Positions 1 through 64,000 of a stretch of DNA of 64,000 bases are shown in pieces. The translations under genes were made by a program, and so were the position numbers. Source of the stretch: Mangrovimonas yunxiaonensis (GTDB lineage Bacteria; Bacteroidota; Bacteroidia; Flavobacteriales; Flavobacteriaceae); NCBI RefSeq assembly GCF_000733475.1, contig NZ_JPFK01000005.1:248001-312000 (forward strand). The letters run 5' to 3'. The first letter of the stretch is position 1; each line of letters starts with the position of its first letter. Below the pieces are notes generated by a model. That model saw nothing but the letters and a program-made list of their open reading frames with translations, did no database searches and was not told where the DNA came from.

Positions 1-1409
1 TGCTTAAAGGCAAAATCCTTGTAGTATTTTTTAATGGTTTTCTTTAGGTTATCTTCACCAATAATATAACCCAATTGCGCGATAAACACGGCGCCTTTAC
101 TGTATGCTGAAATGCCATAGGCTTGGTTGTAGTTATACCTATCGGCATGGGTAGATAAGGGTTGTTCCTTACCAGATTTAGCCAAATATGCATAATTTCT
201 GTATGCGCTTGCATGCGGGTTTTCTGCATTTTGCCCCATAATCTCGTTCATGGCCAAGTCCGAAATGTAACTTGTAAAACCTTCGTCCATCCACTCGTGT
301 TTGCTTTCGTTGGTAGCCAGTATAAACTGAAACCATTTGTGGGCCAGCTCGTGGGCCGTTACACCAACCAAGCTACCAAACTTGCGTTGTCCTGTAATTA
401 AGGTGCACATGGCATACTCCATACCGCCATCTCCTCCTTGAATAACCGAATATTGCTCGTAAGGGTATTGCCCAATATGGGTGCTAAAATATTCCATAAG
501 TTCAACCGTTTTTGGTTGCAGCCTTTTCCAGTTGTCCAAATAGGTTGGGTCTAGATCTTTTTTGTAATAGAAATGCAGCATCGGGCCGTTTGGCACCTGC
601 ATGGTATCGTGAATAAAATCGGGATCGGCACCCCAGGTAAAATCGTGTACTTTTGGAGCTTTAAAGGTTAGGGTTTTTTTATTGCCGTTAACTTTGGGCT
701 CGCCTTGAAGGTAACCAGTTCCGCCAACAACGTAATTTTTATCGATGGTTAAATTCACTTCAAAATCGCCCCATACGCCATGAAATTCTCTTCCTATATA
801 AGGGTCTGCATGCCAGCCTTCAAAATCATATTCGGCCATTTTAGGGTACCATTGGCTCATGGACAGTGCTACGCCTTCTTTACTATTCCTTCCAGAACGA
901 CGAATTTGTACAGGTACTTGGGCATCAAAATCCATGGTAAAGGTTACCGATTCTCCAGGTTGGATGGCTTTGTCCAATTCAACCTCTAAAACAGTTCCTA
1001 CCGTTTCATGAGATAGGGTTGCCCCGTTTTGTTTTAACGAATTTACATTTATATAGCCTATTTCATTGGGTTTAAGTTTGCTTATTCTATCGCCAACCCT
1101 AGCGTCTGGATCGGGAATGGTTCTAGAGCGAACATCCATTTCGCTACCCGGTTGAAAGGCGTTAAAATACAAGTGATAAAACACCTTGTTTAACACATCG
1201 GGCGAATTGTTGGTATACACCAAGGTTTGGTTTCCGTGGTATTGATAGGTGGTCACATCCATATCAATATCCATTTTGTAATCTACGTGTTGTTGCCAGT
1301 ATCCAGAAGTTTGCTGCTCTTTAGACTGCTCTTGGGTTACAACGCCTTTGGTGTTTCCGCAGGACAATAAAACACCGGCAATTAGTAGGGTTAAAGAAAT
1401 TCGTTTCAT
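1..1409 (-). CDS. M1 family metallopeptidase lipoprotein (C-terminus beyond window)
   Basis: Zinc aminopeptidase of the M1 (gluzincin) family, probably exported and lipid-anchored. About 469 codons are present and the frame runs off the left edge. The N-terminus MKRISLTLLIAGVLLSCGNT is a lipoprotein signal with lipobox LLSC. Translation shows GGDGGMEYAM, the family's GxMEN-like substrate loop, followed by HELAH, then 18 residues, then the second zinc-ligand Glu in WMDEGFT. That is the HExxH-x18-E signature. The start ATG is the first codon of the signal peptide, only 19 nt after the hairpin that ends the upstream subtilase gene. It lies on the same strand as that subtilase. Family assignment is secure; the substrate is unknown. 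Confidence 0.93.
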   Translation of the reverse strand, partial: MKRISLTLLIAGVLLSCGNTKGVVTQEQSKEQQTSGYWQQHVDYKMDIDMDVTTYQYHGNQTLVYTNNSPDVLNKVFYHLYFNAFQPGSEMDVRSRTIPDPDARVGDRISKLKPNEIGYINVNSLKQNGATLSHETVGTVLEVELDKAIQPGESVTFTMDFDAQVPVQIRRSGRNSKEGVALSMSQWYPKMAEYDFEGWHADPYIGREFHGVWGDFEVNLTIDKNYVVGGTGYLQGEPKVNGNKKTLTFKAPKVHDFTWGADPDFIHDTMQVPNGPMLHFYYKKDLDPTYLDNWKRLQPKTVELMEYFSTHIGQYPYEQYSVIQGGDGGMEYAMCTLITGQRKFGSLVGVTAHELAHKWFQFILATNESKHEWMDEGFTSYISDLAMNEIMGQNAENPHASAYRNYAYLAKSGKEQPLSTHADRYNYNQAYGISAYSKGAVFIAQLGYIIGEDNLKKTIKKYYKDFAFK

Positions 1410-1428
1410 GGAAAGGTAATGTTTAAAT

Positions 1429-1463
1429 AAAAAAGCTACACGATATTGGCATGTAGCTTTTTT
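1429..1463 (-). terminator. Intrinsic terminator after the subtilase gene
   Basis: Perfect 12-bp inverted repeat, AAAAAAGCTACA / TGTAGCTTTTTT, with an 11-nt loop. It lies 15 nt after the subtilase stop and carries a T-run on the minus strand. It ends only 19 nt before the M1 peptidase start codon. Confidence 0.85.
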
Positions 1464-1477
1464 ATATAGGTTTTTAA

Positions 1478-3085
1478 TTATAATTGGCTAGCAAGAATAA
1501 GGGCGTTGTAAGCATTGGCTATTTTAGCAGATTTGCTTAAATCTCCAATAGGCTTAACGTTATTAGCATCGCCACCTACCACAACTTGTGTGTTTAGGGC
1601 TAATCCAGAGTCTAAAATAACTTGCTTTACTTGTGCTGCTGTTAATTTAGGGTAATAAGAACGTATTAAGGCTGCAATACCGGCAACTCCTGGGGCTGCC
1701 ATAGAGGTACCGCCTTTGGTGTCGTATTCGTTTTCTGGTGTGGTTGAATATACTTTGGCTCCTGGAGCAAAAATATCAACATTAATCTTGCCGTAGTTAG
1801 AAAAACCGGCAACCATGGCAGCGCCATACTTTGGTGCCAATGCCCCAACGGTAATAAAGGTGTTAGATACTTCTGGTCCGTTATCTACTTGGTCGTTAGG
1901 GTAACAAGCTTTTTGGTCTAAATCCAAGCCTTCGTTTCCTGCGGCATTAACAAAAACTACATCTTTTTCAGAGGCATAAGCAATGGCATCTCTTACCCAG
2001 TCGCTGTGTGGCGAGTAGTATTTTCCAAAGCTACCATTAATAACTTTTGCGCCGTTATCAACAGCATATCTAATGGCAAGTGCAATATCTTTATCGTACT
2101 CGTCGCCATTAGGTACGGCTCTTAAGCTCATAATTTCTACGTGGTTGGCCACCCCATTGGCGCCTAGCCCATTGTTGCGCTCGGCAGCAATAATACCGGC
2201 AACGTGGGTTCCGTGGCTTTCGCCTTTTTCGCTAGGCATAACATTGCCATTGCCATAACCAACATCGGTTAAGTCGTTTGGATTATCGCCGGTTGTTCTA
2301 CCGTTAAAATCTTTGTTGATGTTGTAGTTTAATTTGTCTGAAAAATACTCAACCCCTTCTTTTACTGTTGAAAGTGCTGCTGCAGTAGAATCGAAACCAT
2401 TGCTGTACATATATTGTAGCATGCCTACCGCTTGGGTTAGGGTTTCGTTGTTTTCGGCTTTGATGTTTTTTACATCTTCTGGCGTATAATCTGCTTTGTT
2501 AAGGTGTTCTGCTACCAGAGCATCGGCATTTTTTAATTGTTGGTAAATTTGCTCGTATTGATTTTTTTGCGCTAGGGTTTTTGTATGCTCTTCGTCGTAC
2601 TCTGCTTTAGCGCGGGCATATTCTGGGTTGCTAGTATCGCCAGACGCTAAAATTCTTACAAACTCTAGTTGTTCGTCGTAGGCATCGCCAAGGAAATTCC
2701 ACCCGTGAATGTCGTCGATATACCCGTTTTTGTCATCGTCTATGCCATTACCAGGAATTTCATCTTCATTAGTCCAAAGAACATCGTTTAGGTCTTCGTG
2801 CTCAATATCGATACCACTGTCTATAACGGCAACAATTACGGTTTCTCCTTTTTTACCTTTAATAATTTCGGCATAGGCTTTATCGACACTCATTCCAGGA
2901 ATGGTATCTGTAACAAGGTCTAAATGCCCCCAGTTTTCCTTTTCGGCTTGGGTTAATTCTGTCACCTTTAAAGGCATGGTATCTACATTCTCTAAAGGTG
3001 TAGACAAAACTTCTGAAGAACCGCCACAGCTAGATAATATAGATGCTGCTACAGCTGAAAACAATACAGGTTTTAATAATCTCAT
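1478..3085 (-). CDS. S8 family (subtilisin-like) serine peptidase lipoprotein
   Basis: Secreted or surface serine protease of 535 aa. It begins with a lipoprotein signal (lipobox SSC, Cys20). The catalytic triad is visible: Asp89 in AVIDSGID, His291 in ESHGTHVAG and Ser461 in GGTSMAAPG, with the oxyanion Asn in AAGNEG near 384. The Asp and His are about 200 residues apart, against roughly 30-60 in classical subtilisins. The extra stretch (about residues 135-275) is charged and probably helical. An acidic DDDKNGYIDD motif right after the Asp block resembles the calcium-type loop of bacteroidetal S8 enzymes. It starts 14 bp after the MBL-fold gene, so the two are probably co-transcribed. The substrate is unknown. 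Confidence 0.95.
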   Translation of the reverse strand: MRLLKPVLFSAVAASILSSCGGSSEVLSTPLENVDTMPLKVTELTQAEKENWGHLDLVTDTIPGMSVDKAYAEIIKGKKGETVIVAVIDSGIDIEHEDLNDVLWTNEDEIPGNGIDDDKNGYIDDIHGWNFLGDAYDEQLEFVRILASGDTSNPEYARAKAEYDEEHTKTLAQKNQYEQIYQQLKNADALVAEHLNKADYTPEDVKNIKAENNETLTQAVGMLQYMYSNGFDSTAAALSTVKEGVEYFSDKLNYNINKDFNGRTTGDNPNDLTDVGYGNGNVMPSEKGESHGTHVAGIIAAERNNGLGANGVANHVEIMSLRAVPNGDEYDKDIALAIRYAVDNGAKVINGSFGKYYSPHSDWVRDAIAYASEKDVVFVNAAGNEGLDLDQKACYPNDQVDNGPEVSNTFITVGALAPKYGAAMVAGFSNYGKINVDIFAPGAKVYSTTPENEYDTKGGTSMAAPGVAGIAALIRSYYPKLTAAQVKQVILDSGLALNTQVVVGGDANNVKPIGDLSKSAKIANAYNALILASQL

Positions 3086-3099
3086 TTTAAAAATTTATG

Positions 3100-3960
3100 T
3101 TAGTTAAAAATATCATCACACGTAAAAATCTCGTTTAATCGCACGCCTTTTTCAGTATGTTTTACCGTGATGATTTCATGATGTGCGTCGTGCTCTAAAA
3201 ATAAATAATAGTTGTTGTCTGCGGCTAGATTAAGAAAGGTTTCTTTTTCGTCAAGCGTAAGCAATGGTCTGGTATCGTACCCCATAACGTAAGGAAGCGG
3301 CAAGTGCCCTGCTGTTGGTAACAAATCGGCCATAAAGCAAATGGTTTTTCCTTGGTAGTTAATCATGGGGATCATTTGTTTTTCGGTATGGCCATTGGCG
3401 AAAAAAATATCGAACCCTAGTGCGGTGTTTTTAAGCAGCTTTTGTTCTGGCAAAGCGGTAAATTTAAGCTGTCCAGAAGCCTCCATAGGGAGGATGTTTT
3501 CTTTTAAAAAAGAAGCTTTTTCGCGGTTGTTGGGTTGTGTTGCCCATTGCCAATGGGCGCTATTGCTCCAAAAGTGAGCATTTTTAAAAGCAGGCTCGTA
3601 GCCGGTTCTGTCTTTGTTCCACTGTATGCTACCGCCACAATGGTCAAAATGCAGATGGGTCATGAATACATCGGTAATATCATCTCTATGAAAGCCGTAT
3701 TTTTTTAAGGATTTATCTATCGAGTCGTCGCCCCAAAGGTAATAGTAGCCAAAAAACTTATCGTTTTGTTTGTCTCCCATTCCCGTATCTATAAGGATTA
3801 AGCGGTTGTTGTCCTCAATTAACAGGCAACGCGCTGCAATATCAATCATGTTATTGGAGTCGGCCGGATTGGTTTTATGCCAAAGCGATTTTGGAACCAC
3901 ACCAAACATGGCGCCACCATCTAATTTAAAATTTCCAGCTTCAATAGGATATAGTTTCAT
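3100..3960 (-). CDS. MBL-fold metallo-hydrolase
   Basis: Cytoplasmic metallo-beta-lactamase-fold hydrolase, 286 aa, with no signal peptide. The dinuclear zinc motif THLHFDHCGG (HxHxDH) is near residues 113-122. The later ligands fit ANGHTEKQM (His) and FMADLLP (Asp), and the C-terminal His fits LEHDAHHE. The overall layout resembles the lactonase-like branch of the superfamily (AttM/AidC-like), but many members of that branch are uncharacterised and I would not claim quorum quenching. It is first in a probable two-gene unit with the S8 protease. The 134-bp gap to the divergent DUF202 gene should hold promoters for both directions. Confidence 0.9.
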   Translation of the reverse strand: MKLYPIEAGNFKLDGGAMFGVVPKSLWHKTNPADSNNMIDIAARCLLIEDNNRLILIDTGMGDKQNDKFFGYYYLWGDDSIDKSLKKYGFHRDDITDVFMTHLHFDHCGGSIQWNKDRTGYEPAFKNAHFWSNSAHWQWATQPNNREKASFLKENILPMEASGQLKFTALPEQKLLKNTALGFDIFFANGHTEKQMIPMINYQGKTICFMADLLPTAGHLPLPYVMGYDTRPLLTLDEKETFLNLAADNNYYLFLEHDAHHEIITVKHTEKGVRLNEIFTCDDIFN

Positions 3961-4094
3961 AAAGAGTACACTTTAAGCTGTGCAAATTAACAAATACGTA
4001 CAACTTTTTTTCTGTAAACTTAGATTATTGAGAATTATTTAACAATTTTAAGGTTTTTACTTTGAGATGCTTAATGGTTTGAAACTATTATAAA

Positions 4095-4484
4095 ATGCGT
4101 TATTTTTATGAAAAACATACCACCATGAAAAACGTTGTGAACCAGCCGTTAAAGATTAAAAAAATGAAACTGCTTAGGTTTGGCCGTGATTTTAAACCAG
4201 ATGAAGAGGTTATATTAAGGGATTATTTGGCGATAGAACGCACCCGTTTGGCAAACGAACGCACCCTGCTGTCCTATGTTAGATCGTCGCTGTATTTGTT
4301 GTTGGGGGGAATTGCTTTTTTTCAGTTAAAGAACTTTCCAGATTTTAGATATCTAGCCATGGCATCGCTGGTTTTTAGTGCCATTTTTTTTGTTGTGGGC
4401 ATTTATAGGTTTATGCTTTTAAAGAAAAGCCTTAAACGGTTATACTACATGTCTGAAGGGAAAGACAACACAAACAGAACGTAA
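4095..4484 (+). CDS. DUF202 family small membrane protein
   Basis: The central motif IERTRLANERTLLSYVRSSL is the hallmark of DUF202 (YidH-like) proteins, followed by two hydrophobic segments (about residues 65-80 and 88-110 of 129). It is an inner-membrane protein of unknown function. The first ATG is used here; ATGs at 4125 and 4164 are alternatives. The one at 4164 (MKLLRFGRDF) begins closest to the conserved domain, so the N-terminal 23 residues may be untranslated. It lies 11 bp upstream of the SLC13 permease and is likely in the same operon. Confidence 0.85.
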   Translation: MRYFYEKHTTMKNVVNQPLKIKKMKLLRFGRDFKPDEEVILRDYLAIERTRLANERTLLSYVRSSLYLLLGGIAFFQLKNFPDFRYLAMASLVFSAIFFVVGIYRFMLLKKSLKRLYYMSEGKDNTNRT

Positions 4485-4495
4485 TTTTTTTGGGT

Positions 4496-6274
4496 ATGAG
4501 CACCGAACTTATAATAACGTTTTCCATTATTGTTATTGGGGTTATTCTTTTTGTTAGGGATTACTTTAGTATCGATACGACTTCCATCATCATTATGGCG
4601 TTATTTATTGTTACGGGCATACTATCTCCCGAAGAAGGCTTTTCGGGCTTTAACCATCCGGCGACCATAACCTTAGGATGTATTTTTGTAATTAGTGGTG
4701 GCATTTTCAACTCGGGTATTTTAGATGGGTTAAGCTATAAAATCATTAAACTCGCCAAGGTAAACTACATCATGGCCTTGGTAGTTTTTTGCAGCATTTC
4801 CAGTTTGTTTTCGGCCTTTATAAACGATACAGCAGTGGTGGCCTTACTGCTTCCCATTGCCCTAACGGTTTGTAGGGAAACCAACATAAAACCCAGCATG
4901 TTGCTTATGCCCATTTCGTTTGCAGCTTTGTTTGGAGGCACATGCACGCTTATAGGCACCTCAACAAACATTTTAATTAGTAGTTACGCCAAGGCGTATG
5001 GCGTGCCGGCCTTTGGAATGTTCGAGTTTAGTGCAGCAGCCTTATGCCTAATGGTAGTTGGGTTTGTTTATATGTTTTTGGTGGCCCCGTTTTTGTTGCC
5101 TAAAAAAGAAACAACAACCGAAGCACTTACCCAAAAAGCCGAAAAGTATATTACAGAAATAGAAGTCGATACGACAAGTCCGGAAATAGGACGCCCCGTA
5201 GAAAGTACGAAGCTTGTAAAAGACTTTAATGTTAACATACTGGCCATTTTAAGAAACGGCGAACTAAACCACCAATTTTTGCCCAATATGAAAATCATGG
5301 CAGGCGATATATTAAAAATTATGGCACCGCCAGCCGCCTTAAATCGGTTGTTGGGTGTAAAAGGCTATAAGGTTAGTGGAAGCAGACGTATGAAAGCTGC
5401 CGAGCAACAAACAAATGCCCATAATGTGTACGAGGTTATTATTCCCTTTGGCTCCGAGCTTTCTGGGAAATCGCTAAAGGACATGAATTTTAAACAGCAG
5501 TTTAAATGTGTGGTGGTTGCTATTAGGCAGCGCGGTGAGATTGTGTACAACAAACTATCAAATACCATACTACAAGAAGGTGATATGCTTTTGTTGTTGG
5601 GGCAAAACGAAGAAATCGATTATTTAGAGGAAAACCAATTGGTTATTAAGTTGTCCGAATACACTAAAAAGAAAACCAATTACCGCAAGGCTATTCCAGC
5701 CATTTTAATAGGAATAGGCGTTATACTGGCAGCAACCTTTAATCTAACGTCAATTTTAATAAGTGCCATGATTGGGGCCTTATTAATGATTATGACAAGA
5801 ACCCTAGAACCCATAGAAGCCTATAAAGCGGTAGAGTGGAAAGTTATTTTTATGATGGCGGGAGTTCTTTCAATGGGAACGGCTTTAGAAAAAACAGGAG
5901 GGGCCTTGCAGATTGCCGATTTTATTAAAGCAACTTTGGGGCAGTACGATGCCCAAATAACCCTAAGTATTTTGTTTTTAGCCACGGTTATTTTTACCAA
6001 CCTTATTTCTAGCAAGGCCACGGCTGCTTTAATGACCCCCATTGTTATTAGTCTAGCTGCAGCCATGGAGGTTAATTCCAGACCTTTTTTAATTGCCGTT
6101 ATGTTTGCTTGCTCACTAACCTTTATGACCCCCATGAGCTACCCCACAAACACGATGGTTTATGGCCCCGGAAACTACAAATTCAACGATTTTTTAAAAT
6201 TTGGCGGACCTTTAAACCTGATAATTTGGTTGGCAGCATCGGTGGTAATTCCTTATTTTTTCCCGTTTAAATAG
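4496..6274 (+). CDS. SLC13 family permease with two RCK_C (TrkA-C) domains
   Basis: Inner-membrane sodium- or proton-coupled anion transporter of the divalent anion/ArsB-like superfamily, 592 aa. Hydrophobic helices occupy about residues 1-200 and 385-590. Between them lie two TrkA-C-type regulatory domains (about 225-290 and 305-385), recognisable from patterns such as ILAILRNGELN...MAGDILKIM and FKCVVVAIRQRGEIV...LQEGDMLLLLG. The GTSTN motif after the fourth helix is typical of SLC13 substrate sites (SNT-like). The ATG at 4496 is preferred to an in-frame TTG two codons upstream. The substrate (sulfate, dicarboxylate or other) cannot be read from sequence. Confidence 0.92.
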   Translation: MSTELIITFSIIVIGVILFVRDYFSIDTTSIIIMALFIVTGILSPEEGFSGFNHPATITLGCIFVISGGIFNSGILDGLSYKIIKLAKVNYIMALVVFCSISSLFSAFINDTAVVALLLPIALTVCRETNIKPSMLLMPISFAALFGGTCTLIGTSTNILISSYAKAYGVPAFGMFEFSAAALCLMVVGFVYMFLVAPFLLPKKETTTEALTQKAEKYITEIEVDTTSPEIGRPVESTKLVKDFNVNILAILRNGELNHQFLPNMKIMAGDILKIMAPPAALNRLLGVKGYKVSGSRRMKAAEQQTNAHNVYEVIIPFGSELSGKSLKDMNFKQQFKCVVVAIRQRGEIVYNKLSNTILQEGDMLLLLGQNEEIDYLEENQLVIKLSEYTKKKTNYRKAIPAILIGIGVILAATFNLTSILISAMIGALLMIMTRTLEPIEAYKAVEWKVIFMMAGVLSMGTALEKTGGALQIADFIKATLGQYDAQITLSILFLATVIFTNLISSKATAALMTPIVISLAAAMEVNSRPFLIAVMFACSLTFMTPMSYPTNTMVYGPGNYKFNDFLKFGGPLNLIIWLAASVVIPYFFPFK

Positions 6275-6377
6275 CTTGGGTTGCGCCTTTACAGCTGCTA
6301 AAAAAGCCACGTTTTTTTTTGATGTAACCCCATTTTATAGTAATATTACCGTTGCGGTTAACCCCTTAACTAACTAT

Positions 6378-8231
6378 ATGGTAGAATTAGCAGGAATCAT
6401 TGTTTTAGGCATATTGGCACAATGGGTGGCTTGGCGGTTAAAATTACCAGCCATTTTACCACTAATTTTAATTGGCTTGTTTGTCGGGCCAATTTCCACA
6501 CTGTTTTCCCATGATGGCTCTAAATGGATTGAGCCTGTTTGGAATGGTCAAAAAGGCCTTTTTCCAGGCGATAGCCTATACAACTTTGTTTCGTTGGCCA
6601 TTGGGGTTATCCTGTTTGAAGGTGGCTTAACCTTAAGAAGAAACGAAATCTCTAAAGTGGGGCCTGTTATTTTAAAGCTAATTAGTATAGGCGCCACAGT
6701 AACCTTTATAGGGGCTGCTATAGCCACCTATTACATTACGGGGCTTAATTGGAAAATCTCGTTTTTATTTGCGTCGCTTATTATTGTTACGGGACCAACC
6801 GTAATTGCGCCTATTTTAAGAAACATTCCTTTAAAGAAAGACATTTCTGCCGTACTAAAATGGGAAGGCATATTAATCGATCCCATTGGTGCTCTGGTGG
6901 CTGTTTTGGTTTTCGAGTTTATAAGCATTGGTGACAGCTCCGGTTATACCTTGCAAGCTTTTATGGAGTTTGGCAAGATTTTAATTGTTGGCTTTTCTTT
7001 TGGTACTACGGCGGCATTGGCCTTGTATTTTGCCATTAAAAAGAAACTCATTCCACACTATTTATTAAATGTTGCCGCATTATCGGTTGTTTTATTGGTG
7101 TTTGTAGAATCCGATATTTTTGCCCACGAGTCTGGGTTATTGGCCGTTGTGGTTATGGGCATGGTTTTAGGAAACAGCGATTTGCCTAACCTAAAAGAGC
7201 TTTTGTATTTTAAGGAGTCGCTTAGTGTTCTGTTAATTTCCATCTTGTTTATTTTACTTTCAGCAAACGTAAACCTAGAAGATTTGCTTATTGTTTACAA
7301 CTGGAAAACAGCACTGTTAATGGGGGTAATTATATTTTTACTAAGGCCCATAGGTGTTTTCCTAAGTACGGCAAAATCGGGTTTAAAACTCAACGAAAAG
7401 GTTTTTATAAGTTGGGTAGGGCCTAGAGGTATTGTTGCTGCCGGTATTGCATCGTTATTTGGCACCAAACTGGTTTTAAAGGGCGAACCCTATGCCGAGT
7501 ATATTACCCCATTGGTGTTTACAACAGTGTTGGTAACCGTGCTTTTAAATGCTGCTACAGCGCGCCATTTTGCTAAATGGGTAGGGGTGTATTTAACCAA
7601 AAGCGATGGGATTCTTATGGTTGGCGCCTCTAAAGCCTCGCGCGTCATAGCCAAGTATTTAATGGAGAATAATAGGCATATTGTGCTTATTGATAGTAAT
7701 AAGGACAACATTCTTAAGGCCAAATCTATGGGGCTAGATGCCCTAGAGGCCAACGTTTATTCAGAAGATTTATCTAACGATATTGAATTGAGTGATATAG
7801 GGTATTTAATGGCCTTTACTGGTAGCGATCAAATTAACAAGTATGCGATTAAACGCTTTAAAACCCATTTGGGAGAATCTGGGTCGTACAGGCTTGTTTC
7901 TTCAGATGAAATACGAAACAACGACATCGAGTTTGAAGATAAGGAAACCATATTTTCGACCAAAGACGATTACATTAACTTTAGCGAAGCGGCTAGGGAT
8001 TTTCCTTTTGTTAACGAGTTGGTTGTAAATACCAAAGAGGCTTTTCTTAAGAAGATAGACATTTTAAACAACGAGCAGAAATCTATTCCGTTGTTTATAA
8101 AAGACACCTCGGGAGAACTGCACATTATATGCTCGTTGCCCGAGGCGTTTGCTTTTGAAAAAGGCTTTAAACTGGTTTATCTAGGAAAGCCTGTCGACGA
8201 CTTTGAAAAAGACGACAGAATCGTCGCTTAA
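6378..8231 (+). CDS. CPA-type cation:proton antiporter with C-terminal TrkA-N-like domain
   Basis: Monovalent cation/proton antiporter (NhaP/KefB-like), 617 aa. The membrane part (about residues 1-395) shows GPTVIAPIL and the charged signature of antiporter TM5-6, [10 protein letters not shown]. The cytosolic C-terminus starts [17 protein letters not shown], a Rossmann GxGxxG-like TrkA-N/RCK fold, and continues to [11 protein letters not shown]. The frame is open upstream to a TTG at 6276, but the ATG at 6378 opens directly on the first membrane helix and is the likely start. It follows the SLC13 permease by about 100 bp, and its stop overlaps the convergent lepA stop by 4 bp. The role is ion or pH homeostasis (family knowledge). 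Confidence 0.93.
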
Positions 8232-10024
8232 TCGTTAAGTTTTAAAACGGCCATAAAGGCTTGTTGTGGAATTTCAACATTCCCAACTTGACGCATTTTC
8301 TTTTTACCTTTTTTCTGCTTTTCAAGAAGCTTACGTTTTCTGGAAATATCACCGCCGTAACATTTGGCAGTTACATCCTTACGCAACGCTTTTATCGTTT
8401 CACGAGCAATAATTTTTGCGCCAATGGCGGCCTGAATAGGAATGTCAAACTGCTGTCTTGGTATTAACTCACGTAACTTTTCTGTTATCTTTTTTCCAAT
8501 GGTATAGGCATTATCAGCATGTATTAATGCCGAAAGCGCATCAACGGGTTGCGAATTCAAAAGAATATCGACACGAACTAATTTTGACGTTTTCATACCA
8601 ATTGGCGAATAATCAAAAGAAGCATAACCTTTAGAAACCGTTTTTAACCGATCATAGAAATCAAATACAATTTCAGCCAATGGCATATCAAAAGATAGTT
8701 CAACACGTTCAGTTGTTAAATAGGTTTGATTGGTTATTACACCACGCTTATCAATACACAGCGACATCACGTTGCCAACAAAATCTGCTTTTGTAATAAT
8801 GGTGGCTTTTATAAAGGGTTCTTCAACACGATTTAAGGTTGAAGGTTCTGGTAAATCACTAGGATTATTTACGATAATAACATCATCGGGATGTTTATTG
8901 GTAAAGGCGTGATACGATACGTTAGGAACGGTGGTAATAACCGTCATATCAAACTCACGTTCTAAACGCTCTTGAATGATTTCTAGGTGGAGCATGCCCA
9001 AGAACCCGCAACGAAAACCAAAGCCTAGTGCGGCAGAACTTTCAGGTTGAAAGACCAACGAGGCATCGTTTAATTGCAATTTTTCCATAGAGGCTCTTAA
9101 GTCCTCATAATCTTCAGTGTCTACAGGGTAAATCCCGGCAAAAACCATGGGTTTTACATCCTCAAACCCACTAATGGCATTTTTAGTAGGGTTTTTGGCA
9201 TCGGTTATGGTGTCACCAACCTTTACTTCTTTAGCTTCTTTTATGCCTGTGATTAAATAACCTACATCTCCTGCCTTAATTTCTTGCTTTGGAAGCTGTT
9301 TTAATTTGAGCGTCCCAACTTCATCGGCAAAATAGTTTTTATCGGTGGCGATAAACTTAATGTTTTGCCCTTTTGTGATTTTCCCGTTTATAACCCTAAA
9401 GTAGGTTTCAACACCGCGGAAAGGGTTGTAAACCGAATCGAAAATTAAAGCTTGAAGCGGCTCATCTACATTCCCTTTTGGTGCTGGAATACGTTCAATG
9501 ATAGCTGTTAAAATAGCTTCAATACCCAAACCAGTTTTGGCACTGGCAGGGATAACTTCGGCAGGGTCGCAACCTAATAGATCAACAATATCATCGGTAA
9601 CTTCTTCGGGGTTGGCACTAGGCAAATCCACCTTGTTTAGTACAGGAATAATCTCTAAATCGTTCTCTAAAGCTAAGTACAGGTTAGAAATGGTCTGTGC
9701 CTGTATGCTTTGTGCGGCATCTACAATTAATAGCGCACCTTCGCAGGCGGCAATAGATCGTGAAACTTCATAAGAAAAATCGACATGACCAGGCGTATCT
9801 ATTAAGTTTAAAACGTATTGCTCACCATTATGAACGTAATCCATTTGTATGGCATGCGACTTAATGGTAATACCACGTTCGCGCTCCAAATCCATACTAT
9901 CTAATAATTGGTTCTGTTTTTCCCTTTCGGTAACAGATCCCGTAAAATCCAATAATCTATCGGCAAGCGTGCTTTTTCCGTGATCGATGTGTGCAATAAT
10001 GCAAAAATTCCTAATATGCTTCAT
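8228..10024 (-). CDS. lepA: Elongation factor 4 (back-translocating GTPase LepA)
   Basis: Ribosome-associated translational GTPase, 598 aa, the normal length for LepA. G-domain motifs: P-loop AHIDHGKST (residues 11-19), RGITIKSH switch I, DTPGHVDF (76-83) and NKVD (130-133). The LepA-specific C-terminal domain is present, with [18 protein letters not shown] near the end. In Bacteroidota it acts on stalled or mistranslocated ribosomes (family knowledge). The gene is single, with its own upstream region shared with the divergent receptor gene. Confidence 0.98.
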
Positions 10025-10144
10025 AAGCGCTTTACACTAAATTTAATGCTGCAAATATAGTTGATTTCTCAACGTAAACAGCAATATTGTTAACTTGTTG
10101 ATACACTTACGGTTTTTCCGTAACAAAAAGTTTAAAACAAATAG

Positions 10145-10152
10145 TATATTAG
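10145..10152 (+). promoter_or_regulatory. Candidate -7 box (TATATTAG) for the outer-membrane receptor
   Basis: TATATTAG fits the flavobacterial TAnnTTnG -7 element and lies 20 nt before the TTG proposed as start. No clean -33 TTG is seen at the expected distance, so this is a candidate only. It lies inside the open frame upstream of the gene, which argues against starts before about 10160. Confidence 0.4.
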
Positions 10153-10172
10153 CAGCATTAAACCAAAACAAG

Positions 10173-12587
10173 TTGATTATTATAAAGCAATTAGCCCAAC
10201 TAACACTGTTTTTCTTAACCTTGGTTGCGTTTTCACAAGAATTCTCGATTTCTGGAACTGTTCACGATGTTAATGGCGCCCCTATCTCGTTTTCGAATGT
10301 TATTCTTTTAACAGAAACCGATGCTGCGTTTGTGGCGGGCACCACCACCAATACCGATGGCTCCTTTGTTGTTGGTCCTGTTGAAAAAGGCAGCTATCTT
10401 TTAAAAATAACGTTTATAGGATATGAAGATTATACCAAAACGTTAGCTGTAGAGGCCCAGACCAACCTGAACCAAATTACCTTAATAGAAACGGCCGAAA
10501 GCCTTGACGAGGTAAGCATTACCTATAAAAAACCAACGGTTAAAAAAGAGCCCGATAGAATTGTGTTTAACATAGAAAACTCGGCCTTAACCCAAGGGAA
10601 TATAATGCAGGTTATGAAAAGTACCCCCGGCGTTTTGGTTATTGGAGGTAAGATTTCTGTAAAGCATACCGAACCTACAATTTTTATAAACGGTAGAAAA
10701 GTGCATTTGTCCTCAGATGAGCTGTCGCAATTGCTTGAAAGCTCCGATGCCAATAACATTAAATCTATCGAGGTTATTACAAACCCCTCGGCCAAGTACG
10801 ATGCCACTAGTGGTGCTGTGATAGACATCATCATGAGCAAAAACTTGGTAACAGGCTATAGGGGCAATATTTTTACAAACTACACCCAAGGTGTTTTTCC
10901 CAGATACAATGTAGGGACAGGACATTTTTTTAAGTCGGATAAAATTAATTTTTACACCAATTACAGCTATAGTCAAGATAAAATAAATAGAAACAACGAA
11001 GAGGAAACCTCGTATTTTAACGGCACGGCCATTGATGAGGTGTGGAAATCCAGATTAAACAGAAACACTTGGTCCAAAACCCATAACCTCAATTTTAATT
11101 TTGATTTCTTAGCCGATGATAAAAACACCTTAAGCCTATCGGCAACTACAATGTGGCTTCCGGATTTTGAATATAAAATTGCCAACCGAACCAATATTTA
11201 TAACAACAGCAACAGCTTACAGTACTATTTTTTATCGCATAGCTTTTCAAACGACACCAAACAAAATCTGGGATTTGATTTTGATTATGAGCATAAATTC
11301 AACACCAAAGGAGAAGCCTTGTTGTTTAACGCCCACTTTACAACCTACGACATGGAAATGGATCAGCGCGTGACAAGCCGTTATTTTACTAATACAAATG
11401 CCTTTACAAACACAACAAGCTTTGTAACGGACAACAATCAGGAAACCAAAATCTATTCCTCTAAACTAGACTATAAACTACCTGTTGGCGAGACGTTTAC
11501 TTTTGAAACAGGACTAAAATACTCTAACGTTAATACCAACAGCAACATTACCCATTTCGATATGGTTGGTGGTACACCGGTACTTAACCCAAACAACACC
11601 AATGCGTTCGATTATAACGAGGATGTTTTTGCAGGTTATGCCAACCTCTCTAAAGATTGGAGCAAGTGGAGCCTTGTGGCAGGATTGCGTGCCGAACAAA
11701 CCAATATAGAAGGCCTTTCGGTAACCACTAACCAAACGGCTAACCAAGAGTATTTAAAATGGTTTCCCAACGCCAGCATAAGCTTTAACCCCTCCGAGAA
11801 CATCTCGATTTATACCAATTACAAGAAAAGCATTATTAGGCCCAATTACCGCGATTTAAACCCTTTTAGGTTTTACTTAAACGATAATACCAGCGTGACT
11901 GGAAACCCCAACCTAAAGCCTGTAGTAGTCGATCACGGTGAATTTGGTATCGCGCTCTCGGGAACATATTTTATAGAGGCATACTACAAGAAGATGGATG
12001 ACAATATTTACGAAATCCCCATTCAAGACAACACAAACAATACGTTAAGTTGGGTGCCTACAAATTTTGATGAAACCATAGAGTATGGCTTCGATTTTGT
12101 TGCCAGTACCTACCTTACCAACCGCTGGTACATATATGCCGTAACCTCGTTTTACAATGTTCAGGACAGCAATACCTTTCAAAACGAAAACATTGTACAA
12201 GACCAATGGTCTAACTACAGCGTATTGCAAAATAACATAACCTTATTAAAGGACAATTCTTTAAACATTGATTTAGCATTGCATTACAGCAGTAAAAACC
12301 TGCAAGGGTTTAGAACAATAGATGGTATGGTTATATCTACATTGGCCATTTCTAAATCGCTTTGGAACAAGAAAGCCATCTTTTCTGTTATTGTAGAAGA
12401 TTTGTTTAACGATCAAGATTACGACTACTATGTTAGGTATAGCAACCAAGCGAATAAAAGCTATGCCGATTTCGATAACAGATACATAAAACTGGGCTTC
12501 CGCTATAAATTTGGAAACACCTTGCTACAAACCAACAACCGGTCTAAAAACCTAAAAGAAAGGGAGCGTTTAAAAACAAAAAGTTAA
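10173..12587 (+). CDS. Outer-membrane beta-barrel (TonB-dependent receptor-like) protein
   Basis: Outer-membrane protein of about 804 aa. A hydrophobic signal peptide ending VAFSQ is followed by a carboxypeptidase-regulatory-like domain (about residues 25-110: GTVHDVNGAPISFSNVILL). Next comes a plug-like segment (VMKSTPGVLVIGGKISV, FINGRK, SIEVITNPSAKYDA) and a large barrel with alternating aromatic strands, the outer_membrane_beta-barrel_3 type. No ATG precedes the signal peptide. The TTG at 10173 (IIIKQLAQLTLFFLT) gives a proper n-region and sits 20 nt after a candidate -7 box, so it is chosen over the farther TTG at 10095. The terminal aromatic is absent (ends LKTKS), which is common in this subfamily. 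The ligand is unknown. Confidence 0.9.
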   Translation: MIIIKQLAQLTLFFLTLVAFSQEFSISGTVHDVNGAPISFSNVILLTETDAAFVAGTTTNTDGSFVVGPVEKGSYLLKITFIGYEDYTKTLAVEAQTNLNQITLIETAESLDEVSITYKKPTVKKEPDRIVFNIENSALTQGNIMQVMKSTPGVLVIGGKISVKHTEPTIFINGRKVHLSSDELSQLLESSDANNIKSIEVITNPSAKYDATSGAVIDIIMSKNLVTGYRGNIFTNYTQGVFPRYNVGTGHFFKSDKINFYTNYSYSQDKINRNNEEETSYFNGTAIDEVWKSRLNRNTWSKTHNLNFNFDFLADDKNTLSLSATTMWLPDFEYKIANRTNIYNNSNSLQYYFLSHSFSNDTKQNLGFDFDYEHKFNTKGEALLFNAHFTTYDMEMDQRVTSRYFTNTNAFTNTTSFVTDNNQETKIYSSKLDYKLPVGETFTFETGLKYSNVNTNSNITHFDMVGGTPVLNPNNTNAFDYNEDVFAGYANLSKDWSKWSLVAGLRAEQTNIEGLSVTTNQTANQEYLKWFPNASISFNPSENISIYTNYKKSIIRPNYRDLNPFRFYLNDNTSVTGNPNLKPVVVDHGEFGIALSGTYFIEAYYKKMDDNIYEIPIQDNTNNTLSWVPTNFDETIEYGFDFVASTYLTNRWYIYAVTSFYNVQDSNTFQNENIVQDQWSNYSVLQNNITLLKDNSLNIDLALHYSSKNLQGFRTIDGMVISTLAISKSLWNKKAIFSVIVEDLFNDQDYDYYVRYSNQANKSYADFDNRYIKLGFRYKFGNTLLQTNNRSKNLKERERLKTKS

Positions 12588-12647
12588 CACATTATCGCTT
12601 TTAACATCAGTGTTTGTTTTTAATTAAACAGTTAAAAATAATTTTTA

Positions 12648-12655
12648 TATATTTG
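12648..12655 (+). promoter_or_regulatory. -7 promoter box TATATTTG upstream of the phase-variable lipoprotein
   Basis: Perfect TAnnTTTG element. A TTAA, a partial match to TTTG, is at 12624-12627, 20 nt upstream. Transcription would begin about 12662, giving a short leader before the ATG at 12678. This supports that ATG as the real start despite the frame problem that follows. Confidence 0.6.
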
Positions 12656-12677
12656 ATATTAAGCTAATTAAATTTTT

Positions 12678-14452
12678 ATGAAAAATGATAATATTACCAA
12701 ACCAAACCAAACCAAACCAAACCAAACCACAATAGGTATGCGTATTTAAGTTTATGTATATTTGTTTTTGTTCTCTGTTTTCAAGCTTGTCAAAAAGATG
12801 ACGAGTTTGTAGATGGAAATAACCAATCTTCATTAAAAGAAGAAAGTAGGTTAAGTGTTATTTCTCTTGAGGAGTTTAGCCAAGAAAGTCAAACACAAAG
12901 ACAGTTAGATAAACTAAGAAAAATATTTAACGTTACTAAGCATAAAGAAAACCTTAGCGTTAACGAGAGAGTAACATCTACTGATGGTGAAATCACCTTA
13001 TTAACCGATAAAATAATTAAAGTAGTTACCGATTCTTCTGCTACATACTCCTTTTTGTTAGAAACCCCTACTTTTCAGACTTCTGCATTCGAAAATCTAG
13101 TTTTAGAAATTAAACACGATACCCTTATAAATTATTATTTGTTTAGGTACATAGACCGAGAAAAAGTTACTGATACAGAATTTAACTATGATTTAAGTGT
13201 TCAAAATATAGATGAAGATATTTTTACTTTGTCATCATTGTTAAATGAAAGTTCAAAAATTGTGTGGAGTTATGGAGGCTGTGATTATCATTACGTAATG
13301 AAATGTACTGATTGCGATGGAGGTTGCGGTGATTGTTTTCTTGAATTGTTTGCTGTCACTTGTTCAGGGGGAACAGGAAATACATCAGGAGGCGATGGCG
13401 GTAACACGTCAGGCGATGGAGGTACCATTGGTTCAGGTGACTTAGGAGGCACAGGTACAGGTGGCACAGGTGGAGGTGATGGACCAACCGACACCTCGGG
13501 CGATGGTGTACTTGACGGAGACCATGGCGGAGATGAAACAGTCCCCATAAGCACATCGCCAATAGGGGTTAATGAGCCTAGTGACAAAGACGATATTATA
13601 GATTGCCTTGGCGGTGCAGGTAGCTTAACCTTAGCCCAACAAAACTGGTTAAATAATGCGAGCGAGGTAATGCTTAAAAAAATGGCAACAGCCATTAAAA
13701 AGTCGGGTTGTAGTGCTGTAAGCGATATTATTTTAGATTATATTGATAATAACGAAACCCAAGATTTTGATGACTATGTGGATGAGGAACTTGAGTGTTA
13801 CTATTTAAATGAGCTAACAGATAATGCTTATTTTCAAAACGCATTAAACGATTTACAAAATTATATTGAGGACACCACCGAAACCAACGAGCAAGGCTTT
13901 GAGGTTTCATTTGCCAATAATGTACTATCTACCAATTTTAAAGAAGGTAGTTACGATGGCGTAAAATTAAACCATGGCGGTAATATAACAGGCGGGATGC
14001 ATACCCACCCAGACCAAGGTAATCCTATGTTTTCGGGGAAAGATGTCTATAAATTATTTAAATATTGCCAAAGTATAAGTTATAATACTAATAGTGACAG
14101 TAATGTAAACATACATAATGCCTTTTCTGTAGTAACTACACCTAATGGTACGTATATGATAAAAGTAAGAGACTATAATGCATTAAGATATTTATGTAGT
14201 AGTAATGTATTAGGTAATAACTCAGAGCAAAGACAAGATAGACTAGATGTTTTGATATCTTCAGGAACTTATGGAACTAGTAATGAGAATGATTATTTAA
14301 GAGAATTTTTAACAACTTTTGAAGACATTGCAGAAGATTATGGTTTATCTAAATCACCGCTATATTTATATAAATTAAACACGACAGACCATACGTTTGA
14401 AAAAGTAAATCTGGACGCTAATAATCAACCAGAAATAACACCTTGTAATTAA
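12678..14452 (+). CDS. Gly-rich lipoprotein with JAB-like HxH...S..D motif; start out of frame through a CCAAA repeat
   Basis: The ATG at 12678 opens MKNDNITKPNQT but reaches TAA at 12747 because the CCAAA tract holds six units. Reading the other frame from about 12692 gives YAYLSLCIFVFVLCFQACQK, a complete lipoprotein h-region and lipobox (FQAC). It then runs without stops to 14452 and contains no ATG before 13055. Loss of one unit, or gain of two, joins the ATG to this frame. Most annotators would call only 13055-14452 (465 aa). The mature part has a Cys-rich spot, a Gly/Ser/Asp/Thr linker (about 13360-13540) and a C-terminal domain with MHTHPDQGNPMFSGKD. That resembles the JAMM/JAB metallopeptidase metal site with one extra spacer residue. 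Function unknown; likely surface-exposed or periplasmic. Confidence 0.75.
12697..12729 (+). repeat. Pentanucleotide microsatellite (CCAAA)6 plus CCA
   Basis: Six perfect CCAAA units plus a partial seventh lie seven codons after the ATG at 12678, inside the n-region of a lipoprotein signal peptide. Unit length is not a multiple of three, so slipped-strand changes in copy number switch the frame. Confidence 0.95.
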
Positions 14453-14463
14453 AAAAAGAAACT

Positions 14464-15090
14464 ATGAAGTCAATAATTAAAGTTATATTTATACTATTTT
14501 TAGTAAGCTGTAAAGCACAAAATATTATACCTCTTTATAATGAGGGGAATTACCCTAATTATATTAGTGGAGTTCCTGAATATTATAAAGATGTCGGTAA
14601 CGATTTTAATCCATACGTAGGAACATGGTCAGGTAACTTGGGTAATGACACATTAACCATAACCTTTAATAAAGTGGTTAATTTTTTAGATTCATCTGGA
14701 GATTATTTTGACTTTTTAGTGGGTGAATTTCGCTATGAGGAGAATGGACAAGTATTAGTGGATACTTATCCAGAAATAATATCAAACGACCCTAATGGTG
14801 TTCCTTTAATTATTAATCCTAACCCATGGAATAATAGTATTAATTCGACTAGTATAAGAACTTATAACAGAGGTTTTCCACCTTGTCCGGAATGCGCTCC
14901 CAATACCCGATTTATTTTTTTGAGTATTGTAGAGCCTAACGATATATGGGGTAAAATACGTATGGCTAGGTTTGAAGAAAATGGTGTGGAAAAATTACGT
15001 ATGCGAATTACAAATACCTATGCAGGAGATAGTCCCAACGAGCTGTCTATACCCGAAAATAGTATTTGGACTTTGGTTAAGCAGGAGTAG
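14464..15090 (+). CDS. DUF6705-like flavobacterial lipoprotein
   Basis: Small exported lipoprotein of 208 aa: signal MKSIIKVIFILFLVSCKAQ with lipobox VSC, then the N-terminal pattern IIPLYNEGNYPNY and NPYVGTWSG. These match the layout I know from the DUF6705 family of flavobacterial lipoproteins. The body is beta-rich, with a CPEC pair near residue 140. It begins 11 bp after the phase-variable lipoprotein, so its expression may be coupled to that gene by transcription or by polarity when the first gene is out of frame. Function unknown. Confidence 0.75.
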   Translation: MKSIIKVIFILFLVSCKAQNIIPLYNEGNYPNYISGVPEYYKDVGNDFNPYVGTWSGNLGNDTLTITFNKVVNFLDSSGDYFDFLVGEFRYEENGQVLVDTYPEIISNDPNGVPLIINPNPWNNSINSTSIRTYNRGFPPCPECAPNTRFIFLSIVEPNDIWGKIRMARFEENGVEKLRMRITNTYAGDSPNELSIPENSIWTLVKQE

Positions 15091-15161
15091 TAAAACTAAG
15101 TGTTTACAGTAAGTTTGAAAAATAATTCTGTTAAACAAAAACAAACATTTTTAAAAAAAAG

Positions 15162-16265
15162 CTAATCTACCCATTCGGCAATAAACAGGTTGGTGTCGTG
15201 ACCACCACCATTATTTCGGTTAGAGGAGAAAATCAATTTTTTACCATCATTAGAAAATACGGGAAAGGCATCGAAGGTTTCGCTATGGGTCACACGCTCC
15301 AAGTTCTTTCCATCAATATCTATTAAATACAAATTAAAAGGGAAGCCTCTTTCGGACTCAAAATTTGATGAGAATAAAATTTTCTCGCCGCTTGGGTGAA
15401 AGAACGGGCTCCAATTGGCATTTCCTAAATTGGTAAGTTGGCGTAAATCACTACCATCGGCATTGCAAATATAAAGTTCCATTTGCGTAGGTTGTACTAG
15501 GCCTTCGGCCAATAAATCCTTGTATTCTTTAATTTCTGCCTCGGTTTTTGGGCGCGACGATCTAAAAATTAACTTGCTACCATCTGGCGAAAAGAAGGCC
15601 CCGCCATCGTAACCAAGCTCAAAAGTAATTTGTGTCACATCACTACCGTCAAGATTCATAGTGTACAATTCTAAATCACCACTTCTATCTGATGTGAAAA
15701 CTATTTTATCACCTTTAGGCGATACGGTTGGCTCGGCGTCATACCCCTTTTCGTTGGTTAGCTGCTTAACGATATTGCCGTTTAAATCGGCCACAAAAAT
15801 GTCGTAAGAGTCGTAAATGGGCCAAATGTACTTGCCATTTTTACGCATGGGTGTTTCTGGGCAAATGCTATCACCCAAATGGGTAGAGGCATAAATAATA
15901 TGCTTGTTGTCCGGCAAAAAATACGAACAGGTGGTACGCCCCTTACCGGTACTTACCATAGGAGGAATAGCGGCTTCCCAAGTCTCATCAACATGCATCA
16001 AAAACATTTGGTCGCAGCTTACATTCCAGTTGGGGTTGTTGGACTGGAACACCAATTGCTTGTCGTCAAAACTCCAATAGGCTTCGGCATTATCGCCACC
16101 AAAGGTTAACTGTTTTAACGATTTAAAGTGCTTCTCGCCAGGGTAAATAAGGGTGTCTACCCATTTGGTGGCTCCGGCATGAGCATCTGTAGTGGTTTTA
16201 GAATCGTTTTTGCAAGCCATAGCTAAAGTTAAAAGTAATGGCAAAAGGTAAAATCGTGACTTCAT
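15162..16265 (-). CDS. PD40/TolB-like beta-propeller lipoprotein
   Basis: Periplasmic or surface lipoprotein, 367 aa (signal ending TLAMAC, Cys18). It has at least five WD40-like PD40 blades of the TolB type, each with the pattern SPKGDKIVFTSDRSGDLELY or similar (about residues 65-85, 185-205, 228-245, 290-305, 335-350). In TolB and in DPP/prolyl-oligopeptidase propellers such blades serve protein or peptide binding; no peptidase domain is present here. It is transcribed away from the M28 peptidase gene and has a candidate promoter upstream. Confidence 0.88.
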   Translation of the reverse strand: MKSRFYLLPLLLTLAMACKNDSKTTTDAHAGATKWVDTLIYPGEKHFKSLKQLTFGGDNAEAYWSFDDKQLVFQSNNPNWNVSCDQMFLMHVDETWEAAIPPMVSTGKGRTTCSYFLPDNKHIIYASTHLGDSICPETPMRKNGKYIWPIYDSYDIFVADLNGNIVKQLTNEKGYDAEPTVSPKGDKIVFTSDRSGDLELYTMNLDGSDVTQITFELGYDGGAFFSPDGSKLIFRSSRPKTEAEIKEYKDLLAEGLVQPTQMELYICNADGSDLRQLTNLGNANWSPFFHPSGEKILFSSNFESERGFPFNLYLIDIDGKNLERVTHSETFDAFPVFSNDGKKLIFSSNRNNGGGHDTNLFIAEWVD

Positions 16266-16309
16266 AGTATAATGCTTGTAACTTATGGTAATTATTACCT
16301 AATTTTGCT

Positions 16310-16340
16310 CAAAAATAAGTTTATTATTATGAAACACCAA
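16310..16340 (-). promoter_or_regulatory. Candidate promoter of the PD40 lipoprotein
   Basis: On the minus strand TTG (16340-16338), 20 nt, then TATTTTTG (16317-16310), matching the Bacteroidota promoter form. The predicted start point is about 38 nt before the ATG. Confidence 0.5.
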
Positions 16341-16376
16341 TAGTTAGGTGTTTGTATAACAATTAAATCGTTACAG

Positions 16377-17603
16377 ATGAAACAAGTGCTGCTATGCGTT
16401 CTTTTTATTGCCCTGTTGGGGTGTAAGCAAGAGAACACCTATAAAAATGAAATAAAAGCCGATGTAGCTTTTTTGGCCGATGATAAGTTGGAAGGCCGAA
16501 AAACAGGCACAAAAGGCGAGCAGGAAGCGGCAGCCTATATTGTTGAGCGCTTTAAAACAATAGGGCTATTGCCAAAGGGTACGGCAGGTTATTACCAAAC
16601 GTTTTCGTTTAACCCTAAAACCAATCCGCACGAAGAAGCAAAATTTGTTACCGCAAACGAAGATGGCACTGTAACAGGAACCAATGTGTTGGGCTATATA
16701 GATAACCAAGCCGAACACACCATTATTATTGGGGCACATTACGACCATTTGGGCTATGGCGACGAAGGGTCGTTGCATCGCGGTAAAACCAAAGAAATAC
16801 ACAATGGTGCCGACGATAACGCTAGTGGCGTTGCCATAATGTTAGACCTAGCAGCAAGACTACAAGGCAAAAACACGGCAAACAACTATTTGTTTATGGC
16901 TTTTTCTGGAGAAGAAATGGGCCTTTTAGGGTCTAATTATTTTGCTAAAAATGCAACCCTAGATTTGGCTAAAGCCAATTACATGATTAATATGGATATG
17001 GTTGGCCGTTTAAAACAAGACAGCACTTTGGCCGTTTACGGTGTGGGTACATCGCCGCGTTTTAAGCAAACGTTGGCGTCTAACAACACGCATTTTAAAC
17101 TCATTGAACACGAATCGGGGATTGGCCCATCAGACCACACCTCCTTTTACTTACAAGATATTCCCGTATTGCACTTTTTTACTGGGCAACACGACGATTA
17201 CCACAAGCCAGGAGACGATACCGAAAAGCTGAACTACAAAGGAATGGATTTAATTTCCGACTACATCCTGGCCGTTATTTCAGAGCTTGACGACAATGGA
17301 AAACTGGCTTTTAGAAAAACCAAAAACGAAAGCGAGGAAACCCCGCGGTTTAAAGTTGGTTTAGGCGTTGTGCCAGACTATATGTTTGATGGCGAAGGCA
17401 TGCGAATAGATGGCATTAGCGAAGAGAAGCCCGCACAAAAAGCAGGCTTGCAAAAAGGCGATATTGTGGTTAAGTTGGGCGATAGCACCGTAACCGATAT
17501 GATGAGCTACATGAAGGCCTTGTCGGTATTTAGCGCTGGCGATAGCACCACCATAGTAGTAAAGCGAGCAGGAAGTGATGTAGAAAAGCAGATTCAATTT
17601 TAA
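16377..17603 (+). CDS. M28 family zinc aminopeptidase with C-terminal PDZ domain
   Basis: Lipoprotein peptidase, 408 aa (signal MKQVLLCVLFIALLGCKQ). The M28 co-catalytic zinc ligands can be placed: His121 in GAHYDHLGYG, bridging Asp146 in NGADDNASG, catalytic and ligand Glu179/180 in FSGEEMGLLG, Asp207 in NMDMVGR and His276 in DDYHKPGDD. A PDZ domain follows (about residues 325-405; EKPAQKAGLQKGDIVVKLGD). It is expected to trim N-terminal residues from peptides in the periplasm. The stop overlaps the dusB start (TAATG), so the two are translationally coupled. Confidence 0.95.
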   Translation: MKQVLLCVLFIALLGCKQENTYKNEIKADVAFLADDKLEGRKTGTKGEQEAAAYIVERFKTIGLLPKGTAGYYQTFSFNPKTNPHEEAKFVTANEDGTVTGTNVLGYIDNQAEHTIIIGAHYDHLGYGDEGSLHRGKTKEIHNGADDNASGVAIMLDLAARLQGKNTANNYLFMAFSGEEMGLLGSNYFAKNATLDLAKANYMINMDMVGRLKQDSTLAVYGVGTSPRFKQTLASNNTHFKLIEHESGIGPSDHTSFYLQDIPVLHFFTGQHDDYHKPGDDTEKLNYKGMDLISDYILAVISELDDNGKLAFRKTKNESEETPRFKVGLGVVPDYMFDGEGMRIDGISEEKPAQKAGLQKGDIVVKLGDSTVTDMMSYMKALSVFSAGDSTTIVVKRAGSDVEKQIQF

Positions 17604-18598
17604 TGGTAAAAATAGCAGACATAGAATTACCGGATTTTCCGTTGTTGTTAGCCCCTATGGAGGACGTTAGCGACCCGCCGTTTCGTGCCTTGTGCAAAGA
17701 GCAGGGTGCCGATGTGGTCTATACCGAGTTTATTTCCAGCGAAGGCTTAATTAGAGATGCTGCCAAAAGCACCATGAAGCTGGATATTTATGAAAAGGAA
17801 CGCCCTGTAGGCATTCAAATTTTTGGGGCCAACCTAGAGAGCATGCTAGAAGCTGTAGATATTGTAGAAAAATCGAATCCGGATATTATTGACATTAACT
17901 TCGGTTGCCCTGTAAAAAAAGTGGTTAGCAAAGGTGCTGGAGCGGGCATTTTAAAAGATGTTTGCTTAATGGAATCGCTTACAGCAGAAATTGTAAAGCG
18001 CACCAAATTGCCCGTTACGGTAAAAACCCGTTTGGGCTGGGACCACGACTCCATAAAAATTGTTGAGGTTGCCGAACGCCTTCAGGATGTGGGCTGCAAG
18101 GCCATTTCCATACACGGGCGCACAAGGGCACAAATGTATAAGGGCCATGCCAATTGGAAACCTATTGCCGAAGTAAAAAACAACCCCAGAATGCATATTC
18201 CTGTATTTGGCAATGGTGATGTCGATACGCCAGAGCGCGCTGTAGAAATGCGTGACCAATACGGGTTAGATGGTGCCATGATAGGTAGGGCAACCATAGG
18301 AAATCCTTGGTTTTTTAAACAGGTAAAGCATTATTTTAAAACAGGCGAACACCTGCCCCCAATTACACTAGAAGAACGGGTAGAGGCCGCTAGGCGTCAT
18401 TTGGAAATGGCCATTGATTGGAAAGGCGAAAAGCTTGGTGTTTTTGAAACCCGCCGCCATTATACCAACTACTTTAAGGGCATTCCGCATTTTAAGGAGT
18501 ACAGAACTAAAATGGTAACCAGCGACGATCCAAACGATGTGTTTGCTGCTTTTAATGAGGTGTTAGAAGCCTTTAAAGGCTACCAGTTCGTATCTTAA
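17603..18598 (+). CDS. dusB: tRNA-dihydrouridine synthase (DusB type)
   Basis: FMN-dependent reductase making dihydrouridine in tRNA D-loops, 331 aa. FMN-barrel start LLLAPMEDVSDPPFR, catalytic Cys102 in NFGCPVKKV, KTRLGWD, SIHGRTRAQMYKG and GNGDV...GAMIGRATIGNPWF are all canonical Dus motifs. The C-terminal helical tRNA-binding part is complete. It overlaps the M28 peptidase stop by one base. Nothing obvious is present in the 126 bp to the convergent ABC permease gene. Confidence 0.97.
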   Translation: MVKIADIELPDFPLLLAPMEDVSDPPFRALCKEQGADVVYTEFISSEGLIRDAAKSTMKLDIYEKERPVGIQIFGANLESMLEAVDIVEKSNPDIIDINFGCPVKKVVSKGAGAGILKDVCLMESLTAEIVKRTKLPVTVKTRLGWDHDSIKIVEVAERLQDVGCKAISIHGRTRAQMYKGHANWKPIAEVKNNPRMHIPVFGNGDVDTPERAVEMRDQYGLDGAMIGRATIGNPWFFKQVKHYFKTGEHLPPITLEERVEAARRHLEMAIDWKGEKLGVFETRRHYTNYFKGIPHFKEYRTKMVTSDDPNDVFAAFNEVLEAFKGYQFVS

Positions 18599-18724
18599 TT
18601 GAAAAACTACTCTAGGCACTCTGCATTGGGCTTCCATTAAAATGGCATGCCAATGAAAAAGAGGCGTGCAAAATAAAAGCATGCTGGTTTTAGATGTTGA
18701 GGCTGGCTCGTTTCAGGGGCTTAT

Positions 18725-19933
18725 TTATTGGACTTCAATTAAGGCTTTCGAAATTCTGCTCGATGCCACTTTTGAGGCTATAATTCCCAAACAGGAAATG
18801 GTTAAAAACACGAGTATAAGGTTTTCCCATTTCACAATCATTGGATAGGGTAACGATGGGGTAATCATAACCAAAGCAAAGGCGATTTGTAAGCGTACAA
18901 TAATATAGCCTATGGCCAACCCCAAAACACCACCTAAAACAGACATTAAGCTGCCTTGGTAAAAGAAAATACGTTGAATGCTTTTTAAGGTAGCCCCCGT
19001 ACTGTACAAGGTTTTTAAGTTGGCTTTTTTATCTAAAATCATCATAATAAGAGAGCCAATAACATTAAAAAGTGCAATAATCAGAACTAACGTAAAAATT
19101 AGGTAAACCGCCAAGTTTTCGGTGTTTAGCATTTTGTACAGCGCATCGTTTAACTGGGCCTTATTTTTAAGGGTGACCTTGTTTCCTAAAACCCCAAGAA
19201 TCTCGTTTCGGGCTTCTGCTTCGGTAGCATTGGGGTGCAGCTTAAACTCTATGGCCGAGTAGCTATTTTTAGGAACTTCCAAGAGGGCCCTAGCCATGTC
19301 AATAGGCGTGTAAATGTAGGTGTCGTTTAAAGTTTCGTTTACATCAAAAATACCAACATTTATAGCGTGAAATGAATTATAGGCTTCTTTTAACGATGTA
19401 ATTTGGCCTTTTCCGGGCTTTGGCACATAGAGATTTAATTTTTTTCCGTAGTCTAAAACCCCAATAGAAAGGGTGTTGGAAATGCCCATGCCGGTGACTA
19501 CTTGGTTAGATTTTGATGTTAGCCAATTGCCGTAAGCAATTACAGAATCTATAGCTGTTACGGTTTGGTAGTTCTCATCAACACCTTTTATAAACGCATT
19601 GGGGTAGTTTTTAGTTTCATAAGCCACAAACACCCGCTCCTCAATAATTTTAGAATGGGCGCTAACGGTTTTTAGGGTGCTTAGTTTGCGGGTTTCTGCT
19701 TCTGTAAGCACCATGTATTTTCCTGTTGCAGGCTGAGCCTTAAGATCGGGATCGATAATGGAGGTAAACTGCAGGGTAAAATCCTTAAGCCCGGCAAACC
19801 CCGACAAAACAATAAACAAGGCCGCAGAACCAAGAACAATCCCTATGGTAGCAATAATGGTAATGTAATTTATAGCATTATTGGAACTTTTGGTAAAAAG
19901 GTAACGCTTAGCGATGTAAAAGGAAAAATTCAA
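18725..19933 (-). CDS. ABC transporter permease, LolC/LolE-like (FtsX/MacB fold)
   Basis: Inner-membrane permease of 402 aa: one N-terminal helix (IATIGIVLGSAALFIVLSGF, about 28-47), a large extracytoplasmic domain (about 50-260), and three C-terminal helices carrying the FtsX domain (TLVLIIALFNVIGSLIMMIL to the end). This topology matches LolC/E lipoprotein-release permeases. No ATPase gene is adjacent, as is common in Bacteroidota. Its start abuts the rbfA stop (0 bp), indicating one transcript. Confidence 0.9.
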   Translation of the reverse strand: MNFSFYIAKRYLFTKSSNNAINYITIIATIGIVLGSAALFIVLSGFAGLKDFTLQFTSIIDPDLKAQPATGKYMVLTEAETRKLSTLKTVSAHSKIIEERVFVAYETKNYPNAFIKGVDENYQTVTAIDSVIAYGNWLTSKSNQVVTGMGISNTLSIGVLDYGKKLNLYVPKPGKGQITSLKEAYNSFHAINVGIFDVNETLNDTYIYTPIDMARALLEVPKNSYSAIEFKLHPNATEAEARNEILGVLGNKVTLKNKAQLNDALYKMLNTENLAVYLIFTLVLIIALFNVIGSLIMMILDKKANLKTLYSTGATLKSIQRIFFYQGSLMSVLGGVLGLAIGYIIVRLQIAFALVMITPSLPYPMIVKWENLILVFLTISCLGIIASKVASSRISKALIEVQ

Positions 19934-20329
19934 TTACGACTTTTTTCGTTTGTCCAAGAGGTCTGGGTTTTCAATGGGGTTGTCTTTACCTTTTAACGAC
20001 CGCTCGATACTGTCGATGTACTCCAACGTATCATCAATGTAAAAATGAAGCTCGGGCATTTTGCGCAATTGGTTTTTGGTGCGCTGGGCCAATTCGTGCT
20101 TAATTAAATGCTTGTTAGAAGCAATGCCATCTAATAGTGCTTCGGATTTATCCTTTGGAAAAATACTTAAGTATACCTTGGCGTTGGATAGGTCTACCGT
20201 AACCCTTACCTTGGTTACCGAAATAATAATGCCTCTTAAACCACTTTGGGTTACAGCCTTTTGCAGCACATCTACCAAATCCTGCTGTAATACCGAAGCG
20301 ATTTTTTTCTGTCTTTGCGTTTCTTCCAT
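19934..20329 (-). CDS. rbfA: Ribosome-binding factor A
   Basis: Single-domain KH-like 30S maturation factor, 131 aa. MEETQRQKKIASVLQQDLVD... with VRVTVDLSNAKVYLSIFP and LRKMPELHFYIDDTLEYID is the RbfA signature. The ATG at 20329 is preferred to an in-frame GTG four codons upstream, because family members begin with this M-E/T-x-R-Q-K-K segment. It is the first gene of a unit with the LolC/E-like permease. Confidence 0.96.
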   Translation of the reverse strand: MEETQRQKKIASVLQQDLVDVLQKAVTQSGLRGIIISVTKVRVTVDLSNAKVYLSIFPKDKSEALLDGIASNKHLIKHELAQRTKNQLRKMPELHFYIDDTLEYIDSIERSLKGKDNPIENPDLLDKRKKS

Positions 20330-20424
20330 AAGTAATCCCACTAAATCGTTAAACTTTCAAGGTACAAAAATAACGGTTATTTGATTATTATGTTATTTTT
20401 AGGCCACATTTCACAATATTAATC

Positions 20425-20829
20425 ATGAGAAAGATAGAACACATTGGCATAGCGGTAAAAGATATTGAGGCTTCTAATAAGCTTTTTGAAAAGCTGTTTA
20501 ATGCACCCCATTACAAAATGGAAACGGTGGCTAGCGAGGGGGTGCTAACCTCGTTTTTTGCCTCGGGCCCCAATAAAATTGAATTGCTGCAAGCAACCAC
20601 CCCAGACAGCCCGATAGCCAAATTTATAGAAAAAAAGGGCGAGGGCATTCACCATATTGCCTTTGATGTAGCCGATATTACTGCCGAAATAGCCCGCTTA
20701 AAACAGGAGGGTTTTGTTGTTTTAAACGAGACACCCAAGCAAGGTGCCGATAATAAACTGGTGGCCTTTTTGCACCCAAAGTCTACCAATGGGGTATTAA
20801 TTGAGTTGTGCCAAGAGATAAAGGCGTAA
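20425..20829 (+). CDS. mce: Methylmalonyl-CoA epimerase
   Basis: VOC-fold metal-dependent epimerase interconverting (R)- and (S)-methylmalonyl-CoA, 134 aa, normal size. Metal ligands are visible: His in KIEHIGIAVKD near residue 5, the EGIHHIAFDV His pair near residue 73, and Glu in GVLIELCQE near residue 129. It feeds the propionate/succinyl-CoA route used with methylmalonyl-CoA mutase, which is not in this window. Confidence 0.93.
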   Translation: MRKIEHIGIAVKDIEASNKLFEKLFNAPHYKMETVASEGVLTSFFASGPNKIELLQATTPDSPIAKFIEKKGEGIHHIAFDVADITAEIARLKQEGFVVLNETPKQGADNKLVAFLHPKSTNGVLIELCQEIKA

Positions 20830-20835
20830 AAAACC

Positions 20836-20866
20836 TTGTAGGATTTTAAAATATGTAGTAATATTG
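20836..20866 (+). promoter_or_regulatory. Candidate promoter of the CAU tRNA
   Basis: TTG (20836-20838), 20 nt, TAATATTG (20859-20866). The predicted start point is about 35 nt before the mature tRNA 5' end. Confidence 0.5.
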
Positions 20867-20907
20867 CACACTCTTTTTTAAAGGAGTATATTAGTGTTAT
20901 GCTAATG

Positions 20908-20981
20908 GGTCCTATAACTCAGTTGGTTAGAGTATCTGACTCATAATCAGAAAGTCCCTGGTTCGAGCCCAGGTGGGACCA
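20908..20981 (+). tRNA. tRNA with CAU anticodon (tRNA-Ile2 or elongator tRNA-Met)
   Basis: Complete cloverleaf of 74 nt. The 7-bp acceptor is GGTCCTA/TGGGACC with one G-U pair, the D-arm is standard, the anticodon stem TCTGA/TCAGA holds loop CTCATAA (anticodon CAT), and the T-arm is CCTGG-TTCGAGC-CCAGG with discriminator A. CCA is not encoded. Sequence alone does not separate lysidine-modified tRNA-Ile2 from elongator Met. It is not the initiator, which has a different acceptor and GGG/CCC stem. Confidence 0.93.
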
Positions 20982-20994
20982 CAGATTGAAAATG

Positions 20995-21025
20995 AAAGCC
21001 TTACAGAAATGTAAGGCTTTTTTTG
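20995..21025 (+). terminator. Intrinsic terminator after the CAU tRNA
   Basis: AAAGCCTTAC / GTAAGGCTTT perfect 10-bp stem with a 6-nt loop followed by a T-run, 14 nt after the tRNA. Confidence 0.9.
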
Positions 21026-21090
21026 TGCTTTCAGATGAAACATTTTTGGATTAGCGATATTAATTGTGATTATCAAAAAAAAGTCCCAAT

Positions 21091-21288
21091 CCCTACTACT
21101 CACTACTAACTACCCACTACCCACTGCTATACTGAGTGCCACCAAAGGGTCACGTCTTCCGTCTTGGTTCCTGACTCTTGGCTCCTGATTCTTTATTTCT
21201 GATTCTATTAAATGACAACTGACACCCCGCAACAGTATTCCCGTCTCACGCCTCACGCCTCCCGTCTCACCACTCCCGCCTTGGCTCC
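21091..21288. repeat. Degenerate heptanucleotide repeat arrays
   Basis: Three phased blocks of 7-nt units in a non-coding stretch. 21091-21125 has five units near ACYCACT. 21151-21206 has eight units near TGRYTCT/TCCGTCT. 21240-21288 has seven units such as CCCGTCT, CACGCCT, CACGCCT, CCCGTCT, CACCACT, CCCGCCT, TGGCTCC. The strand is strongly pyrimidine-biased. The intervening 33 nt also contain heptad pairs (TGACAAC, TGACACC). The antisense open frame here is a by-product of the repeats. Confidence 0.8.
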
Positions 21289-21289
21289 A

Positions 21290-21333
21290 GTATAGCTTAA
21301 GTATGGCTTCGGTATGGATAAAGTATGAAAGAA
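21290..21333. repeat. Four degenerate 11-nt tandem units
   Basis: GTATAGCTTAA, GTATGGCTTCG, GTATGGATAAA and GTATGAAAGAA follow each other exactly, directly after the heptad arrays. Each begins GTAT. Confidence 0.7.
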
Positions 21334-21494
21334 GCCTTTGGGCATAAGAGGCAGTTAAAGCATAAAACGGAAAAAACAGCACATAAAGGCAGAAACGAAC
21401 ACCCGCTAAAAACGACCCTCGCTACCGCACGATTACTCCGGTAAACTCAGTACAAGTGTGTCGTGTGGTATTAACAAAACAACAACTATAAACC

Positions 21495-21575
21495 ATGAAC
21501 CGTAATTATAAATGTCATAATCCAGAAGGATTGATTTTTAAACCACCTGCAACCCATTTAATAACAATAAATTAA
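21495..21575 (+). pseudogene. Remnant of a REP-associated tyrosine transposase (RAYT) N-terminus
   Basis: Short frame MNRNYKCHNPEGLIF matches the start typical of bacteroidetal RAYT (Y1, TnpA-REP) transposases, which begin with M-x-x-x-Y-K-x-H-N-P-E-G-x-x-F. Homology is then lost (KPPATHLITIN, stop). The catalytic HUH and Tyr regions are absent, so this is a fossil fragment. From 21334 to 21494 I see only a GC-richer stretch without a coding frame, and 21576-21731 is AT-rich spacer with no other gene. Confidence 0.55.
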
Positions 21576-21731
21576 ATGCCTTTTTCGTTTGCCATAAGCC
21601 AAAAAAACATATCTTTGAGTTAAAGAACCGTGAGGCAAACAGCAGTAAAATCGCACTTAATCGATTTTATTTGCACTTAAAAGATGTTTTTTGTTTTGCC
21701 CATAGCGTTTTTTTTATACATTTACAGCTAA

Positions 21732-21941
21732 ATGAAAACACAGTACAAACCCATATTGGTGTCCGTTTTATTGGTGTTGCTAAGTTTTGTGTGTACGGCA
21801 CAAAATAGTGAAAGCCTTCCTGCTCCTCAACCTATGACAGGACCAATACCACCAGGAACCCCTATAGATGGTGGGGTGTATGTGGTTGCCGGTTTGGCAT
21901 TGGCCTATGGGGCCTACAAAAAACGAAAGGCCTTAAAATAG
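21732..21941 (+). CDS. Small exported protein with PID-CTERM-like sorting tail
   Basis: 69 aa. N-terminal signal peptide ending VCTAQ, a Pro-rich linker, then PIDGGVYVVAGLALAYGAYKK: a P-I-D-G-G motif, a hydrophobic helix and a basic end. This matches the tripartite PID-CTERM protein-sorting tail known from short flavobacterial proteins. The mature part between signal and tail is only about 25 residues. A weak promoter (TTTG 21695-21698, 18 nt, TACATTTA 21717-21724) would give an almost leaderless transcript. Function unknown. Confidence 0.75.
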   Translation: MKTQYKPILVSVLLVLLSFVCTAQNSESLPAPQPMTGPIPPGTPIDGGVYVVAGLALAYGAYKKRKALK

Positions 21942-21951
21942 GCACGTATTC

Positions 21952-22542
21952 TTAATTTTTTACCGAATTTATTTTCTGAACGTATTTACCAATAACATCA
22001 AACTCTAGGTTAACAACGCTGTTAAGTTGTAGTTGGTTAAAGTTGGTGTGTTTAAACGTATAAGGAATAATGGCCACACTAAAGGTGTTTATGCCAGAGT
22101 TTACTACGGTTAGGCTTACCCCATTTACGGTAATAGAACCTTTTTCAATGGTTAGGTTGTTTAGTGCGGCATCGTACTCAAAGGCAAATTCCCAACTGCC
22201 AGCATGTTGCGAAATATTGGTGCAAATAGCGGTTTGGTCTACATGGCCCTGAACAATATGGCCGTCTAGCCTATCGCCCAGTTTCATGCCGCGCTCTAGG
22301 TTAACAACGTCGCCAACGCTTAACTGGCCAAGGGTGGTTTTTGTTAAGGTTTCATCAATAGCAGTAACAGTATATGTGTCTTGGTCAATATCAACAACGG
22401 TTAAACACACCCCGTTGTGCGATACACTTTGGTCTATTTTTAGGGCGTTGGTAAAGGGGCAGCTTAGGGTAAGGTGCAGATTTTTACCATCTTTTTCAAG
22501 TTTTTTTACAACACCCAGCGCTTCAACAATTCCTGTAAACAT
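21952..22542 (-). CDS. ribE: Riboflavin synthase, alpha chain
   Basis: Dismutates two 6,7-dimethyl-8-ribityllumazine molecules to riboflavin. 196 aa, with the canonical start MFTGIVEALG and two lumazine-binding repeats: domain 1 SVSHNGVCLTVVDID, domain 2 SITVNGVSLTVVNS, each with its G-x-V/H-x-D-Q/G turn (HIVQGHVDQ). Full length. The stop lies 10 bp from the convergent small PID-CTERM gene and it is divergent from pdxA. No FMN riboswitch-like sequence is seen upstream. Confidence 0.97.
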   Translation of the reverse strand: MFTGIVEALGVVKKLEKDGKNLHLTLSCPFTNALKIDQSVSHNGVCLTVVDIDQDTYTVTAIDETLTKTTLGQLSVGDVVNLERGMKLGDRLDGHIVQGHVDQTAICTNISQHAGSWEFAFEYDAALNNLTIEKGSITVNGVSLTVVNSGINTFSVAIIPYTFKHTNFNQLQLNSVVNLEFDVIGKYVQKINSVKN

Positions 22543-22605
22543 AAAATCCTTTTTATTTGTCTAAATTTGTAACAACAAAATTACGAACAAAACAGATTAA
22601 TTTTA

Positions 22606-23652
22606 ATGAAGGTTAAAGAAAAAATCAAAGTTGGGATTACCATAGGCGATTTGAATGGTATAGGAGGGGAAATTATTTTAAAGACGTTTGAAGATAGCAG
22701 GATGCTGGATTTCTGTACGCCCGTTATCTATGCTTCGGTAAAAACCATGAGCCACCTAAAAAAGCATTTTGGGTTTAACGTAAACTTTAACGGCATTAAT
22801 ACCATAGATAAGGTGGTGCACGGCAAACTGAATGTGTTTAATGCCTGGAACGAAAAGGTTAACATCGAATTTGGGAAAGAAAGCCCGAAAGCTGGCGAGC
22901 TCGCTATAAAGTCGTTAAAACTGGCGGTACAGCATTTAAAAGAAGGCGCAATAGATACCTTGGTTACAGCACCAATAAACAAGCACAACATTCAATCTAA
23001 CGAATTTCAATTTCCGGGACATACAGATTATTTGGCTCAGGAATTAGAAGGAAATAGCCTAATGTTTATGGTTACCGATGCCCTAAAAGTAGGCTTATTA
23101 ACAGACCACGTGCCTGTAAAAGAAGTTACCAATCACATTACAGCAAAGCGCATTCAGGAAAAACTGCACATCATTCACAAATCGTTGCAGCAGGATTTTA
23201 AGGTAAGAAAACCTAAAATAGCCGTTCTGGGCATTAACCCACATATTGGCGACAATGGGGTTATAGGAAAAGAAGACGACGAGGTTTTAAGGCCAACACT
23301 GGAGGCCTTAAGAGAAAAAGGCATGTTGGTTTTTGGCCCCTATGCTGCCGATAGCTTTTTTGGCTCGAACAATTATAAAAATTTCGATGCTATTGTGGCT
23401 TCTTATCACGACCAAGGGCTAATTCCGTTTAAAACCCTGTCGTTTGGCAATGGGGTAAATTATACGGCAGGACTTAATAAGGTTAGGACTTCTCCAGACC
23501 ATGGGACCGCCTACGAGATTGCCGGCAAGGGCGAAGCCGACGAAAACTCGTTTAAGCAAGCCGTTTTTACAGCAATTAAGATATTTAAAAACAGAGAAGA
23601 GCACCAAGCACTTACCGAAAACCCACTAAAAACAAACCAGAAAAAGATATAA
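22606..23652 (+). CDS. pdxA: 4-hydroxythreonine-4-phosphate dehydrogenase
   Basis: NAD-dependent step of the DXP-dependent pyridoxal-phosphate pathway, 348 aa. Family motifs: GITIGDLNGIGGEII at the N-terminus, TAPINKHNIQ, FPGHTDYLAQ (metal His), GINPHIGDNG and SYHDQGLIPFK (metal His). A candidate TAAATTTG box at 22562-22569 lies 37 nt before the ATG. Divergent from ribE and upstream of the DUF177-rpmF unit. Confidence 0.97.
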   Translation: MKVKEKIKVGITIGDLNGIGGEIILKTFEDSRMLDFCTPVIYASVKTMSHLKKHFGFNVNFNGINTIDKVVHGKLNVFNAWNEKVNIEFGKESPKAGELAIKSLKLAVQHLKEGAIDTLVTAPINKHNIQSNEFQFPGHTDYLAQELEGNSLMFMVTDALKVGLLTDHVPVKEVTNHITAKRIQEKLHIIHKSLQQDFKVRKPKIAVLGINPHIGDNGVIGKEDDEVLRPTLEALREKGMLVFGPYAADSFFGSNNYKNFDAIVASYHDQGLIPFKTLSFGNGVNYTAGLNKVRTSPDHGTAYEIAGKGEADENSFKQAVFTAIKIFKNREEHQALTENPLKTNQKKI

Positions 23653-23671
23653 ACAAAAAAATGTTTATAAG

Positions 23672-23704
23672 TTGCTGAGCCTAAACAATTATTTCATATA
23701 TTTG
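23672..23704 (+). promoter_or_regulatory. Promoter of the DUF177-rpmF unit
   Basis: TTG (23672-23674), 22 nt, perfect TATATTTG (23697-23704), leaving about 16 nt of leader before the ATG at 23727. Confidence 0.7.
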
Positions 23705-23726
23705 CAGGCTCAAATACGATGTGGTA

Positions 23727-24266
23727 ATGAAGTTATTGAAAGAGTTTACAATTCAGTTTGTTGGATTAAAGCTGGGAAAACATCAATTTGAGTACAAAAT
23801 TGGAAACCAGTTCTTTGAGCATTTTGAGTATGACGAGTTTAACGATAGCAACGTAAAAGTCGCTGTCGAACTTGAAAAAAAAACCACCCTGTTAGAATTA
23901 AACTTTACGTTTAGTGGGAGTGTAAATGTTAATTGCGATTTAACAAACGAACCTTATAACCAGCCTATTTCAAACACATTTAATCTGGTTGTAAAATTTG
24001 GCCAAGAGTATAATAACGATGAGACAGACATGCTTATCATCCCTCATGGCGAATACGAAATTAACATTCAACAGTACATTTACGAACTTATAGTACTTTC
24101 TGTACCAAGTAAGCGTATACACCCAGGGGTAGAAGACGGCACATTAAACTCAGCCATACTCGAAAAACTTGACGCATTAAGTCCAGAACAACAAGAACCT
24201 ATAGAAAGCGAAGAGGAAACAGATCCTCGTTGGGATAAATTAAAAAAACTATTAACGGATAAATAA
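23727..24266 (+). CDS. DUF177 (YceD-like) protein
   Basis: 179 aa cytosolic protein of the DUF177 family, which almost always sits immediately before rpmF, as here (9 bp). The family is linked to ribosome or 23S rRNA biogenesis (YceD in E. coli, and plant homologues). Visible: SGSVNVNCDLTNEPYNQPI near the middle, with the single Cys of the family core, and the acidic C-terminal tail ESEEETDPRWDKLKKLL that ends many members. The ATG at 23727 is used because the frame upstream offers only a GTG before the promoter-proximal region. Confidence 0.9.
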   Translation: MKLLKEFTIQFVGLKLGKHQFEYKIGNQFFEHFEYDEFNDSNVKVAVELEKKTTLLELNFTFSGSVNVNCDLTNEPYNQPISNTFNLVVKFGQEYNNDETDMLIIPHGEYEINIQQYIYELIVLSVPSKRIHPGVEDGTLNSAILEKLDALSPEQQEPIESEEETDPRWDKLKKLLTDK

Positions 24267-24275
24267 TTATATAAA

Positions 24276-24479
24276 ATGGCACATCCTAAGAGAAAAATCT
24301 CTAAAACAAGAAGAGATAAGAGAAGAACACATTACAAAGCAGTTGCTCCAGAAATTGCAACGTGTCCTACAACAGGAGAAGCTCACTTATACCACAGAGC
24401 TCATTGGCACGAAGGAAAGCTATATTACAGAGGTCAAGTACTAATTGACAACTCTGAGGCAGAAGAAAATGTTGCATAA
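24276..24479 (+). CDS. rpmF: 50S ribosomal protein L32
   Basis: 67 aa. [20 protein letters not shown] is the typical basic N-terminus. The usual zinc-ribbon Cys set is reduced: [14 protein letters not shown] keeps one Cys only, so this is a zinc-free (C-minus) L32. It is co-transcribed with DUF177 and followed by a strong terminator, so fabH has its own promoter. Confidence 0.97.
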
Positions 24480-24500
24480 ACTATTATGCGCGCATATATT

Positions 24501-24528
24501 AAAACGCTCAACCATGAGCGTTTTTTTT
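24501..24528 (+). terminator. Intrinsic terminator after rpmF
   Basis: AAAACGCTCA / TGAGCGTTTT stem, 4-nt loop, followed by a run of T. Confidence 0.9.
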
Positions 24529-24659
24529 ATGATTAATTTTTGAAAGTCTTAAAAACAACTTAATTTGCATCACATTTGCTTCCAAAAGCATTTAATACAT
24601 CAAAAAACACAACCATTTTTGATGAATTTTCGCTTTTTGGCAACTAACTTAATATAGCG

Positions 24660-25655
24660 ATGAGTAAAATTACAGCAGCCATTACAGCTGTAGGCGCATA
24701 CGTTCCCGAGTTTGTGCTGTCGAACAAGGTCTTAGAAACCATGGTCGACACCAATGATGAATGGATAACAACCAGAACTGGTATTAAAGAGCGCAGAATA
24801 CTTAAAGAACCAGGTAAAGGCACATCTTATATGGCCATAAAAGCCGCTCAAGATTTAATTAAAAAGAAAGCGCTAGATCCCAAAGACATTGATTTGGTTA
24901 TTGTTGCAACCGCAACACCCGATATGCCAGTCGCATCGACAGCCGTTTATACCGCTAGCGAAATTGGCGCAACCAATGCCTTTGCTTACGATTTGCAAGC
25001 CGCCTGTTCTAGCTTTTTGTACGGCCTCTCTACAGCAGCAAGCTATATAGAATCTGGCAGGTATAAAAAAGTACTTTTAATAGGCGCCGATAAAATGTCG
25101 TCGATAATAGATTATACCGACAGGACAACCTGTATTATTTTTGGCGATGGCGCCGGAGCGGTATTACTAGAACCCAATACCGAAGGCCTAGGATTTCAAG
25201 ACGAATTTTTACGCAGCGATGGTGCCGGACGCGAGTTTCTTAAAATAGAAGCCGGTGGCTCTATCCTACCCCCAAACGAAGACACCGTAAAAAACAAACA
25301 GCATTTTGTACACCAAGATGGGCGTACTGTATTTAAGTTTGCCGTATCGAATATGGCAGGGGTTTGCGAGGAGATTATGAAACGAAACAACCTAAGCAAG
25401 GACGATGTATCTTGGTTGGTGCCACACCAAGCCAATTTGCGTATTATAGATGCCACAGCCAACCGCATGGAGCTAGACGAAGCCAAGGTGCTAAAAAACA
25501 TTCACCGTTACGGCAACACAACATCAGCCACATTGCCCCTTTTATTATACGATTTTGAGCACCAGCTTAAAAAAGGCGATAACCTCATTTTTGCCGCCTT
25601 TGGTGGTGGCTTTACTTGGGGGTCAATTTATTTAAAATGGGCGTACAATTCATAA
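24660..25655 (+). CDS. fabH: Beta-ketoacyl-ACP synthase III
   Basis: Condenses an acyl-CoA primer with malonyl-ACP to start fatty-acid synthesis. 331 aa with the complete Cys-His-Asn triad: Cys116 in QAACSSFLYG, His256 in VPHQANLRI, Asn286 in YGNTTSA. In Flavobacteriaceae it is expected to use branched primers (inference). It follows the rpmF terminator and precedes accB by 44 bp. The common neighbour plsX is absent between rpmF and fabH. Confidence 0.97.
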   Translation: MSKITAAITAVGAYVPEFVLSNKVLETMVDTNDEWITTRTGIKERRILKEPGKGTSYMAIKAAQDLIKKKALDPKDIDLVIVATATPDMPVASTAVYTASEIGATNAFAYDLQAACSSFLYGLSTAASYIESGRYKKVLLIGADKMSSIIDYTDRTTCIIFGDGAGAVLLEPNTEGLGFQDEFLRSDGAGREFLKIEAGGSILPPNEDTVKNKQHFVHQDGRTVFKFAVSNMAGVCEEIMKRNNLSKDDVSWLVPHQANLRIIDATANRMELDEAKVLKNIHRYGNTTSATLPLLLYDFEHQLKKGDNLIFAAFGGGFTWGSIYLKWAYNS

Positions 25656-25699
25656 ACAACTAACCAAGGACTAAACATATTAATTAATATCTAAAAATC

Positions 25700-26194
25700 A
25701 TGGAATTAAAAGACATTCAAAACTTAATCAAATTTGTAGCTAAATCGGGTGCAAGTGAGGTTAAATTGGAAACCGATGATGTAAAGATTACAATAAAAAC
25801 AGGAAGCGACGATAAGGAAACCACAACGTATGTGCAGCAAATTCCAGTAAATGCACCCGTTGCCCAAGCGCCAATGCCAGCCGCACCACAACAACACGTT
25901 CAGCCGGCGGCCGCAGCTGTTTCCGAAACACCTGCAGCAGCAGAAGACTCTAAATACATAACCATAAAGTCTCCAATTATTGGAACCTTCTACAGAAAAC
26001 CATCGCCAGATAAGCCGGTGTTTGTTGAAGTAGGATCTACAATTAAAGAAGGCGATGTGCTTTGTATTATCGAAGCCATGAAGCTGTTTAATGAAATAGA
26101 ATCGGAAGTTTCGGGCAAAATCGTTAAAGTATTAGTAGACGATTCATCGCCAGTGGAGTTTGACCAACCATTATTTTTGGTTGATCCATCATAA
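25700..26194 (+). CDS. accB: Biotin carboxyl carrier protein of acetyl-CoA carboxylase
   Basis: 164 aa: N-terminal helical segment, an Ala/Pro-rich linker (about residues 48-82) and a biotinyl domain with [12 protein letters not shown], the biotin acceptor being Lys128. It carries carboxybiotin from AccC to the carboxyltransferase. In an operon with fabH and accC. Confidence 0.97.
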
Positions 26195-26199
26195 CCTAA

Positions 26200-26258
26200 T
26201 TTAAAATTCCAAAAGCAAATCCCAGTTTGTTGGAATTTGGAATTTTTGAGATTTTAAA
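26200..26258. repeat. Imperfect palindromic intergenic element between accB and accC
   Basis: TTTAAAATTCCAAA at the left is mirrored by TTTGGAATTT and ATTTTAAA at the right. The right arm also contains a direct TTGGAAT heptad doublet. It starts 6 nt after the accB stop and ends 10 nt before the accC start. It resembles dispersed palindromic repeats of flavobacterial spacers. Confidence 0.55.
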
Positions 26259-26267
26259 CCAGACGTT

Positions 26268-27620
26268 ATGTTCAAGAAAATATTAGTAGCCAATAGAGGG
26301 GAAATAGCCTTACGTGTTATTAGAACCTGTAAAGAAATGGGCATTAAAACGGTGGCAGTATACTCAACCGCCGATGCCGATAGCCTGCACGTTAAGTTTG
26401 CAGACGAAGCGGTATGCATAGGGCCTGCACCAAGCTCAGAATCATATTTAAAAATATCAAACATTATCGCAGCGGCAGAAATTACCAATGCCGATGCCAT
26501 TCACCCCGGATATGGGTTTCTATCAGAGAACGCCAAGTTTTCAAAAATATGCGAAGAACACCATATTAAATTCATAGGCGCTTCAGAAGAGATGATCTCC
26601 AAAATGGGAGATAAAGCCACAGCCAAAGCCACTATGAAAGCGGCCGGCGTGCCTTGTGTTCCTGGTAGTGAGGGTATTATAGAAGACTACGACACTTGCG
26701 AAAAGCTAGCCGAAGAGGTGGGCTACCCAGTAATGCTTAAAGCCACTGCCGGTGGTGGAGGTAAAGGCATGCGTGCCGTTTGGAAACAAGAAGACCTAAG
26801 AGACGCATGGGATTCGGCAAGACAAGAATCTAAAGCAGCCTTTGGTAACGACGATATGTATATGGAAAAGCTTATAGAAGAGCCTAGACATATCGAAATA
26901 CAAATTGTAGGCGACTCTAACGGGAAAGCCTGCCACCTATCAGAAAGGGATTGTTCGGTACAACGTCGTCACCAAAAACTAACCGAAGAGGTGCCGTCGC
27001 CATTCATGACCAATGCCTTGCGTAAAAAAATGGGCGATGCGGCCGTTAAAGCTGCCGAGTACATTAAGTATGAAGGTGCCGGAACCATAGAGTTTTTGGT
27101 AGATAAGCACAAAAACTTCTACTTTATGGAAATGAATACCCGTATTCAAGTAGAGCACCCAATTACCGAGCAGGTTATCGATTTCGATCTTATTAGAGAG
27201 CAAATCCTAGTTGCTGCAGGCGTGCCAATCTCTGGTAAAAACTATACGCCAAACCTACACTCTATAGAATGTAGAATTAATGCTGAAGACCCGTTTAACG
27301 GTTTTAGACCTTCGCCAGGACGTATTACCACATTACATGCACCAGGTGGGCATGGGGTAAGGTTAGATACCCATGTGTATGCAGGCTATGTTATTCCGCC
27401 AAACTACGACTCTATGATTGCCAAATTAATCACCACGGCACAAACCCGTGAGGAGGCCATTAACAAAATGAAACGTGCTTTGGATGAGTTTGTGATTGAA
27501 GGTATAAAAACTACCATTCCTTTCCATAGGCAATTAATGGACCATCCAGATTACTTGGCAGGAAACTACACCACCAAGTTTATGGAAGACTTTGAAATGC
27601 AACCACTAGAAGAAAACTAA
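26268..27620 (+). CDS. accC: Acetyl-CoA carboxylase biotin carboxylase subunit
   Basis: ATP-dependent carboxylation of biotin on AccB, 450 aa, full length. Motifs: [19 protein letters not shown] start, glycine-rich ATP loop [31 protein letters not shown] (metal Glu/Asn and catalytic Arg), and GHGVRLDTH. Last gene of the fabH-accB-accC unit, ended by a strong hairpin. Confidence 0.98.
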
Positions 27621-27626
27621 ATAGTA

Positions 27627-27658
27627 AAACTCCGAATGAAAATTCGGAGTTTTTTTTG
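27627..27658 (+). terminator. Intrinsic terminator after accC
   Basis: AAAACTCCGAA / TTCGGAGTTTT perfect 11-bp stem, 6-nt loop, T-run; begins 7 nt after the stop. Confidence 0.93.
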
Positions 27659-27775
27659 TCCTTTAAAGGGCATGTCAAGACAAGCTTTTTAGCTTGAACA
27701 TTAAATGTGTATTGTTTGGGTCAAAAGGCATAAGAATTACCATCCTTGCCTAAAAAAATGCTTACCTTAGGTGCT

Positions 27776-28885
27776 ATGGAAATGTCTTACTGGGAAAAGC
27801 AAACATGGTTTTCAAACATCGATTTTACCGTAATAGGAAGCGGTATTGTTGGGCTTAATTGTGCTCTGGGTTTAAGAGCCAGATTCCCAAAAGCCAAGAT
27901 TGTGGTTGTCGAGCGCGGCATATTACCACAAGGTGCAAGTACCAAGAATGCAGGTTTTGCTTGCTTTGGGAGCATGAGCGAGATTTTAGACGACTTAAAC
28001 CATCATACAACAGCAGAGGTTTGTAAACTTGTAGAAAAACGCTATAAAGGGCTAAAGTTGCTTCGTGAGCGCTTGTCTGATAAGGCCATTGGGTATAAAG
28101 CATACGGCGGGTATGAACTGTTTTCAGAAAACGAAGCCTTGTACCAAACATGCATGGCAAAGGTGCCAGAAATAAACAGCCTGCTAAAACCTGTTTTTAA
28201 GACCCCGGTGTTTCGTTTAAAGGCCAATACAAATGGGTTTCAAAACATTCAGGAAAAGATTATTTACAATGCTTTTGAAGGCCAAATTGACACCGGAAAA
28301 ATGATGCAGGCACTGCTAAAAAAAGCCCATTCAGAAGAGATCTTGATTTTAAATAATATTGAAGTTTTGGCGTTTCAGGAACAGCCTGATTGTGTGCATG
28401 TCCAAACGTCAATAATAGACTTTAAAACAGCCAAACTGTTCGTGGCCACCAACGGCTTTGCAGCCAAGTTAATTGCTGAGGATGTTAAACCTGCCAGAGC
28501 CCAAGTGCTAATAACCAAACCAATAAAAAACCTTCGTATAAAAGGCACTTTTCATTTAGATAAGGGCTACTATTACTTTAGAAATATTAATAACAGAATA
28601 CTATTAGGAGGCGGAAGAAACCTAGATTTTAAGACAGAAGAGACGTTCGATTTTGGGCAAACAGATGTTGTAAAAACAACACTTAAACAACTGCTAAAAA
28701 CGGTTATCTTACCAGATACGCCTGTTGAGGTGGCTTATTTTTGGTCTGGTATTATGGGGGTTGGCGCAACAAAAAAAGCGCTTGTAAAACCCCTGTCAGA
28801 TAGAGTATTTTGCGGGGTTAGACTGGGTGGTATGGGCGTAGCCATAGGAAGCCAGATAGGAGAGGAGCTCGCTAGTTTAGCTTAG
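27776..28885 (+). CDS. FAD-dependent oxidoreductase, DAO (glycine/D-amino acid oxidase-like) family
   Basis: About 369 aa flavoenzyme. N-terminal Rossmann FAD site VIGSGIVGLNCALGLRARFP, an Arg/Glu region VVVERG and STKNAGFACFGSMSE as in the DAO fold, and a C-terminal second FAD contact GVRLGGMGVAIGSQIG. Amine or imino acid oxidation is the family activity; the substrate is unknown. The start is uncertain: ATGs at 27758, 27776 and 27782 are possible. A TACCTTAG box at 27762-27769 favours the later ones. It overlaps the convergent ABC ATPase stop by 4 bp. Confidence 0.9.
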   Translation: MEMSYWEKQTWFSNIDFTVIGSGIVGLNCALGLRARFPKAKIVVVERGILPQGASTKNAGFACFGSMSEILDDLNHHTTAEVCKLVEKRYKGLKLLRERLSDKAIGYKAYGGYELFSENEALYQTCMAKVPEINSLLKPVFKTPVFRLKANTNGFQNIQEKIIYNAFEGQIDTGKMMQALLKKAHSEEILILNNIEVLAFQEQPDCVHVQTSIIDFKTAKLFVATNGFAAKLIAEDVKPARAQVLITKPIKNLRIKGTFHLDKGYYYFRNINNRILLGGGRNLDFKTEETFDFGQTDVVKTTLKQLLKTVILPDTPVEVAYFWSGIMGVGATKKALVKPLSDRVFCGVRLGGMGVAIGSQIGEELASLA

Positions 28886-29796
28886 GAAGCTACAATCTTA
28901 AGGCAAACATCCTTGCCGGGATTTAAATATTCCTGGTGGTAGAAGATAATTGTATGGTCTTCCTTGGTGGCCTCAATTAAATACCGATATCCTTCAAAGT
29001 ACGTTTGCTTTACGGTAACCTTAAGGGGGGCATCTTTCACAACAGCTAGCCTATGGGCATAGACCAGTTGTCCGTCAATGGTGTTGCATTCTCCAAAAAA
29101 CGAAGCCACTAAAGGGGTTTTAGGGTGTTTGTAAATAACTTCGGGTAAATCGTTTAAAATAAGTTTGCTGTCTTGTAGGACTAAAATTCTATCGGCAAAC
29201 CCCAAAACATCGTTCTTATCGTGTGTAGCGACAATACAACTAATGTTTTTCTGCTTTAAGTACCGAAACAGATTTCGGCGTAACCGGCGTTTTTTAAAGC
29301 TGTCTATATGGCTAAAAGGTTCGTCTAACAACATAATCTCGGGTTGCTTGGCCAGTGCTCTGGCTAGGGCAACACGTTGTTTTTGACCACCGCTAAGGGT
29401 TTTTACTTTTTGCTTAGCAAAGGGAGTAAGCTCAACAACATCCAACAGTTCGGCGATCCGCTGTTTTTTTTCTTTTGGGAAAAAGTTAGAAAGGTGTTTG
29501 CCAATGTTTTCTTCTATGGAGGTAAAGGGCATTAAGTCGAATTCTTGTGCCACATATTTGATAAACTCATAGCCCACCACCAAATTAAATTTAGGCCCTA
29601 AAATGGGGGTGTCCTTCCATAAAATTTGCCCAGCATCAAGGTCGTATTCACCATAGATTAATTTTAATAACGTGCTTTTTCCAGAACCACTCTCACCAAT
29701 AATCGATACATGTTCGCCAGGTTTAACATTAAAGCTTATAGCTTTTAAAATGGGCGTTTTTTTATAAGCGAACGTTATGTTTTTTATTTGCAGCAT
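28882..29796 (-). CDS. ABC transporter ATP-binding protein
   Basis: 304 aa. Walker A GESGSGKST (34-42), signature LSGGQ (134-138), Walker B IMLLDEP (154-160), His switch VATHDKND. The C-terminal 80 residues form an extra domain with VKQTYFEGYRYLIEA, similar in placement to the TOBE/regulatory part of CysA/PotA-type importers. No permease is adjacent. The ATG at 29796 is chosen because farther upstream frame would cross the terminator of the preceding gene. Partner and substrate are unknown. Confidence 0.92.
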   Translation of the reverse strand: MLQIKNITFAYKKTPILKAISFNVKPGEHVSIIGESGSGKSTLLKLIYGEYDLDAGQILWKDTPILGPKFNLVVGYEFIKYVAQEFDLMPFTSIEENIGKHLSNFFPKEKKQRIAELLDVVELTPFAKQKVKTLSGGQKQRVALARALAKQPEIMLLDEPFSHIDSFKKRRLRRNLFRYLKQKNISCIVATHDKNDVLGFADRILVLQDSKLILNDLPEVIYKHPKTPLVASFFGECNTIDGQLVYAHRLAVVKDAPLKVTVKQTYFEGYRYLIEATKEDHTIIFYHQEYLNPGKDVCLKIVAS

Positions 29797-29808
29797 GGGC
29801 GAAAAATA

Positions 29809-29840
29809 AAAAAACCCACTTGAATCCAAGTGGGTTTTTT
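29809..29840 (-). terminator. Intrinsic terminator after the FG-GAP/UnbV protein gene
   Basis: AAAAAACCCACTTG / CAAGTGGGTTTTTT perfect 14-bp inverted repeat with a 4-nt loop, 4 nt after the stop. Ends 12 nt before the next minus-strand start codon. Confidence 0.92.
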
Positions 29841-29844
29841 TATA

Positions 29845-31929
29845 TTATTTCTTGATAAATTTCCGGGTGGTAGTTTTCCCTTCCAGTTCAAGCCTTAAAA
29901 TGTAAACCCCAGCAGCAAGAGTCGAAACATCTAGCTGGGTTTTTTCAAGTCTTTCGTTTTGTATAATTTTTCCGTTTATGTCGAAAACAGTGGCAATTTT
30001 ACCGATAACGTTGCCGGAGGTTTCAAAATAAATGTTGTCTTTAACAGGATTCGGGTAGATAACCAGATCAGATAAATGTGCGTCTTCAATAGCTAAGGAA
30101 GCGCCCTCTATTAGGGTGTGTTGGGTGTTAATGTCCAGATTAGGAAAAACATCTATAACACCAGAAGGCCAATAAATGGTAACGTTATTAATGGTGGTTT
30201 CTGTACCTAACCCAAAATGGGCTGTTAAAGAGCTCATAAACTCAAAGCCTTCACCACTTCTTACATCTCTAATTTGTGTTCCGGAACTTGTATGCACTTC
30301 TATTCTGGCTCCTATACCATTTATATTACTTGCCGTACCAACGGTTTTAATTTTTACATAGTTGTTGCCATTACCACCGTTGTTTAGGTAAAGGCTGCCT
30401 CTAAACACATCTAAAAAGCCATCGTTGTTAGCGTCGCCAATAGCACCACTTGGCGGCATGTCGGTTTCGTGCAGGGTGAACGAATTATCGCCGTTATTAA
30501 GCAATATTTTACCGCTTGTAAGAATGTCTACATAGCCGTCGTTGTTAAAATCGCCAGGAGCATTTTCAATGCCATAAGGGGCGTTAGAGATGTTTGCGGT
30601 TGCGGTTGCATTGGTAAACGTACCATCGCCATTATTAATCATGTATTTGTGCGGGCCATCGGCCGATGAGCTTGCGCCAACATACACATCCATATCGCCA
30701 TCATTGTCAAAATCGGCCCAAGCCGAAGACCAAGTTTGAATGGGGTCTCCTAAATTAGAACTGTTATTATGACCTTGGTCGGGAAAGTTGCTTTGGTAAT
30801 AGCCCAAATCGGCTATGTTTACAAACACGCCATTACCGTCATTCCGCCAGAGTTCATTTACTTTATGGGTAACGCTACCACCTCTACATTTGGCAATAAA
30901 CAGGTCGACGTCCCTATCGTTGTCGAAATCAATCCATACGGTGCCGTAGTTTCCGCCGCTACTGTGTGTGCCTAAGCCGTTGGGCAAAGCCGTTGAGGCT
31001 CCTTGGTAAAAGGTTACAGCTCCTGTTCCATCGTTAATGAAATAAACATTTTGATCAACATCATGGCAAACAAATGCGTCTAGGAAACCATCGTTGTTAA
31101 TATCAACAAAGTTAGAGCGTTGCGAAAACACATAGGTGCTGGTGGTATAGCTCTGGGAGTAGCCTGTTCCTGTACCGTTGGCCATTACAATAGACACGCC
31201 GCTAGAGGCACCATAAATAAGGTCGTTATAACCGTTGGCATCTAAATCTCCAGCAGCCATGCTCCAAGAAGGTCCAAAGCTAGCAGGGGCTTGAAAAGAC
31301 TGGTACGAGAAACCGGTATCGGTTTGGTGGTTAATATTTACATGCGTAGAAGAGCCGCTCACCAAATCGTCCAACCCATCGTTATCCATGTCTACCATAG
31401 CATAGGAGGTTCCACTCATAGAAATGGAAGGGTCTTGAATAAAGACAAACTCGCCTGGTTCTGGAGGGGGGATTTGGAAGCCTTCAATAAGCATAAACTC
31501 AAAACCATCAGTATCCCATCTGTCATCAAATGCAATGTAATAGGTTGTGCCAGCCACCCCGTAAAATTCCAAATGGGATAAATAGCCCGCACCACTATCG
31601 TCATCACCTGCTTCGCATGTTAGTGCGCCGCAACTTCCGGTGTACACATGTACGCGGGTGTCTATTCCCGTATTAACGGTTAAATCTGTGGTTAGGGTAT
31701 ATGTTGCTGTGGTTGTGGGCTGAAAAGTGTACCAATAACCTCCTGTGGCCCCAGATCCGTTTGCGGCACAGACAGGCGAAGGGACTTCGCTGCCTATAAT
31801 TCCCGGGGAGGTTATGGTATTGGTATCGTCTGCGGTTATGGCAATAGCTTCGGCGCAGGTATAGCCGGCTTGAGCATAACCAATACCAGACATTATAAGG
31901 GTTAAAAGGAAGAGGAGTTGTCGTTTCAT
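29845..31929 (-). CDS. FG-GAP/VCBS repeat and UnbV-domain protein with T9SS sorting signal
   Basis: 694 aa secreted protein. Signal peptide ending GIGYAQA, then a pre-peptidase-type C-terminal-like beta domain (about 20-145). Six or more FG-GAP/VCBS beta-propeller repeats follow (about 160-500) with Ca-type loops such as DMDNDGLDDL and DFDNDGDMDVYVG. Then an ASPIC/UnbV domain (about 530-595; NGIGARIEVH...WPSG) and a type A Por sorting tail (IYPNPVKDNIYF...GVYILRLELEGKTTTRKFIKK). It is exported by the type IX system and probably anchored at the surface. It begins 10 bp after the diheme cytochrome gene and is co-transcribed with it. Confidence 0.93.
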   Translation of the reverse strand: MKRQLLFLLTLIMSGIGYAQAGYTCAEAIAITADDTNTITSPGIIGSEVPSPVCAANGSGATGGYWYTFQPTTTATYTLTTDLTVNTGIDTRVHVYTGSCGALTCEAGDDDSGAGYLSHLEFYGVAGTTYYIAFDDRWDTDGFEFMLIEGFQIPPPEPGEFVFIQDPSISMSGTSYAMVDMDNDGLDDLVSGSSTHVNINHQTDTGFSYQSFQAPASFGPSWSMAAGDLDANGYNDLIYGASSGVSIVMANGTGTGYSQSYTTSTYVFSQRSNFVDINNDGFLDAFVCHDVDQNVYFINDGTGAVTFYQGASTALPNGLGTHSSGGNYGTVWIDFDNDRDVDLFIAKCRGGSVTHKVNELWRNDGNGVFVNIADLGYYQSNFPDQGHNNSSNLGDPIQTWSSAWADFDNDGDMDVYVGASSSADGPHKYMINNGDGTFTNATATANISNAPYGIENAPGDFNNDGYVDILTSGKILLNNGDNSFTLHETDMPPSGAIGDANNDGFLDVFRGSLYLNNGGNGNNYVKIKTVGTASNINGIGARIEVHTSSGTQIRDVRSGEGFEFMSSLTAHFGLGTETTINNVTIYWPSGVIDVFPNLDINTQHTLIEGASLAIEDAHLSDLVIYPNPVKDNIYFETSGNVIGKIATVFDINGKIIQNERLEKTQLDVSTLAAGVYILRLELEGKTTTRKFIKK

Positions 31930-31939
31930 AAGGTGTTAA

Positions 31940-33034
31940 TTAGTTGCAGTTGTTTTCTAAGGATGTGATCCAGTTTTCAATTAATAAAAGCCCTTCGTCT
32001 TGCACTAGGGTTCTCCCTAAGAGGGGCATTCTAACAGACTCGTCGGTAGCGTTTAATCTGTAGTGCAGCACCGATCGGTTGGGGTTTCCGGGGGTAACAA
32101 TATGGGTAAGCCCTACACCCAAATCGGTATCTGGTTCAACACAAACCCCTAGGTTGGTTAGGTTTTCTGAAGTTTCGAAATCGAATCTAACAGGACGGTA
32201 AGCGCAGTGGGCTTCCTCGCTGTGGCAATGGGCGCAATTAATGTCTAAATAGGCCCTGGCCCTAAGGGTAAGCGGAAGGCTTTCGTCTTTCCAATTTGGG
32301 ATAGCTGGAACATCCTCTGGTAAGGTTTGGTCTAAATACCCCATCTCTTGCCATTTTTGTAATTGGTTTTTTGTGCCTTCGGAATACGGATAGGTCATGT
32401 TTAGGTTCCTGGGCTTTGGCCCAATAGGGATAGAGACTTCTCCTGATTTGTGGCAAGTATGGCATTCGGCCTCTGAAGGAACCCTGTAATTTACAGTCCT
32501 AGTTTGGTTTAACGCTTGCCATTCAATGTTGTGGAAGCTGCCATTTAAGTCCAATAAAGCATCGTTTTGGTCGTTATCCCAAACATAATTGGCAAATACC
32601 CAGCCGTTTTGTTTTTTTATCATTAATCGGGTTTCGATTAATTTTCGGGTATCTGTGGGCAGGACATGGTCGTAAAAAAAAGTCTTTATTAAAACGGTAC
32701 CCGTTGGAAACTCTAGGACATCGCCGGCTGTTGTATAACTGGCCTGAACATGTTGTGGCATCCAGACAAAGCGTTGTTTTTTAGCATAATCACTAAATAG
32801 GGTGTTAATGATGCTGTATGGCAGCACACCATAAACGGGTTGGTGGTTGGCTTGCGGACCTTCAAAAAAATTATAATCGCTTAATTTGGGGTAAGGAACT
32901 TGCTCTAGGTTAAAAACCACAGGAGATTCCTGTTGGGGGTTGGGGGCATTAACATAGTCGCTATCGTCGTTAGAGCAGGCCATGGTAAAAAATAGCCCTG
33001 CCAAAAGCATTATGCTGGTTAGTTTTTTTAACAT
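31940..33034 (-). CDS. SO2930-family diheme c-type cytochrome lipoprotein
   Basis: 364 aa lipoprotein (signal ending FTMAC, Cys20). Two heme-attachment motifs: CHTCH at 191-195 and CAHCH at 267-271. The conserved surroundings IPIGPKPRNLNM and YLDINCAHCHS place it in the SO2930-type family. It is an extracytoplasmic electron carrier, and cytochrome c maturation is needed. It is first gene of a two-gene unit with the T9SS FG-GAP/UnbV protein, suggesting a cell-surface pair. The redox partner is unknown. Confidence 0.9.
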   Translation of the reverse strand: MLKKLTSIMLLAGLFFTMACSNDDSDYVNAPNPQQESPVVFNLEQVPYPKLSDYNFFEGPQANHQPVYGVLPYSIINTLFSDYAKKQRFVWMPQHVQASYTTAGDVLEFPTGTVLIKTFFYDHVLPTDTRKLIETRLMIKKQNGWVFANYVWDNDQNDALLDLNGSFHNIEWQALNQTRTVNYRVPSEAECHTCHKSGEVSIPIGPKPRNLNMTYPYSEGTKNQLQKWQEMGYLDQTLPEDVPAIPNWKDESLPLTLRARAYLDINCAHCHSEEAHCAYRPVRFDFETSENLTNLGVCVEPDTDLGVGLTHIVTPGNPNRSVLHYRLNATDESVRMPLLGRTLVQDEGLLLIENWITSLENNCN

Positions 33035-33110
33035 TTTTACATGCTTTTCGGAAAAAAGTATGTAAAAATATCAAAATAGTTGAAAACTATACAGTTTAGC
33101 AGTTGTTTAT

Positions 33111-34100
33111 TTAAATAATGTTGTTGTTTTTTAGGAATTCTGCAATCTGTATGGTGTTTGTCGCAGCACCTTTTCTAAGGTTATCGGCAACAATCCACAT
33201 ATTCAAGGTGTTGGGTTGTGATTCGTCACGTCTAAGCCTTCCTACAAACACGTCGTCTTTTCCATGGGCGTTAACAGCCATGGGGTAGGTGTTGGCGCTA
33301 GGGTTGTCTTGTAGAACAACACCTTCTGTATGCGAAAGTATGTGTTTGATGTCGTTTAAATCGAAATCGGTTTCAAATTCCACATTAACCGATTCGCTAT
33401 GTCCTCCCGAGGTTGGAATTCTAACGGCCGTAGCGGTTACCGCAATGGTTTTATCGTCTAAGATTTTTTGGGTTTCACGTACCAGTTTCATCTCTTCTTT
33501 GGTATAGCCGTTTTCCTCAAACACATCGCAATGCGGAATGGCGTTGCGATGAATTTGATGTGGGTAGGCCATGTCGCCTTTTACGCCTGCCATTTCGTTA
33601 TCCAGTTGCTCTACTGCCTTCACCCCGGTTCCGGAAACCGATTGGTAAGTTGAAACCACAATGCGTTTTATGGTGTATTTTTTATGTAGGGGCGCTAGGG
33701 CCAAAACCATTTGTATGGTCGAACAGTTGGGGTTGGCTATAATTTTATCGTCTTTAGTAAGCGTATTGGCATTAATTTCCGGCACAATTAGTTTTTTTGT
33801 GTGGTCCATACGCCAAGCCGATGAATTATCGATAACCGTCGTTCCAACTGCTGCAAACTTAGGCGCCCATTCTAACGATGTGCTGCCGCCTGCCGAAAAC
33901 AGAGCGATGTCTGGCTTTAATGCTACAGCTGTAGCGAGGTTGACTACGGGATATGTTTTTCCTTTAAAAGAAATTTCTTTACCAACGCTTTTTTCAGAAG
34001 CTACAGGAATTAAGGTTTCTATAGGGAAATTGCGCTCTTCTAAGAGGTTTAACATAACTTCGCCAACCATTCCGGTGGCGCCAACAACAGCTACTTTCAT
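33111..34100 (-). CDS. asd: Aspartate-semialdehyde dehydrogenase
   Basis: NADPH-dependent reduction of aspartyl phosphate, common step to lysine/DAP, threonine and methionine. 329 aa. NADP site AVVGATGMVGEVML (4-17), catalytic Cys126 in NPNCSTIQM, and the acid/base His in TSGGHSESVNVEF. Full length. It lies downstream of mscL on the same strand with a terminator between, so it has its own promoter. Confidence 0.98.
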   Translation of the reverse strand: MKVAVVGATGMVGEVMLNLLEERNFPIETLIPVASEKSVGKEISFKGKTYPVVNLATAVALKPDIALFSAGGSTSLEWAPKFAAVGTTVIDNSSAWRMDHTKKLIVPEINANTLTKDDKIIANPNCSTIQMVLALAPLHKKYTIKRIVVSTYQSVSGTGVKAVEQLDNEMAGVKGDMAYPHQIHRNAIPHCDVFEENGYTKEEMKLVRETQKILDDKTIAVTATAVRIPTSGGHSESVNVEFETDFDLNDIKHILSHTEGVVLQDNPSANTYPMAVNAHGKDDVFVGRLRRDESQPNTLNMWIVADNLRKGAATNTIQIAEFLKNNNII

Positions 34101-34164
34101 TGTAAAAACACTTTAGTTATTATACAGTGGCAAAGCTAAGTATTAATTCTTTTTTATAAGATGA

Positions 34165-34199
34165 AAAAAGCCTGTGTTTTTGGTTAACACAGGCTTTTT
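34165..34199 (-). terminator. Intrinsic terminator after mscL
   Basis: AAAAAGCCTGTGTT / AACACAGGCTTTTT perfect 14-bp stem, 7-nt loop, T-run on the minus strand. Confidence 0.92.
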
Positions 34200-34237
34200 A
34201 ACAAGAAATGTAAAACAGTTATATTTTTAACAAGGGG

Positions 34238-34639
34238 TTATTTTTTTAACAAATCCCTAATTTCTGCCAATAACTCTTCTTGCGAAGGTCCTTTTGGCGC
34301 TTCTGGAGCTGGTGCTTCTTTCTTTTTCATTTTGTTGGCACCTTTCACAACCATGAACATCACAAAAGCAACGATAATAAAATCGATAACATTGGTAAGG
34401 AATTCCCCCCAGTGTACGGCAACTTCACCTTCTAAAACGCCATCGGCATTTGTAACGCCTTCGTGAATGATGTACTTTAACGTTTTGAAATCGGATTTGA
34501 AGACCAAGCCAATTAACGGCGAGATAATACCTCCGGTAAACGATGCCACAACTTTGTTGAATGCCGCACCCATTACAAAACCAACGGCAATGTCGATTAA
34601 ATTGCCTTTCATGGCAAAATCTTTAAACTCTTTTAACAT
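34238..34639 (-). CDS. mscL: Large-conductance mechanosensitive channel
   Basis: 133 aa. N-terminal amphipathic helix MLKEFKDFAMKGNLIDIAVG, TM1 with AVGFVMGAAFNKVVASF, an extended periplasmic loop (about 45-80), TM2 FIIVAFVMFMVVKG and a charged cytoplasmic helix. It opens under membrane tension to protect against hypo-osmotic shock (family knowledge). Confidence 0.97.
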   Translation of the reverse strand: MLKEFKDFAMKGNLIDIAVGFVMGAAFNKVVASFTGGIISPLIGLVFKSDFKTLKYIIHEGVTNADGVLEGEVAVHWGEFLTNVIDFIIVAFVMFMVVKGANKMKKKEAPAPEAPKGPSQEELLAEIRDLLKK

Positions 34640-34701
34640 GATAATTGTTTTATGATTAGTGTTATTGACCTAAAAATAGGTAATTTTCTTAAAAACAGCA
34701 C

Positions 34702-35814
34702 TTATTGGTTTAAAAAAACACGTTTAATGCGTTTTGACAGGCCTGTTATAACTTCGTAGGAAATGGTTCCGGTTGTTTTGCCAAAGGCTTCGGCGGTGTG
34801 GTTTTCGTCAAACAAAATTACCTCATCGCCTTCTTGGCAATCAATATTTGTAACATCTACCATAATCATGTCCATGCATACATTTCCTGTGATGTAAGCT
34901 TTTTGGTTGTTAATAATAACATAGCCTTTTCTTTGGCCGTATTGGCGGCCAATACCATCGGCATGGCCAATAGGCAGGGTTGCGGTTCTGGTGGGTTTAT
35001 CGGCAATAAAGCCTCTGTTGTAGCCCAAGCTTTCGCCGGGGTTTAAGGTGTGTATTTGTGAGATTAAGGTTTTTAGTCTGCCAATAGGAATAAGGTGTTT
35101 GTTCTCTTCGTTGGAATTGCCAAAGCCGTAAAGCCCAATACCGCTTCTTACCATGTTAAAATGCGCTTGAGGGTAATTTAAAATGCCCGAGGTATTGCAA
35201 ATGTGTCGCCATGGTTTTAGGCCGGTTTCCTTTTCAAAAGTTTGGCAAATGGTGTTAAACGTTTCAATTTGCGCTAGGGTAAAGGCTTTTTCGTTAAAAT
35301 CTTCGCTAGCGGCCAAGTGCGAAAACAAAGACCGGGTTTCAATGGCCGAAGTGGTTTTTGTTTTAGCGGCTATTGTTGGGATGTCTTTAGCATTAAACCC
35401 CAATCTGTTTAAGCCTGTATTAAATTTAATATGAACTGGGTAGTGCTTTTGGTTTAGCTTTTCGGAGACTGCTATAAATTCGTTTAAAACAAAATGACTG
35501 TAAAGGCTGGGTTCCAGACAGCGTTCTATAATGGTTTTAAAATGCACCGATTGTGGGTGCAGCACTAAAATGGGTTTGGTTATTCCGGCATTTCTTAAGG
35601 CTACGCCCTCGCTAGTGTAGGCCACCGCAAAATAGTCGACCTCTAAGTCTTGAAGTTTTTTAGCAATTATTTGGGCGTCGCTGCCATAGGCAAAGGCTTT
35701 AACGACAGCAAGAAATTTGGTGTTTGGTTTAAGCTTCGATTTTAAGTAGGCGTAATTGTGCTCTAAAGCTTTTAAATCGATAAACAACGTGGTTTCCCGT
35801 ATTTTATTTGGCAT
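34702..35814 (-). CDS. alr: Alanine racemase
   Basis: PLP enzyme supplying D-alanine for peptidoglycan, 370 aa from the ATG at 35814. Schiff-base Lys39 in [11 protein letters not shown]. The C-terminal domain has the catalytic Tyr in [11 protein letters not shown] and [10 protein letters not shown]. The ATG at 35814 is preferred to an upstream in-frame start 12 codons earlier because it begins directly at the domain and overlaps the tdk stop by 11 bp. Confidence 0.96.
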
Positions 35815-36454
35815 TGTTTTTTGTTTGTTTTGGCAAGAGCTCTTCGGCATCGTTAACGTTCATGTTTCTCACCTTGTCCCGTTGCATGGTTTTAAAAAAG
35901 GCCGCACGGCTTAGGGGTTCGTACTCATCAACTTCGCCAAGCAACACTAAATCGTCGCTTTTGGCCTTACGGTAGCTGTAATTGGCAAGATTGCCGGTTT
36001 TGGTGCAGATGGCGTGTACTTTTGTAACATACTCTGCCGTTGCCATTAGGTTGGGCATAGGCCCAAAAGGATTGCCTTTAAAATCCATGTCCAATCCGGC
36101 GACAATAACACGTATGCCCTTATTGGCCAGATCGTTGCAAACCCGTACAATCTCATCGTCAAAAAACTGAGCTTCGTCTATGCCAATAACATCGCATCCA
36201 TCGGCAAGAATAGGAATGTTTGCCGCCGCAGGAACGGGTGTCGACCGAATTTCGTTGGCATCGTGCGAGACAACCATACCTTCATCGTAGCGTATATCGA
36301 TGGCCGGTTTGAAAATTTCAACCTTCTGCCTTGCAAATTTGGCGCGTTTTAACCGGCGGATAAGCTCTTCGGTTTTACCCGAAAACATCGATCCGCAAAT
36401 AACTTCTATCCAACCAAATTGTTCTTTATGATTTACTGTGTTTTCGAGAAACAT
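35804..36454 (-). CDS. tdk: Thymidine kinase, TK1 type
   Basis: 216 aa. P-loop [11 protein letters not shown] (20-30), Walker B-like [11 protein letters not shown], and lasso-region Tyr in [12 protein letters not shown]. The structural zinc site of most TK1 enzymes is degenerate: only one Cys remains in HAICTKTG, and [10 protein letters not shown] lacks the C-terminal CxxC, as in other Bacteroidota members I recall. Salvages thymidine to dTMP. Translationally coupled to alr downstream. Confidence 0.96.
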
Positions 36455-36556
36455 TTTGTAATTTTAGCACTAAAGTCCGTTGATACTCGTTTTGTATAAA
36501 GGTGGCGTAAATTTATTAAAAAACAAAAGCATAAATTGCAATAAACTTTAAAAGTT

Positions 36557-37282
36557 ATGAAGAAGAAACTAGAGGCAGAATTAATGAGTATTGCACATAG
36601 AATACTTAAATTAAAGGGCAAGGACGATATAGATAGAATGCATAAAGAGGTTGCCGAGCTTTATGAAAAACTCACCGTTTTAAAATTTGCCAAAGAAAAT
36701 CTAGACGACGATTTACCAACCATAGGAAGCGATTCGTCGTTTTTTGAAATGCTAGATGTGGCCTTTAACAATAAGGTTAGCGACACCATAGAAGTTGAAG
36801 ATAAGGTGTACATTAACCTAGACGAAGTTGAAGACGATGATATTATGGAACCCGCCATCGAAAAAATTAAGGACATGGTGGCCCATATGCCTCATGAAAC
36901 CCAGCAAGTAGATGAGGTGCTAGAAAAAATATTGCCACAAAAAAAATACCATAAGGACGACTTCGAAGACATAACGGCCGATTTTAAGGACATCCCGGTG
37001 TTCGAGCCCGTATCTAAGACCGCACAAAAAAAATCCCTAAACGATAAGCTAAAACAAGGTATTAACATAGGCCTAAACGATAAGATAGCCTTTATTAAAC
37101 ACCTGTTTAATGGCGATAACAAGGATTACGACCGCGTTTTATCGCAGTTAAATACGGCCTCAGACTTCGAGGAGGCACATGGCTTAATCCAAAACATGGT
37201 TAAACCAGACTATAACAATTGGGAGGGCAAAGAAGAATTTGAAGCCCGCTTTATGCATATTATTGAAAGCAAGTTTAATTAG
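36557..37282 (+). CDS. Conserved flavobacterial protein of unknown function
   Basis: 241 aa, soluble, no signal peptide. N-terminal helices with coiled-coil character (MKKKLEAELMSIAHRILKLK, then EVAELYEKLTVLKFAKENLD), an acidic middle with DEVEDDDIMEPAIEKIKDM, and a basic-helical C-terminal domain IGLNDKIAFIKHLFNGDNKD ... ASDFEEAHGLIQ. No catalytic motif is seen. It lies 23 bp before rsmI on the same strand and is divergent from tdk. I do not recognise a function. Confidence 0.8.
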   Translation: MKKKLEAELMSIAHRILKLKGKDDIDRMHKEVAELYEKLTVLKFAKENLDDDLPTIGSDSSFFEMLDVAFNNKVSDTIEVEDKVYINLDEVEDDDIMEPAIEKIKDMVAHMPHETQQVDEVLEKILPQKKYHKDDFEDITADFKDIPVFEPVSKTAQKKSLNDKLKQGINIGLNDKIAFIKHLFNGDNKDYDRVLSQLNTASDFEEAHGLIQNMVKPDYNNWEGKEEFEARFMHIIESKFN

Positions 37283-37305
37283 GCGGCCATTTTAGGGAAA
37301 ACAAC

Positions 37306-37977
37306 ATGGGGAAACTTTACATTGTTCCAACGCCTATAGGCAATCTTAAAGACATGACCTTTAGGGCCGTTGAGGTATTAAAAGCCGCCGATTTAATTCT
37401 GGCCGAAGATACGCGTACTTCGGGAAAATTATTAAAGCATTTTGACATAAATACACCATCGCAGTCGCACCACATGTATAACGAACATAAAACGGTGGAA
37501 GCCTTAATTAACAAGCTAAAAAGCGGAGTTACTATGGCTTTAATTAGCGATGCGGGTACACCCGCAATTTCCGATCCAGGGTTTTTATTGACAAGAGCAT
37601 GTGTTGAAAACGGTATAGACGTGGAATGTTTGCCTGGCGCAACGGCTTTTGTGCCAGCCTTGGTAAATAGTGGCTTGCCTAATGATAAGTTTGTATTTGA
37701 AGGCTTTCTACCCGTTAAAAAAGGACGGCAAACACGTTTAAATTTGCTAGCAGAAGAAACTCGGACCATGATTTTTTATGAATCACCTCATAAGCTTTTA
37801 AAAACACTCGCGCATTTCTGTGAGTATTTTGGTGAGGACAGGCCTGTTTCGGTATCACGAGAATTGACCAAACTCTACGAAGAAACCATTCGCGGAACGG
37901 CTAAAGAGGTGTTGGACTATTACACCAATAAATCACCAAAAGGCGAAATTGTGGTTGTGGTTGGTGGGAAAAGATAA
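37306..37977 (+). CDS. rsmI: 16S rRNA 2'-O-ribose C1402 methyltransferase
   Basis: SAM-dependent methylase for C1402 in the P-site, 223 aa. Tetrapyrrole-methylase fold: LYIVPTPIGNLKDMTFRAVE, LILAEDTRTSGKLL, SDAGTPAISDPGF, PGATAFVPAL, FYESPHKLL and RELTKLYEE are all RsmI motifs. Near normal length (the C-terminal extension of some homologues is absent). Probably in one transcript with the upstream unknown gene. Confidence 0.97.
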   Translation: MGKLYIVPTPIGNLKDMTFRAVEVLKAADLILAEDTRTSGKLLKHFDINTPSQSHHMYNEHKTVEALINKLKSGVTMALISDAGTPAISDPGFLLTRACVENGIDVECLPGATAFVPALVNSGLPNDKFVFEGFLPVKKGRQTRLNLLAEETRTMIFYESPHKLLKTLAHFCEYFGEDRPVSVSRELTKLYEETIRGTAKEVLDYYTNKSPKGEIVVVVGGKR

Positions 37978-37989
37978 AAGCCTGTGAAT

Positions 37990-38060
37990 GTCATTCAGAG
38001 TGAAACGAAGAATCTTTTATTTATGTTGAAATTCTTCAGTCATTCCTCCTCCTGAATGAC
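37990..38060. repeat. REP-like dispersed palindrome after rsmI
   Basis: GTCATTCAG...CTGAATGAC outer arms and GAAGAAT...ATTCTTC inner arms enclose an AT-rich loop. The sequence GTCATTC-AGAGTGAAACGAAGAATCT is a variant of the GTCATTCCGAGC...GAGGAATCT palindromes scattered through Bacteroidota genomes. The downstream UDG gene starts only 15 bp later. Confidence 0.75.
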
Positions 38061-38075
38061 AAGATGCTGAATTCT

Positions 38076-38645
38076 ATGAGGAAACTTCTATCTGACATAA
38101 AACACTGCACCATTTGCAAAGACCATTTGCCATTAGGTCCAAGACCTGTTGTTTCTGCCGATAAACATTCAAAAATTGTGATTGTGGGTCAGGCACCAGG
38201 CCTAAAAGTCCACCAGTCGGGTATTCCTTGGGACGATGCCAGTGGCAAGCAATTACGAAATTGGTTGAATGTGACGCCCGAGCAATTTTACAACCCTAAA
38301 AACTTTGCCATACTACCTATGGGATTCTGTTATCCCGGAAAAGGAAAAAGTGGCGATTTACCACCACGACCAGAATGTGCGCCGCAATGGCACCAACCGT
38401 TGTTTGATAACATGAAACAGGTTGAATTGGTGCTTTTAATAGGCATGTATGCACAGCGTTATTATTTAAAAGAGCAGGCTAAAAGCACCCTAACCGAAAC
38501 GGTTAAGAGCTTTAAAAACTATATGCCAAAATACCTGCCGTTACCACACCCAAGTCCTAGAAATCGGTTTTGGCTTACCAAAAACCCTTGGTTTGAGGTT
38601 GACGTTTTGCCGGAGTTAAGGAAAAGAGTTGAGATGATATTGTAA
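38076..38645 (+). CDS. Uracil-DNA glycosylase superfamily protein
   Basis: 189 aa from the ATG at 38076 (an ATG four codons upstream abuts the palindrome). UDG-fold motifs: IVGQAPGLKVHQSGIPWDD (water-activating loop), NPKNFAILPMGFCYPGKGKSG, and LPLPHPSPRNRFW (HPSPRN, uracil-binding His). It lacks the Fe-S Cys quartet of family 4 enzymes, so it belongs to the shorter bacteroidetal UDG-like group. The role is excision of deaminated bases (inference). Confidence 0.88.
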   Translation: MRKLLSDIKHCTICKDHLPLGPRPVVSADKHSKIVIVGQAPGLKVHQSGIPWDDASGKQLRNWLNVTPEQFYNPKNFAILPMGFCYPGKGKSGDLPPRPECAPQWHQPLFDNMKQVELVLLIGMYAQRYYLKEQAKSTLTETVKSFKNYMPKYLPLPHPSPRNRFWLTKNPWFEVDVLPELRKRVEMIL

Positions 38646-38748
38646 TCACTTCTATCCACATCCTTTTAATTAAAACATAAAACCTCTCTATTTCTAGCAA
38701 GGCTCGCCTATGTTCTAAAAGTGAAGCGGTCTGAAATCTTGGTTTTAA

Positions 38749-39339
38749 TCAACCATGCTTACCAGATTCCCAACCGTGTTTCCCTAAATACTGTTCACCA
38801 CTTGCTACAGCGCCCGCTTCAATGCTAGTTCCCATACTATCATTCCAACGGTTTAAATAACCAAACAATGAAATCCCACCTAACATTTCTACAATTTCAC
38901 CTTCGTCCCAATATTCATACAGGCGTTTTTGAATAGACGCATCAACCGCATTAGGCACTTAGCTGGCAGCCAAACTAAAATCTAAAGCGGCACGTTCGGC
39001 TTCAGAAAAAGCAGGATGGGTACGGTAGTCCCAAATGTTATTCAGTTGCTCCAGTTCGGCACCATAGCGTTCTGCGGCACGTATGGCATGCGCTTGGCAA
39101 TACCGACAACCTGTGGCATTACTACTCACCCAAGCAATCATACGTTTTAGTGCAGAGGTTACCCGGCCTTCGTTGGCCATTACGGCTTTGTTGAGGTTTA
39201 TAAACGCTTTGGAAATGGCTGGCCTGCGTTGCATGGTGAGTACGGAATTTGGGCAAAAACCAAGCGTTTCGTTAAAGAATTCGGCCAGTTTTTGGGTTTC
39301 TAAATCGTAATCTGCGGATAACGGTGTAACAAGTGGCAT
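38749..39339 (-). pseudogene. Carboxymuconolactone decarboxylase/AhpD-like gene split by an in-frame stop
   Basis: One continuous frame of about 196 codons interrupted by TAA at 38959-38961. The N-terminal 126 residues contain the redox-type motif CRYCQAHAIRAAERYG and end SLAAS. The next codon is the stop, and the same frame goes on VPNAVDASIQKRLYEYWDE to a natural stop at 38749. A single C-to-T change (CAA to TAA) would explain it. The family includes peroxidase-related alkylhydroperoxidase-D-like proteins. Divergent from an OsmC-family gene, which also fits oxidative stress. Either a recent pseudogene or a sequencing error. Confidence 0.85.
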
Positions 39340-39412
39340 AGTCTTTTTTTTATTGGTATTTTTGATGTAATAAGTAACGTACTTATGACAAGAAACAAAA
39401 AATCTTCATAAA

Positions 39413-39835
39413 ATGACAAATAAAGTAACCACGCATTGGAAAGGAAACTCACAATTTGAATCGGATAACCCAAGCGGAAAAACGCTGCTTATAGATACTT
39501 CAGAAGAACACGGCGGCCATAATTCTGGCTTGCGACCTAAAGCGTTAATGCTTTCTGCCTTAGCAGGGTGTTCGGGTTTGGATGTGGTGTCTGTTCTGGA
39601 TAAGATGAAAGTGAAAATCTCCGATTTTAGAATGGATACCTATGGCGAATTGACCGAAGAACATCCAAAATACTACCACACTGTAACGGTAGAATACCAC
39701 TTTTATGGCGAGGATTTAAACGAAAAGAAGATTAAAAAAGCGGTCGATTTGTCCATCGAGAAATACTGTGGCGTGATGGAAATGTTTCGCAAATTTGCCA
39801 ATGTAAAAACAAGCATTCACTATCATAACAAATAA
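39413..39835 (+). CDS. OsmC family protein
   Basis: 140 aa. The OsmC/Ohr fold is seen from PKALMLSALAGCSGLDVVSVL (first redox Cys) and LSIEKYCGVMEMFRK (second redox Cys), with HTVTVEYHFYGEDL between. The family reduces organic hydroperoxides by a dithiol mechanism. It is divergent from the broken AhpD-like gene; the 73-bp gap may carry a shared regulatory region. Confidence 0.93.
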   Translation: MTNKVTTHWKGNSQFESDNPSGKTLLIDTSEEHGGHNSGLRPKALMLSALAGCSGLDVVSVLDKMKVKISDFRMDTYGELTEEHPKYYHTVTVEYHFYGEDLNEKKIKKAVDLSIEKYCGVMEMFRKFANVKTSIHYHNK

Positions 39836-39927
39836 TTGATTATAAGTGTTATACCGCGCCTGTCGAAGTGTCTTGAAAAGAGATTTCTCAGGGCTAGTTG
39901 GAATAACATAAAAAAATAAAAAGGAGC

Positions 39928-41610
39928 ATGCGCTGGACGCTAAAACCCAAACCCGATTCCCAAAAAATTAAAACCCTTCAAGAGGCCTTGCAGGTAGATA
40001 CCGTTGTTGCAACCTTATTGTTACAACGTGGGATTGAAACCTATGAGGCTGCCAAAACATTTTTTCGCCCAAGCTTGGACGATTTGCACGATCCTTTCTT
40101 AATGAAAGACATGGATAAAGCGGTGGCTAGAATTGAAGCTGCGATTGCAAAAGGAGAGCAAATTTTGGTGTACGGCGATTATGATGTAGATGGTACAACC
40201 TCGGTGGCCTTAATGAGTTCCTATTTAAAAACCAGAACCGATTTGGTGGCAACCTATATTCCAGATCGTTATGATGAAGGTTATGGCGTGTCGTTTAAAG
40301 GGATTGATTTTGCTCATGACAACGATTTTTCACTCATTATTGCGTTAGATTGCGGGGTTAAGGCCATAGATAAAGTCGCTTATGCCAAAGAAAAAGACAT
40401 CGATTTTATTATTTGCGATCACCACAGGCCAGGCAATGAGTTGCCAAAAGCCGTTGCCATTTTAGACCCAAAGCGCGACGATTGCCAATACCCCTACAAA
40501 GAACTTTGTGGCTGTGGCGTTGGGTTTAAACTTATTCAGGCATTGGCCTCTAGGCAAGGGCAAACGGTTGCAGATTTAGTACCTTATCTCGATTTGGTAG
40601 CAACGGCCATAGGTGCCGATATTGTGCCCATTACAGGAGAAAACCGCGTGTTGGCGTATTTTGGGTTGCAGGTAATAAACAGCCAGCCACGACCAGGTAT
40701 AAAAGCGATTATAGCTGAAGTAAAAAAAGACACCCTTACCATAACCGATGTGGTGTTTATTGTAGCGCCCAGAATTAATGCCGCAGGCCGTATGAAACAC
40801 GGCAATCACGCCGTGACGTTACTTACTGAAACCGATTTTAATACCGCAGTAAACTACGCCATAGAAATAGATGCCTTTAATACCGATAGACGCGAAACCG
40901 ATAAACGCATTACCCAAGAAGCGCTTGAGCAAATAGAAACCAATAACGAACAAGAAGGGTTTACTACAGTTGTTTATCACGAATCTTGGCATAAAGGGGT
41001 GATAGGCATTGTAGCATCTAGGTTAACAGAAACGTACTACAGACCAACCTTGGTGTTTACTAAAAGTGGTGACAAGTTGGCCGCATCGGCGCGATCGGTT
41101 TCCGGTTTCGATGTGTACAATGCCCTAGAAGCCTGTAGCGAATTTATTGAGCAGTTTGGCGGGCATAAATATGCCGCTGGACTAACCCTTAAAGAAGAAA
41201 ACTACCCCGCTTTTAAACAAGCTTTTGAAGATGTGGTCTCTCAAACCATAGATAAAGCCTTATTAATACCCGAAATAAAAATTGATTTAAAAATAAACCT
41301 GCACCAAGTTGATGATAAGCTTATGCGGATTATTAAGCAATTTGCACCCTTTGGGCCACAAAACTTGGCGCCTGTTTTTATGAGCGAGCAGCTGCGCGAT
41401 ACAGGCTATGGTAAATGCGTTGGCGATGGCACACATTTACGGCTTATGGTAGGCGATAATACAAAAAGACTCGTAGGCATTGGTTTTGGTCTGGGGGAAA
41501 AACATCCCATAATCGCTAACGGCAAACCTTTTAAAGCAGCCTATGCCATTGATGAAAACCATTGGAATGGGCAGACCTCCATTCAATTGAAATTAAAAGA
41601 TATAAAATAG
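39928..41610 (+). CDS. recJ: Single-stranded-DNA-specific exonuclease RecJ
   Basis: 5'-3' ssDNA exonuclease of recombination and mismatch repair, 560 aa. DHH-family motifs: VYGDYDVDGTTS (Asp84/86/88), ALDCGVK, CDHHRPG (Asp164-His166), and GRMKHGNHAV; DHHA1 part ESWHKGVIGIVASRL and GGHKYAAGL; and a C-terminal OB-like domain. The 92-bp upstream spacer carries a CCTGTCGAAGTG segment that looks like a fragment of another dispersed repeat. Confidence 0.97.
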   Translation: MRWTLKPKPDSQKIKTLQEALQVDTVVATLLLQRGIETYEAAKTFFRPSLDDLHDPFLMKDMDKAVARIEAAIAKGEQILVYGDYDVDGTTSVALMSSYLKTRTDLVATYIPDRYDEGYGVSFKGIDFAHDNDFSLIIALDCGVKAIDKVAYAKEKDIDFIICDHHRPGNELPKAVAILDPKRDDCQYPYKELCGCGVGFKLIQALASRQGQTVADLVPYLDLVATAIGADIVPITGENRVLAYFGLQVINSQPRPGIKAIIAEVKKDTLTITDVVFIVAPRINAAGRMKHGNHAVTLLTETDFNTAVNYAIEIDAFNTDRRETDKRITQEALEQIETNNEQEGFTTVVYHESWHKGVIGIVASRLTETYYRPTLVFTKSGDKLAASARSVSGFDVYNALEACSEFIEQFGGHKYAAGLTLKEENYPAFKQAFEDVVSQTIDKALLIPEIKIDLKINLHQVDDKLMRIIKQFAPFGPQNLAPVFMSEQLRDTGYGKCVGDGTHLRLMVGDNTKRLVGIGFGLGEKHPIIANGKPFKAAYAIDENHWNGQTSIQLKLKDIK

Positions 41611-41687
41611 CTCCCTGAATTAAATTAAAAAAAACGTTTCATCGTACAGCTTTAGCGGTACTTTTGACAGCGTAAAAACAAAGACTT

Positions 41688-42956
41688 ATGGCAAAAACAG
41701 ATCCCTATGCGGCCTTGCGATTTAAGGAGTTTAACATGTTCCTTTTAGTTCGATTCTTGTTGGTTTTTGGGTGGTCCATGCAGTTTATCGTTATCGAATG
41801 GGAAGTCTATACTTTAACTAAAGACCCGTTAGCCCTTGGTATAATAGGTCTAATGGAGATTATTCCAGCATTTACCATGGCGCTTTTTGCAGGGCATATA
41901 GTCGACCAAAGGGAAAAACGAAACCTATTAGCCCTATGTATTGCAGCCTTTTCACTAATTAGCTTAGGTCTGTTTTTGTTAACTTGGGATAAGGTGGTTG
42001 CCGGATGGACAACAACCTCTGTGTTGTACGGTATTTATGCGCTGGTCTTTTTTGGAGGGTTTTTACGCGCGTTTTTTGGGCCAACTATTTTTTCCCTAAT
42101 CGCGCTTATTGTTCCTAAAAAGGTTTACCCAAATGCCGCCACGTGGAGCACCAGCACCTGGAAGGCCGCTGCCGTTTTAGGAGCGCTTTTTGGTGGGTTT
42201 TTTATTCATTGGATGGGGGTGCCAAAAACACTTTGTGTTATTTTTATTATGGTTATGATGTCGTTAGGCCTTATTTTCTTAATCAAGAAAAAGCCCATTT
42301 TAAACCCTAACCGTGGCGAGCCTATAAAACAAAGCTTAAAAAAGGGGGTTAAGTTTGTATTTTCTAACAAAGCCATTCTCGGTGCTTTAACGTTAGATAT
42401 GATTGCGGTTTTGTTTGGAGGAACGGTAGCCTTACTTTCGGTTTTTGCGCAAGATATTTTAAAGGTGGGTTCGCAAGGATTTGGTATATTAAACGCTTCT
42501 ATTTCCTTAGGAAGCATTGTAAGCATGTTTTTAACGACCTATATGCCGGTCTCTAAACATGCTGGTAAAAAGTTACTAGGGTCTATTTTTGTGTTTGGAC
42601 TTTGCATTATTGCTTTTGGTTTGTCTTCGGTGTTTTGGATTAGTGTTGTAGCCTTGTTTTTAAGTGGTGCTGCCGATGGTATTTCCATGGTTATTAGGCA
42701 AACCATTTTACAGCTTAAAACACCCGATGAAATGCGAGGGCGTGTGTCGTCTGTAAATTCGATGTTTGTGGGCTCGTCTAACGAGCTAGGCGCTTTTGAA
42801 AGCGGGTTGGCCGCCAAGCTAATTGGCCCAGCTAGAGCCGTGGTTTTTGGGGGGATTATGACTCTAATAACCGTAACCATTATTGGCAAACGGAATAAAG
42901 TGCTTAGAACCCTAGATTTAACCGAAGACTACAAAGCACATGGTCAAGAAAACTAA
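41688..42956 (+). CDS. MFS transporter (DHA3-like)
   Basis: 422 aa, about 12 hydrophobic helices, no signal sequence. Features of the EntS/DHA3 branch: FLLVRFLLVFGWSMQFIVIE start, GHIVDQREKRNLL (motif A loop) after TM2 and LKTPDEMRGRVSSVNSMF in the C-terminal half. Likely proton-driven efflux. The substrate is unknown. Its stop overlaps the convergent lpxH stop by 4 bp. Confidence 0.92.
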   Translation: MAKTDPYAALRFKEFNMFLLVRFLLVFGWSMQFIVIEWEVYTLTKDPLALGIIGLMEIIPAFTMALFAGHIVDQREKRNLLALCIAAFSLISLGLFLLTWDKVVAGWTTTSVLYGIYALVFFGGFLRAFFGPTIFSLIALIVPKKVYPNAATWSTSTWKAAAVLGALFGGFFIHWMGVPKTLCVIFIMVMMSLGLIFLIKKKPILNPNRGEPIKQSLKKGVKFVFSNKAILGALTLDMIAVLFGGTVALLSVFAQDILKVGSQGFGILNASISLGSIVSMFLTTYMPVSKHAGKKLLGSIFVFGLCIIAFGLSSVFWISVVALFLSGAADGISMVIRQTILQLKTPDEMRGRVSSVNSMFVGSSNELGAFESGLAAKLIGPARAVVFGGIMTLITVTIIGKRNKVLRTLDLTEDYKAHGQEN

Positions 42957-43705
42957 TACTGCTTCAATACCATAGCGTCACCATCAAAAACGCCATAGGT
43001 ATAGTAGTTTATCCAATCGCCAAGATTAATGTATTTGGCCTGGTGTTCTAAATCTATTTCAAGAGGCAAATGTCTGTGGCCAAACACATAAAAATCGCGA
43101 TGTTTTTGGGCTTCTTTTCGCTTGCAGTATTGCACCAGCCATTCGTTATCTTCGCCAAGAAACTTGGCATCTTCATCGCCAGAAATAAGTTTGTTTTCTA
43201 CAGAGAGGTATTGGGCTAGTTTTACGCCTAAATCTGGGTGTAACCACCTAAACAACCATTTGCAAAACGGATTGGTAAACACCTTTTTCATGCGTTTATA
43301 GCCTTTGTCGCCAGGGCCTAAACCATCACCATGTCCAATTAAAAAGGTTTTGTTATTAAAGGTGAATTCCTGAGGTTTATGGTATACGGGAATGTTTAAT
43401 TCTTCTTCAAAATAACCGTTCATCCACAAATCGTGGTTGCCCACAAAGTAATAAATAGGAATGCCAGAATCGCTTATTTCGGCGAGTTTTCCTAGGGTTC
43501 TGGTAAAGCCTTTTGGAACAACAGTTTTATATTCAAACCAAAAGTCGAACAAATCCCCGAGTAAGAAAATAGCGGCAGCATCTTGCTTAATGGTGTCTAA
43601 CCAGGAAATAAATTTCTTTTCACGAGGGCGCGAGGCTTCTTGTGTGGGTGCTCCTAGATGGTTGTCGGAAGCAAAGTATATTTTTTTTCCTTTTGGAATG
43701 TTCAT
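42953..43705 (-). CDS. lpxH: UDP-2,3-diacylglucosamine diphosphatase family phosphoesterase
   Basis: Calcineurin-like metallophosphoesterase, 250 aa: FASDNHLGAP (Asp14, His16), LLGDLFDFWFEY, FVGNHDLWM, LIGHGDGLGPGD, FGHRHLPLE. Motif order and the FDFWFEY segment match LpxH, which cleaves UDP-2,3-diacylglucosamine to lipid X in lipid A synthesis. Bacteroidota can hold several paralogues, so the symbol is probable rather than certain. Confidence 0.88.
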   Translation of the reverse strand: MNIPKGKKIYFASDNHLGAPTQEASRPREKKFISWLDTIKQDAAAIFLLGDLFDFWFEYKTVVPKGFTRTLGKLAEISDSGIPIYYFVGNHDLWMNGYFEEELNIPVYHKPQEFTFNNKTFLIGHGDGLGPGDKGYKRMKKVFTNPFCKWLFRWLHPDLGVKLAQYLSVENKLISGDEDAKFLGEDNEWLVQYCKRKEAQKHRDFYVFGHRHLPLEIDLEHQAKYINLGDWINYYTYGVFDGDAMVLKQY

Positions 43706-43723
43706 AGGGTAAATATATACAAA

Positions 43724-43741
43724 TTCCTGCGGAGGCAGGAA
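43724..43741. repeat. Small palindrome TTCCTGC-GGAG-GCAGGAA
   Basis: Perfect 7-bp arms, 4-nt loop, between lpxH and queD. It looks like the short TTCCTGC palindromes common in flavobacterial spacers. Too GC-poor around it, and without a T-run, to be a terminator. Confidence 0.55.
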
Positions 43742-43825
43742 GCTATTTATGCTGTTTTTTGCGGTTTTGCATGGTGATTTGCTAAGACCTTTAGGGCCTT
43801 ACGGAATGAAATATGATCCCTTTTT

Positions 43826-44284
43826 TTAAAGGGATGCATTGTCGCTGGCATACCATTCGGCATAGCTGGTTTCGGTTTCCTGAAGTTTTAAAGCAAACAG
43901 CGAAATATGCTTCGGCAACCGTTGGGTTATTTTTTCGGCAAAATCAATCACCATCATTTCGCTGGTAGGTTGGTAATCGACCAACATAACGCTATGCCCG
44001 CGATCTTTTAGTGCTTTGGCCAGTTCGACATGTGGCGTGTTTTTGTTGAATACCGTGGCATGATCGAATACATCGACGATTTCTTCTTTTACGATTTTTT
44101 TTAAATCGCCAAAATCAATCACCATTCCATACTTTACGTGGTCGGTATTGTTAATAGGAGTGCCAATAACGGTAACCGATAGCTTATAGCTGTGACCGTG
44201 CACATTTTTACATTTACCATCATAGCCGTAAAGGGCATGTCCAGTTTCGAAAGAAAATTGCTTCGTGATTCGTATTTTACTCAT
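43826..44284 (-). CDS. queD: 6-carboxytetrahydropterin synthase (QueD/PTPS family)
   Basis: 152 aa. Zinc ligands His16, His29 and His31 (KNVHGHSYKL) with catalytic Cys25 (DGKCKNV), DFGDLKKIVK, and Glu in LQETETSYAEW. In queuosine synthesis it converts dihydroneopterin triphosphate to 6-carboxytetrahydropterin. The stop codon sits in the loop of a small ATCCCTTT hairpin. No other queuosine gene is in this window. Confidence 0.93.
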   Translation of the reverse strand: MSKIRITKQFSFETGHALYGYDGKCKNVHGHSYKLSVTVIGTPINNTDHVKYGMVIDFGDLKKIVKEEIVDVFDHATVFNKNTPHVELAKALKDRGHSVMLVDYQPTSEMMVIDFAEKITQRLPKHISLFALKLQETETSYAEWYASDNASL

Positions 44285-44372
44285 GAGATAAAAATTTCAT
44301 TGCAAAGGTATTGAATTTGTAAAACCAATTGGATTTTAAATTACATTTACGCACGTTTTGTGGTTTTAGTTT

Positions 44373-45014
44373 ATGAGCGAGCTTTTTGAGCAATTGGATT
44401 TTGTTGAAAATCCGCAGTACGAACAAATTATTTCGGACTTGCAGCAGCAACAGTTTAGTATTGTTGAAACATTTTTTAATGACGAAGAGGTTGCGGCCTT
44501 GAGAGACGCCTTGTTGGAAAAGCAGGCCGATGATGCTTTTAAAAAAGCAGCCATAGGAAATAAGGTTAATGAAAACGTTGTTAAAACCATACGTGGCGAT
44601 CATATTTTTTGGATAGACGAAACCAAGGTCAATGCCGCCGAAGGGCTTTTTTTTAATAAAATAAACAGCTTAATCACGTATTTAAACCAAACCTGTTTTA
44701 TGGGAATCCTTTATAAGGAGTTCCATTATGCCATATACCCCCAAGGTACTTTTTACAAGCGCCATATCGATACGTTTCAAAACGACGACAGAAGAAAGCT
44801 ATCTGTGGTGTGTTATTTAAACCACGAATCTTGGCAGCCAGAAAATGGGGGCGAATTGGTGTTGTATCTTAACCGAAATGGGATTGAGGTTCCTAAGGCA
44901 ATTTACCCGTTTCCCGGGCGCGTGGTTATTTTTGAAAGCCAGATTTTAGAACACGAAGTAAAGCCTGTAAATACTAAAAGATTAAGCATTACAGGTTGGC
45001 TAAAAACCAGATAA
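44373..45014 (+). CDS. 2-oxoglutarate/Fe(II)-dependent oxygenase
   Basis: 213 aa, PiuC/prolyl-4-hydroxylase-like. Facial triad His131 and Asp133 (KRHIDTFQNDDRRKLSVVCYLN), His194 (ILEHEVKPV) and Arg203 for 2-oxoglutarate in KRLSITGWL. Single cytosolic domain, full length. The substrate is unknown. Divergent from queD. Confidence 0.92.
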   Translation: MSELFEQLDFVENPQYEQIISDLQQQQFSIVETFFNDEEVAALRDALLEKQADDAFKKAAIGNKVNENVVKTIRGDHIFWIDETKVNAAEGLFFNKINSLITYLNQTCFMGILYKEFHYAIYPQGTFYKRHIDTFQNDDRRKLSVVCYLNHESWQPENGGELVLYLNRNGIEVPKAIYPFPGRVVIFESQILEHEVKPVNTKRLSITGWLKTR

Positions 45015-45017
45015 CGG

Positions 45018-45098
45018 CTATTTGCGGCCTCGGTAACGGTTGTAAAAGTAAATAACAATTAATACAACGGCTAAAAGTAAGAAAAGGCTATTTCCCAT
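45018..45098 (-). CDS. 26-aa single-helix membrane protein
   Basis: MGNSLFLLLAVVLIVIYFYN followed by a basic end RYRGRK. It starts 2 nt after the stop of the 55-aa ORF and ends beside the convergent oxygenase stop. One hydrophobic segment with positive C-terminus; could be a real micro-protein. No homologue recognised. Confidence 0.5.
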   Translation of the reverse strand: MGNSLFLLLAVVLIVIYFYNRYRGRK

Positions 45099-45100
45099 AA

Positions 45101-45268
45101 TTAATCTTTGTTCATTTTATTTTTGTTATACCTATAAATAACATAAGCAATAGCAACCAGTACCACAAATGGCAGCATGGTACCAATAAACACGCCAATT
45201 TCGTAACTGCTGTCGGGGGCGTTTTTTATTTTTTCTTCAATATCGACTTGTTGTAGTAGTGCAAACAT
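45101..45268 (-). CDS. 55-aa single-helix membrane protein
   Basis: MFALLQQVDIEEKIKNAPDS then IGVFIGTMLPFVVLVAIAYV and a charged tail YRYNKNKMNKD. It lies 25 nt downstream of the MATE gene on the same strand, followed after 2 nt by a 26-aa ORF. Tight spacing and clean helix/tail layout support coding. Function unknown. Confidence 0.6.
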   Translation of the reverse strand: MFALLQQVDIEEKIKNAPDSSYEIGVFIGTMLPFVVLVAIAYVIYRYNKNKMNKD

Positions 45269-45293
45269 AGCTTATGTTGTAAGGGTAACAAAG

Positions 45294-46628
45294 TTACCGT
45301 TTTTGTGCTAACGGTAAAAAGAGTTTTCTAAATTTTATAATAAGCGGAAAGCCTCTAGCCATAATCCAGAAAATCATGGCAATAAAAATAGCATTTAGTT
45401 TATAACCGTATTGGTCAAGGCCAAACAATATTGGCAGAAACACCAAAAAGGTAGCAAACAGCAGTAGGTTTCTAAGGTATTTCATTTTGCCTAGGCCCTT
45501 AAACATACCATCAAAAATAAAGGCTAGGGCACATAGTGGCTGCATGGCCAAAACCACCCAAAACACCTTGTAAAACTGGGTTAAAACAGCTGGATCGTTG
45601 GTAAAAATTTCTCCAATCTGATAATAAAACAAGCCAAAGCAAAGCGCAATGGCAAGTCCGGCAAGCACCCCATGAACAATTAGTTTATTGCTTAAGCCAA
45701 TAAGCGCATCATAACGCTTGGCGCCCAGTAATTTTCCCGATAGGATGTTTCCAGCGCTAGCATAACCATCGATTAAAAATGCGCCAAAAAACCAAATGTT
45801 AATGGCAATGGTATAGGCGGCAATATATTCGGCGCCATAACTTGTGGCAAAGGCACTAGCAAAATATAAAGTGACGTTAAGGGCAATGGTTCGTATAAAT
45901 AAATTAAGCACCATAACGGTAAACCGTTTTATCTCTTTGTTAAAAGGGAGTTTTACTTTTAAAGGAATGGGGGTTTTCTTTAAAAGGTAAACAGCGGCAA
46001 CAACAGCCATAACCAGTTGTGCTATTACACTGGCATAAGCAGCGCCTTTAATGTGCATTGCAGGAATAACGCCTTCTATGCCATAAACCAAAACAACATC
46101 CAGTATAATATTGGTAATGGTTCCTATGGCTGCGATAATCATGGGATAAAAGGTGTTTTGCAACCCACGAAACGCCCCAAATACAGCTATGGTAAATAGG
46201 GTAAAGGGAAATCCGAAAATTCTAATGTTGTAGTAGGTTACGCAATAGTCTAATATTAAACCAGAGGCGTTGTATAGTTTAAAAATATGGTTAGAGATTG
46301 GCCATGTGGTAAAAATAATAAATAAGCTTATAGCAAGAATAATAACAATGGCCTGGCCGGGGAGCGACTTTACCTCATTAAGTTTATTGGCGCCGAGGTA
46401 TTGTGAAATTATAGATGAAATGGCGCTTCGTGTCTGCCCAAATACCCAGATCAGCATTGATAAAAAGGTGGTTACAATACCAACTGCAGCAAGTGCTTCG
46501 GTGGCGTTTGTATCAACATTGCCAACAATGGCAGTATCGGTTAACGAGAGTATGGGTTCAGATATTCCTGCAATAAGTGCGGGAATGGCCAAACGGTTAA
46601 TGTTTTTTATGCTTATATCTGTACTCAA
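45294..46628 (-). CDS. MATE family efflux transporter
   Basis: 444 aa, about 12 hydrophobic helices in two halves, DinF-like branch (IAGISEPILSLTDTAIVGNV at the start, SNKLIVHGVLAGLAIALCFG in the second half). Cation-coupled efflux of organic cations or drugs (family knowledge). The two small membrane ORFs follow directly and may share its transcript. Confidence 0.94.
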   Translation of the reverse strand: MSTDISIKNINRLAIPALIAGISEPILSLTDTAIVGNVDTNATEALAAVGIVTTFLSMLIWVFGQTRSAISSIISQYLGANKLNEVKSLPGQAIVIILAISLFIIFTTWPISNHIFKLYNASGLILDYCVTYYNIRIFGFPFTLFTIAVFGAFRGLQNTFYPMIIAAIGTITNIILDVVLVYGIEGVIPAMHIKGAAYASVIAQLVMAVVAAVYLLKKTPIPLKVKLPFNKEIKRFTVMVLNLFIRTIALNVTLYFASAFATSYGAEYIAAYTIAINIWFFGAFLIDGYASAGNILSGKLLGAKRYDALIGLSNKLIVHGVLAGLAIALCFGLFYYQIGEIFTNDPAVLTQFYKVFWVVLAMQPLCALAFIFDGMFKGLGKMKYLRNLLLFATFLVFLPILFGLDQYGYKLNAIFIAMIFWIMARGFPLIIKFRKLFLPLAQKR

Positions 46629-46735
46629 GAAAAAAGAACCCCAAAAGCGGGGCGATTTACGGTTTACCCTATTACAACGGCTAAGGTCGTGATTTTTCTG
46701 GTTTTTTGTTTTTTATTCAAAATGAATTTTATGTG

Positions 46736-46743
46736 TACTTTTG
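46736..46743 (+). promoter_or_regulatory. -7 box TACTTTTG upstream of the Usp gene
   Basis: Perfect TAnnTTTG, 22 nt before the ATG. The nearest TTTG (46705-46708) is 27 nt upstream, longer than usual, so the -33 part is uncertain. Confidence 0.5.
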
Positions 46744-46765
46744 CAGGGCATTACAATTTTAGATT

Positions 46766-47563
46766 ATGAAGAATATTTTAGTTCCTGTTGGGGCATCTGC
46801 CAATGCGATAAGCCATTTGCAATACGCCATAGACTTTGCTAAGGCTTTTGGCGCAAAAGTTTATGTGGTTCAGGTGTATAATGTGTATACAAAGGCAGGA
46901 ACCATGCTTCAGGTAGACCGAATTCTAGAACGTGAAAGCTTGGCCTTTTTGCAACAGCATGTAGACCAAGTAAACAAGAAAGGCGTAGAGGTTGTTGTAA
47001 AAACCTTTAAAGGAAAACTAACGGAGACCATTTCAACAATTTGTAAGACGTTTAGCATAGACTTAATTTTAATCGAGCCGCGAACAACATCCATTAAAGA
47101 GGAAGTTTATTTAGGAAAGACCTCGGGGAAAATAATTAAGAAAACCAACATCCCGGCACTTATTGTCCCCGAAGGGTACGTGTTTAAGCCTATTATTTAT
47201 ATTTTGATGGCTTTAAAGTCGGCACATATTAAACAAGCCGATGCTTTGCAGCCTCTAAAGGCTATTCAAAACCAATTTAAAGCCATTCTTAAGCTGTTGT
47301 TGGTGAAAACACCCTACTATAAGGAAGGCGATTTTGATTTGAATACAGATTTGGCCCAAATGGTCACCAAGGTTACTAAAAGTGAAAATGCCACGACATT
47401 TCAAGGGGTTTTAGAGCATCACAAAGAAAACGACCCAGACTTATTGTGTGTAGTTCGTAGAAGGCGCGGTTTTTTTACCAAACTTTGGGAGAAAAATATC
47501 ATTTTGAAGAAGGATTTTAACAGCCCTAACTTTCCCGTGTTGGTTTTAAGCGGGCTGAAATAA
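46766..47563 (+). CDS. Universal stress protein
   Basis: 265 aa: an N-terminal UspA domain (about 1-135; MKNILVPVGASANAISHLQY, then GKTSGKIIKKTNIPALIVPEGY) and a second, degenerate half (about 140-265) ending NSPNFPVLVLSGLK. The G-2x-G-9x-G-S/T ATP motif is reduced to GKTSGKII, so nucleotide binding is uncertain. Tandem-type Usp is common in Bacteroidota. Confidence 0.9.
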   Translation: MKNILVPVGASANAISHLQYAIDFAKAFGAKVYVVQVYNVYTKAGTMLQVDRILERESLAFLQQHVDQVNKKGVEVVVKTFKGKLTETISTICKTFSIDLILIEPRTTSIKEEVYLGKTSGKIIKKTNIPALIVPEGYVFKPIIYILMALKSAHIKQADALQPLKAIQNQFKAILKLLLVKTPYYKEGDFDLNTDLAQMVTKVTKSENATTFQGVLEHHKENDPDLLCVVRRRRGFFTKLWEKNIILKKDFNSPNFPVLVLSGLK

Positions 47564-47624
47564 ATTTTTTAATACAAAAACATGTGTTATTTTCAGAAAA
47601 GTAGTATTTTCGCATTCTCTAAAA

Positions 47625-47698
47625 GGGGCATTAGCTCAGCTGGCTAGAGCGTTTGGCTGGCAGCCAAAAGGTCATCGGTTCGACTCCGATATGCTCCA
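47625..47698 (+). tRNA. tRNA-Ala (GGC)
   Basis: Acceptor GGGGCAT/ATGCTCC with one G-U pair; anticodon arm TTTGGCTGGCAGCCAAA with anticodon GGC; T-arm ATCGG-TTCGACT-CCGAT; discriminator A. CCA not encoded. The G3-U70 pair is the alanine identity element. Confidence 0.96.
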
Positions 47699-47708
47699 CT
47701 TAAAAACT

Positions 47709-47744
47709 CGCAATCAGTTAATTATTAATTGGTTGCGTTTTTTT
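47709..47744 (+). terminator. Intrinsic terminator after tRNA-Ala
   Basis: CGCAATCAGTTAAT pairs with ATTAATTGGTTGCG (two G-U pairs), followed by seven T. Confidence 0.85.
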
Positions 47745-47778
47745 ATGCCTTAAAAGCTGCATACACGTAAAAAAGGGA

Positions 47779-48000
47779 TTAATCTTCCCAGCCGCAAAGG
47801 GTTCTGTTTTTGTTTCTGGCTTCTTCTAGCGAAACGCCTTTAATGGCGGCTTTGCAATTAGACAAGCCCCTGCATGTGTTGCTGTAGTGGTATTTCTTGC
47901 TGTAGTTGCCTGTGCAGATATAAACTTTTGAGGTATTGCTTGAGGTTAAAAAGAACGCAAATACAAGTGCCAAAAGCACCAGAATTACTTTGTGTTGCAT
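47779..48000 (-). CDS. Small exported Cys-rich protein
   Basis: 73 aa: signal-like N-terminus (VILVLLALVFAFFLTSSNTS) then YICTGNYSKKYHYSNTCRGL and SNCKAAIKGVSLEEARNKNR, ending TLCGWED. The C-x(n)-H-x-S-x-x-C-R/K-G-L pattern recurs in small Bacteroidota proteins. It resembles the metal-binding fold of Ada-like modules, but that is inference. No function known. The following 217 bp to the AddB-like gene show no gene or clear regulatory element. Confidence 0.8.
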   Translation of the reverse strand: MQHKVILVLLALVFAFFLTSSNTSKVYICTGNYSKKYHYSNTCRGLSNCKAAIKGVSLEEARNKNRTLCGWED

Positions 48001-48217
48001 GGTTAGGTTAAGTTAGTTAGCATACCAAAGTAGTTTAATAATCCTTTTTAAACAAGCCATTTAATAAAAAAAGATCGCTTAAGTTGTGTTTGGAACACTT
48101 CAGGAATTAGGGAATTGAATTCATTCAAGGGCAGAGACTCGCCCAGTTAGGAGGCGCACCATATTTGCTTTTCTTTTGAAGCGGTTTATACCATATAATT
48201 TAAAAAATAAACCATGT

Positions 48218-50959
48218 TTAGGTTATGGGTTTTTCCTTAAATGGAATGTTAGGGTCAAACAGTTCTAAAATAAGCGTGTTTAATTGCTCTTCAAAAGCTT
48301 GTAAGGTGGCTTGGGTAATTAGTGGGTCTTTGTTGTCCTGAAAGGCCATAACTCCCTTGCTGAGGTTTTTAAAGGAAATAATGCCCGCCGTAACAGGGCC
48401 TGAAAACGGGGTTTCGGCAGCTATCATAAAGGCGTAGGCCAATAATTGAAACGGCTTGCTGTATTTGTTGTAATCTGTTGTGAGCTCTTCCCAATGGTTA
48501 ATTTTAAGCTGACCGGGTTCTACTTTTCCAGATTTATAATCAATGATCCTCAGGGTGCCATTAAATTCATCTACACGGTCAACCTTACCTGTTAAAAACA
48601 CAGGAAAGTCTAAACCGGGAACGTTAATAGGGGTTTTTAGTTCCTGTTCTATGGCGATAATCTTAATTTGATGCCCTTCTTTTAAACACGCTATTTCTTC
48701 CTTGAGCACATTATAAACATAACGTTTGGCAATTTCGAAGATAATTAGGTTTTTTCCTGTTGAGGTGTTGCCTTTTTTAAACAGCTCTTTAAATTCCTGT
48801 TGCACCAAATGGTCTATCTTACTGGTCATGTCCAAAACCATTTTCTCACTTAAAAAAGCACCTTCAAATGGTTTGTATAATTTTTCCAGTGTGTTATGTA
48901 GTACGGTCCCTAAGGTGTTTGCGGCAACGGTTTCCTCCACATCGTCGTATGCTTTGATACTCAGAATTTTTTGGGCGTAAAAATCCAATGGATTTCTCAT
49001 GTAGTTGGTAAGCGAAGAAGGTGAAAAGCCACGTTGGGCAATTTCCTTAAGCCTGCTAAGAGCTGTTTGGTGTTTAGCCACTTCAATGAGGTGCTCTTTT
49101 ATAGGCGGCACCACTGGTGTTACGGTTTGAACGTTTAGTTCATGTACCTTTTCGATATCCAATTGGGTGATAAACCGGCTTTTTTCGCCACCATTTAACA
49201 CGTCGGGTTCGGTATTGTAAAGGATGTAAACCTGTTTTGCGCGTTGCAACAGCCTATAAAAGTGATAGGTGTAAACAGCATCTTTTTCTTTATAGGTAGG
49301 GAGGTTATTTTCAATTTTCACATCAAAAGGGATAAACGAATTCTGGCTTTTTCCTGCAGGCAGGATGCCTTCGTTTACAGACGCAATAATAACGGTCTCA
49401 AAATCTAAAACCCGAGACTCCAGCATGCCCATAATTTGCAGCCCTTGTAAAGGCTCACCTTGAAAATCTAATGTATCTTGCTTAATAAGCTCCTTATACA
49501 TGCTGTGAAGCGTTTGTGTCGATTGTATGTGGTCGTGTTTTCCAATAAGCGTCTCTAGGCTGTTAAAAATTTCATTAAAACGGTACAGGTACTCGAGCTG
49601 TAATAGATTTTTGCTTTTGTTTTTATTAAGGTGGCGTTTTGCTTCTTGAATAAGGGCTTTGCAGTTTTGAAGGCCTACAAGAGGGGTTTCGTTCCAGGGT
49701 TTAAATAGTAAACCCAGTATGGTTTCATTTTCGGGAGCTAGCGCAGTTACTTCATCGCGTGTTATAGAAATAATGTTGTTTTGCTGTATTTGTTCTATAA
49801 TGTTATCGGCTGCATTGGTATCGTTCTTTTGAAACAATGGCCTTATGTATTCATGCGATAGAATGGCCACCACATCTTTGTAGTAAAAGGCCTTAGATGT
49901 TGATTTGTGAATGCTAAAGAGCTTTTCAAACAGCGATGCCAACGGAATTTGTACAAGAGGCAGTCCCATGGTAATGTTAATGCCATTAATGGTTTTAGGC
50001 AAAGCATTTAACAAGGGGATGAGTAAGGACTCGTTACCCAGAACAACAGCTGTATTTTTTAGGCCTTGTTTTAGGTTTAGTTCATCTAAAAGGGTTCCAA
50101 TATATTTAACCTGTCCCACATTTTTAGGAACCCCCGTTATTTGTATTTGTTTGGGGGATGAATAATGGTTAGAAATCCAATTAAGTGGGTTGTTTTTAAA
50201 GTACGGCCAAGTGTTGGTGTGTGTTCTTATAAAGTGTCCTGCATCGTGAATTGTATCGGTAAAGAAATGCTGGTCTAGATCCCAATAGATTTGAGCGAGA
50301 TCTTGTTGAAGCAGTTCTTGTATAATAAGTTCTTCGGCTTTGTTTAAGGCATTAAAGCCTACAAAAACAATGGTTTTACCTTTTAAGGTGGCTATGTAGT
50401 GCTCTAGGTTGTTTACAGCTTGCCTATAAACCAGGCCTTGGTAACCTTTTTGTTTTGCCGTAAGCCTGTTTGTTAAAGCGTGATAGTAACTGCCTAACCG
50501 GCTCCAAAAATCCAAATAATTTTTAATATAGGGTGTTTGGTTTTCCTCTAAGGACCAATGGTCGAGTTCTATTTCCTTAATAGCGCTCAGATAGTTGAAA
50601 ATCTTATCTGGCGGTACCAAATAGCGGTCTATTTCGTTGAAATCCTGTAATAGGCGTTGGGCCCACTTATAAAAGGAATCGAAAGGTTCTATCTGTTCTT
50701 TTGGAGTAACTTTTAGATAGGCTTCGTAAAACTCAAAAAAAAGTTCTGTATTGGAGATGTATTCTAAGGTTGAAAGCGACTCGATAAAGCTTTCTATGGA
50801 TGTTATTTCGGGCGAAAAGAAAGCGCCCTCTACATGTTTGTGTAGGGTATGTTTTAAAAATATCCCGGCGCGTTTGCTGGGGAGTACAAAAGTAAGGTCT
50901 GGTATATTTAGGCCTTGTTTTTTTAAATCTATTATTACGTCTTCAAGAAAACTTATCAT
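48218..50959 (-). CDS. addB: AddB-like PD-(D/E)XK nuclease subunit
   Basis: 913 aa. N-terminal UvrD-like inactive helicase part (TFVLPSKRAGIFLKHTLHKH; no Walker A GxGKT present) and a C-terminal RecB-family nuclease domain with GTVLHNTLEKLYKP, FLTGKVDRVDEFNGTLRIID and YKSGKVEPGQL (Asp/Glu-x-Lys active site). It pairs with an AddA-like helicase to process double-strand breaks in AddAB-type enzymes. The partner lies about 3 kb away at 53.7-56.9 kb, separated by ompA and kbl. The symbol is by analogy. Confidence 0.85.
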   Translation of the reverse strand: MISFLEDVIIDLKKQGLNIPDLTFVLPSKRAGIFLKHTLHKHVEGAFFSPEITSIESFIESLSTLEYISNTELFFEFYEAYLKVTPKEQIEPFDSFYKWAQRLLQDFNEIDRYLVPPDKIFNYLSAIKEIELDHWSLEENQTPYIKNYLDFWSRLGSYYHALTNRLTAKQKGYQGLVYRQAVNNLEHYIATLKGKTIVFVGFNALNKAEELIIQELLQQDLAQIYWDLDQHFFTDTIHDAGHFIRTHTNTWPYFKNNPLNWISNHYSSPKQIQITGVPKNVGQVKYIGTLLDELNLKQGLKNTAVVLGNESLLIPLLNALPKTINGINITMGLPLVQIPLASLFEKLFSIHKSTSKAFYYKDVVAILSHEYIRPLFQKNDTNAADNIIEQIQQNNIISITRDEVTALAPENETILGLLFKPWNETPLVGLQNCKALIQEAKRHLNKNKSKNLLQLEYLYRFNEIFNSLETLIGKHDHIQSTQTLHSMYKELIKQDTLDFQGEPLQGLQIMGMLESRVLDFETVIIASVNEGILPAGKSQNSFIPFDVKIENNLPTYKEKDAVYTYHFYRLLQRAKQVYILYNTEPDVLNGGEKSRFITQLDIEKVHELNVQTVTPVVPPIKEHLIEVAKHQTALSRLKEIAQRGFSPSSLTNYMRNPLDFYAQKILSIKAYDDVEETVAANTLGTVLHNTLEKLYKPFEGAFLSEKMVLDMTSKIDHLVQQEFKELFKKGNTSTGKNLIIFEIAKRYVYNVLKEEIACLKEGHQIKIIAIEQELKTPINVPGLDFPVFLTGKVDRVDEFNGTLRIIDYKSGKVEPGQLKINHWEELTTDYNKYSKPFQLLAYAFMIAAETPFSGPVTAGIISFKNLSKGVMAFQDNKDPLITQATLQAFEEQLNTLILELFDPNIPFKEKPIT

Positions 50960-50970
50960 ATTATAAAAAT

Positions 50971-51001
50971 AAAAAACGCTCCGATAACCGGAGCGTTTTT
51001 T
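50971..51001 (-). terminator. Intrinsic terminator after ompA
   Basis: AAAAAACGCTCCG / CGGAGCGTTTTTT 13-bp stem. Located 24 nt after the ompA stop, and only 11 nt before the AddB-like start codon. Confidence 0.92.
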
Positions 51002-51024
51002 GCTTTTATATTTTAACTAACTTA

Positions 51025-52383
51025 TTACTTTACTAAGTTAATTTCAACTCTTCTGTTGTTCGCTCTACCAGCTCTAGTGCTGTTAGTGTCGATAGGCTTG
51101 TCTTCACCATAGCCCATTGAAGATAATCTAAACTGATCTACACCGTTAGCTACTAAGTATTCTTTTACAGAAAGGGCACGTTTTTCAGAAAGGCCTTGGT
51201 TAAGCTTGCTGCTTCCAACGCTATCAGTGTGTCCTTCAACAGTAAATTTAGCTGTTGGGTATTCGTTTAAGATGGCGATAATATCGCTTAACACTTTTTC
51301 AGACTCAGATTTAATAGATGCTTTACCTGTGTCGAATAAGATGGTCTTAGCATAAGCGTTAAGTGTTTTTTGCACTTCTTCAGTTACTTCTGGGCAACCG
51401 TTGTTAGCTACAGTACCAGCAACATCTGGACATTGGTCGTCTTTATCTAAAACGCTGTCACCGTCGCTATCTGGCCATGGGCAACCGTTGTTTTCAGCAG
51501 GACCAGCTTCGTTAGGACAGTTATCATCGTTATCAGCAATACCGTCACCGTCAGCATCTGGACATCCAGCTAAAGCTTTTTCACCAGCTACTGTTGGGCA
51601 GTTATCATCTTTGTCAGCAACACCGTCACCGTCAGCATCTGGACAACCGTTAAACTCAGCTAAACCAGCTTCGTTAGGACAATCGTCTTTTCCGTCTTCG
51701 ATACCGTCGCCGTCAGAATCTGGACAACCGTTAAATTCAGCTAAACCAGCAACTTCTGGACAAGCATCGTCTTTGTCGTAAATGCCGTCACCGTCAGTGT
51801 CTTTTCCACCAAATCTAAATGAAATTCCAGCAGTATGTTGGAAATGTGTCGCTAAGTAATCTTCGAAAGCATGCTTGTAAGCACTTTGGAAGTTTAATCC
51901 AATGTTTTCAGATAACCAAAAGTTTAATCCTAGTGTACCGTTTAAAGTACCAGCGCCAATTTCATCAACCCAAGTATAACCACCGCCAACACCTAAGAAA
52001 GGCTCAACAACTTTTGTGTTTAATAATTGAGAAAAGCTATATTTTACTGTTCCATCAATACCATAGTATGATAAATCGTTAGCTTCTGCATCACCAAACT
52101 TATCAATTTTGTTGATAGATCCTGTTACGCCTAAGCTAAAGCCACTGTCTAAATATCTTGCAACAGATATGCTAGAAAGTGAAGGTAATACGTTCCAGTG
52201 GTCTGGCGCGTTAAAGTATTCGTCAAAATATCCACCAAGAGGAGCGTCTTCGCCAGTTGGATAGAAATCCACAGCGTTCACCCCAATACTAATGGCCCAA
52301 GGGTTGTTTTCATCTTGCGCATTAACATTGCTTAAGCCAAAAACAAGCAACATCGCGAACAATAATCTGCTAAGATTTTTCAT
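51025..52383 (-). CDS. OmpA family protein with thrombospondin type 3 repeats
   Basis: 452 aa outer-membrane protein. Signal peptide ending SNVNAQ, an 8-strand barrel (about 25-200; [31 protein letters not shown]), four to five Ca-binding TSP3 repeats (about 200-335: [19 protein letters not shown] and kin), then an OmpA peptidoglycan-binding domain (about 345-450; [29 protein letters not shown] end). It links the outer membrane to peptidoglycan. The ATG at 52383 is preferred to a TTG two codons earlier. It has a strong promoter and terminator. Confidence 0.97.
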
Positions 52384-52418
52384 ATTCAAAAATTTAATTT
52401 TTAAGTGTTAATTGTAAG

Positions 52419-52449
52419 CAAAAGTAAGTTGTTAAATATTATTAACAAA
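52419..52449 (-). promoter_or_regulatory. Promoter of ompA
   Basis: On the minus strand TTTG (52449-52446), 19 nt, TACTTTTG (52426-52419): an ideal Bacteroidota sigma promoter. The predicted start point lies about 29 nt before the ATG. A second TATATTTG is at 52459-52452. Confidence 0.8.
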
Positions 52450-52509
52450 GACAAATATAGAAAAATATTGAATATTTGCACTAAAATCTGGCGATATCCC
52501 GCCAAAAAA

Positions 52510-53703
52510 TTAAATGATTTCCAATTTATTGCCAACTTTTTTAAAAGCTTCAATGGCTTTGTCTAAATGCTCCTTTTTATGGGCTGCAGATAGTTGAACA
52601 CGGATTCTGGCTTTTTCTTTCGGCACTACAGGGTAAAAGAACCCAATAACATAAATACCTTCTTCTAGTAGCATGTTAGCCATGGTTTGCGATAGTTTGG
52701 CATCGTACAGCATAACGGGTACAATGGCCGAGTCGCCATCAATAATATCAAAACCAGCATCTTTAAGGCCTTTTTTAAAGTAGTTGGTGTTCCATTCTAA
52801 TTGGTCTCTTAAAGCGGTGTTTTCAGAAAGCATTTCGAAAACCTTTATAGAGGCTCCTACAATTGCAGGTGCCAGAGAGTTTGAGAACAAATATGGTCTA
52901 GAGCGCTGGCGAAGCATTTCTATAATTTCCTTTTTACCAGTTGTGTAGCCACCCATGGCGCCGCCTAAGGCTTTGCCCAGGGTTCCGGTAATAATGTCTA
53001 CCCGGCCCATGACGTTTTTGTCTTCTAGGGTTCCTCGACCGGTTTTTCCTATAAATCCGGCGGCATGACATTCGTCAATCATCACTAAGGCATCGTATTT
53101 ATCGGCTAGATCGCAAATTTTATCTAAAGGGGCAACTAGGCCATCCATAGAGAATACCCCATCTGTAACAATAATTTTAAAGCGGGCACCATTTTCATTT
53201 GCAGCGATAAGCTGTTGTTCTAAATCGGCCATATCGTTGTTTTGGTAGCGGTATCTGGCCGCTTTACACAACCGTACCCCATCAATAATAGAGGCGTGGT
53301 TTAACGAATCGGAAATAATGGCGTCTTCTTTGGTTAAAAGAGGTTCAAAAACCCCACCGTTGGCATCGAAAGCAGCTGCGTAAAGAATGGTGTCTTCGGT
53401 GTGATAAAAATCGGCAATTTTCTTTTCCAAGGTTTTATGGATGTCTTGTGTGCCACAAATAAAACGCACAGACGACATGCCGAAGCCGTGGGTGTCCATG
53501 GTGTCTTTCGCTGCTTGAACAACCTCTGGGTGGTCGCTTAGGCCAAGGTAGTTATTGGCGCAAAAGTTAAGTACTTTTTCTCCGGTGTTAAGGGTGATTT
53601 CTGCGCCTTGAGATGAGGTGATAATGCGCTCCTCCTTAAACAGTCCTTCGTCCTTTATGTTTTGCAGTTCTTCCTGCAAATACGTTTTTATGTTTCCGTA
53701 CAT
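52510..53703 (-). CDS. kbl: Glycine C-acetyltransferase (2-amino-3-ketobutyrate CoA ligase)
   Basis: PLP enzyme of the alpha-oxoamine synthase group, 397 aa. Schiff-base Lys244 in [13 protein letters not shown], Asp210 in [10 protein letters not shown], and the N-terminal [10 protein letters not shown]. Cleaves 2-amino-3-oxobutyrate with CoA to glycine and acetyl-CoA in threonine breakdown. The partner tdh is not here. It starts 24 bp after the AddA-like stop on the same strand. Confidence 0.95.
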
Positions 53704-53727
53704 GATGGTGTTATGTTTTTTGCAAAG

Positions 53728-56700
53728 TTATAATTCTTTTATTGTAATTTCTTGGTTTATGTAAACGAGTATTTTTTTCACAACGGAGTATCCCATTTCT
53801 TCAAGCGTGTATTGGTATGTGGTAATTTGGTTAAGGTGCTCGGGTTTTTCGGCACCTGTTTTATAATCTATAATAGCGGCTTCTTTATTTTTGTTAATGG
53901 TTATTTTGTCTGGTCTTACAATTCTGCCGTTTTTTAAGATAATGTCGCGTTCGTTGTAATGGGTTAACGTTTCTGTAAAGAATGGGCGTAGTTTGTTGTG
54001 GTCGACAATTTTTAAGATGAGTGGTTTAAGGTCTTTTGCTTGTGTTTCTGTTATTTTTCCGTGATCTAAATATTGATTAAAGGCTTGTTCTACATCGGCT
54101 TTGGTGTTAATTTTAGCCATGATGTTATGAACTAAGTTTCCTTTTTCGATAGCGTTTTCTTGTGGGGTATCCCATAAATAACCGGCATTGGTTAAAATGT
54201 TAAGCTGCAGTTCTTCCCGTGGGGTCGAGATAAATTGTGTTAGGGTTGTGGTTGTGTTTTTTTTAGGGGCAACATGGTTTTTGGTTGGGGCTCCAAAGGT
54301 GTAGGTGGCTTGCGAATCTTGCCACTGCTGGGTTGATTTTAAATAATGAATAAACAATCCCGAATACTTCTTTAAATTTTCCTGATTTTTTTTGTCGAGA
54401 TCGAGCTCTGATATAACATACAGCTCCTTAACAGCTCTGGTTAAAACCACGTAAAGTAAGTTTATGGTATCTAGTTCTAGTTGTGCTTGGTATTGTTCGA
54501 ATAGTTGTTTGCCTACATCGCCATAGGTTTCTAAATCATTATTCTTATTAATGTACATATAAGGAAACCCGTAGGTGGCTTCGTCTATGGGGAACCAGAT
54601 TTTTGGGTTTTTATTAAAATAGATGTCCTGATTGGCAAAAGGAAATATCACAATAGGAAATTCCAGACCTTTAGATTTGTGAATGGTCATAATCTGTACG
54701 GCATTGGCATCTTGGGGGGCAGAAATGCTAAGGGCATCTTTTTTGCGTTCCCAAAGTTCTATAAAGCCCGAAATGTTGGCATGGTGCTTTTGCGAAAAGT
54801 CTAAAATTTCGTCCAAGAAAAATTGCACATAGGCATTGGCCTGTTCGTTTAGGCTAAATCCTCTTACAATGCTTTCGGCAGCCTCATAAATGGGTAGGCT
54901 AGTAAAGGTGTTAAAATTAAAGTGAACATGGTACTTGGCTAACTCGCCGAAAAGTGTTTTTGGCGGCAGGGCCATAAAGTGGCTTAAAAAAACATGCGTC
55001 TCGCTACCGTGGTTAAGGTGGTCGCTTAAAAATAAGAGAACGGCAAGTTTAATTTCGTTGTTTTTTGGCTGAAGGCTAAGCTGCAGCATGTTTACCATAA
55101 AATTAACCTCCTTAGAATGGCATAACAATAACGATTCTGAAGAGATAACGTCAATCCCTTCATTGGTTAGGTGGGTTGCTATAGCCACACCTTCTTTTCC
55201 TTTTCTGGTAATAATGCAAATGTCGCCCCATTGAAACCCTTGGCTGGTAACCTGATTAATATGGTCCAGCGTTTTTTGGCAGTGTAATAGGTAGGGGTCT
55301 TCGTTTTTGGTGTCTAAAAACGTTAGTTCAACATAGCCTGAATCGTGGTTAACAACCTGTTGTTCGCTTGCTTGGTATATGGCCTGATAGCTTGGGTTAG
55401 AAAAGGCGAGGTTAGCTATATGCTGAAAAAAGTGGTTGTTAAACGCAACAATGGTTTTCGTGCTGCGGTAATTAAACGCTAGTTGTTCCAGCGATATTTC
55501 GGTTTGAAAGGGGTTTGCTGTTTTATTATACAGGTCTATAAACTGTTCGGCACGCCCGCCACGCCAACGGTAAATGGCCTGTTTGGCATCGCCAACCAGC
55601 ATGAGGGAACCGCGTTCACCTTTAAGATTTTCGCCCGATAGGGCATTGGCGATTAAAGGCTCTAGGTTTTGCCATTGCAAGATGGAGGTGTCTTGAAATT
55701 CATCAATAAAAAAGTGGCGAAACTTTTCACCAAGGCGTTCGTAGATAAAAGGGGCTGGCTGCTGGTTGATTTCGTTGTGAATGATGGTATTAAACTCTGA
55801 AATTAGCAACAGGTCGTCTTCGGCTTTTATCTCATCCAATGTTTGGCTTATGGCACTTAATACCGAAAGCGGTGTAATGTTTTTTAAGCTGTTTTTAAGG
55901 AAGCTCTCTTGGGCGATAAGCTGTTTTATCTGGTTAAATAAAAGGGCTAGCTGTGGCTGTATTTTTGTTATGGTTTGTGCCGTGTTTTCTGTTACCTTTT
56001 TAGGATATAGAGGGTCGCCTTCGGTGAGTTTGGTTTGCCAGCCGGCGGTAAACCCCACGTTAAAGTCGCCAGTGGCAATTTTGGTGAAAAACTTGGGCAG
56101 GTAGCTTGCATAAAAATCACTATGGGTAATGCCTTCGGTATCAATAAGGTTAAGGGCTTGCTGTGCCGTGTTAATAATAAGCGCTTTTTTTTGCTGTTGT
56201 TCTTTTTTAAGGAGCCCTTTTAAGGTTGAAAAATCTTGTAACGACTTGTGTTTTATTTGGTTTAAATAGCTAAGGTCGTTTTCGCTAACAAGCAATCTGG
56301 CCATGTTGTTAAAATCGTAGGCGATGTCCCAGCTTTTATCGTCATCGGCTTTTTCAATGGCAAAATCTACCAAAACCTTGGTTAAGGCTTGATCGTTGCC
56401 TGCCTTGTCTATAAGTTGGTCTACGGCTTTGCCCAGCACGTATGGCGTGTCTAGTTCTACTTCAAAATTTACGGGCAGCTTTAAATCGTGAGCAAAGGTT
56501 CTAACCAGTTTGTGGTTAAACTTGTCGATGGTCGAAATATCGAAAGCTGCATAGTTGTGCACCATTTTATGCAGTACCACTTTGGCTTTTTGGTGTAGGG
56601 CCAATGGACTTAAGTTTAGCTCCTGTGACAGGGCAGTAAACATGGGGTGATTTTCCTGAACGATGCTTGGGTTGGAAAACGTTTTTAGCGTATCGATTAT

Positions 56701-56874
56701 GCGAGACTTCATTTCGTTAACCGCCTTATTGGTAAAGGTAAGAGCCAGTAACGACTTAAATGCAAGGGGGCTTTTGGCCTCTAAAACCGTGCGCAAATAA
56801 TTTTTAACTAAGGTGAAGGTCTTGCCACTTCCGGCAGAGGCATTGTATATGGTAAATGCTTCGCGATGCGTCAT
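53728..56874 (-). CDS. addA: AddA/RecB-like UvrD helicase-nuclease
   Basis: 1048 aa. Walker A ASAGSGKTF (12-20), UvrD motifs FTNKAVNEM, FRHFFIDEFQDTS (Walker B), GDAKQAIYRWRGG, TIHKSKGLEFP and VLTRAVKELYV. A C-terminal RecB-type nuclease core carries RPDKITINKNKEAAIIDYKTG. Processes double-strand breaks with the AddB-like subunit (family inference). The ATG at 56874 is preferred to an ATG 22 codons upstream, because homologues start with this M-x-x-x-x-F-T-I-Y-N-A-S segment. First of an addA-like/kbl unit. Confidence 0.9.
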   Translation of the reverse strand: MTHREAFTIYNASAGSGKTFTLVKNYLRTVLEAKSPLAFKSLLALTFTNKAVNEMKSRIIDTLKTFSNPSIVQENHPMFTALSQELNLSPLALHQKAKVVLHKMVHNYAAFDISTIDKFNHKLVRTFAHDLKLPVNFEVELDTPYVLGKAVDQLIDKAGNDQALTKVLVDFAIEKADDDKSWDIAYDFNNMARLLVSENDLSYLNQIKHKSLQDFSTLKGLLKKEQQQKKALIINTAQQALNLIDTEGITHSDFYASYLPKFFTKIATGDFNVGFTAGWQTKLTEGDPLYPKKVTENTAQTITKIQPQLALLFNQIKQLIAQESFLKNSLKNITPLSVLSAISQTLDEIKAEDDLLLISEFNTIIHNEINQQPAPFIYERLGEKFRHFFIDEFQDTSILQWQNLEPLIANALSGENLKGERGSLMLVGDAKQAIYRWRGGRAEQFIDLYNKTANPFQTEISLEQLAFNYRSTKTIVAFNNHFFQHIANLAFSNPSYQAIYQASEQQVVNHDSGYVELTFLDTKNEDPYLLHCQKTLDHINQVTSQGFQWGDICIITRKGKEGVAIATHLTNEGIDVISSESLLLCHSKEVNFMVNMLQLSLQPKNNEIKLAVLLFLSDHLNHGSETHVFLSHFMALPPKTLFGELAKYHVHFNFNTFTSLPIYEAAESIVRGFSLNEQANAYVQFFLDEILDFSQKHHANISGFIELWERKKDALSISAPQDANAVQIMTIHKSKGLEFPIVIFPFANQDIYFNKNPKIWFPIDEATYGFPYMYINKNNDLETYGDVGKQLFEQYQAQLELDTINLLYVVLTRAVKELYVISELDLDKKNQENLKKYSGLFIHYLKSTQQWQDSQATYTFGAPTKNHVAPKKNTTTTLTQFISTPREELQLNILTNAGYLWDTPQENAIEKGNLVHNIMAKINTKADVEQAFNQYLDHGKITETQAKDLKPLILKIVDHNKLRPFFTETLTHYNERDIILKNGRIVRPDKITINKNKEAAIIDYKTGAEKPEHLNQITTYQYTLEEMGYSVVKKILVYINQEITIKEL

Positions 56875-56965
56875 AAGGCTATGATAATTTGGTACAAGAT
56901 AAAAACAATCAATCACTTCATAACAATTAATTATTTCCATTTTATGGAAAGTGTCTAATAATCGT

Positions 56966-56973
56966 TAAATTTG
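56966..56973 (+). promoter_or_regulatory. -7 box TAAATTTG upstream of sodB
   Basis: Perfect TAnnTTTG, 39 nt before the sodB ATG. A clear -33 element is not visible. Confidence 0.45.
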
Positions 56974-57012
56974 AAGTAGAAATTAATTTAATCATTTAAA
57001 AACAAAAATATT

Positions 57013-57621
57013 ATGGCATTTGAATTACCACAATTAAAATATGCTTACGATGCGTTAGAGCCACACATTGATGCACGTACCATGGAAATACACCATACAA
57101 AACACCACAACGGATATACAACAAAGCTAAACGATGCTATTGCCGGAACCGATTTAGAAGGCAAAACCATAGAGAATATTTTGGGCAATTTAGATATGGC
57201 CAATGCTGCTGTTAGAAACAATGGTGGTGGGTATTACAACCACACCTTATTTTGGGAGGTTATAAACCCAGAAGGAAAAGGACGTTTGTCGGGTGATTTA
57301 AAAGATGCTATTGAGGCTGCTTATGGGTCTTTTGAGGCGTTTAAAGATGCGTTTAGCAAGGCTGCCGCGACCCAATTTGGATCGGGATGGGCTTGGTTAT
57401 GCGTTCATGAAGGCGGGAAGGTAGAAGTGTGTTCAACACCAAACCAAGATAACCCTTTAATGCCAGGTATTGGTTGTGGAGGGACACCTATTTTAGGATT
57501 GGATGTTTGGGAGCATGCGTACTACTTAAACTATCAAAACAGAAGACCAGACTATATAGAAGCCTTTTTTAACATTATTAACTGGAATGAAGTAGAGCGT
57601 CGTTACGCTCAAGCAAAATAG
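57013..57621 (+). CDS. sodB: Fe/Mn superoxide dismutase
   Basis: 202 aa cytosolic enzyme. Metal ligands: His27 ([16 protein letters not shown]), His77-78 region ([11 protein letters not shown]), Asp and His in [20 protein letters not shown]. The Fe or Mn type cannot be settled from sequence here. Divergent from the AddA-like gene and ended by a hairpin. Confidence 0.95.
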
Positions 57622-57654
57622 ATTATAAAGATACCTTGTATTGTATTTTAAAAG

Positions 57655-57680
57655 AGCAAACCATTTTGGTTTGCTTTTTT
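57655..57680 (+). terminator. Intrinsic terminator after sodB
   Basis: AGCAAACCA / TGGTTTGCT 9-bp stem, short T loop, followed by a T-run. Confidence 0.9.
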
Positions 57681-57734
57681 ATTTGAAGGAATTAAAAACA
57701 GCAAAGATGACGTTGTAACAAAAGGTGGTAAAAT

Positions 57735-57805
57735 AAAAAAGGTGAACGAAAGTTCACCTTTTTTGCCCCAAATCTACCATAAACTTAACCTACTTATGTT
57801 ATGGT
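57735..57805 (-). ncRNA. Predicted small RNA, copy 1 of a tandem pair
   Basis: About 71-nt minus-strand transcript predicted from its own promoter and terminator. 5' stem ACCATAAC / GTTTATGGT with one bulge encloses loop ATAAGTAGGTTAA. Next is an unpaired GATTTGGGGC segment, then the terminator GGTGAAC-TTTC-GTTCACC plus T-run (57735-57764). A near-identical copy lies 200 bp away. It contains an ATG-led 8-codon frame, but the frame is not kept in copy 2, so RNA rather than peptide. No known RNA family recognised. Confidence 0.65.
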
Positions 57806-57810
57806 GGTAA

Positions 57811-57844
57811 CAAATATATACGAGGAAATACTTATGAGAACAAA
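57811..57844 (-). promoter_or_regulatory. Promoter of small RNA copy 1
   Basis: Minus strand TTTG (57844-57841), 22 nt, TATATTTG (57818-57811). The RNA 5' stem begins 5 nt later. Confidence 0.7.
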
Positions 57845-57933
57845 AAAATGGATGAATGGCGTATAAATTAGGCTGAAGGGAATGTTTTTGGGTTAATTAG
57901 CAAGAAGTTGGACTTTTTAAGGGGGCTTAAAAT

Positions 57934-58006
57934 AAAAAAAGGTGAACGAAAGTTCACCTTTTTTTGCCCCAAATCTACCATGAACTTAACCTACTTATGT
58001 TATGGT
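57934..58006 (-). ncRNA. Predicted small RNA, copy 2 of a tandem pair
   Basis: Same architecture as the copy 200 bp away: 5' stem ACCATAAC / GTTCATGGT with the same loop ATAAGTAGGTTAA, the same GATTTGGGGC spacer, then the identical terminator hairpin GGTGAAC-TTTC-GTTCACC. The only differences in the body are a T-to-C at the bulge and one extra A in the A-run. The region between the copies (57845-57933) is not duplicated. It sits downstream of purF, ahead of copy 1 in the minus direction. Confidence 0.65.
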
Positions 58007-58010
58007 AGTA

Positions 58011-58044
58011 CTAAGGTAAATCTTCTTCATCAATAAATATCAAA
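58011..58044 (-). promoter_or_regulatory. Promoter of small RNA copy 2
   Basis: Minus strand TTTG (58044-58041), 22 nt, TACCTTAG (58018-58011). Spacing is identical to copy 1 although the flanking sequence differs. Confidence 0.65.
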
Positions 58045-58117
58045 AAAACAGATGAACGGCATTTTTTTTAGTTAAAAAGGTCGATTTGTAGGATAAACTG
58101 CATATTTAACTTATTGA

Positions 58118-60016
58118 TTAATAGGCTCTTTCTTTATTGCCTTCAAAGAAATTAATAAAGGCCCTATTAACAACCCGATTGCCACCAGCGGTGGGGTAGT
58201 TTCCTGTAAAGTACCAGTCGCCTAAGTTTTTAGGACAGGCCTTGTGGAGGTTTTCTACCGGTTGGAAAATAGTTTCTACCTTGGCGTTAACGGTTTCGTC
58301 TGCAATAAGCTGGGCGATTTTATCAGAGATCTCTTCGTCTGTAAACTGCGCGTACAGCTCTTTTACAAAGTTTCTCACATCTTTGTCCTCTAGGGTTACT
58401 TGGGCTTTACATTTTTGGTAAACCTCTTCTACCATGTGGTATTTGTTGTTTTCTTCCAGTAGTTCCAGCATGGCCCTAAAGGCTATAAGGTCTTCTAGCC
58501 TAGCCATATCTATACCGTAACAGTCTGGATAGCGAATTTGTGGGGCAGAGGAGACTACGATTATTTTTTTAGGACTTAAGCGGTCCATCATTTTAATAAT
58601 ACTTTTCTTTAAGGTAGTACCTCTTACAATACTATCGTCTATAATAACCAGGTTGTCGGTAGGTTTTATTACGCCATAAGTTACATCGTACACGTGGGCC
58701 ACCAAGTCGTCTCGGCTGCTATCTTCGGTAATAAAGGTGCGAAGCTTAACGTCTTTTATGGCTATTTTTTCAATGCGTGGTCTTTCGGAAAGGATTTCTT
58801 TTACCTTTTCTGCCGATAATTGCCCGTTACCATCTAAGATGGCTTGTGTTTTCTTTTGGTTTAAGTGCTCTTCTACGGTTTCTATCATTCCAAAGAACGA
58901 GGTTTCTGCAGTATTTGGAATATAGGAAAACACGGTATTTTGGGTGTCTTTATTTATGGCTTGTAGCACTTTAGGCATAAGCAGTTTACCCAGTTGTTTG
59001 CGTTCTTGGTAAATTTCGGCATCGCTACCTCTTGAAAAGTAAATGCGCTCGAAGGAGCAGGCTTTTCTTTCTAGGGGTTCGATAATTTTTTTGATGGCGA
59101 CTTCTCCAGATTTTTTGGTGATAATGGCATGCCCAGGGTCGAGTTCCTTTACATCTTCGAAGGCCACATTAAATACGGTTTGAATTACAGGGCGTTCTGA
59201 GGCGACCACTACCACTTCGTCGTCTTTATAGTAGTATGCGGGGCGTATTCCTGCGGGATCGCGAAGCACAAACGCATCGCCGTGTCCTAACAGGCCGGCC
59301 ATGGCATAGCCGCCGTCCCAGTCTTTAGATGCTTTTTTAAGAATCTTGGCAACATTTAAGCGGTCGGCAATTAGTGGTGAGCATTCGTGCTTGCTGTAGC
59401 CTTCTTTTTTTAGTTTTTTATAGATTTTAGAAACGGCATCGTCCAGAAAGTGCCCAATTTTCTCCATAATGGTTACGGTATCGGCTTTTTCCTTTGGGTG
59501 CTGTCCCAGTTCGACCAACCTATCGAAAAGTTGGTTTACATTGGTCATATTAAAGTTTCCGGCAACAATAAGGTTGCGGTGCATCCAGTTGTTTTGTCTT
59601 AAAAACGGATGTACACTTTCTACGCTATTTTTTCCGAAGGTACCATAGCGCACATGCCCTAAAAGCACTTCACCAATGTAAGGGATGTGGCGTTTTTGCA
59701 GTGCGACATCGTTGGCGTATTCTGGGTGTTCTGTAAGTTCTTTGTTGATGCGTTGGTTTATTTGCCCAAAAATATCCTGAATGGGTTGTTGCGCAATAGA
59801 TCGCACACGGCTTATGTAGCGTTCGCCAGGTTGGGTGTCTAGTTTAATGCTGGCAAAACCGGCACCATCCTGACCGCGATTGTGTTGTTTTTCCATCATG
59901 AGGTACATTTTGTTTACCCCATAAAAGGCACTGCCGTATTTTTCTTTGTAGAACTCTAAGGGCTTTAGGAGTCTAATTTGTGCAATGCCACATTCGTGTT
60001 TTAGTGCGTCGCTCAT
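58118..60016 (-). CDS. purF: Amidophosphoribosyltransferase (long Bacteroidota type)
   Basis: Transfers amide nitrogen to PRPP in the first committed step of purine synthesis. 632 aa, longer than the about 500-aa E. coli type. N-terminal class II glutaminase with nucleophile Cys9 (KHECGIAQI), LGHVRYGTFGKNS, and a C-terminal phosphoribosyltransferase with PRPP loop NLVIIDDSIVRGTTLKKSI. The extra length is in the central and C-terminal parts, typical of this phylum. It lies downstream of the PfkB kinase on the same strand, with a terminator between. Confidence 0.92.
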   Translation of the reverse strand: MSDALKHECGIAQIRLLKPLEFYKEKYGSAFYGVNKMYLMMEKQHNRGQDGAGFASIKLDTQPGERYISRVRSIAQQPIQDIFGQINQRINKELTEHPEYANDVALQKRHIPYIGEVLLGHVRYGTFGKNSVESVHPFLRQNNWMHRNLIVAGNFNMTNVNQLFDRLVELGQHPKEKADTVTIMEKIGHFLDDAVSKIYKKLKKEGYSKHECSPLIADRLNVAKILKKASKDWDGGYAMAGLLGHGDAFVLRDPAGIRPAYYYKDDEVVVVASERPVIQTVFNVAFEDVKELDPGHAIITKKSGEVAIKKIIEPLERKACSFERIYFSRGSDAEIYQERKQLGKLLMPKVLQAINKDTQNTVFSYIPNTAETSFFGMIETVEEHLNQKKTQAILDGNGQLSAEKVKEILSERPRIEKIAIKDVKLRTFITEDSSRDDLVAHVYDVTYGVIKPTDNLVIIDDSIVRGTTLKKSIIKMMDRLSPKKIIVVSSAPQIRYPDCYGIDMARLEDLIAFRAMLELLEENNKYHMVEEVYQKCKAQVTLEDKDVRNFVKELYAQFTDEEISDKIAQLIADETVNAKVETIFQPVENLHKACPKNLGDWYFTGNYPTAGGNRVVNRAFINFFEGNKERAY

Positions 60017-60080
60017 AATATGTGTTGTTGTGTTGTTGCGGGTTGTGCTGTACCGCGTAATAAAATTAATATATAAATTA

Positions 60081-60105
60081 AAACGCGCCCAATTTGGGCG
60101 CGTTT
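60081..60105 (-). terminator. Intrinsic terminator after the PfkB kinase gene
   Basis: AAACGCGCCCA / TGGGCGCGTTT perfect 11-bp GC-rich stem, 3-nt loop, 5 nt after the stop, T-rich on the minus strand. Confidence 0.9.
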
Positions 60106-60109
60106 GTAC

Positions 60110-61036
60110 TTATGCGAGTTCTATGTCGAACTGCGTTAATTGTTTAAATTCTTGTAAGCGTTTAAAGATCTCGTTTTTCGAGAGTTGTTGCATGCGCTCT
60201 GTTCCAAATTTTTCAACACAAAAAGACGCGAGGGTCGAACCGTAAATTACAGCTTGTTTCATGTTGTTAAAAGAGATGTCGTCTGTTTTTGCTAAAAACC
60301 CGATAAATCCGCCGGCAAAGGTATCGCCTGCTCCCGTTGGGTCGAAAACTTCTTCTAGTGGTAAGGCTGGTGCGTAAAACACATTGTCGTCATGGAATAG
60401 TAGGGCGCCATGTTCGCCTTTTTTTATAACCACGTATTTGGGCCCCATTTCGTGTATTTTTCTAGCGGCTACCACTAAAGAGTGTTGGCCTGTAAGCTGG
60501 CGGGCTTCTTCGTCGTTTATTGTAATAACGTCTACTTTACCAATAACGTCGTGCAGGTCTTCTAAGGCGTTGTCCATCCAGAAATTCATGGTGTCTAGCA
60601 CCACTAGTTTCGGTTTGTTTTCCATTTGCTCCAGAACGCTTAATTGTACTAGGGGGTGGAGGTTTCCTAGCATAACATAGTCGGCATTTTTATATGCTGA
60701 AGGGACTACGGGGTTAAAATCTGCTAGGGTATTTAATTCTGTGGTTATGGTGTCTCTGGTGTTCATGTCGTTATGGTAGCGTCCGCTCCAGAAGAAGGTT
60801 TTGCCTTCTTTTACGATTTCTATACCAGAAATGTTGATGTTTTTTTGTTGTAGTATGTTTAGGTAGTCTTGTGGGAAATCGCCTCCTACGACTGATACAG
60901 CTGCGGCATCGATATCGAATTGGGAAGCTGCTAATCCAATAAAGGTTGCGGCGCCTCCTAATATTTTATCGGTTTTGCCAAAAGGGGTTTCTATGGCGTC
61001 GAAGGCCACGGTACCTACGATAACTAATTTGCTCAT
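60110..61036 (-). CDS. PfkB family carbohydrate kinase
   Basis: 308 aa ribokinase-fold kinase. N-terminal LVIVGTVAFDAIETPFGKTD and GGAATFIGLAASQF (substrate lid), central ITINDEEARQLTG, and C-terminal anion hole and base DPTGAGDTFAGGFIGF. Substrate not readable; the family covers sugars, nucleosides and others. It is upstream of purF on the same strand and may reflect a nucleoside link (inference). Confidence 0.92.
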   Translation of the reverse strand: MSKLVIVGTVAFDAIETPFGKTDKILGGAATFIGLAASQFDIDAAAVSVVGGDFPQDYLNILQQKNINISGIEIVKEGKTFFWSGRYHNDMNTRDTITTELNTLADFNPVVPSAYKNADYVMLGNLHPLVQLSVLEQMENKPKLVVLDTMNFWMDNALEDLHDVIGKVDVITINDEEARQLTGQHSLVVAARKIHEMGPKYVVIKKGEHGALLFHDDNVFYAPALPLEEVFDPTGAGDTFAGGFIGFLAKTDDISFNNMKQAVIYGSTLASFCVEKFGTERMQQLSKNEIFKRLQEFKQLTQFDIELA

Positions 61037-61214
61037 ATATCGTGTTGTAATTTTTTTGCAAATATAGGGGTTTTTTAACGAAGTACACGATAATAATTAT
61101 TTGTGTGTGTGTCTTTTACTAACAGCCTGGTTTATGGTTTTTTCATAGCTAAAGAAGTGTTTATGAGGGTTTTTGGGGTTGGGACTTAGTGGTTGTGTGA
61201 GGGCTTTAAACTAC

Positions 61215-61442
61215 GCTTTATATCTTGTGAGGAACATTGATGGACTCATTTATTCTTCTAATAGAGGCATTAACAAAACCCTTAAGTATGAATATGGATT
61301 AAAACAAACCATTAAAAACACCAAACTAGCTCAAAAAATGACTAAAAAGGCTATATTTACTTACAATAACTTTAGAACGCATTGGAGTCTAAATTTAAGC
61401 ACCCCAAAAATGGTTAACCTATTTCAGGACAAGACAAAATGA
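61215..61442 (+). pseudogene. IS3-family transposase remnant (internally deleted C-terminal part)
   Basis: GLIYSSNRGINKTLKYEYGL joins a degraded H-S-D-R-G-I block (second catalytic Asp lost) directly to the region normally after the catalytic Glu. It then keeps the C-terminal hallmark KKAIFTYNNFRTHWSLNLST and PKMVNLF. Most of the DDE core and the N-terminal orfA are missing, and no inverted ends are recognised. The frame is open from 61173. Its stop codon overlaps the next lipoprotein start (ATGA). Confidence 0.8.
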
Positions 61443-61822
61443 AAAAAATAATTTTAGTTTCTTGGATATTTGTTCTATTGTTGGCCTGCAACAAGGACGA
61501 TGATAGACCCGAACCTACAGTTGAAGAAGAACCTGACTTGTCTTTTCCAGAGTGCCTTTTGAGCAACGATATCTTTGAGTACAACCTGATTATGAGCAAT
61601 CCGCCTGATGAACCAACTAGGGCACATATTGTTAAATCTATTTATCAAGGAGTGCCTGTCTATTCATTCAACCATGAAGTTATACTTGATCTTCCATTAG
61701 TGTTCTATAACAATCAATGTGAAGAGGTTTGCAGATATGTTTGGAACGGGCCTGGCACAACTTGTATAAACCTTCTTGCTGACCTTGAAACTATCGGTGT
61801 TGTTTGGACAGACCCAAGATAA
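61439..61822 (+). CDS. Small lipoprotein of unknown function
   Basis: 127 aa, signal KIILVSWIFVLLLACNKDDD (lipobox LAC). Middle segment IYQGVPVYSFNHEVILDLPL, then NQCEEVCRYVWNGPGTTCIN with three Cys. The style resembles DUF6970-like accessory lipoproteins of Bacteroidota, but I cannot confirm membership. Its ATG overlaps the TGA of the IS3 remnant, so translation could be coupled to that fossil frame. Confidence 0.75.
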   Translation: MKKIILVSWIFVLLLACNKDDDRPEPTVEEEPDLSFPECLLSNDIFEYNLIMSNPPDEPTRAHIVKSIYQGVPVYSFNHEVILDLPLVFYNNQCEEVCRYVWNGPGTTCINLLADLETIGVVWTDPR

Positions 61823-61839
61823 AAATTTGCCCATAACAA

Positions 61840-61954
61840 TATGTATAGCCCATTGCGGCTTAATTCCTAATCGGAATTCATTTCAATTTCCTATCTTCGG
61901 TCTACGACGGAAAATCATAGCTAATTTCCTGTAACCAAAACATAGCCATACACA
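61840..61954. repeat. Spacer bounded by imperfect inverted repeats
   Basis: TATGTATAGCC at 61840-61850 is mirrored by AGCCATACACA at 61944-61954 (8 of 11 positions pair). The stretch inside has small palindromes (ATTCC-TAATC-GGAAT) and no coding frame. It sits between two accessory lipoprotein genes; a mobile spacer or recombination site is possible. Confidence 0.35.
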
Positions 61955-61974
61955 AGCCAATTTAAAAGCGACAA

Positions 61975-62838
61975 ATGAAGCCAATCTTCTTAATTTTATG
62001 TATTGTAATTTTTAGCTGTAATACAAAAAACAAACCGAACGAATTAAAAACAGAAAGCCCAACTGAACAAAAAAATGATAAAATAAAAGTTTTAAACTTT
62101 GGAACATTTCACTTTGGTTACACCCCTGATGCTAACAAAACAGAATTCGATGAACATAGTGAGGAAGCACAGAAAGAAATTAGAGAAATTTCTAAAATGT
62201 TGGCACAATTTAAACCTACAATAATATGTATTGAAAATTTACCAAAATTTAATAATGAAATTAATAAAGCTTATCAGGATTTTTTAGATAATCCCTCTAC
62301 GCTAAACACTAATTATGGCGAAAGTAGTATGATTGGATTTGATGTTGGCAGGTTGAGTAATGTAAAAAAAATATATGGCATAGATAACCATATGGGGTAT
62401 AATTATAGTGTTGGAGATTTTATCGAAAATAATCCAGAACTTGAAAATTCTATTGATTCAAAAACGTATTTACAACTTACAAACGAGCCATTTAAAGAGT
62501 ATCCTGAAATAGCTAAACGAGAGGCGAAATATGATGAACTATCTTTACTCGAAAAACTAAAATTAAGTAACGAGCCCATACATCTTGATTACGCAATAAA
62601 CACTAATGCAGATAAATTACTTTATGTAGGAATAGATGATGGATTTGAAGGTGCTGATAATGCAGCCATCTTTTACCATAGAAATATGAAAATATTTTCC
62701 AATCTAAACAGAATTCCAATGACAAAAAATGACAGAGTGTTTATAATTATGGGAACTGCTCATACGGCTTTTTTAAGAGAATTTATGAGAAGAAGCCCAA
62801 AATTTGAAATGGTAAACACATTAGAATATTTAAATTAA
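61975..62838 (+). CDS. DUF5694-type lipoprotein
   Basis: 287 aa lipoprotein (signal ending IFSCNT). The domain starts VLNFGTFHFGYTPDANKTEF and has FKPTIICIENLPKFNNEI, IYGIDNHMGYN and a C-terminal FIIMGTAHTAFLREFM. The His/Glu positions fit the DUF5694 pattern and are reminiscent of the TraB/GumN/ChaN-type fold. AT-rich and lysine-rich relative to the neighbouring core genes, which fits acquired accessory DNA. Function unknown. Confidence 0.82.
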   Translation: MKPIFLILCIVIFSCNTKNKPNELKTESPTEQKNDKIKVLNFGTFHFGYTPDANKTEFDEHSEEAQKEIREISKMLAQFKPTIICIENLPKFNNEINKAYQDFLDNPSTLNTNYGESSMIGFDVGRLSNVKKIYGIDNHMGYNYSVGDFIENNPELENSIDSKTYLQLTNEPFKEYPEIAKREAKYDELSLLEKLKLSNEPIHLDYAINTNADKLLYVGIDDGFEGADNAAIFYHRNMKIFSNLNRIPMTKNDRVFIIMGTAHTAFLREFMRRSPKFEMVNTLEYLN

Positions 62839-63041
62839 AAAAACAGGCTACCACAATGGCCATAAGTAATGGCTTTTGCTTGTGTCCTCTCGAAAAACCC
62901 TCCTAAACATGACAGGTTGTTATTTTTTTAGTTACCTAACACCTAAATGATTGTTTAACAGATTTTTGCTTACTATTAAAGAAATAATGATATGGATAGT
63001 AAGTTATTATTAATCATTTTCATTTAGTTATGTTTAAATTA

Positions 63042-63072
63042 AAAAAGGCTCTCTAAATTAGAAAGCCTTTTT
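63042..63072 (-). terminator. Intrinsic terminator after the T9SS repeat protein gene
   Basis: AAAAAGGCT-C-TCTAA pairs with TTAGA-A-AGCCTTTTT around one base (a single mismatch); T-rich on the minus strand. The remaining 62839-63041 contains no gene that I can support. Confidence 0.75.
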
Positions 63073-63095
63073 GTTATTAATATAGCCTCTTTATA

Positions 63096-64000
63096 TTACT
63101 CTATTATTATCTTTTTTGCAGATTTACCTTGGTCTGTTTCCACTTCAAAAACATACATGCCGCTGGATAGGTTTTTAATATCTACGCTTTTATTTTTTTC
63201 TGAATAAAGGTACCTGCCTTTTATGGTATAGATATTTACCTGTTTTAATGTTAGTCCTTTATTCAAGTTTATATTAAAAACATCTCTTACTGGATTAGGG
63301 TAAAAACTAAAGTAATCGTTTTCAAAGCTTTTGGTTGACATTGTTGCGCTTAAATCATACACACGCACATGGCCTGAATTTGCACCGTTTTCATCGTTAA
63401 AGGGAGCGCCAATGGCAACAATACCCCCATCAGAGGACAGGCTTACAGAATTCCCAGATTGATCATCTGCAGCTTCACCATCAATATCACTGCCTATCTG
63501 GACCCAACTACCCGATTGATTCTCATACACACGCACATGGCCTGAATCTGTGCCGTTTCCATCGTTATTATAAGCACCAATGGCAACAATACTCCCATTA
63601 GAGGACAGGCTAACCGACTGTCCAGAACGGTCAATTGCAGCTTCACCATCTATGTCACTGCCTATCTGGACCCAATTACCCGATTGGTTCTCATACACAC
63701 GCACATGGCCTGAACCTGTACCGTTTCCACCATTAAAGTGAGCACCAATGGCAACAATACTCCCATCAGAGGACAGGCTAACCGACCGTCCAGAACTGTC
63801 AATTGCAGCTTCACCATCTATGTCACTGCCTATCTGGACCCAATTACCCGATTGGTTCTCATACACACGCACATGGCCTGAATCTGTACCGTTTCCATCG
63901 TTTGAGGAGGCACCAATAGCAACAATACTCCCATTAGAGGACAGGCTAACAGAAACTCCAGAACGGTCACTTGCAGCTTCACCATCTATGTCACTGCCTA
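63096..64000 (-). CDS. FG-GAP-like tandem repeat protein with T9SS sorting tail (N-terminus beyond window)
   Basis: Partial protein, continuing off the right edge with no stop. Repeats of 56 residues, each like GSDIDGEAAIDSSGRSVSLS followed by IVAIGAHFNGGNGTGSGHVR and VYENQSGNWVQI. About 3.9 copies are visible. A C-terminal type A Por sorting domain (YFSFYPNPVRDVFNINLNKG, ending VETDQGKSAKKIIIE) follows. Exported via type IX secretion and likely surface-attached. The internal Met at 63872 is not the start. Confidence 0.92.
   Translation of the reverse strand, partial: GSDIDGEAASDRSGVSVSLSSNGSIVAIGASSNDGNGTDSGHVRVYENQSGNWVQIGSDIDGEAAIDSSGRSVSLSSDGSIVAIGAHFNGGNGTGSGHVRVYENQSGNWVQIGSDIDGEAAIDRSGQSVSLSSNGSIVAIGAYNNDGNGTDSGHVRVYENQSGSWVQIGSDIDGEAADDQSGNSVSLSSDGGIVAIGAPFNDENGANSGHVRVYDLSATMSTKSFENDYFSFYPNPVRDVFNINLNKGLTLKQVNIYTIKGRYLYSEKNKSVDIKNLSSGMYVFEVETDQGKSAKKIIIE
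63350..64000 (-). repeat. 168-bp coding tandem repeats
   Basis: Repeat anchor CCTATCTGGACCCAA occurs at 63493, 63661 and 63829, and its start again at 63997, each 168 bp apart. Copies differ mainly at scattered codons, indicating recent or concerted amplification. More copies should lie to the right. Confidence 0.93.

What the first reader, a model, noticed from the sequence alone, without database searches (positions are those of the whole stretch)
12678..13060. Frame-switching pentanucleotide repeat in a lipoprotein signal peptide: likely phase-variable surface gene, OFF as sequenced
Seen: (CCAAA)6 seven codons after an ATG that has a perfect TATATTTG box 23 nt upstream. With six units the ATG frame stops at 12747. 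The lipoprotein signal (h-region plus FQAC lipobox) and the whole downstream protein are in another frame that has no ATG before 13055. The ATG-to-signal distance is 59 bp; removing one unit gives 54 and adding two gives 69, both in frame. Known: slipped-strand mispairing at such tracts drives ON/OFF switching of surface genes. Contingency loci made of pentanucleotides inside a lipoprotein n-region are little described in flavobacteria.
Basis: partly seen in the sequence, partly recalled or inferred. Interest (0 to 1): 0.85.

Follow-up and report, generated by a model that had tools for sequence, protein, structure and literature searches.

The report
Slippage switch on surface toxin gene
A bacterium carries what looks like a weapon displayed on its surface behind a five-letter DNA repeat whose length can slip and turn the gene on or off; the sequenced copy is off, and relatives carry different repeats at the same spot.

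Summary
Six CCAAA units (12697-12726) follow ATG 12678, and the lipoprotein signal with an intact 586-codon frame (12692-14449) is out of frame with it.

The gene belongs to a large lipoprotein family without a Pfam or NCBIfam name: 148 of 397 genomes of the same taxonomic family match its N-terminal profile. The N-terminal module is shared and C-termini vary (Tae4, M23, GH19, SprT-like, AHH and others). The window's C-terminus is JAB/JAMM-like, followed 11 bp on by a DUF6705 lipoprotein gene. I read it as a surface-displayed polymorphic toxin (exact QKDDE export signal) with its immunity gene.

Fifteen of 108 homologues carry a 4-, 5-, 7- or 8-base repeat at the same place, with many different units. 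No such array of 20 bases or more lies in 312 kb around them, and none in 30 SusD loci. Related copies differ by whole units.

A separate Algoriphagus lipoprotein family has the same layout, with about 2 to 11 AAACC units in nine genomes. Of 24 repeat-bearing genes one is ON, yet OFF genes stay intact (dN/dS mostly 0.07-0.37). This fits a contingency switch that is OFF by default.

Switching, toxicity and display were not measured.

The parts
12648..12655 (+). TATATTTG, -7 box of the Bacteroidota type (TAnnTTTG, recalled)
   Evidence: sequence
12678..12749 (+). First ATG and its short frame, closed by TAA
12685..12687 (+). Second ATG, in the third frame
12697..12726 (+). Six CCAAA units (array with partial units 12696-12729)
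12725..12787 (+). Lipoprotein signal peptide (end of n-region, h-region, lipobox) in the protein's frame
   Evidence: alignment A1
12788..12805 (+). Lipidated Cys and export signal QKDDE
   Evidence: consensus in PMC5080379
12788..13387 (+). Conserved N-terminal module of the family
13360..13560 (+). Gly/Ser/Thr-rich linker (approximate)
13592..14449 (+). Variable C-terminal region with JAB/JAMM-like domain; stop 14450-14452
14464..15090 (+). DUF6705 lipoprotein gene, predicted immunity partner

Best explanation
The tract is a contingency switch. Slipped-strand mispairing changes the number of CCAAA units between the start codon and the signal peptide, so the lipoprotein is made only at some tract lengths; the sequenced length is OFF. 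The protein is most likely a surface-displayed polymorphic toxin: signal peptide, lipid anchor, export signal QKDDE, a conserved N-terminal module, a Gly-rich linker and an exchangeable toxin domain (here JAB/JAMM-like), with a DUF6705 lipoprotein immunity gene directly behind that has its own ATG and no repeat. Shown here: the repeat, the frames, repeats of other units at the same place in homologues, whole-unit length differences between relatives, intact OFF genes, variable C-termini, and gene-order pairing of the JAB domain with DUF6705. Inferred: slippage as the cause, reversible switching, surface display, toxicity and immunity.
For: 15 of 108 homologues with a recognisable lipobox have a non-triplet repeat within 150 nt 5' of the Cys. 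In that 16.2 kb there are 16 arrays of 20 nt or more with 4-, 5-, 7- or 8-base units, against 0 in 231 kb downstream and 0 in 81 kb upstream of the same loci. SusD lipoproteins from 10 of 15 panel genomes: 0 of 30 loci (29 genes) with a repeat, 30 of 30 with an in-frame ATG. 15 of 16 arrays are stop-free in all frames; 45-61% of random units would be. Paralogues L052 and L066 of one genome differ by exactly two ACAAA units in the tract, with identical signal peptides; L089 of the same genus has 6.8 units. G040 and G262 orthologues, both OFF, carry different units at the same site, dN/dS 0.23 over 572 codons. Nine Algoriphagus orthologues have 2.4 to 11.6 AAACC-type units (one degenerate), in both OFF phases, dN/dS 0.07-0.37 in six of seven pairs, the seventh not measurable. 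C-termini: Tae4, M23, GH19, SprT-like, Tox-MPTase3, AHH. JAB-like fold. DUF6705 directly follows the window gene and six of seven other JAB-type members given to the scan; the seventh locus (L012) ends too soon to tell.
Against: No reads or second strain: variation within one population is not shown. Only 1 of 24 repeat-bearing genes is ON, where free neutral switching predicts a third (P 7.7e-4; 1 of 22, P 1.6e-3, if Algoriphagus tracts under 2.9 copies are left out), so ON states in nature are inferred, not seen. OFF genes without a countable repeat are also mostly intact (12 of 15), so intactness alone does not single out the repeat genes. The congener homologue L041 (G003) is ON without a repeat, so the switch is not shared by the genus. 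At least 73 of 95 C-termini have no Pfam domain. Prok-JAB is below its Pfam cut-off, Foldseek's best E is 2.2e-3, and only 13 VIA chains reach Z 8.
Confidence: 0.74

Rival explanations
1. A decaying pseudogene: the frame was broken once, the repeat is a by-product, and the gene is permanently silent.
For: The gene is OFF as sequenced, as are 14 of 15 repeat-bearing homologues in all. Fifteen homologues without a countable repeat are also OFF, one of them with a 22-bp tandem duplication in the signal peptide (L005/L027).
Against: 11 of 12 complete OFF repeat genes keep frames of 350 aa or more (median 558), like ON genes without a repeat (69 of 77, median 521). dN/dS 0.23 for two OFF orthologues and 0.07-0.37 in Algoriphagus. 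Decay would not place non-triplet arrays only before the lipobox.
Confidence: 0.12
2. A phase-variable surface lipoprotein whose work is not killing bacteria (nutrient processing, adhesion, phage or predator avoidance).
For: Phase variation usually serves surface antigens. Most C-termini have no named domain. The gene behind the Tae4 member has no Pfam match. No toxicity was measured.
Against: One N-terminal module with many unrelated C-termini, several of known antibacterial type, and a regular downstream partner for the JAB type fit polymorphic toxins better.
Confidence: 0.2
3. No switch: the protein is made at this tract length by ribosomal frameshifting or from another start codon.
For: Constant OFF frames with intact genes would be explained at once.
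Against: Both OFF phases occur, even among Algoriphagus orthologues, so no single frameshift serves. 19 of 23 OFF repeat genes have no in-frame GTG or TTG 12-60 codons before the Cys, the window gene among them.
Confidence: 0.06

Closest known systems
Neisseria opa genes, CTCTT pentamers in the leader peptide (PMC3960869, passages)
   Same: A pentanucleotide repeat inside the signal-peptide coding region sets the reading frame; slipped-strand mispairing.
   Different: Opa are outer-membrane opacity proteins (adhesins) with one unit type. Here the cargo is a lipidated, toxin-like protein, and the unit differs from gene to gene (4-, 5-, 7-, 8-mers).
SitA lipoprotein toxins of myxobacteria (PMC5562445, abstract and passages)
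   Same: Polymorphic toxin that is itself an outer-membrane lipoprotein; conserved N-terminus, varied C-termini, downstream immunity gene.
   Different: 'Phase variation' does not occur in that paper's text. No SitB partner or outer-membrane exchange genes were looked for here, and homology of the N-terminal modules was not tested.
Tox-JAB-1 with Imm65 (Zhang 2012, PMC3482391, passages)
   Same: Bacteroidetes JAB toxin with HxH, S and D, whose immunity protein is a lipoprotein.
   Different: Tox-JAB-1 is described on RHS-repeat proteins; here the domain sits on a short lipoprotein. Identity of DUF6705 with Imm65 was not tested.
APD1/APD2 lipobox effectors of Amoebophilus (Zhang 2012, passage)
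   Same: Signal peptide and lipobox, conserved N-terminal domain, polymorphic C-termini, in a member of the Bacteroidetes.
   Different: Predicted there to act on the amoeba host; no repeats mentioned in the passages seen; homology not tested.
Neisseria MafB toxins (PMC4287609, passages)
   Same: Polymorphic toxins with immunity genes, often beside a surface lipoprotein (MafA).
   Different: The toxin is secreted, not itself the lipoprotein. The paper's one mention of phase variation in the body concerns the capsule.

Membership tests
SSR contingency (phase-variable) locus | Non-triplet tandem repeat between start codon and the body of the gene | tested here: met
SSR contingency (phase-variable) locus | Whole-unit length differences between related copies | tested here: met
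   In homologues and in the Algoriphagus family, not in other copies of the window gene itself:
SSR contingency (phase-variable) locus | Mixed lengths and reversible expression in one strain | not testable with these tools
   No reads and no second strain. Plain protein search found no match in three congeners; the profile found one in congener G003, without a repeat
Polymorphic toxin system | Conserved N-terminal module with unrelated C-terminal domains | tested here: met
Polymorphic toxin system | Cognate immunity gene directly downstream | tested here: met
   By gene order only: DUF6705 after the window gene and 6 of 7 other JAB-type members given (L012 cut off too soon); protection not measured. 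For the Tae4 member and one other the next gene had no Pfam match
Polymorphic toxin system | C-terminal domain is toxic and neutralised by its partner | not testable with these tools
   bench test needed
Surface lipoprotein with lipoprotein export signal (LES) | Lipobox Cys followed by Q-K-D-D-E (K at +3, D/E at +4 and +5) | tested here: met
   CQKDDE exact in the window. Panel: K at +3 in 69, D/E at +4 in 97, D/E at +5 in 64 and the full K-(D/E)2 at +3 to +5 in 39 of 108. Surface display itself not measured
JAB/JAMM (MPN) domain | MPN fold | tested here: met
   Model pLDDT 77.6. Foldseek best AMSH, E 2.2e-3, prob 1.00, the only clear row. The 50 VIA rows shown (Z 7.1-9.6) are nearly all proteins of MPN fold by title or as I recall; 13 chains reach Z 8, and the tool warns that Z under 8 can be a common arrangement
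JAB/JAMM (MPN) domain | Metal-site residues E, HxH, S, D | tested here: inconclusive
   E, first H and D invariant and second H in 90% or more of 10 rows; the S is present in the window but not in all rows. Pfam Prok-JAB below cut-off
Tox-JAB-1 / Imm65 | NxxxE, HxH, S, D; RHS repeats; Imm65 partner | tested here: inconclusive
   HxH, S and D present and the partner is a lipoprotein, but no RHS repeats were found by Pfam and no Imm65 profile was compared
SitA | Homologous N-terminal domain, SitB, delivery by outer-membrane exchange | not tested
   no SitA sequence was compared

The most novel reading that the evidence does not exclude
Bacteroidota have repeatedly and independently placed slippery, stop-free repeats in the n-region of surface lipoprotein toxins, so that in most cells each weapon is genetically OFF and only rare slippage mutants are armed: a heritable, default-OFF bet-hedge for interbacterial weapons, seen in two lipoprotein families without detectable relation, one of them in the order Cytophagales.
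Probability: 0.5. Interest if true: 0.88.

Novelty: new variant of a known kind. Interest (0 to 1): 0.8.

Why it matters
Phase variation by simple repeats is known mostly for adhesins, LPS enzymes and methylases of host-adapted pathogens (recalled). A 2025 review of phase variation has no word beginning with 'toxin' or 'Flavobacteri' in its held text. Here Bacteroidota appear to use it on surface toxins aimed at other bacteria. That would make competition itself a bet-hedged trait, and would explain why such genes look broken in reference genomes. Annotation pipelines probably mark such genes as frameshifted or start them too late, so a class of toxins may be overlooked. The idea is directly testable: look for tract-length mixtures, and for ON cells rising when a competitor is present.

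Tried and rejected
Pseudogene, recoding and alternative-start readings were weighed and ranked low (see rivals).

Searches that gave nothing useful: plain protein scan of genome contigs, 23 stretches, none confirmed; the same with alignment A5 could not run; NCBIfam on ten whole proteins, nothing above its cut-off; no clear PDB fold for the N-terminal module (best E 0.034; a missing match does not make it new). Paper searches (open-access library only): repeats with lipoproteins or Flavobacteriaceae, polymorphic toxins with phase variation, heptanucleotide repeats and Flavobacterium, Flavobacteriia, DUF6705 and Imm65, Algoriphagus, phase-variable toxin phrases (0 papers with 2 of 5). I saw their listings, capped at 8 to 20 rows, and none of the titles joins the two themes. 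I read passages of six papers: PMC5080379, PMC3482391, PMC5562445, PMC3960869, PMC4287609, PMC11868660.

CCAAA arrays as such are not confined to lipoproteins. I looked at the 11 whose titles name Bacteroidota and at 3, 14 in all. Two (L211, L240) have the array in a lipoprotein n-region; three (L321, L323, L281) have it just before a plausible signal-peptide start; nine show neither.

Dropped rows and slips: the panel is 111 places listed down to about E 1e-11 (G226:C73 at 8.9e-12 was not taken). L110, L114 and L118 had no recognisable lipobox and were left out, giving 108. In some searches the Cys of L026, L070 and L089 was set to an earlier in-frame Cys; this does not change the frame and was corrected. 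In one search the script took the second ATG for the window gene; the first gives 110 nt. The one triplet repeat in the signal region (TTA, L049) lies 145 nt before the Cys and was not counted; single-base tracts (such as the C8 of L054, OFF) were not counted either. Panel members are related, so P values are guides. L052 against L066 over the whole frame gives dN/dS 0.74, where their C-termini differ; L066 against L089 0.39; window gene against L027 0.28 with saturated dS. In Algoriphagus 34 of 72 genomes matched; I looked at 20 loci, one without a lipobox; nine have AAACC-type tracts (two of them under 2.9 copies), one a CA tract, nine neither, five of those ON by some ATG. The HMM of A4 does not match the Algoriphagus proteins; A1, which includes signal sequence, gives L211 3.0 bits.

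Full report
THE OBSERVATION. The sequence is as described. Six CCAAA units follow ATG 12678. That frame closes at 12747. A lipoprotein signal and a long protein are in another frame, open from 12692 to 14449. Two small corrections: 13055 is a TTG and the first in-frame ATG is at 13298; and a second ATG at 12685 is in the third frame, so the present length is the one at which neither ATG reads into the signal. The tract is far beyond chance: 400 kb of the same contig (window not included) hold no perfect tandem repeat above 18 nt, and simulated sequence none above 15 nt. Only 4 of 397 genomes of the family hold four CCAAA units in a row, this genome being one.

WHAT THE GENE IS. The mature protein would begin C-QKDDE. 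This is letter for letter the consensus at +2 to +6 of Capnocytophaga canimorsus surface lipoproteins, and was sufficient there to bring a periplasm-facing lipoprotein to the surface (PMC5080379, passages). By plain protein search 18 of 397 family genomes, own included, have a relative. With a profile of the N-terminal module 148 of 397 genomes and 117 of 237 genera do. The module has no Pfam or NCBIfam match above cut-off. Behind it come a Gly/Ser-rich linker and very different C-termini. Of 95 C-termini scanned, Pfam finds DUF6973 in 3, SprT-like in 3, GH19 in 3, and Tae4, peptidase M23, Tox-MPTase3, AHH and DUF4056 in 2 each, plus three single hits; at least 73 have none. The window's C-terminus models as a JAB/JAMM-like domain (pLDDT 77.6). 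Foldseek's best is the AMSH catalytic domain (E 2.2e-3), and the 50 VIA rows shown are nearly all MPN-fold proteins (Z 7.1-9.6). The JAMM E, first H and D are invariant in ten relatives. Eleven base pairs after the stop lies a DUF6705 lipoprotein gene (E 2.4e-21). Seven other JAB-type members were given to the same check. Six are followed, 11 to 21 bp on, by a DUF6705 gene (E 2.7e-19 or better); the seventh locus (L012) ends too soon. Zhang et al. 2012 describe Tox-JAB-1 in Bacteroidetes with Imm65, the only lipoprotein immunity protein in their collection (PMC3482391, passages). I therefore read the pair as surface-displayed toxin and immunity lipoprotein. This is inference: nothing was assayed.

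THE REPEAT RECURS IN THE FAMILY. I took 111 homologous places; 108 have a recognisable lipobox. In the 150 nt before the Cys, 15 of 108 have a repeat of non-triplet period (at least 2.9 copies and 14 nt). The arrays are one of 4-mers, three of 5-mers, ten of 7-mers and two of 8-mers, with many different units: ACCAA, ACAAA, ACAA, AACACCG, CAACACG, AAGAACC, CTCAAAC, CAAACGC, AAACATCG and others. Sixteen such arrays of 20 nt or more lie in 16.2 kb here, none in 231 kb downstream and none in 81 kb upstream of the same loci. SusD lipoproteins from 10 of 15 panel genomes have none in 30 loci, and all have an in-frame ATG. Fifteen of 16 arrays are free of stops in all three frames, against 45-61% of random units. 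Different units at one place argue for repeated, independent origin. The trait is not general: 93 of 108 have no such repeat, among them the congener homologue L041, which is ON.

LENGTH VARIES BY WHOLE UNITS. Genome G307 holds two paralogues whose signal peptides are identical and whose first 200 mature codons are 98% identical in protein. From the tract to there they differ in length by exactly two ACAAA units. A gene of the same genus (G109) has 6.8 units. In G040 and G262, of one genus, orthologues have ATCAAAA and AAATTCC arrays at the same place. A search for CCAAA arrays in named genomes led to Algoriphagus yeomjeoni and A. algorifonticola (order Cytophagales). There a lipoprotein family without detectable relation to my profile has a conserved N-terminus, a Gly linker and different C-termini, one SprT-like but below the cut-off. 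In nine genomes searched as its genus or found directly, orthologues have 5.4, 5.6, 2.4, 11.6, 3.0, 6.2, 3.0 and 7.0 AAACC-type units and one degenerate array.

OFF BY DEFAULT. Of the 15 repeat-bearing members of the first family 14 are OFF (no in-frame ATG 12-60 codons before the Cys); of the 93 others 15 are OFF (Fisher p 7e-9). All nine Algoriphagus genes are OFF, in both phases. One ON in 24 is fewer than the third expected of a neutral switch (P 7.7e-4; 1.6e-3 for 1 in 22 with the stricter repeat limit; members are related). Yet OFF repeat genes are as intact as ON genes: 11 of 12 complete frames reach 350 aa, against 69 of 77; OFF genes without a repeat do so in 12 of 15. dN/dS is 0.23 between two OFF orthologues and 0.07-0.37 in six Algoriphagus pairs. 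Genes that are OFF in nearly every reference genome but kept intact are probably ON at some time. I take this as selection against ON cells in pure culture or in most of a population, with rare armed cells. A culture artefact or an unknown ascertainment is possible; the first panel was found by the mature protein, blind to the start.

COMPARISON. Mechanistically it works like Neisseria opa, with pentamers in the leader peptide (PMC3960869, passages). By cargo it resembles SitA, which its authors called, to their knowledge, the first polymorphic toxin that is itself a lipoprotein (PMC5562445, passages), and the Amoebophilus APD1/APD2 effectors. I found no paper joining the two. The searches were made, in an open-access library only, and I saw only their capped listings. 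The 2025 review of phase variation has no word beginning with 'toxin'.

LIMITS. No reads, no second strain, no expression data. The species and family are not named by the tools. Toxicity, immunity, display and switching rate are open.

Noticed in passing
L038, L058, L060, L066, L089, L113, L133 and six others, 139-250 nt before the lipobox Cys: Palindrome TACGTA-N4-TACGTA upstream of 13 of 108 members (0 exact in 231 kb downstream), in 7 of 15 repeat-bearing genes against 6 of 93 others. Not found upstream of the window gene. Possibly a regulator site shared by the weapons.
   Followed up: partly
own genome C2:223559 and 223703 (L193); G109 C8:1081142-1081459 (L198): The own genome's only two exact palindromes of this kind lie just behind a NarL-type response regulator and a kinase gene and before an open frame with a signal-like start. 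In G109 a cluster of three also lies beside a NarL-type regulator.
   Followed up: partly
L341, L331, L333, L351, L353 (Algoriphagus): More distant members of the Algoriphagus family have CA or short C tracts soon after an ATG that is out of frame with the signal; L331 has another ATG in frame 16 codons before the Cys.
   Followed up: partly
L005 3106-3149 (minus strand): The closest full-length homologue (G346) has no in-frame ATG and carries a 22-bp tandem duplication inside the signal peptide region.
   Followed up: no
L321 1500-1531: In G358 an array of about six CCAAA units lies just before the ATG of another lipoprotein, where it could change promoter or leader spacing.
   Followed up: no
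window 51502-51797: 81-bp tandem repeat, 3.7 copies, 76% matches.
   Followed up: no
window 63355-64000: 168-bp tandem repeat, at least 3.8 copies, running to the window end.
   Followed up: no
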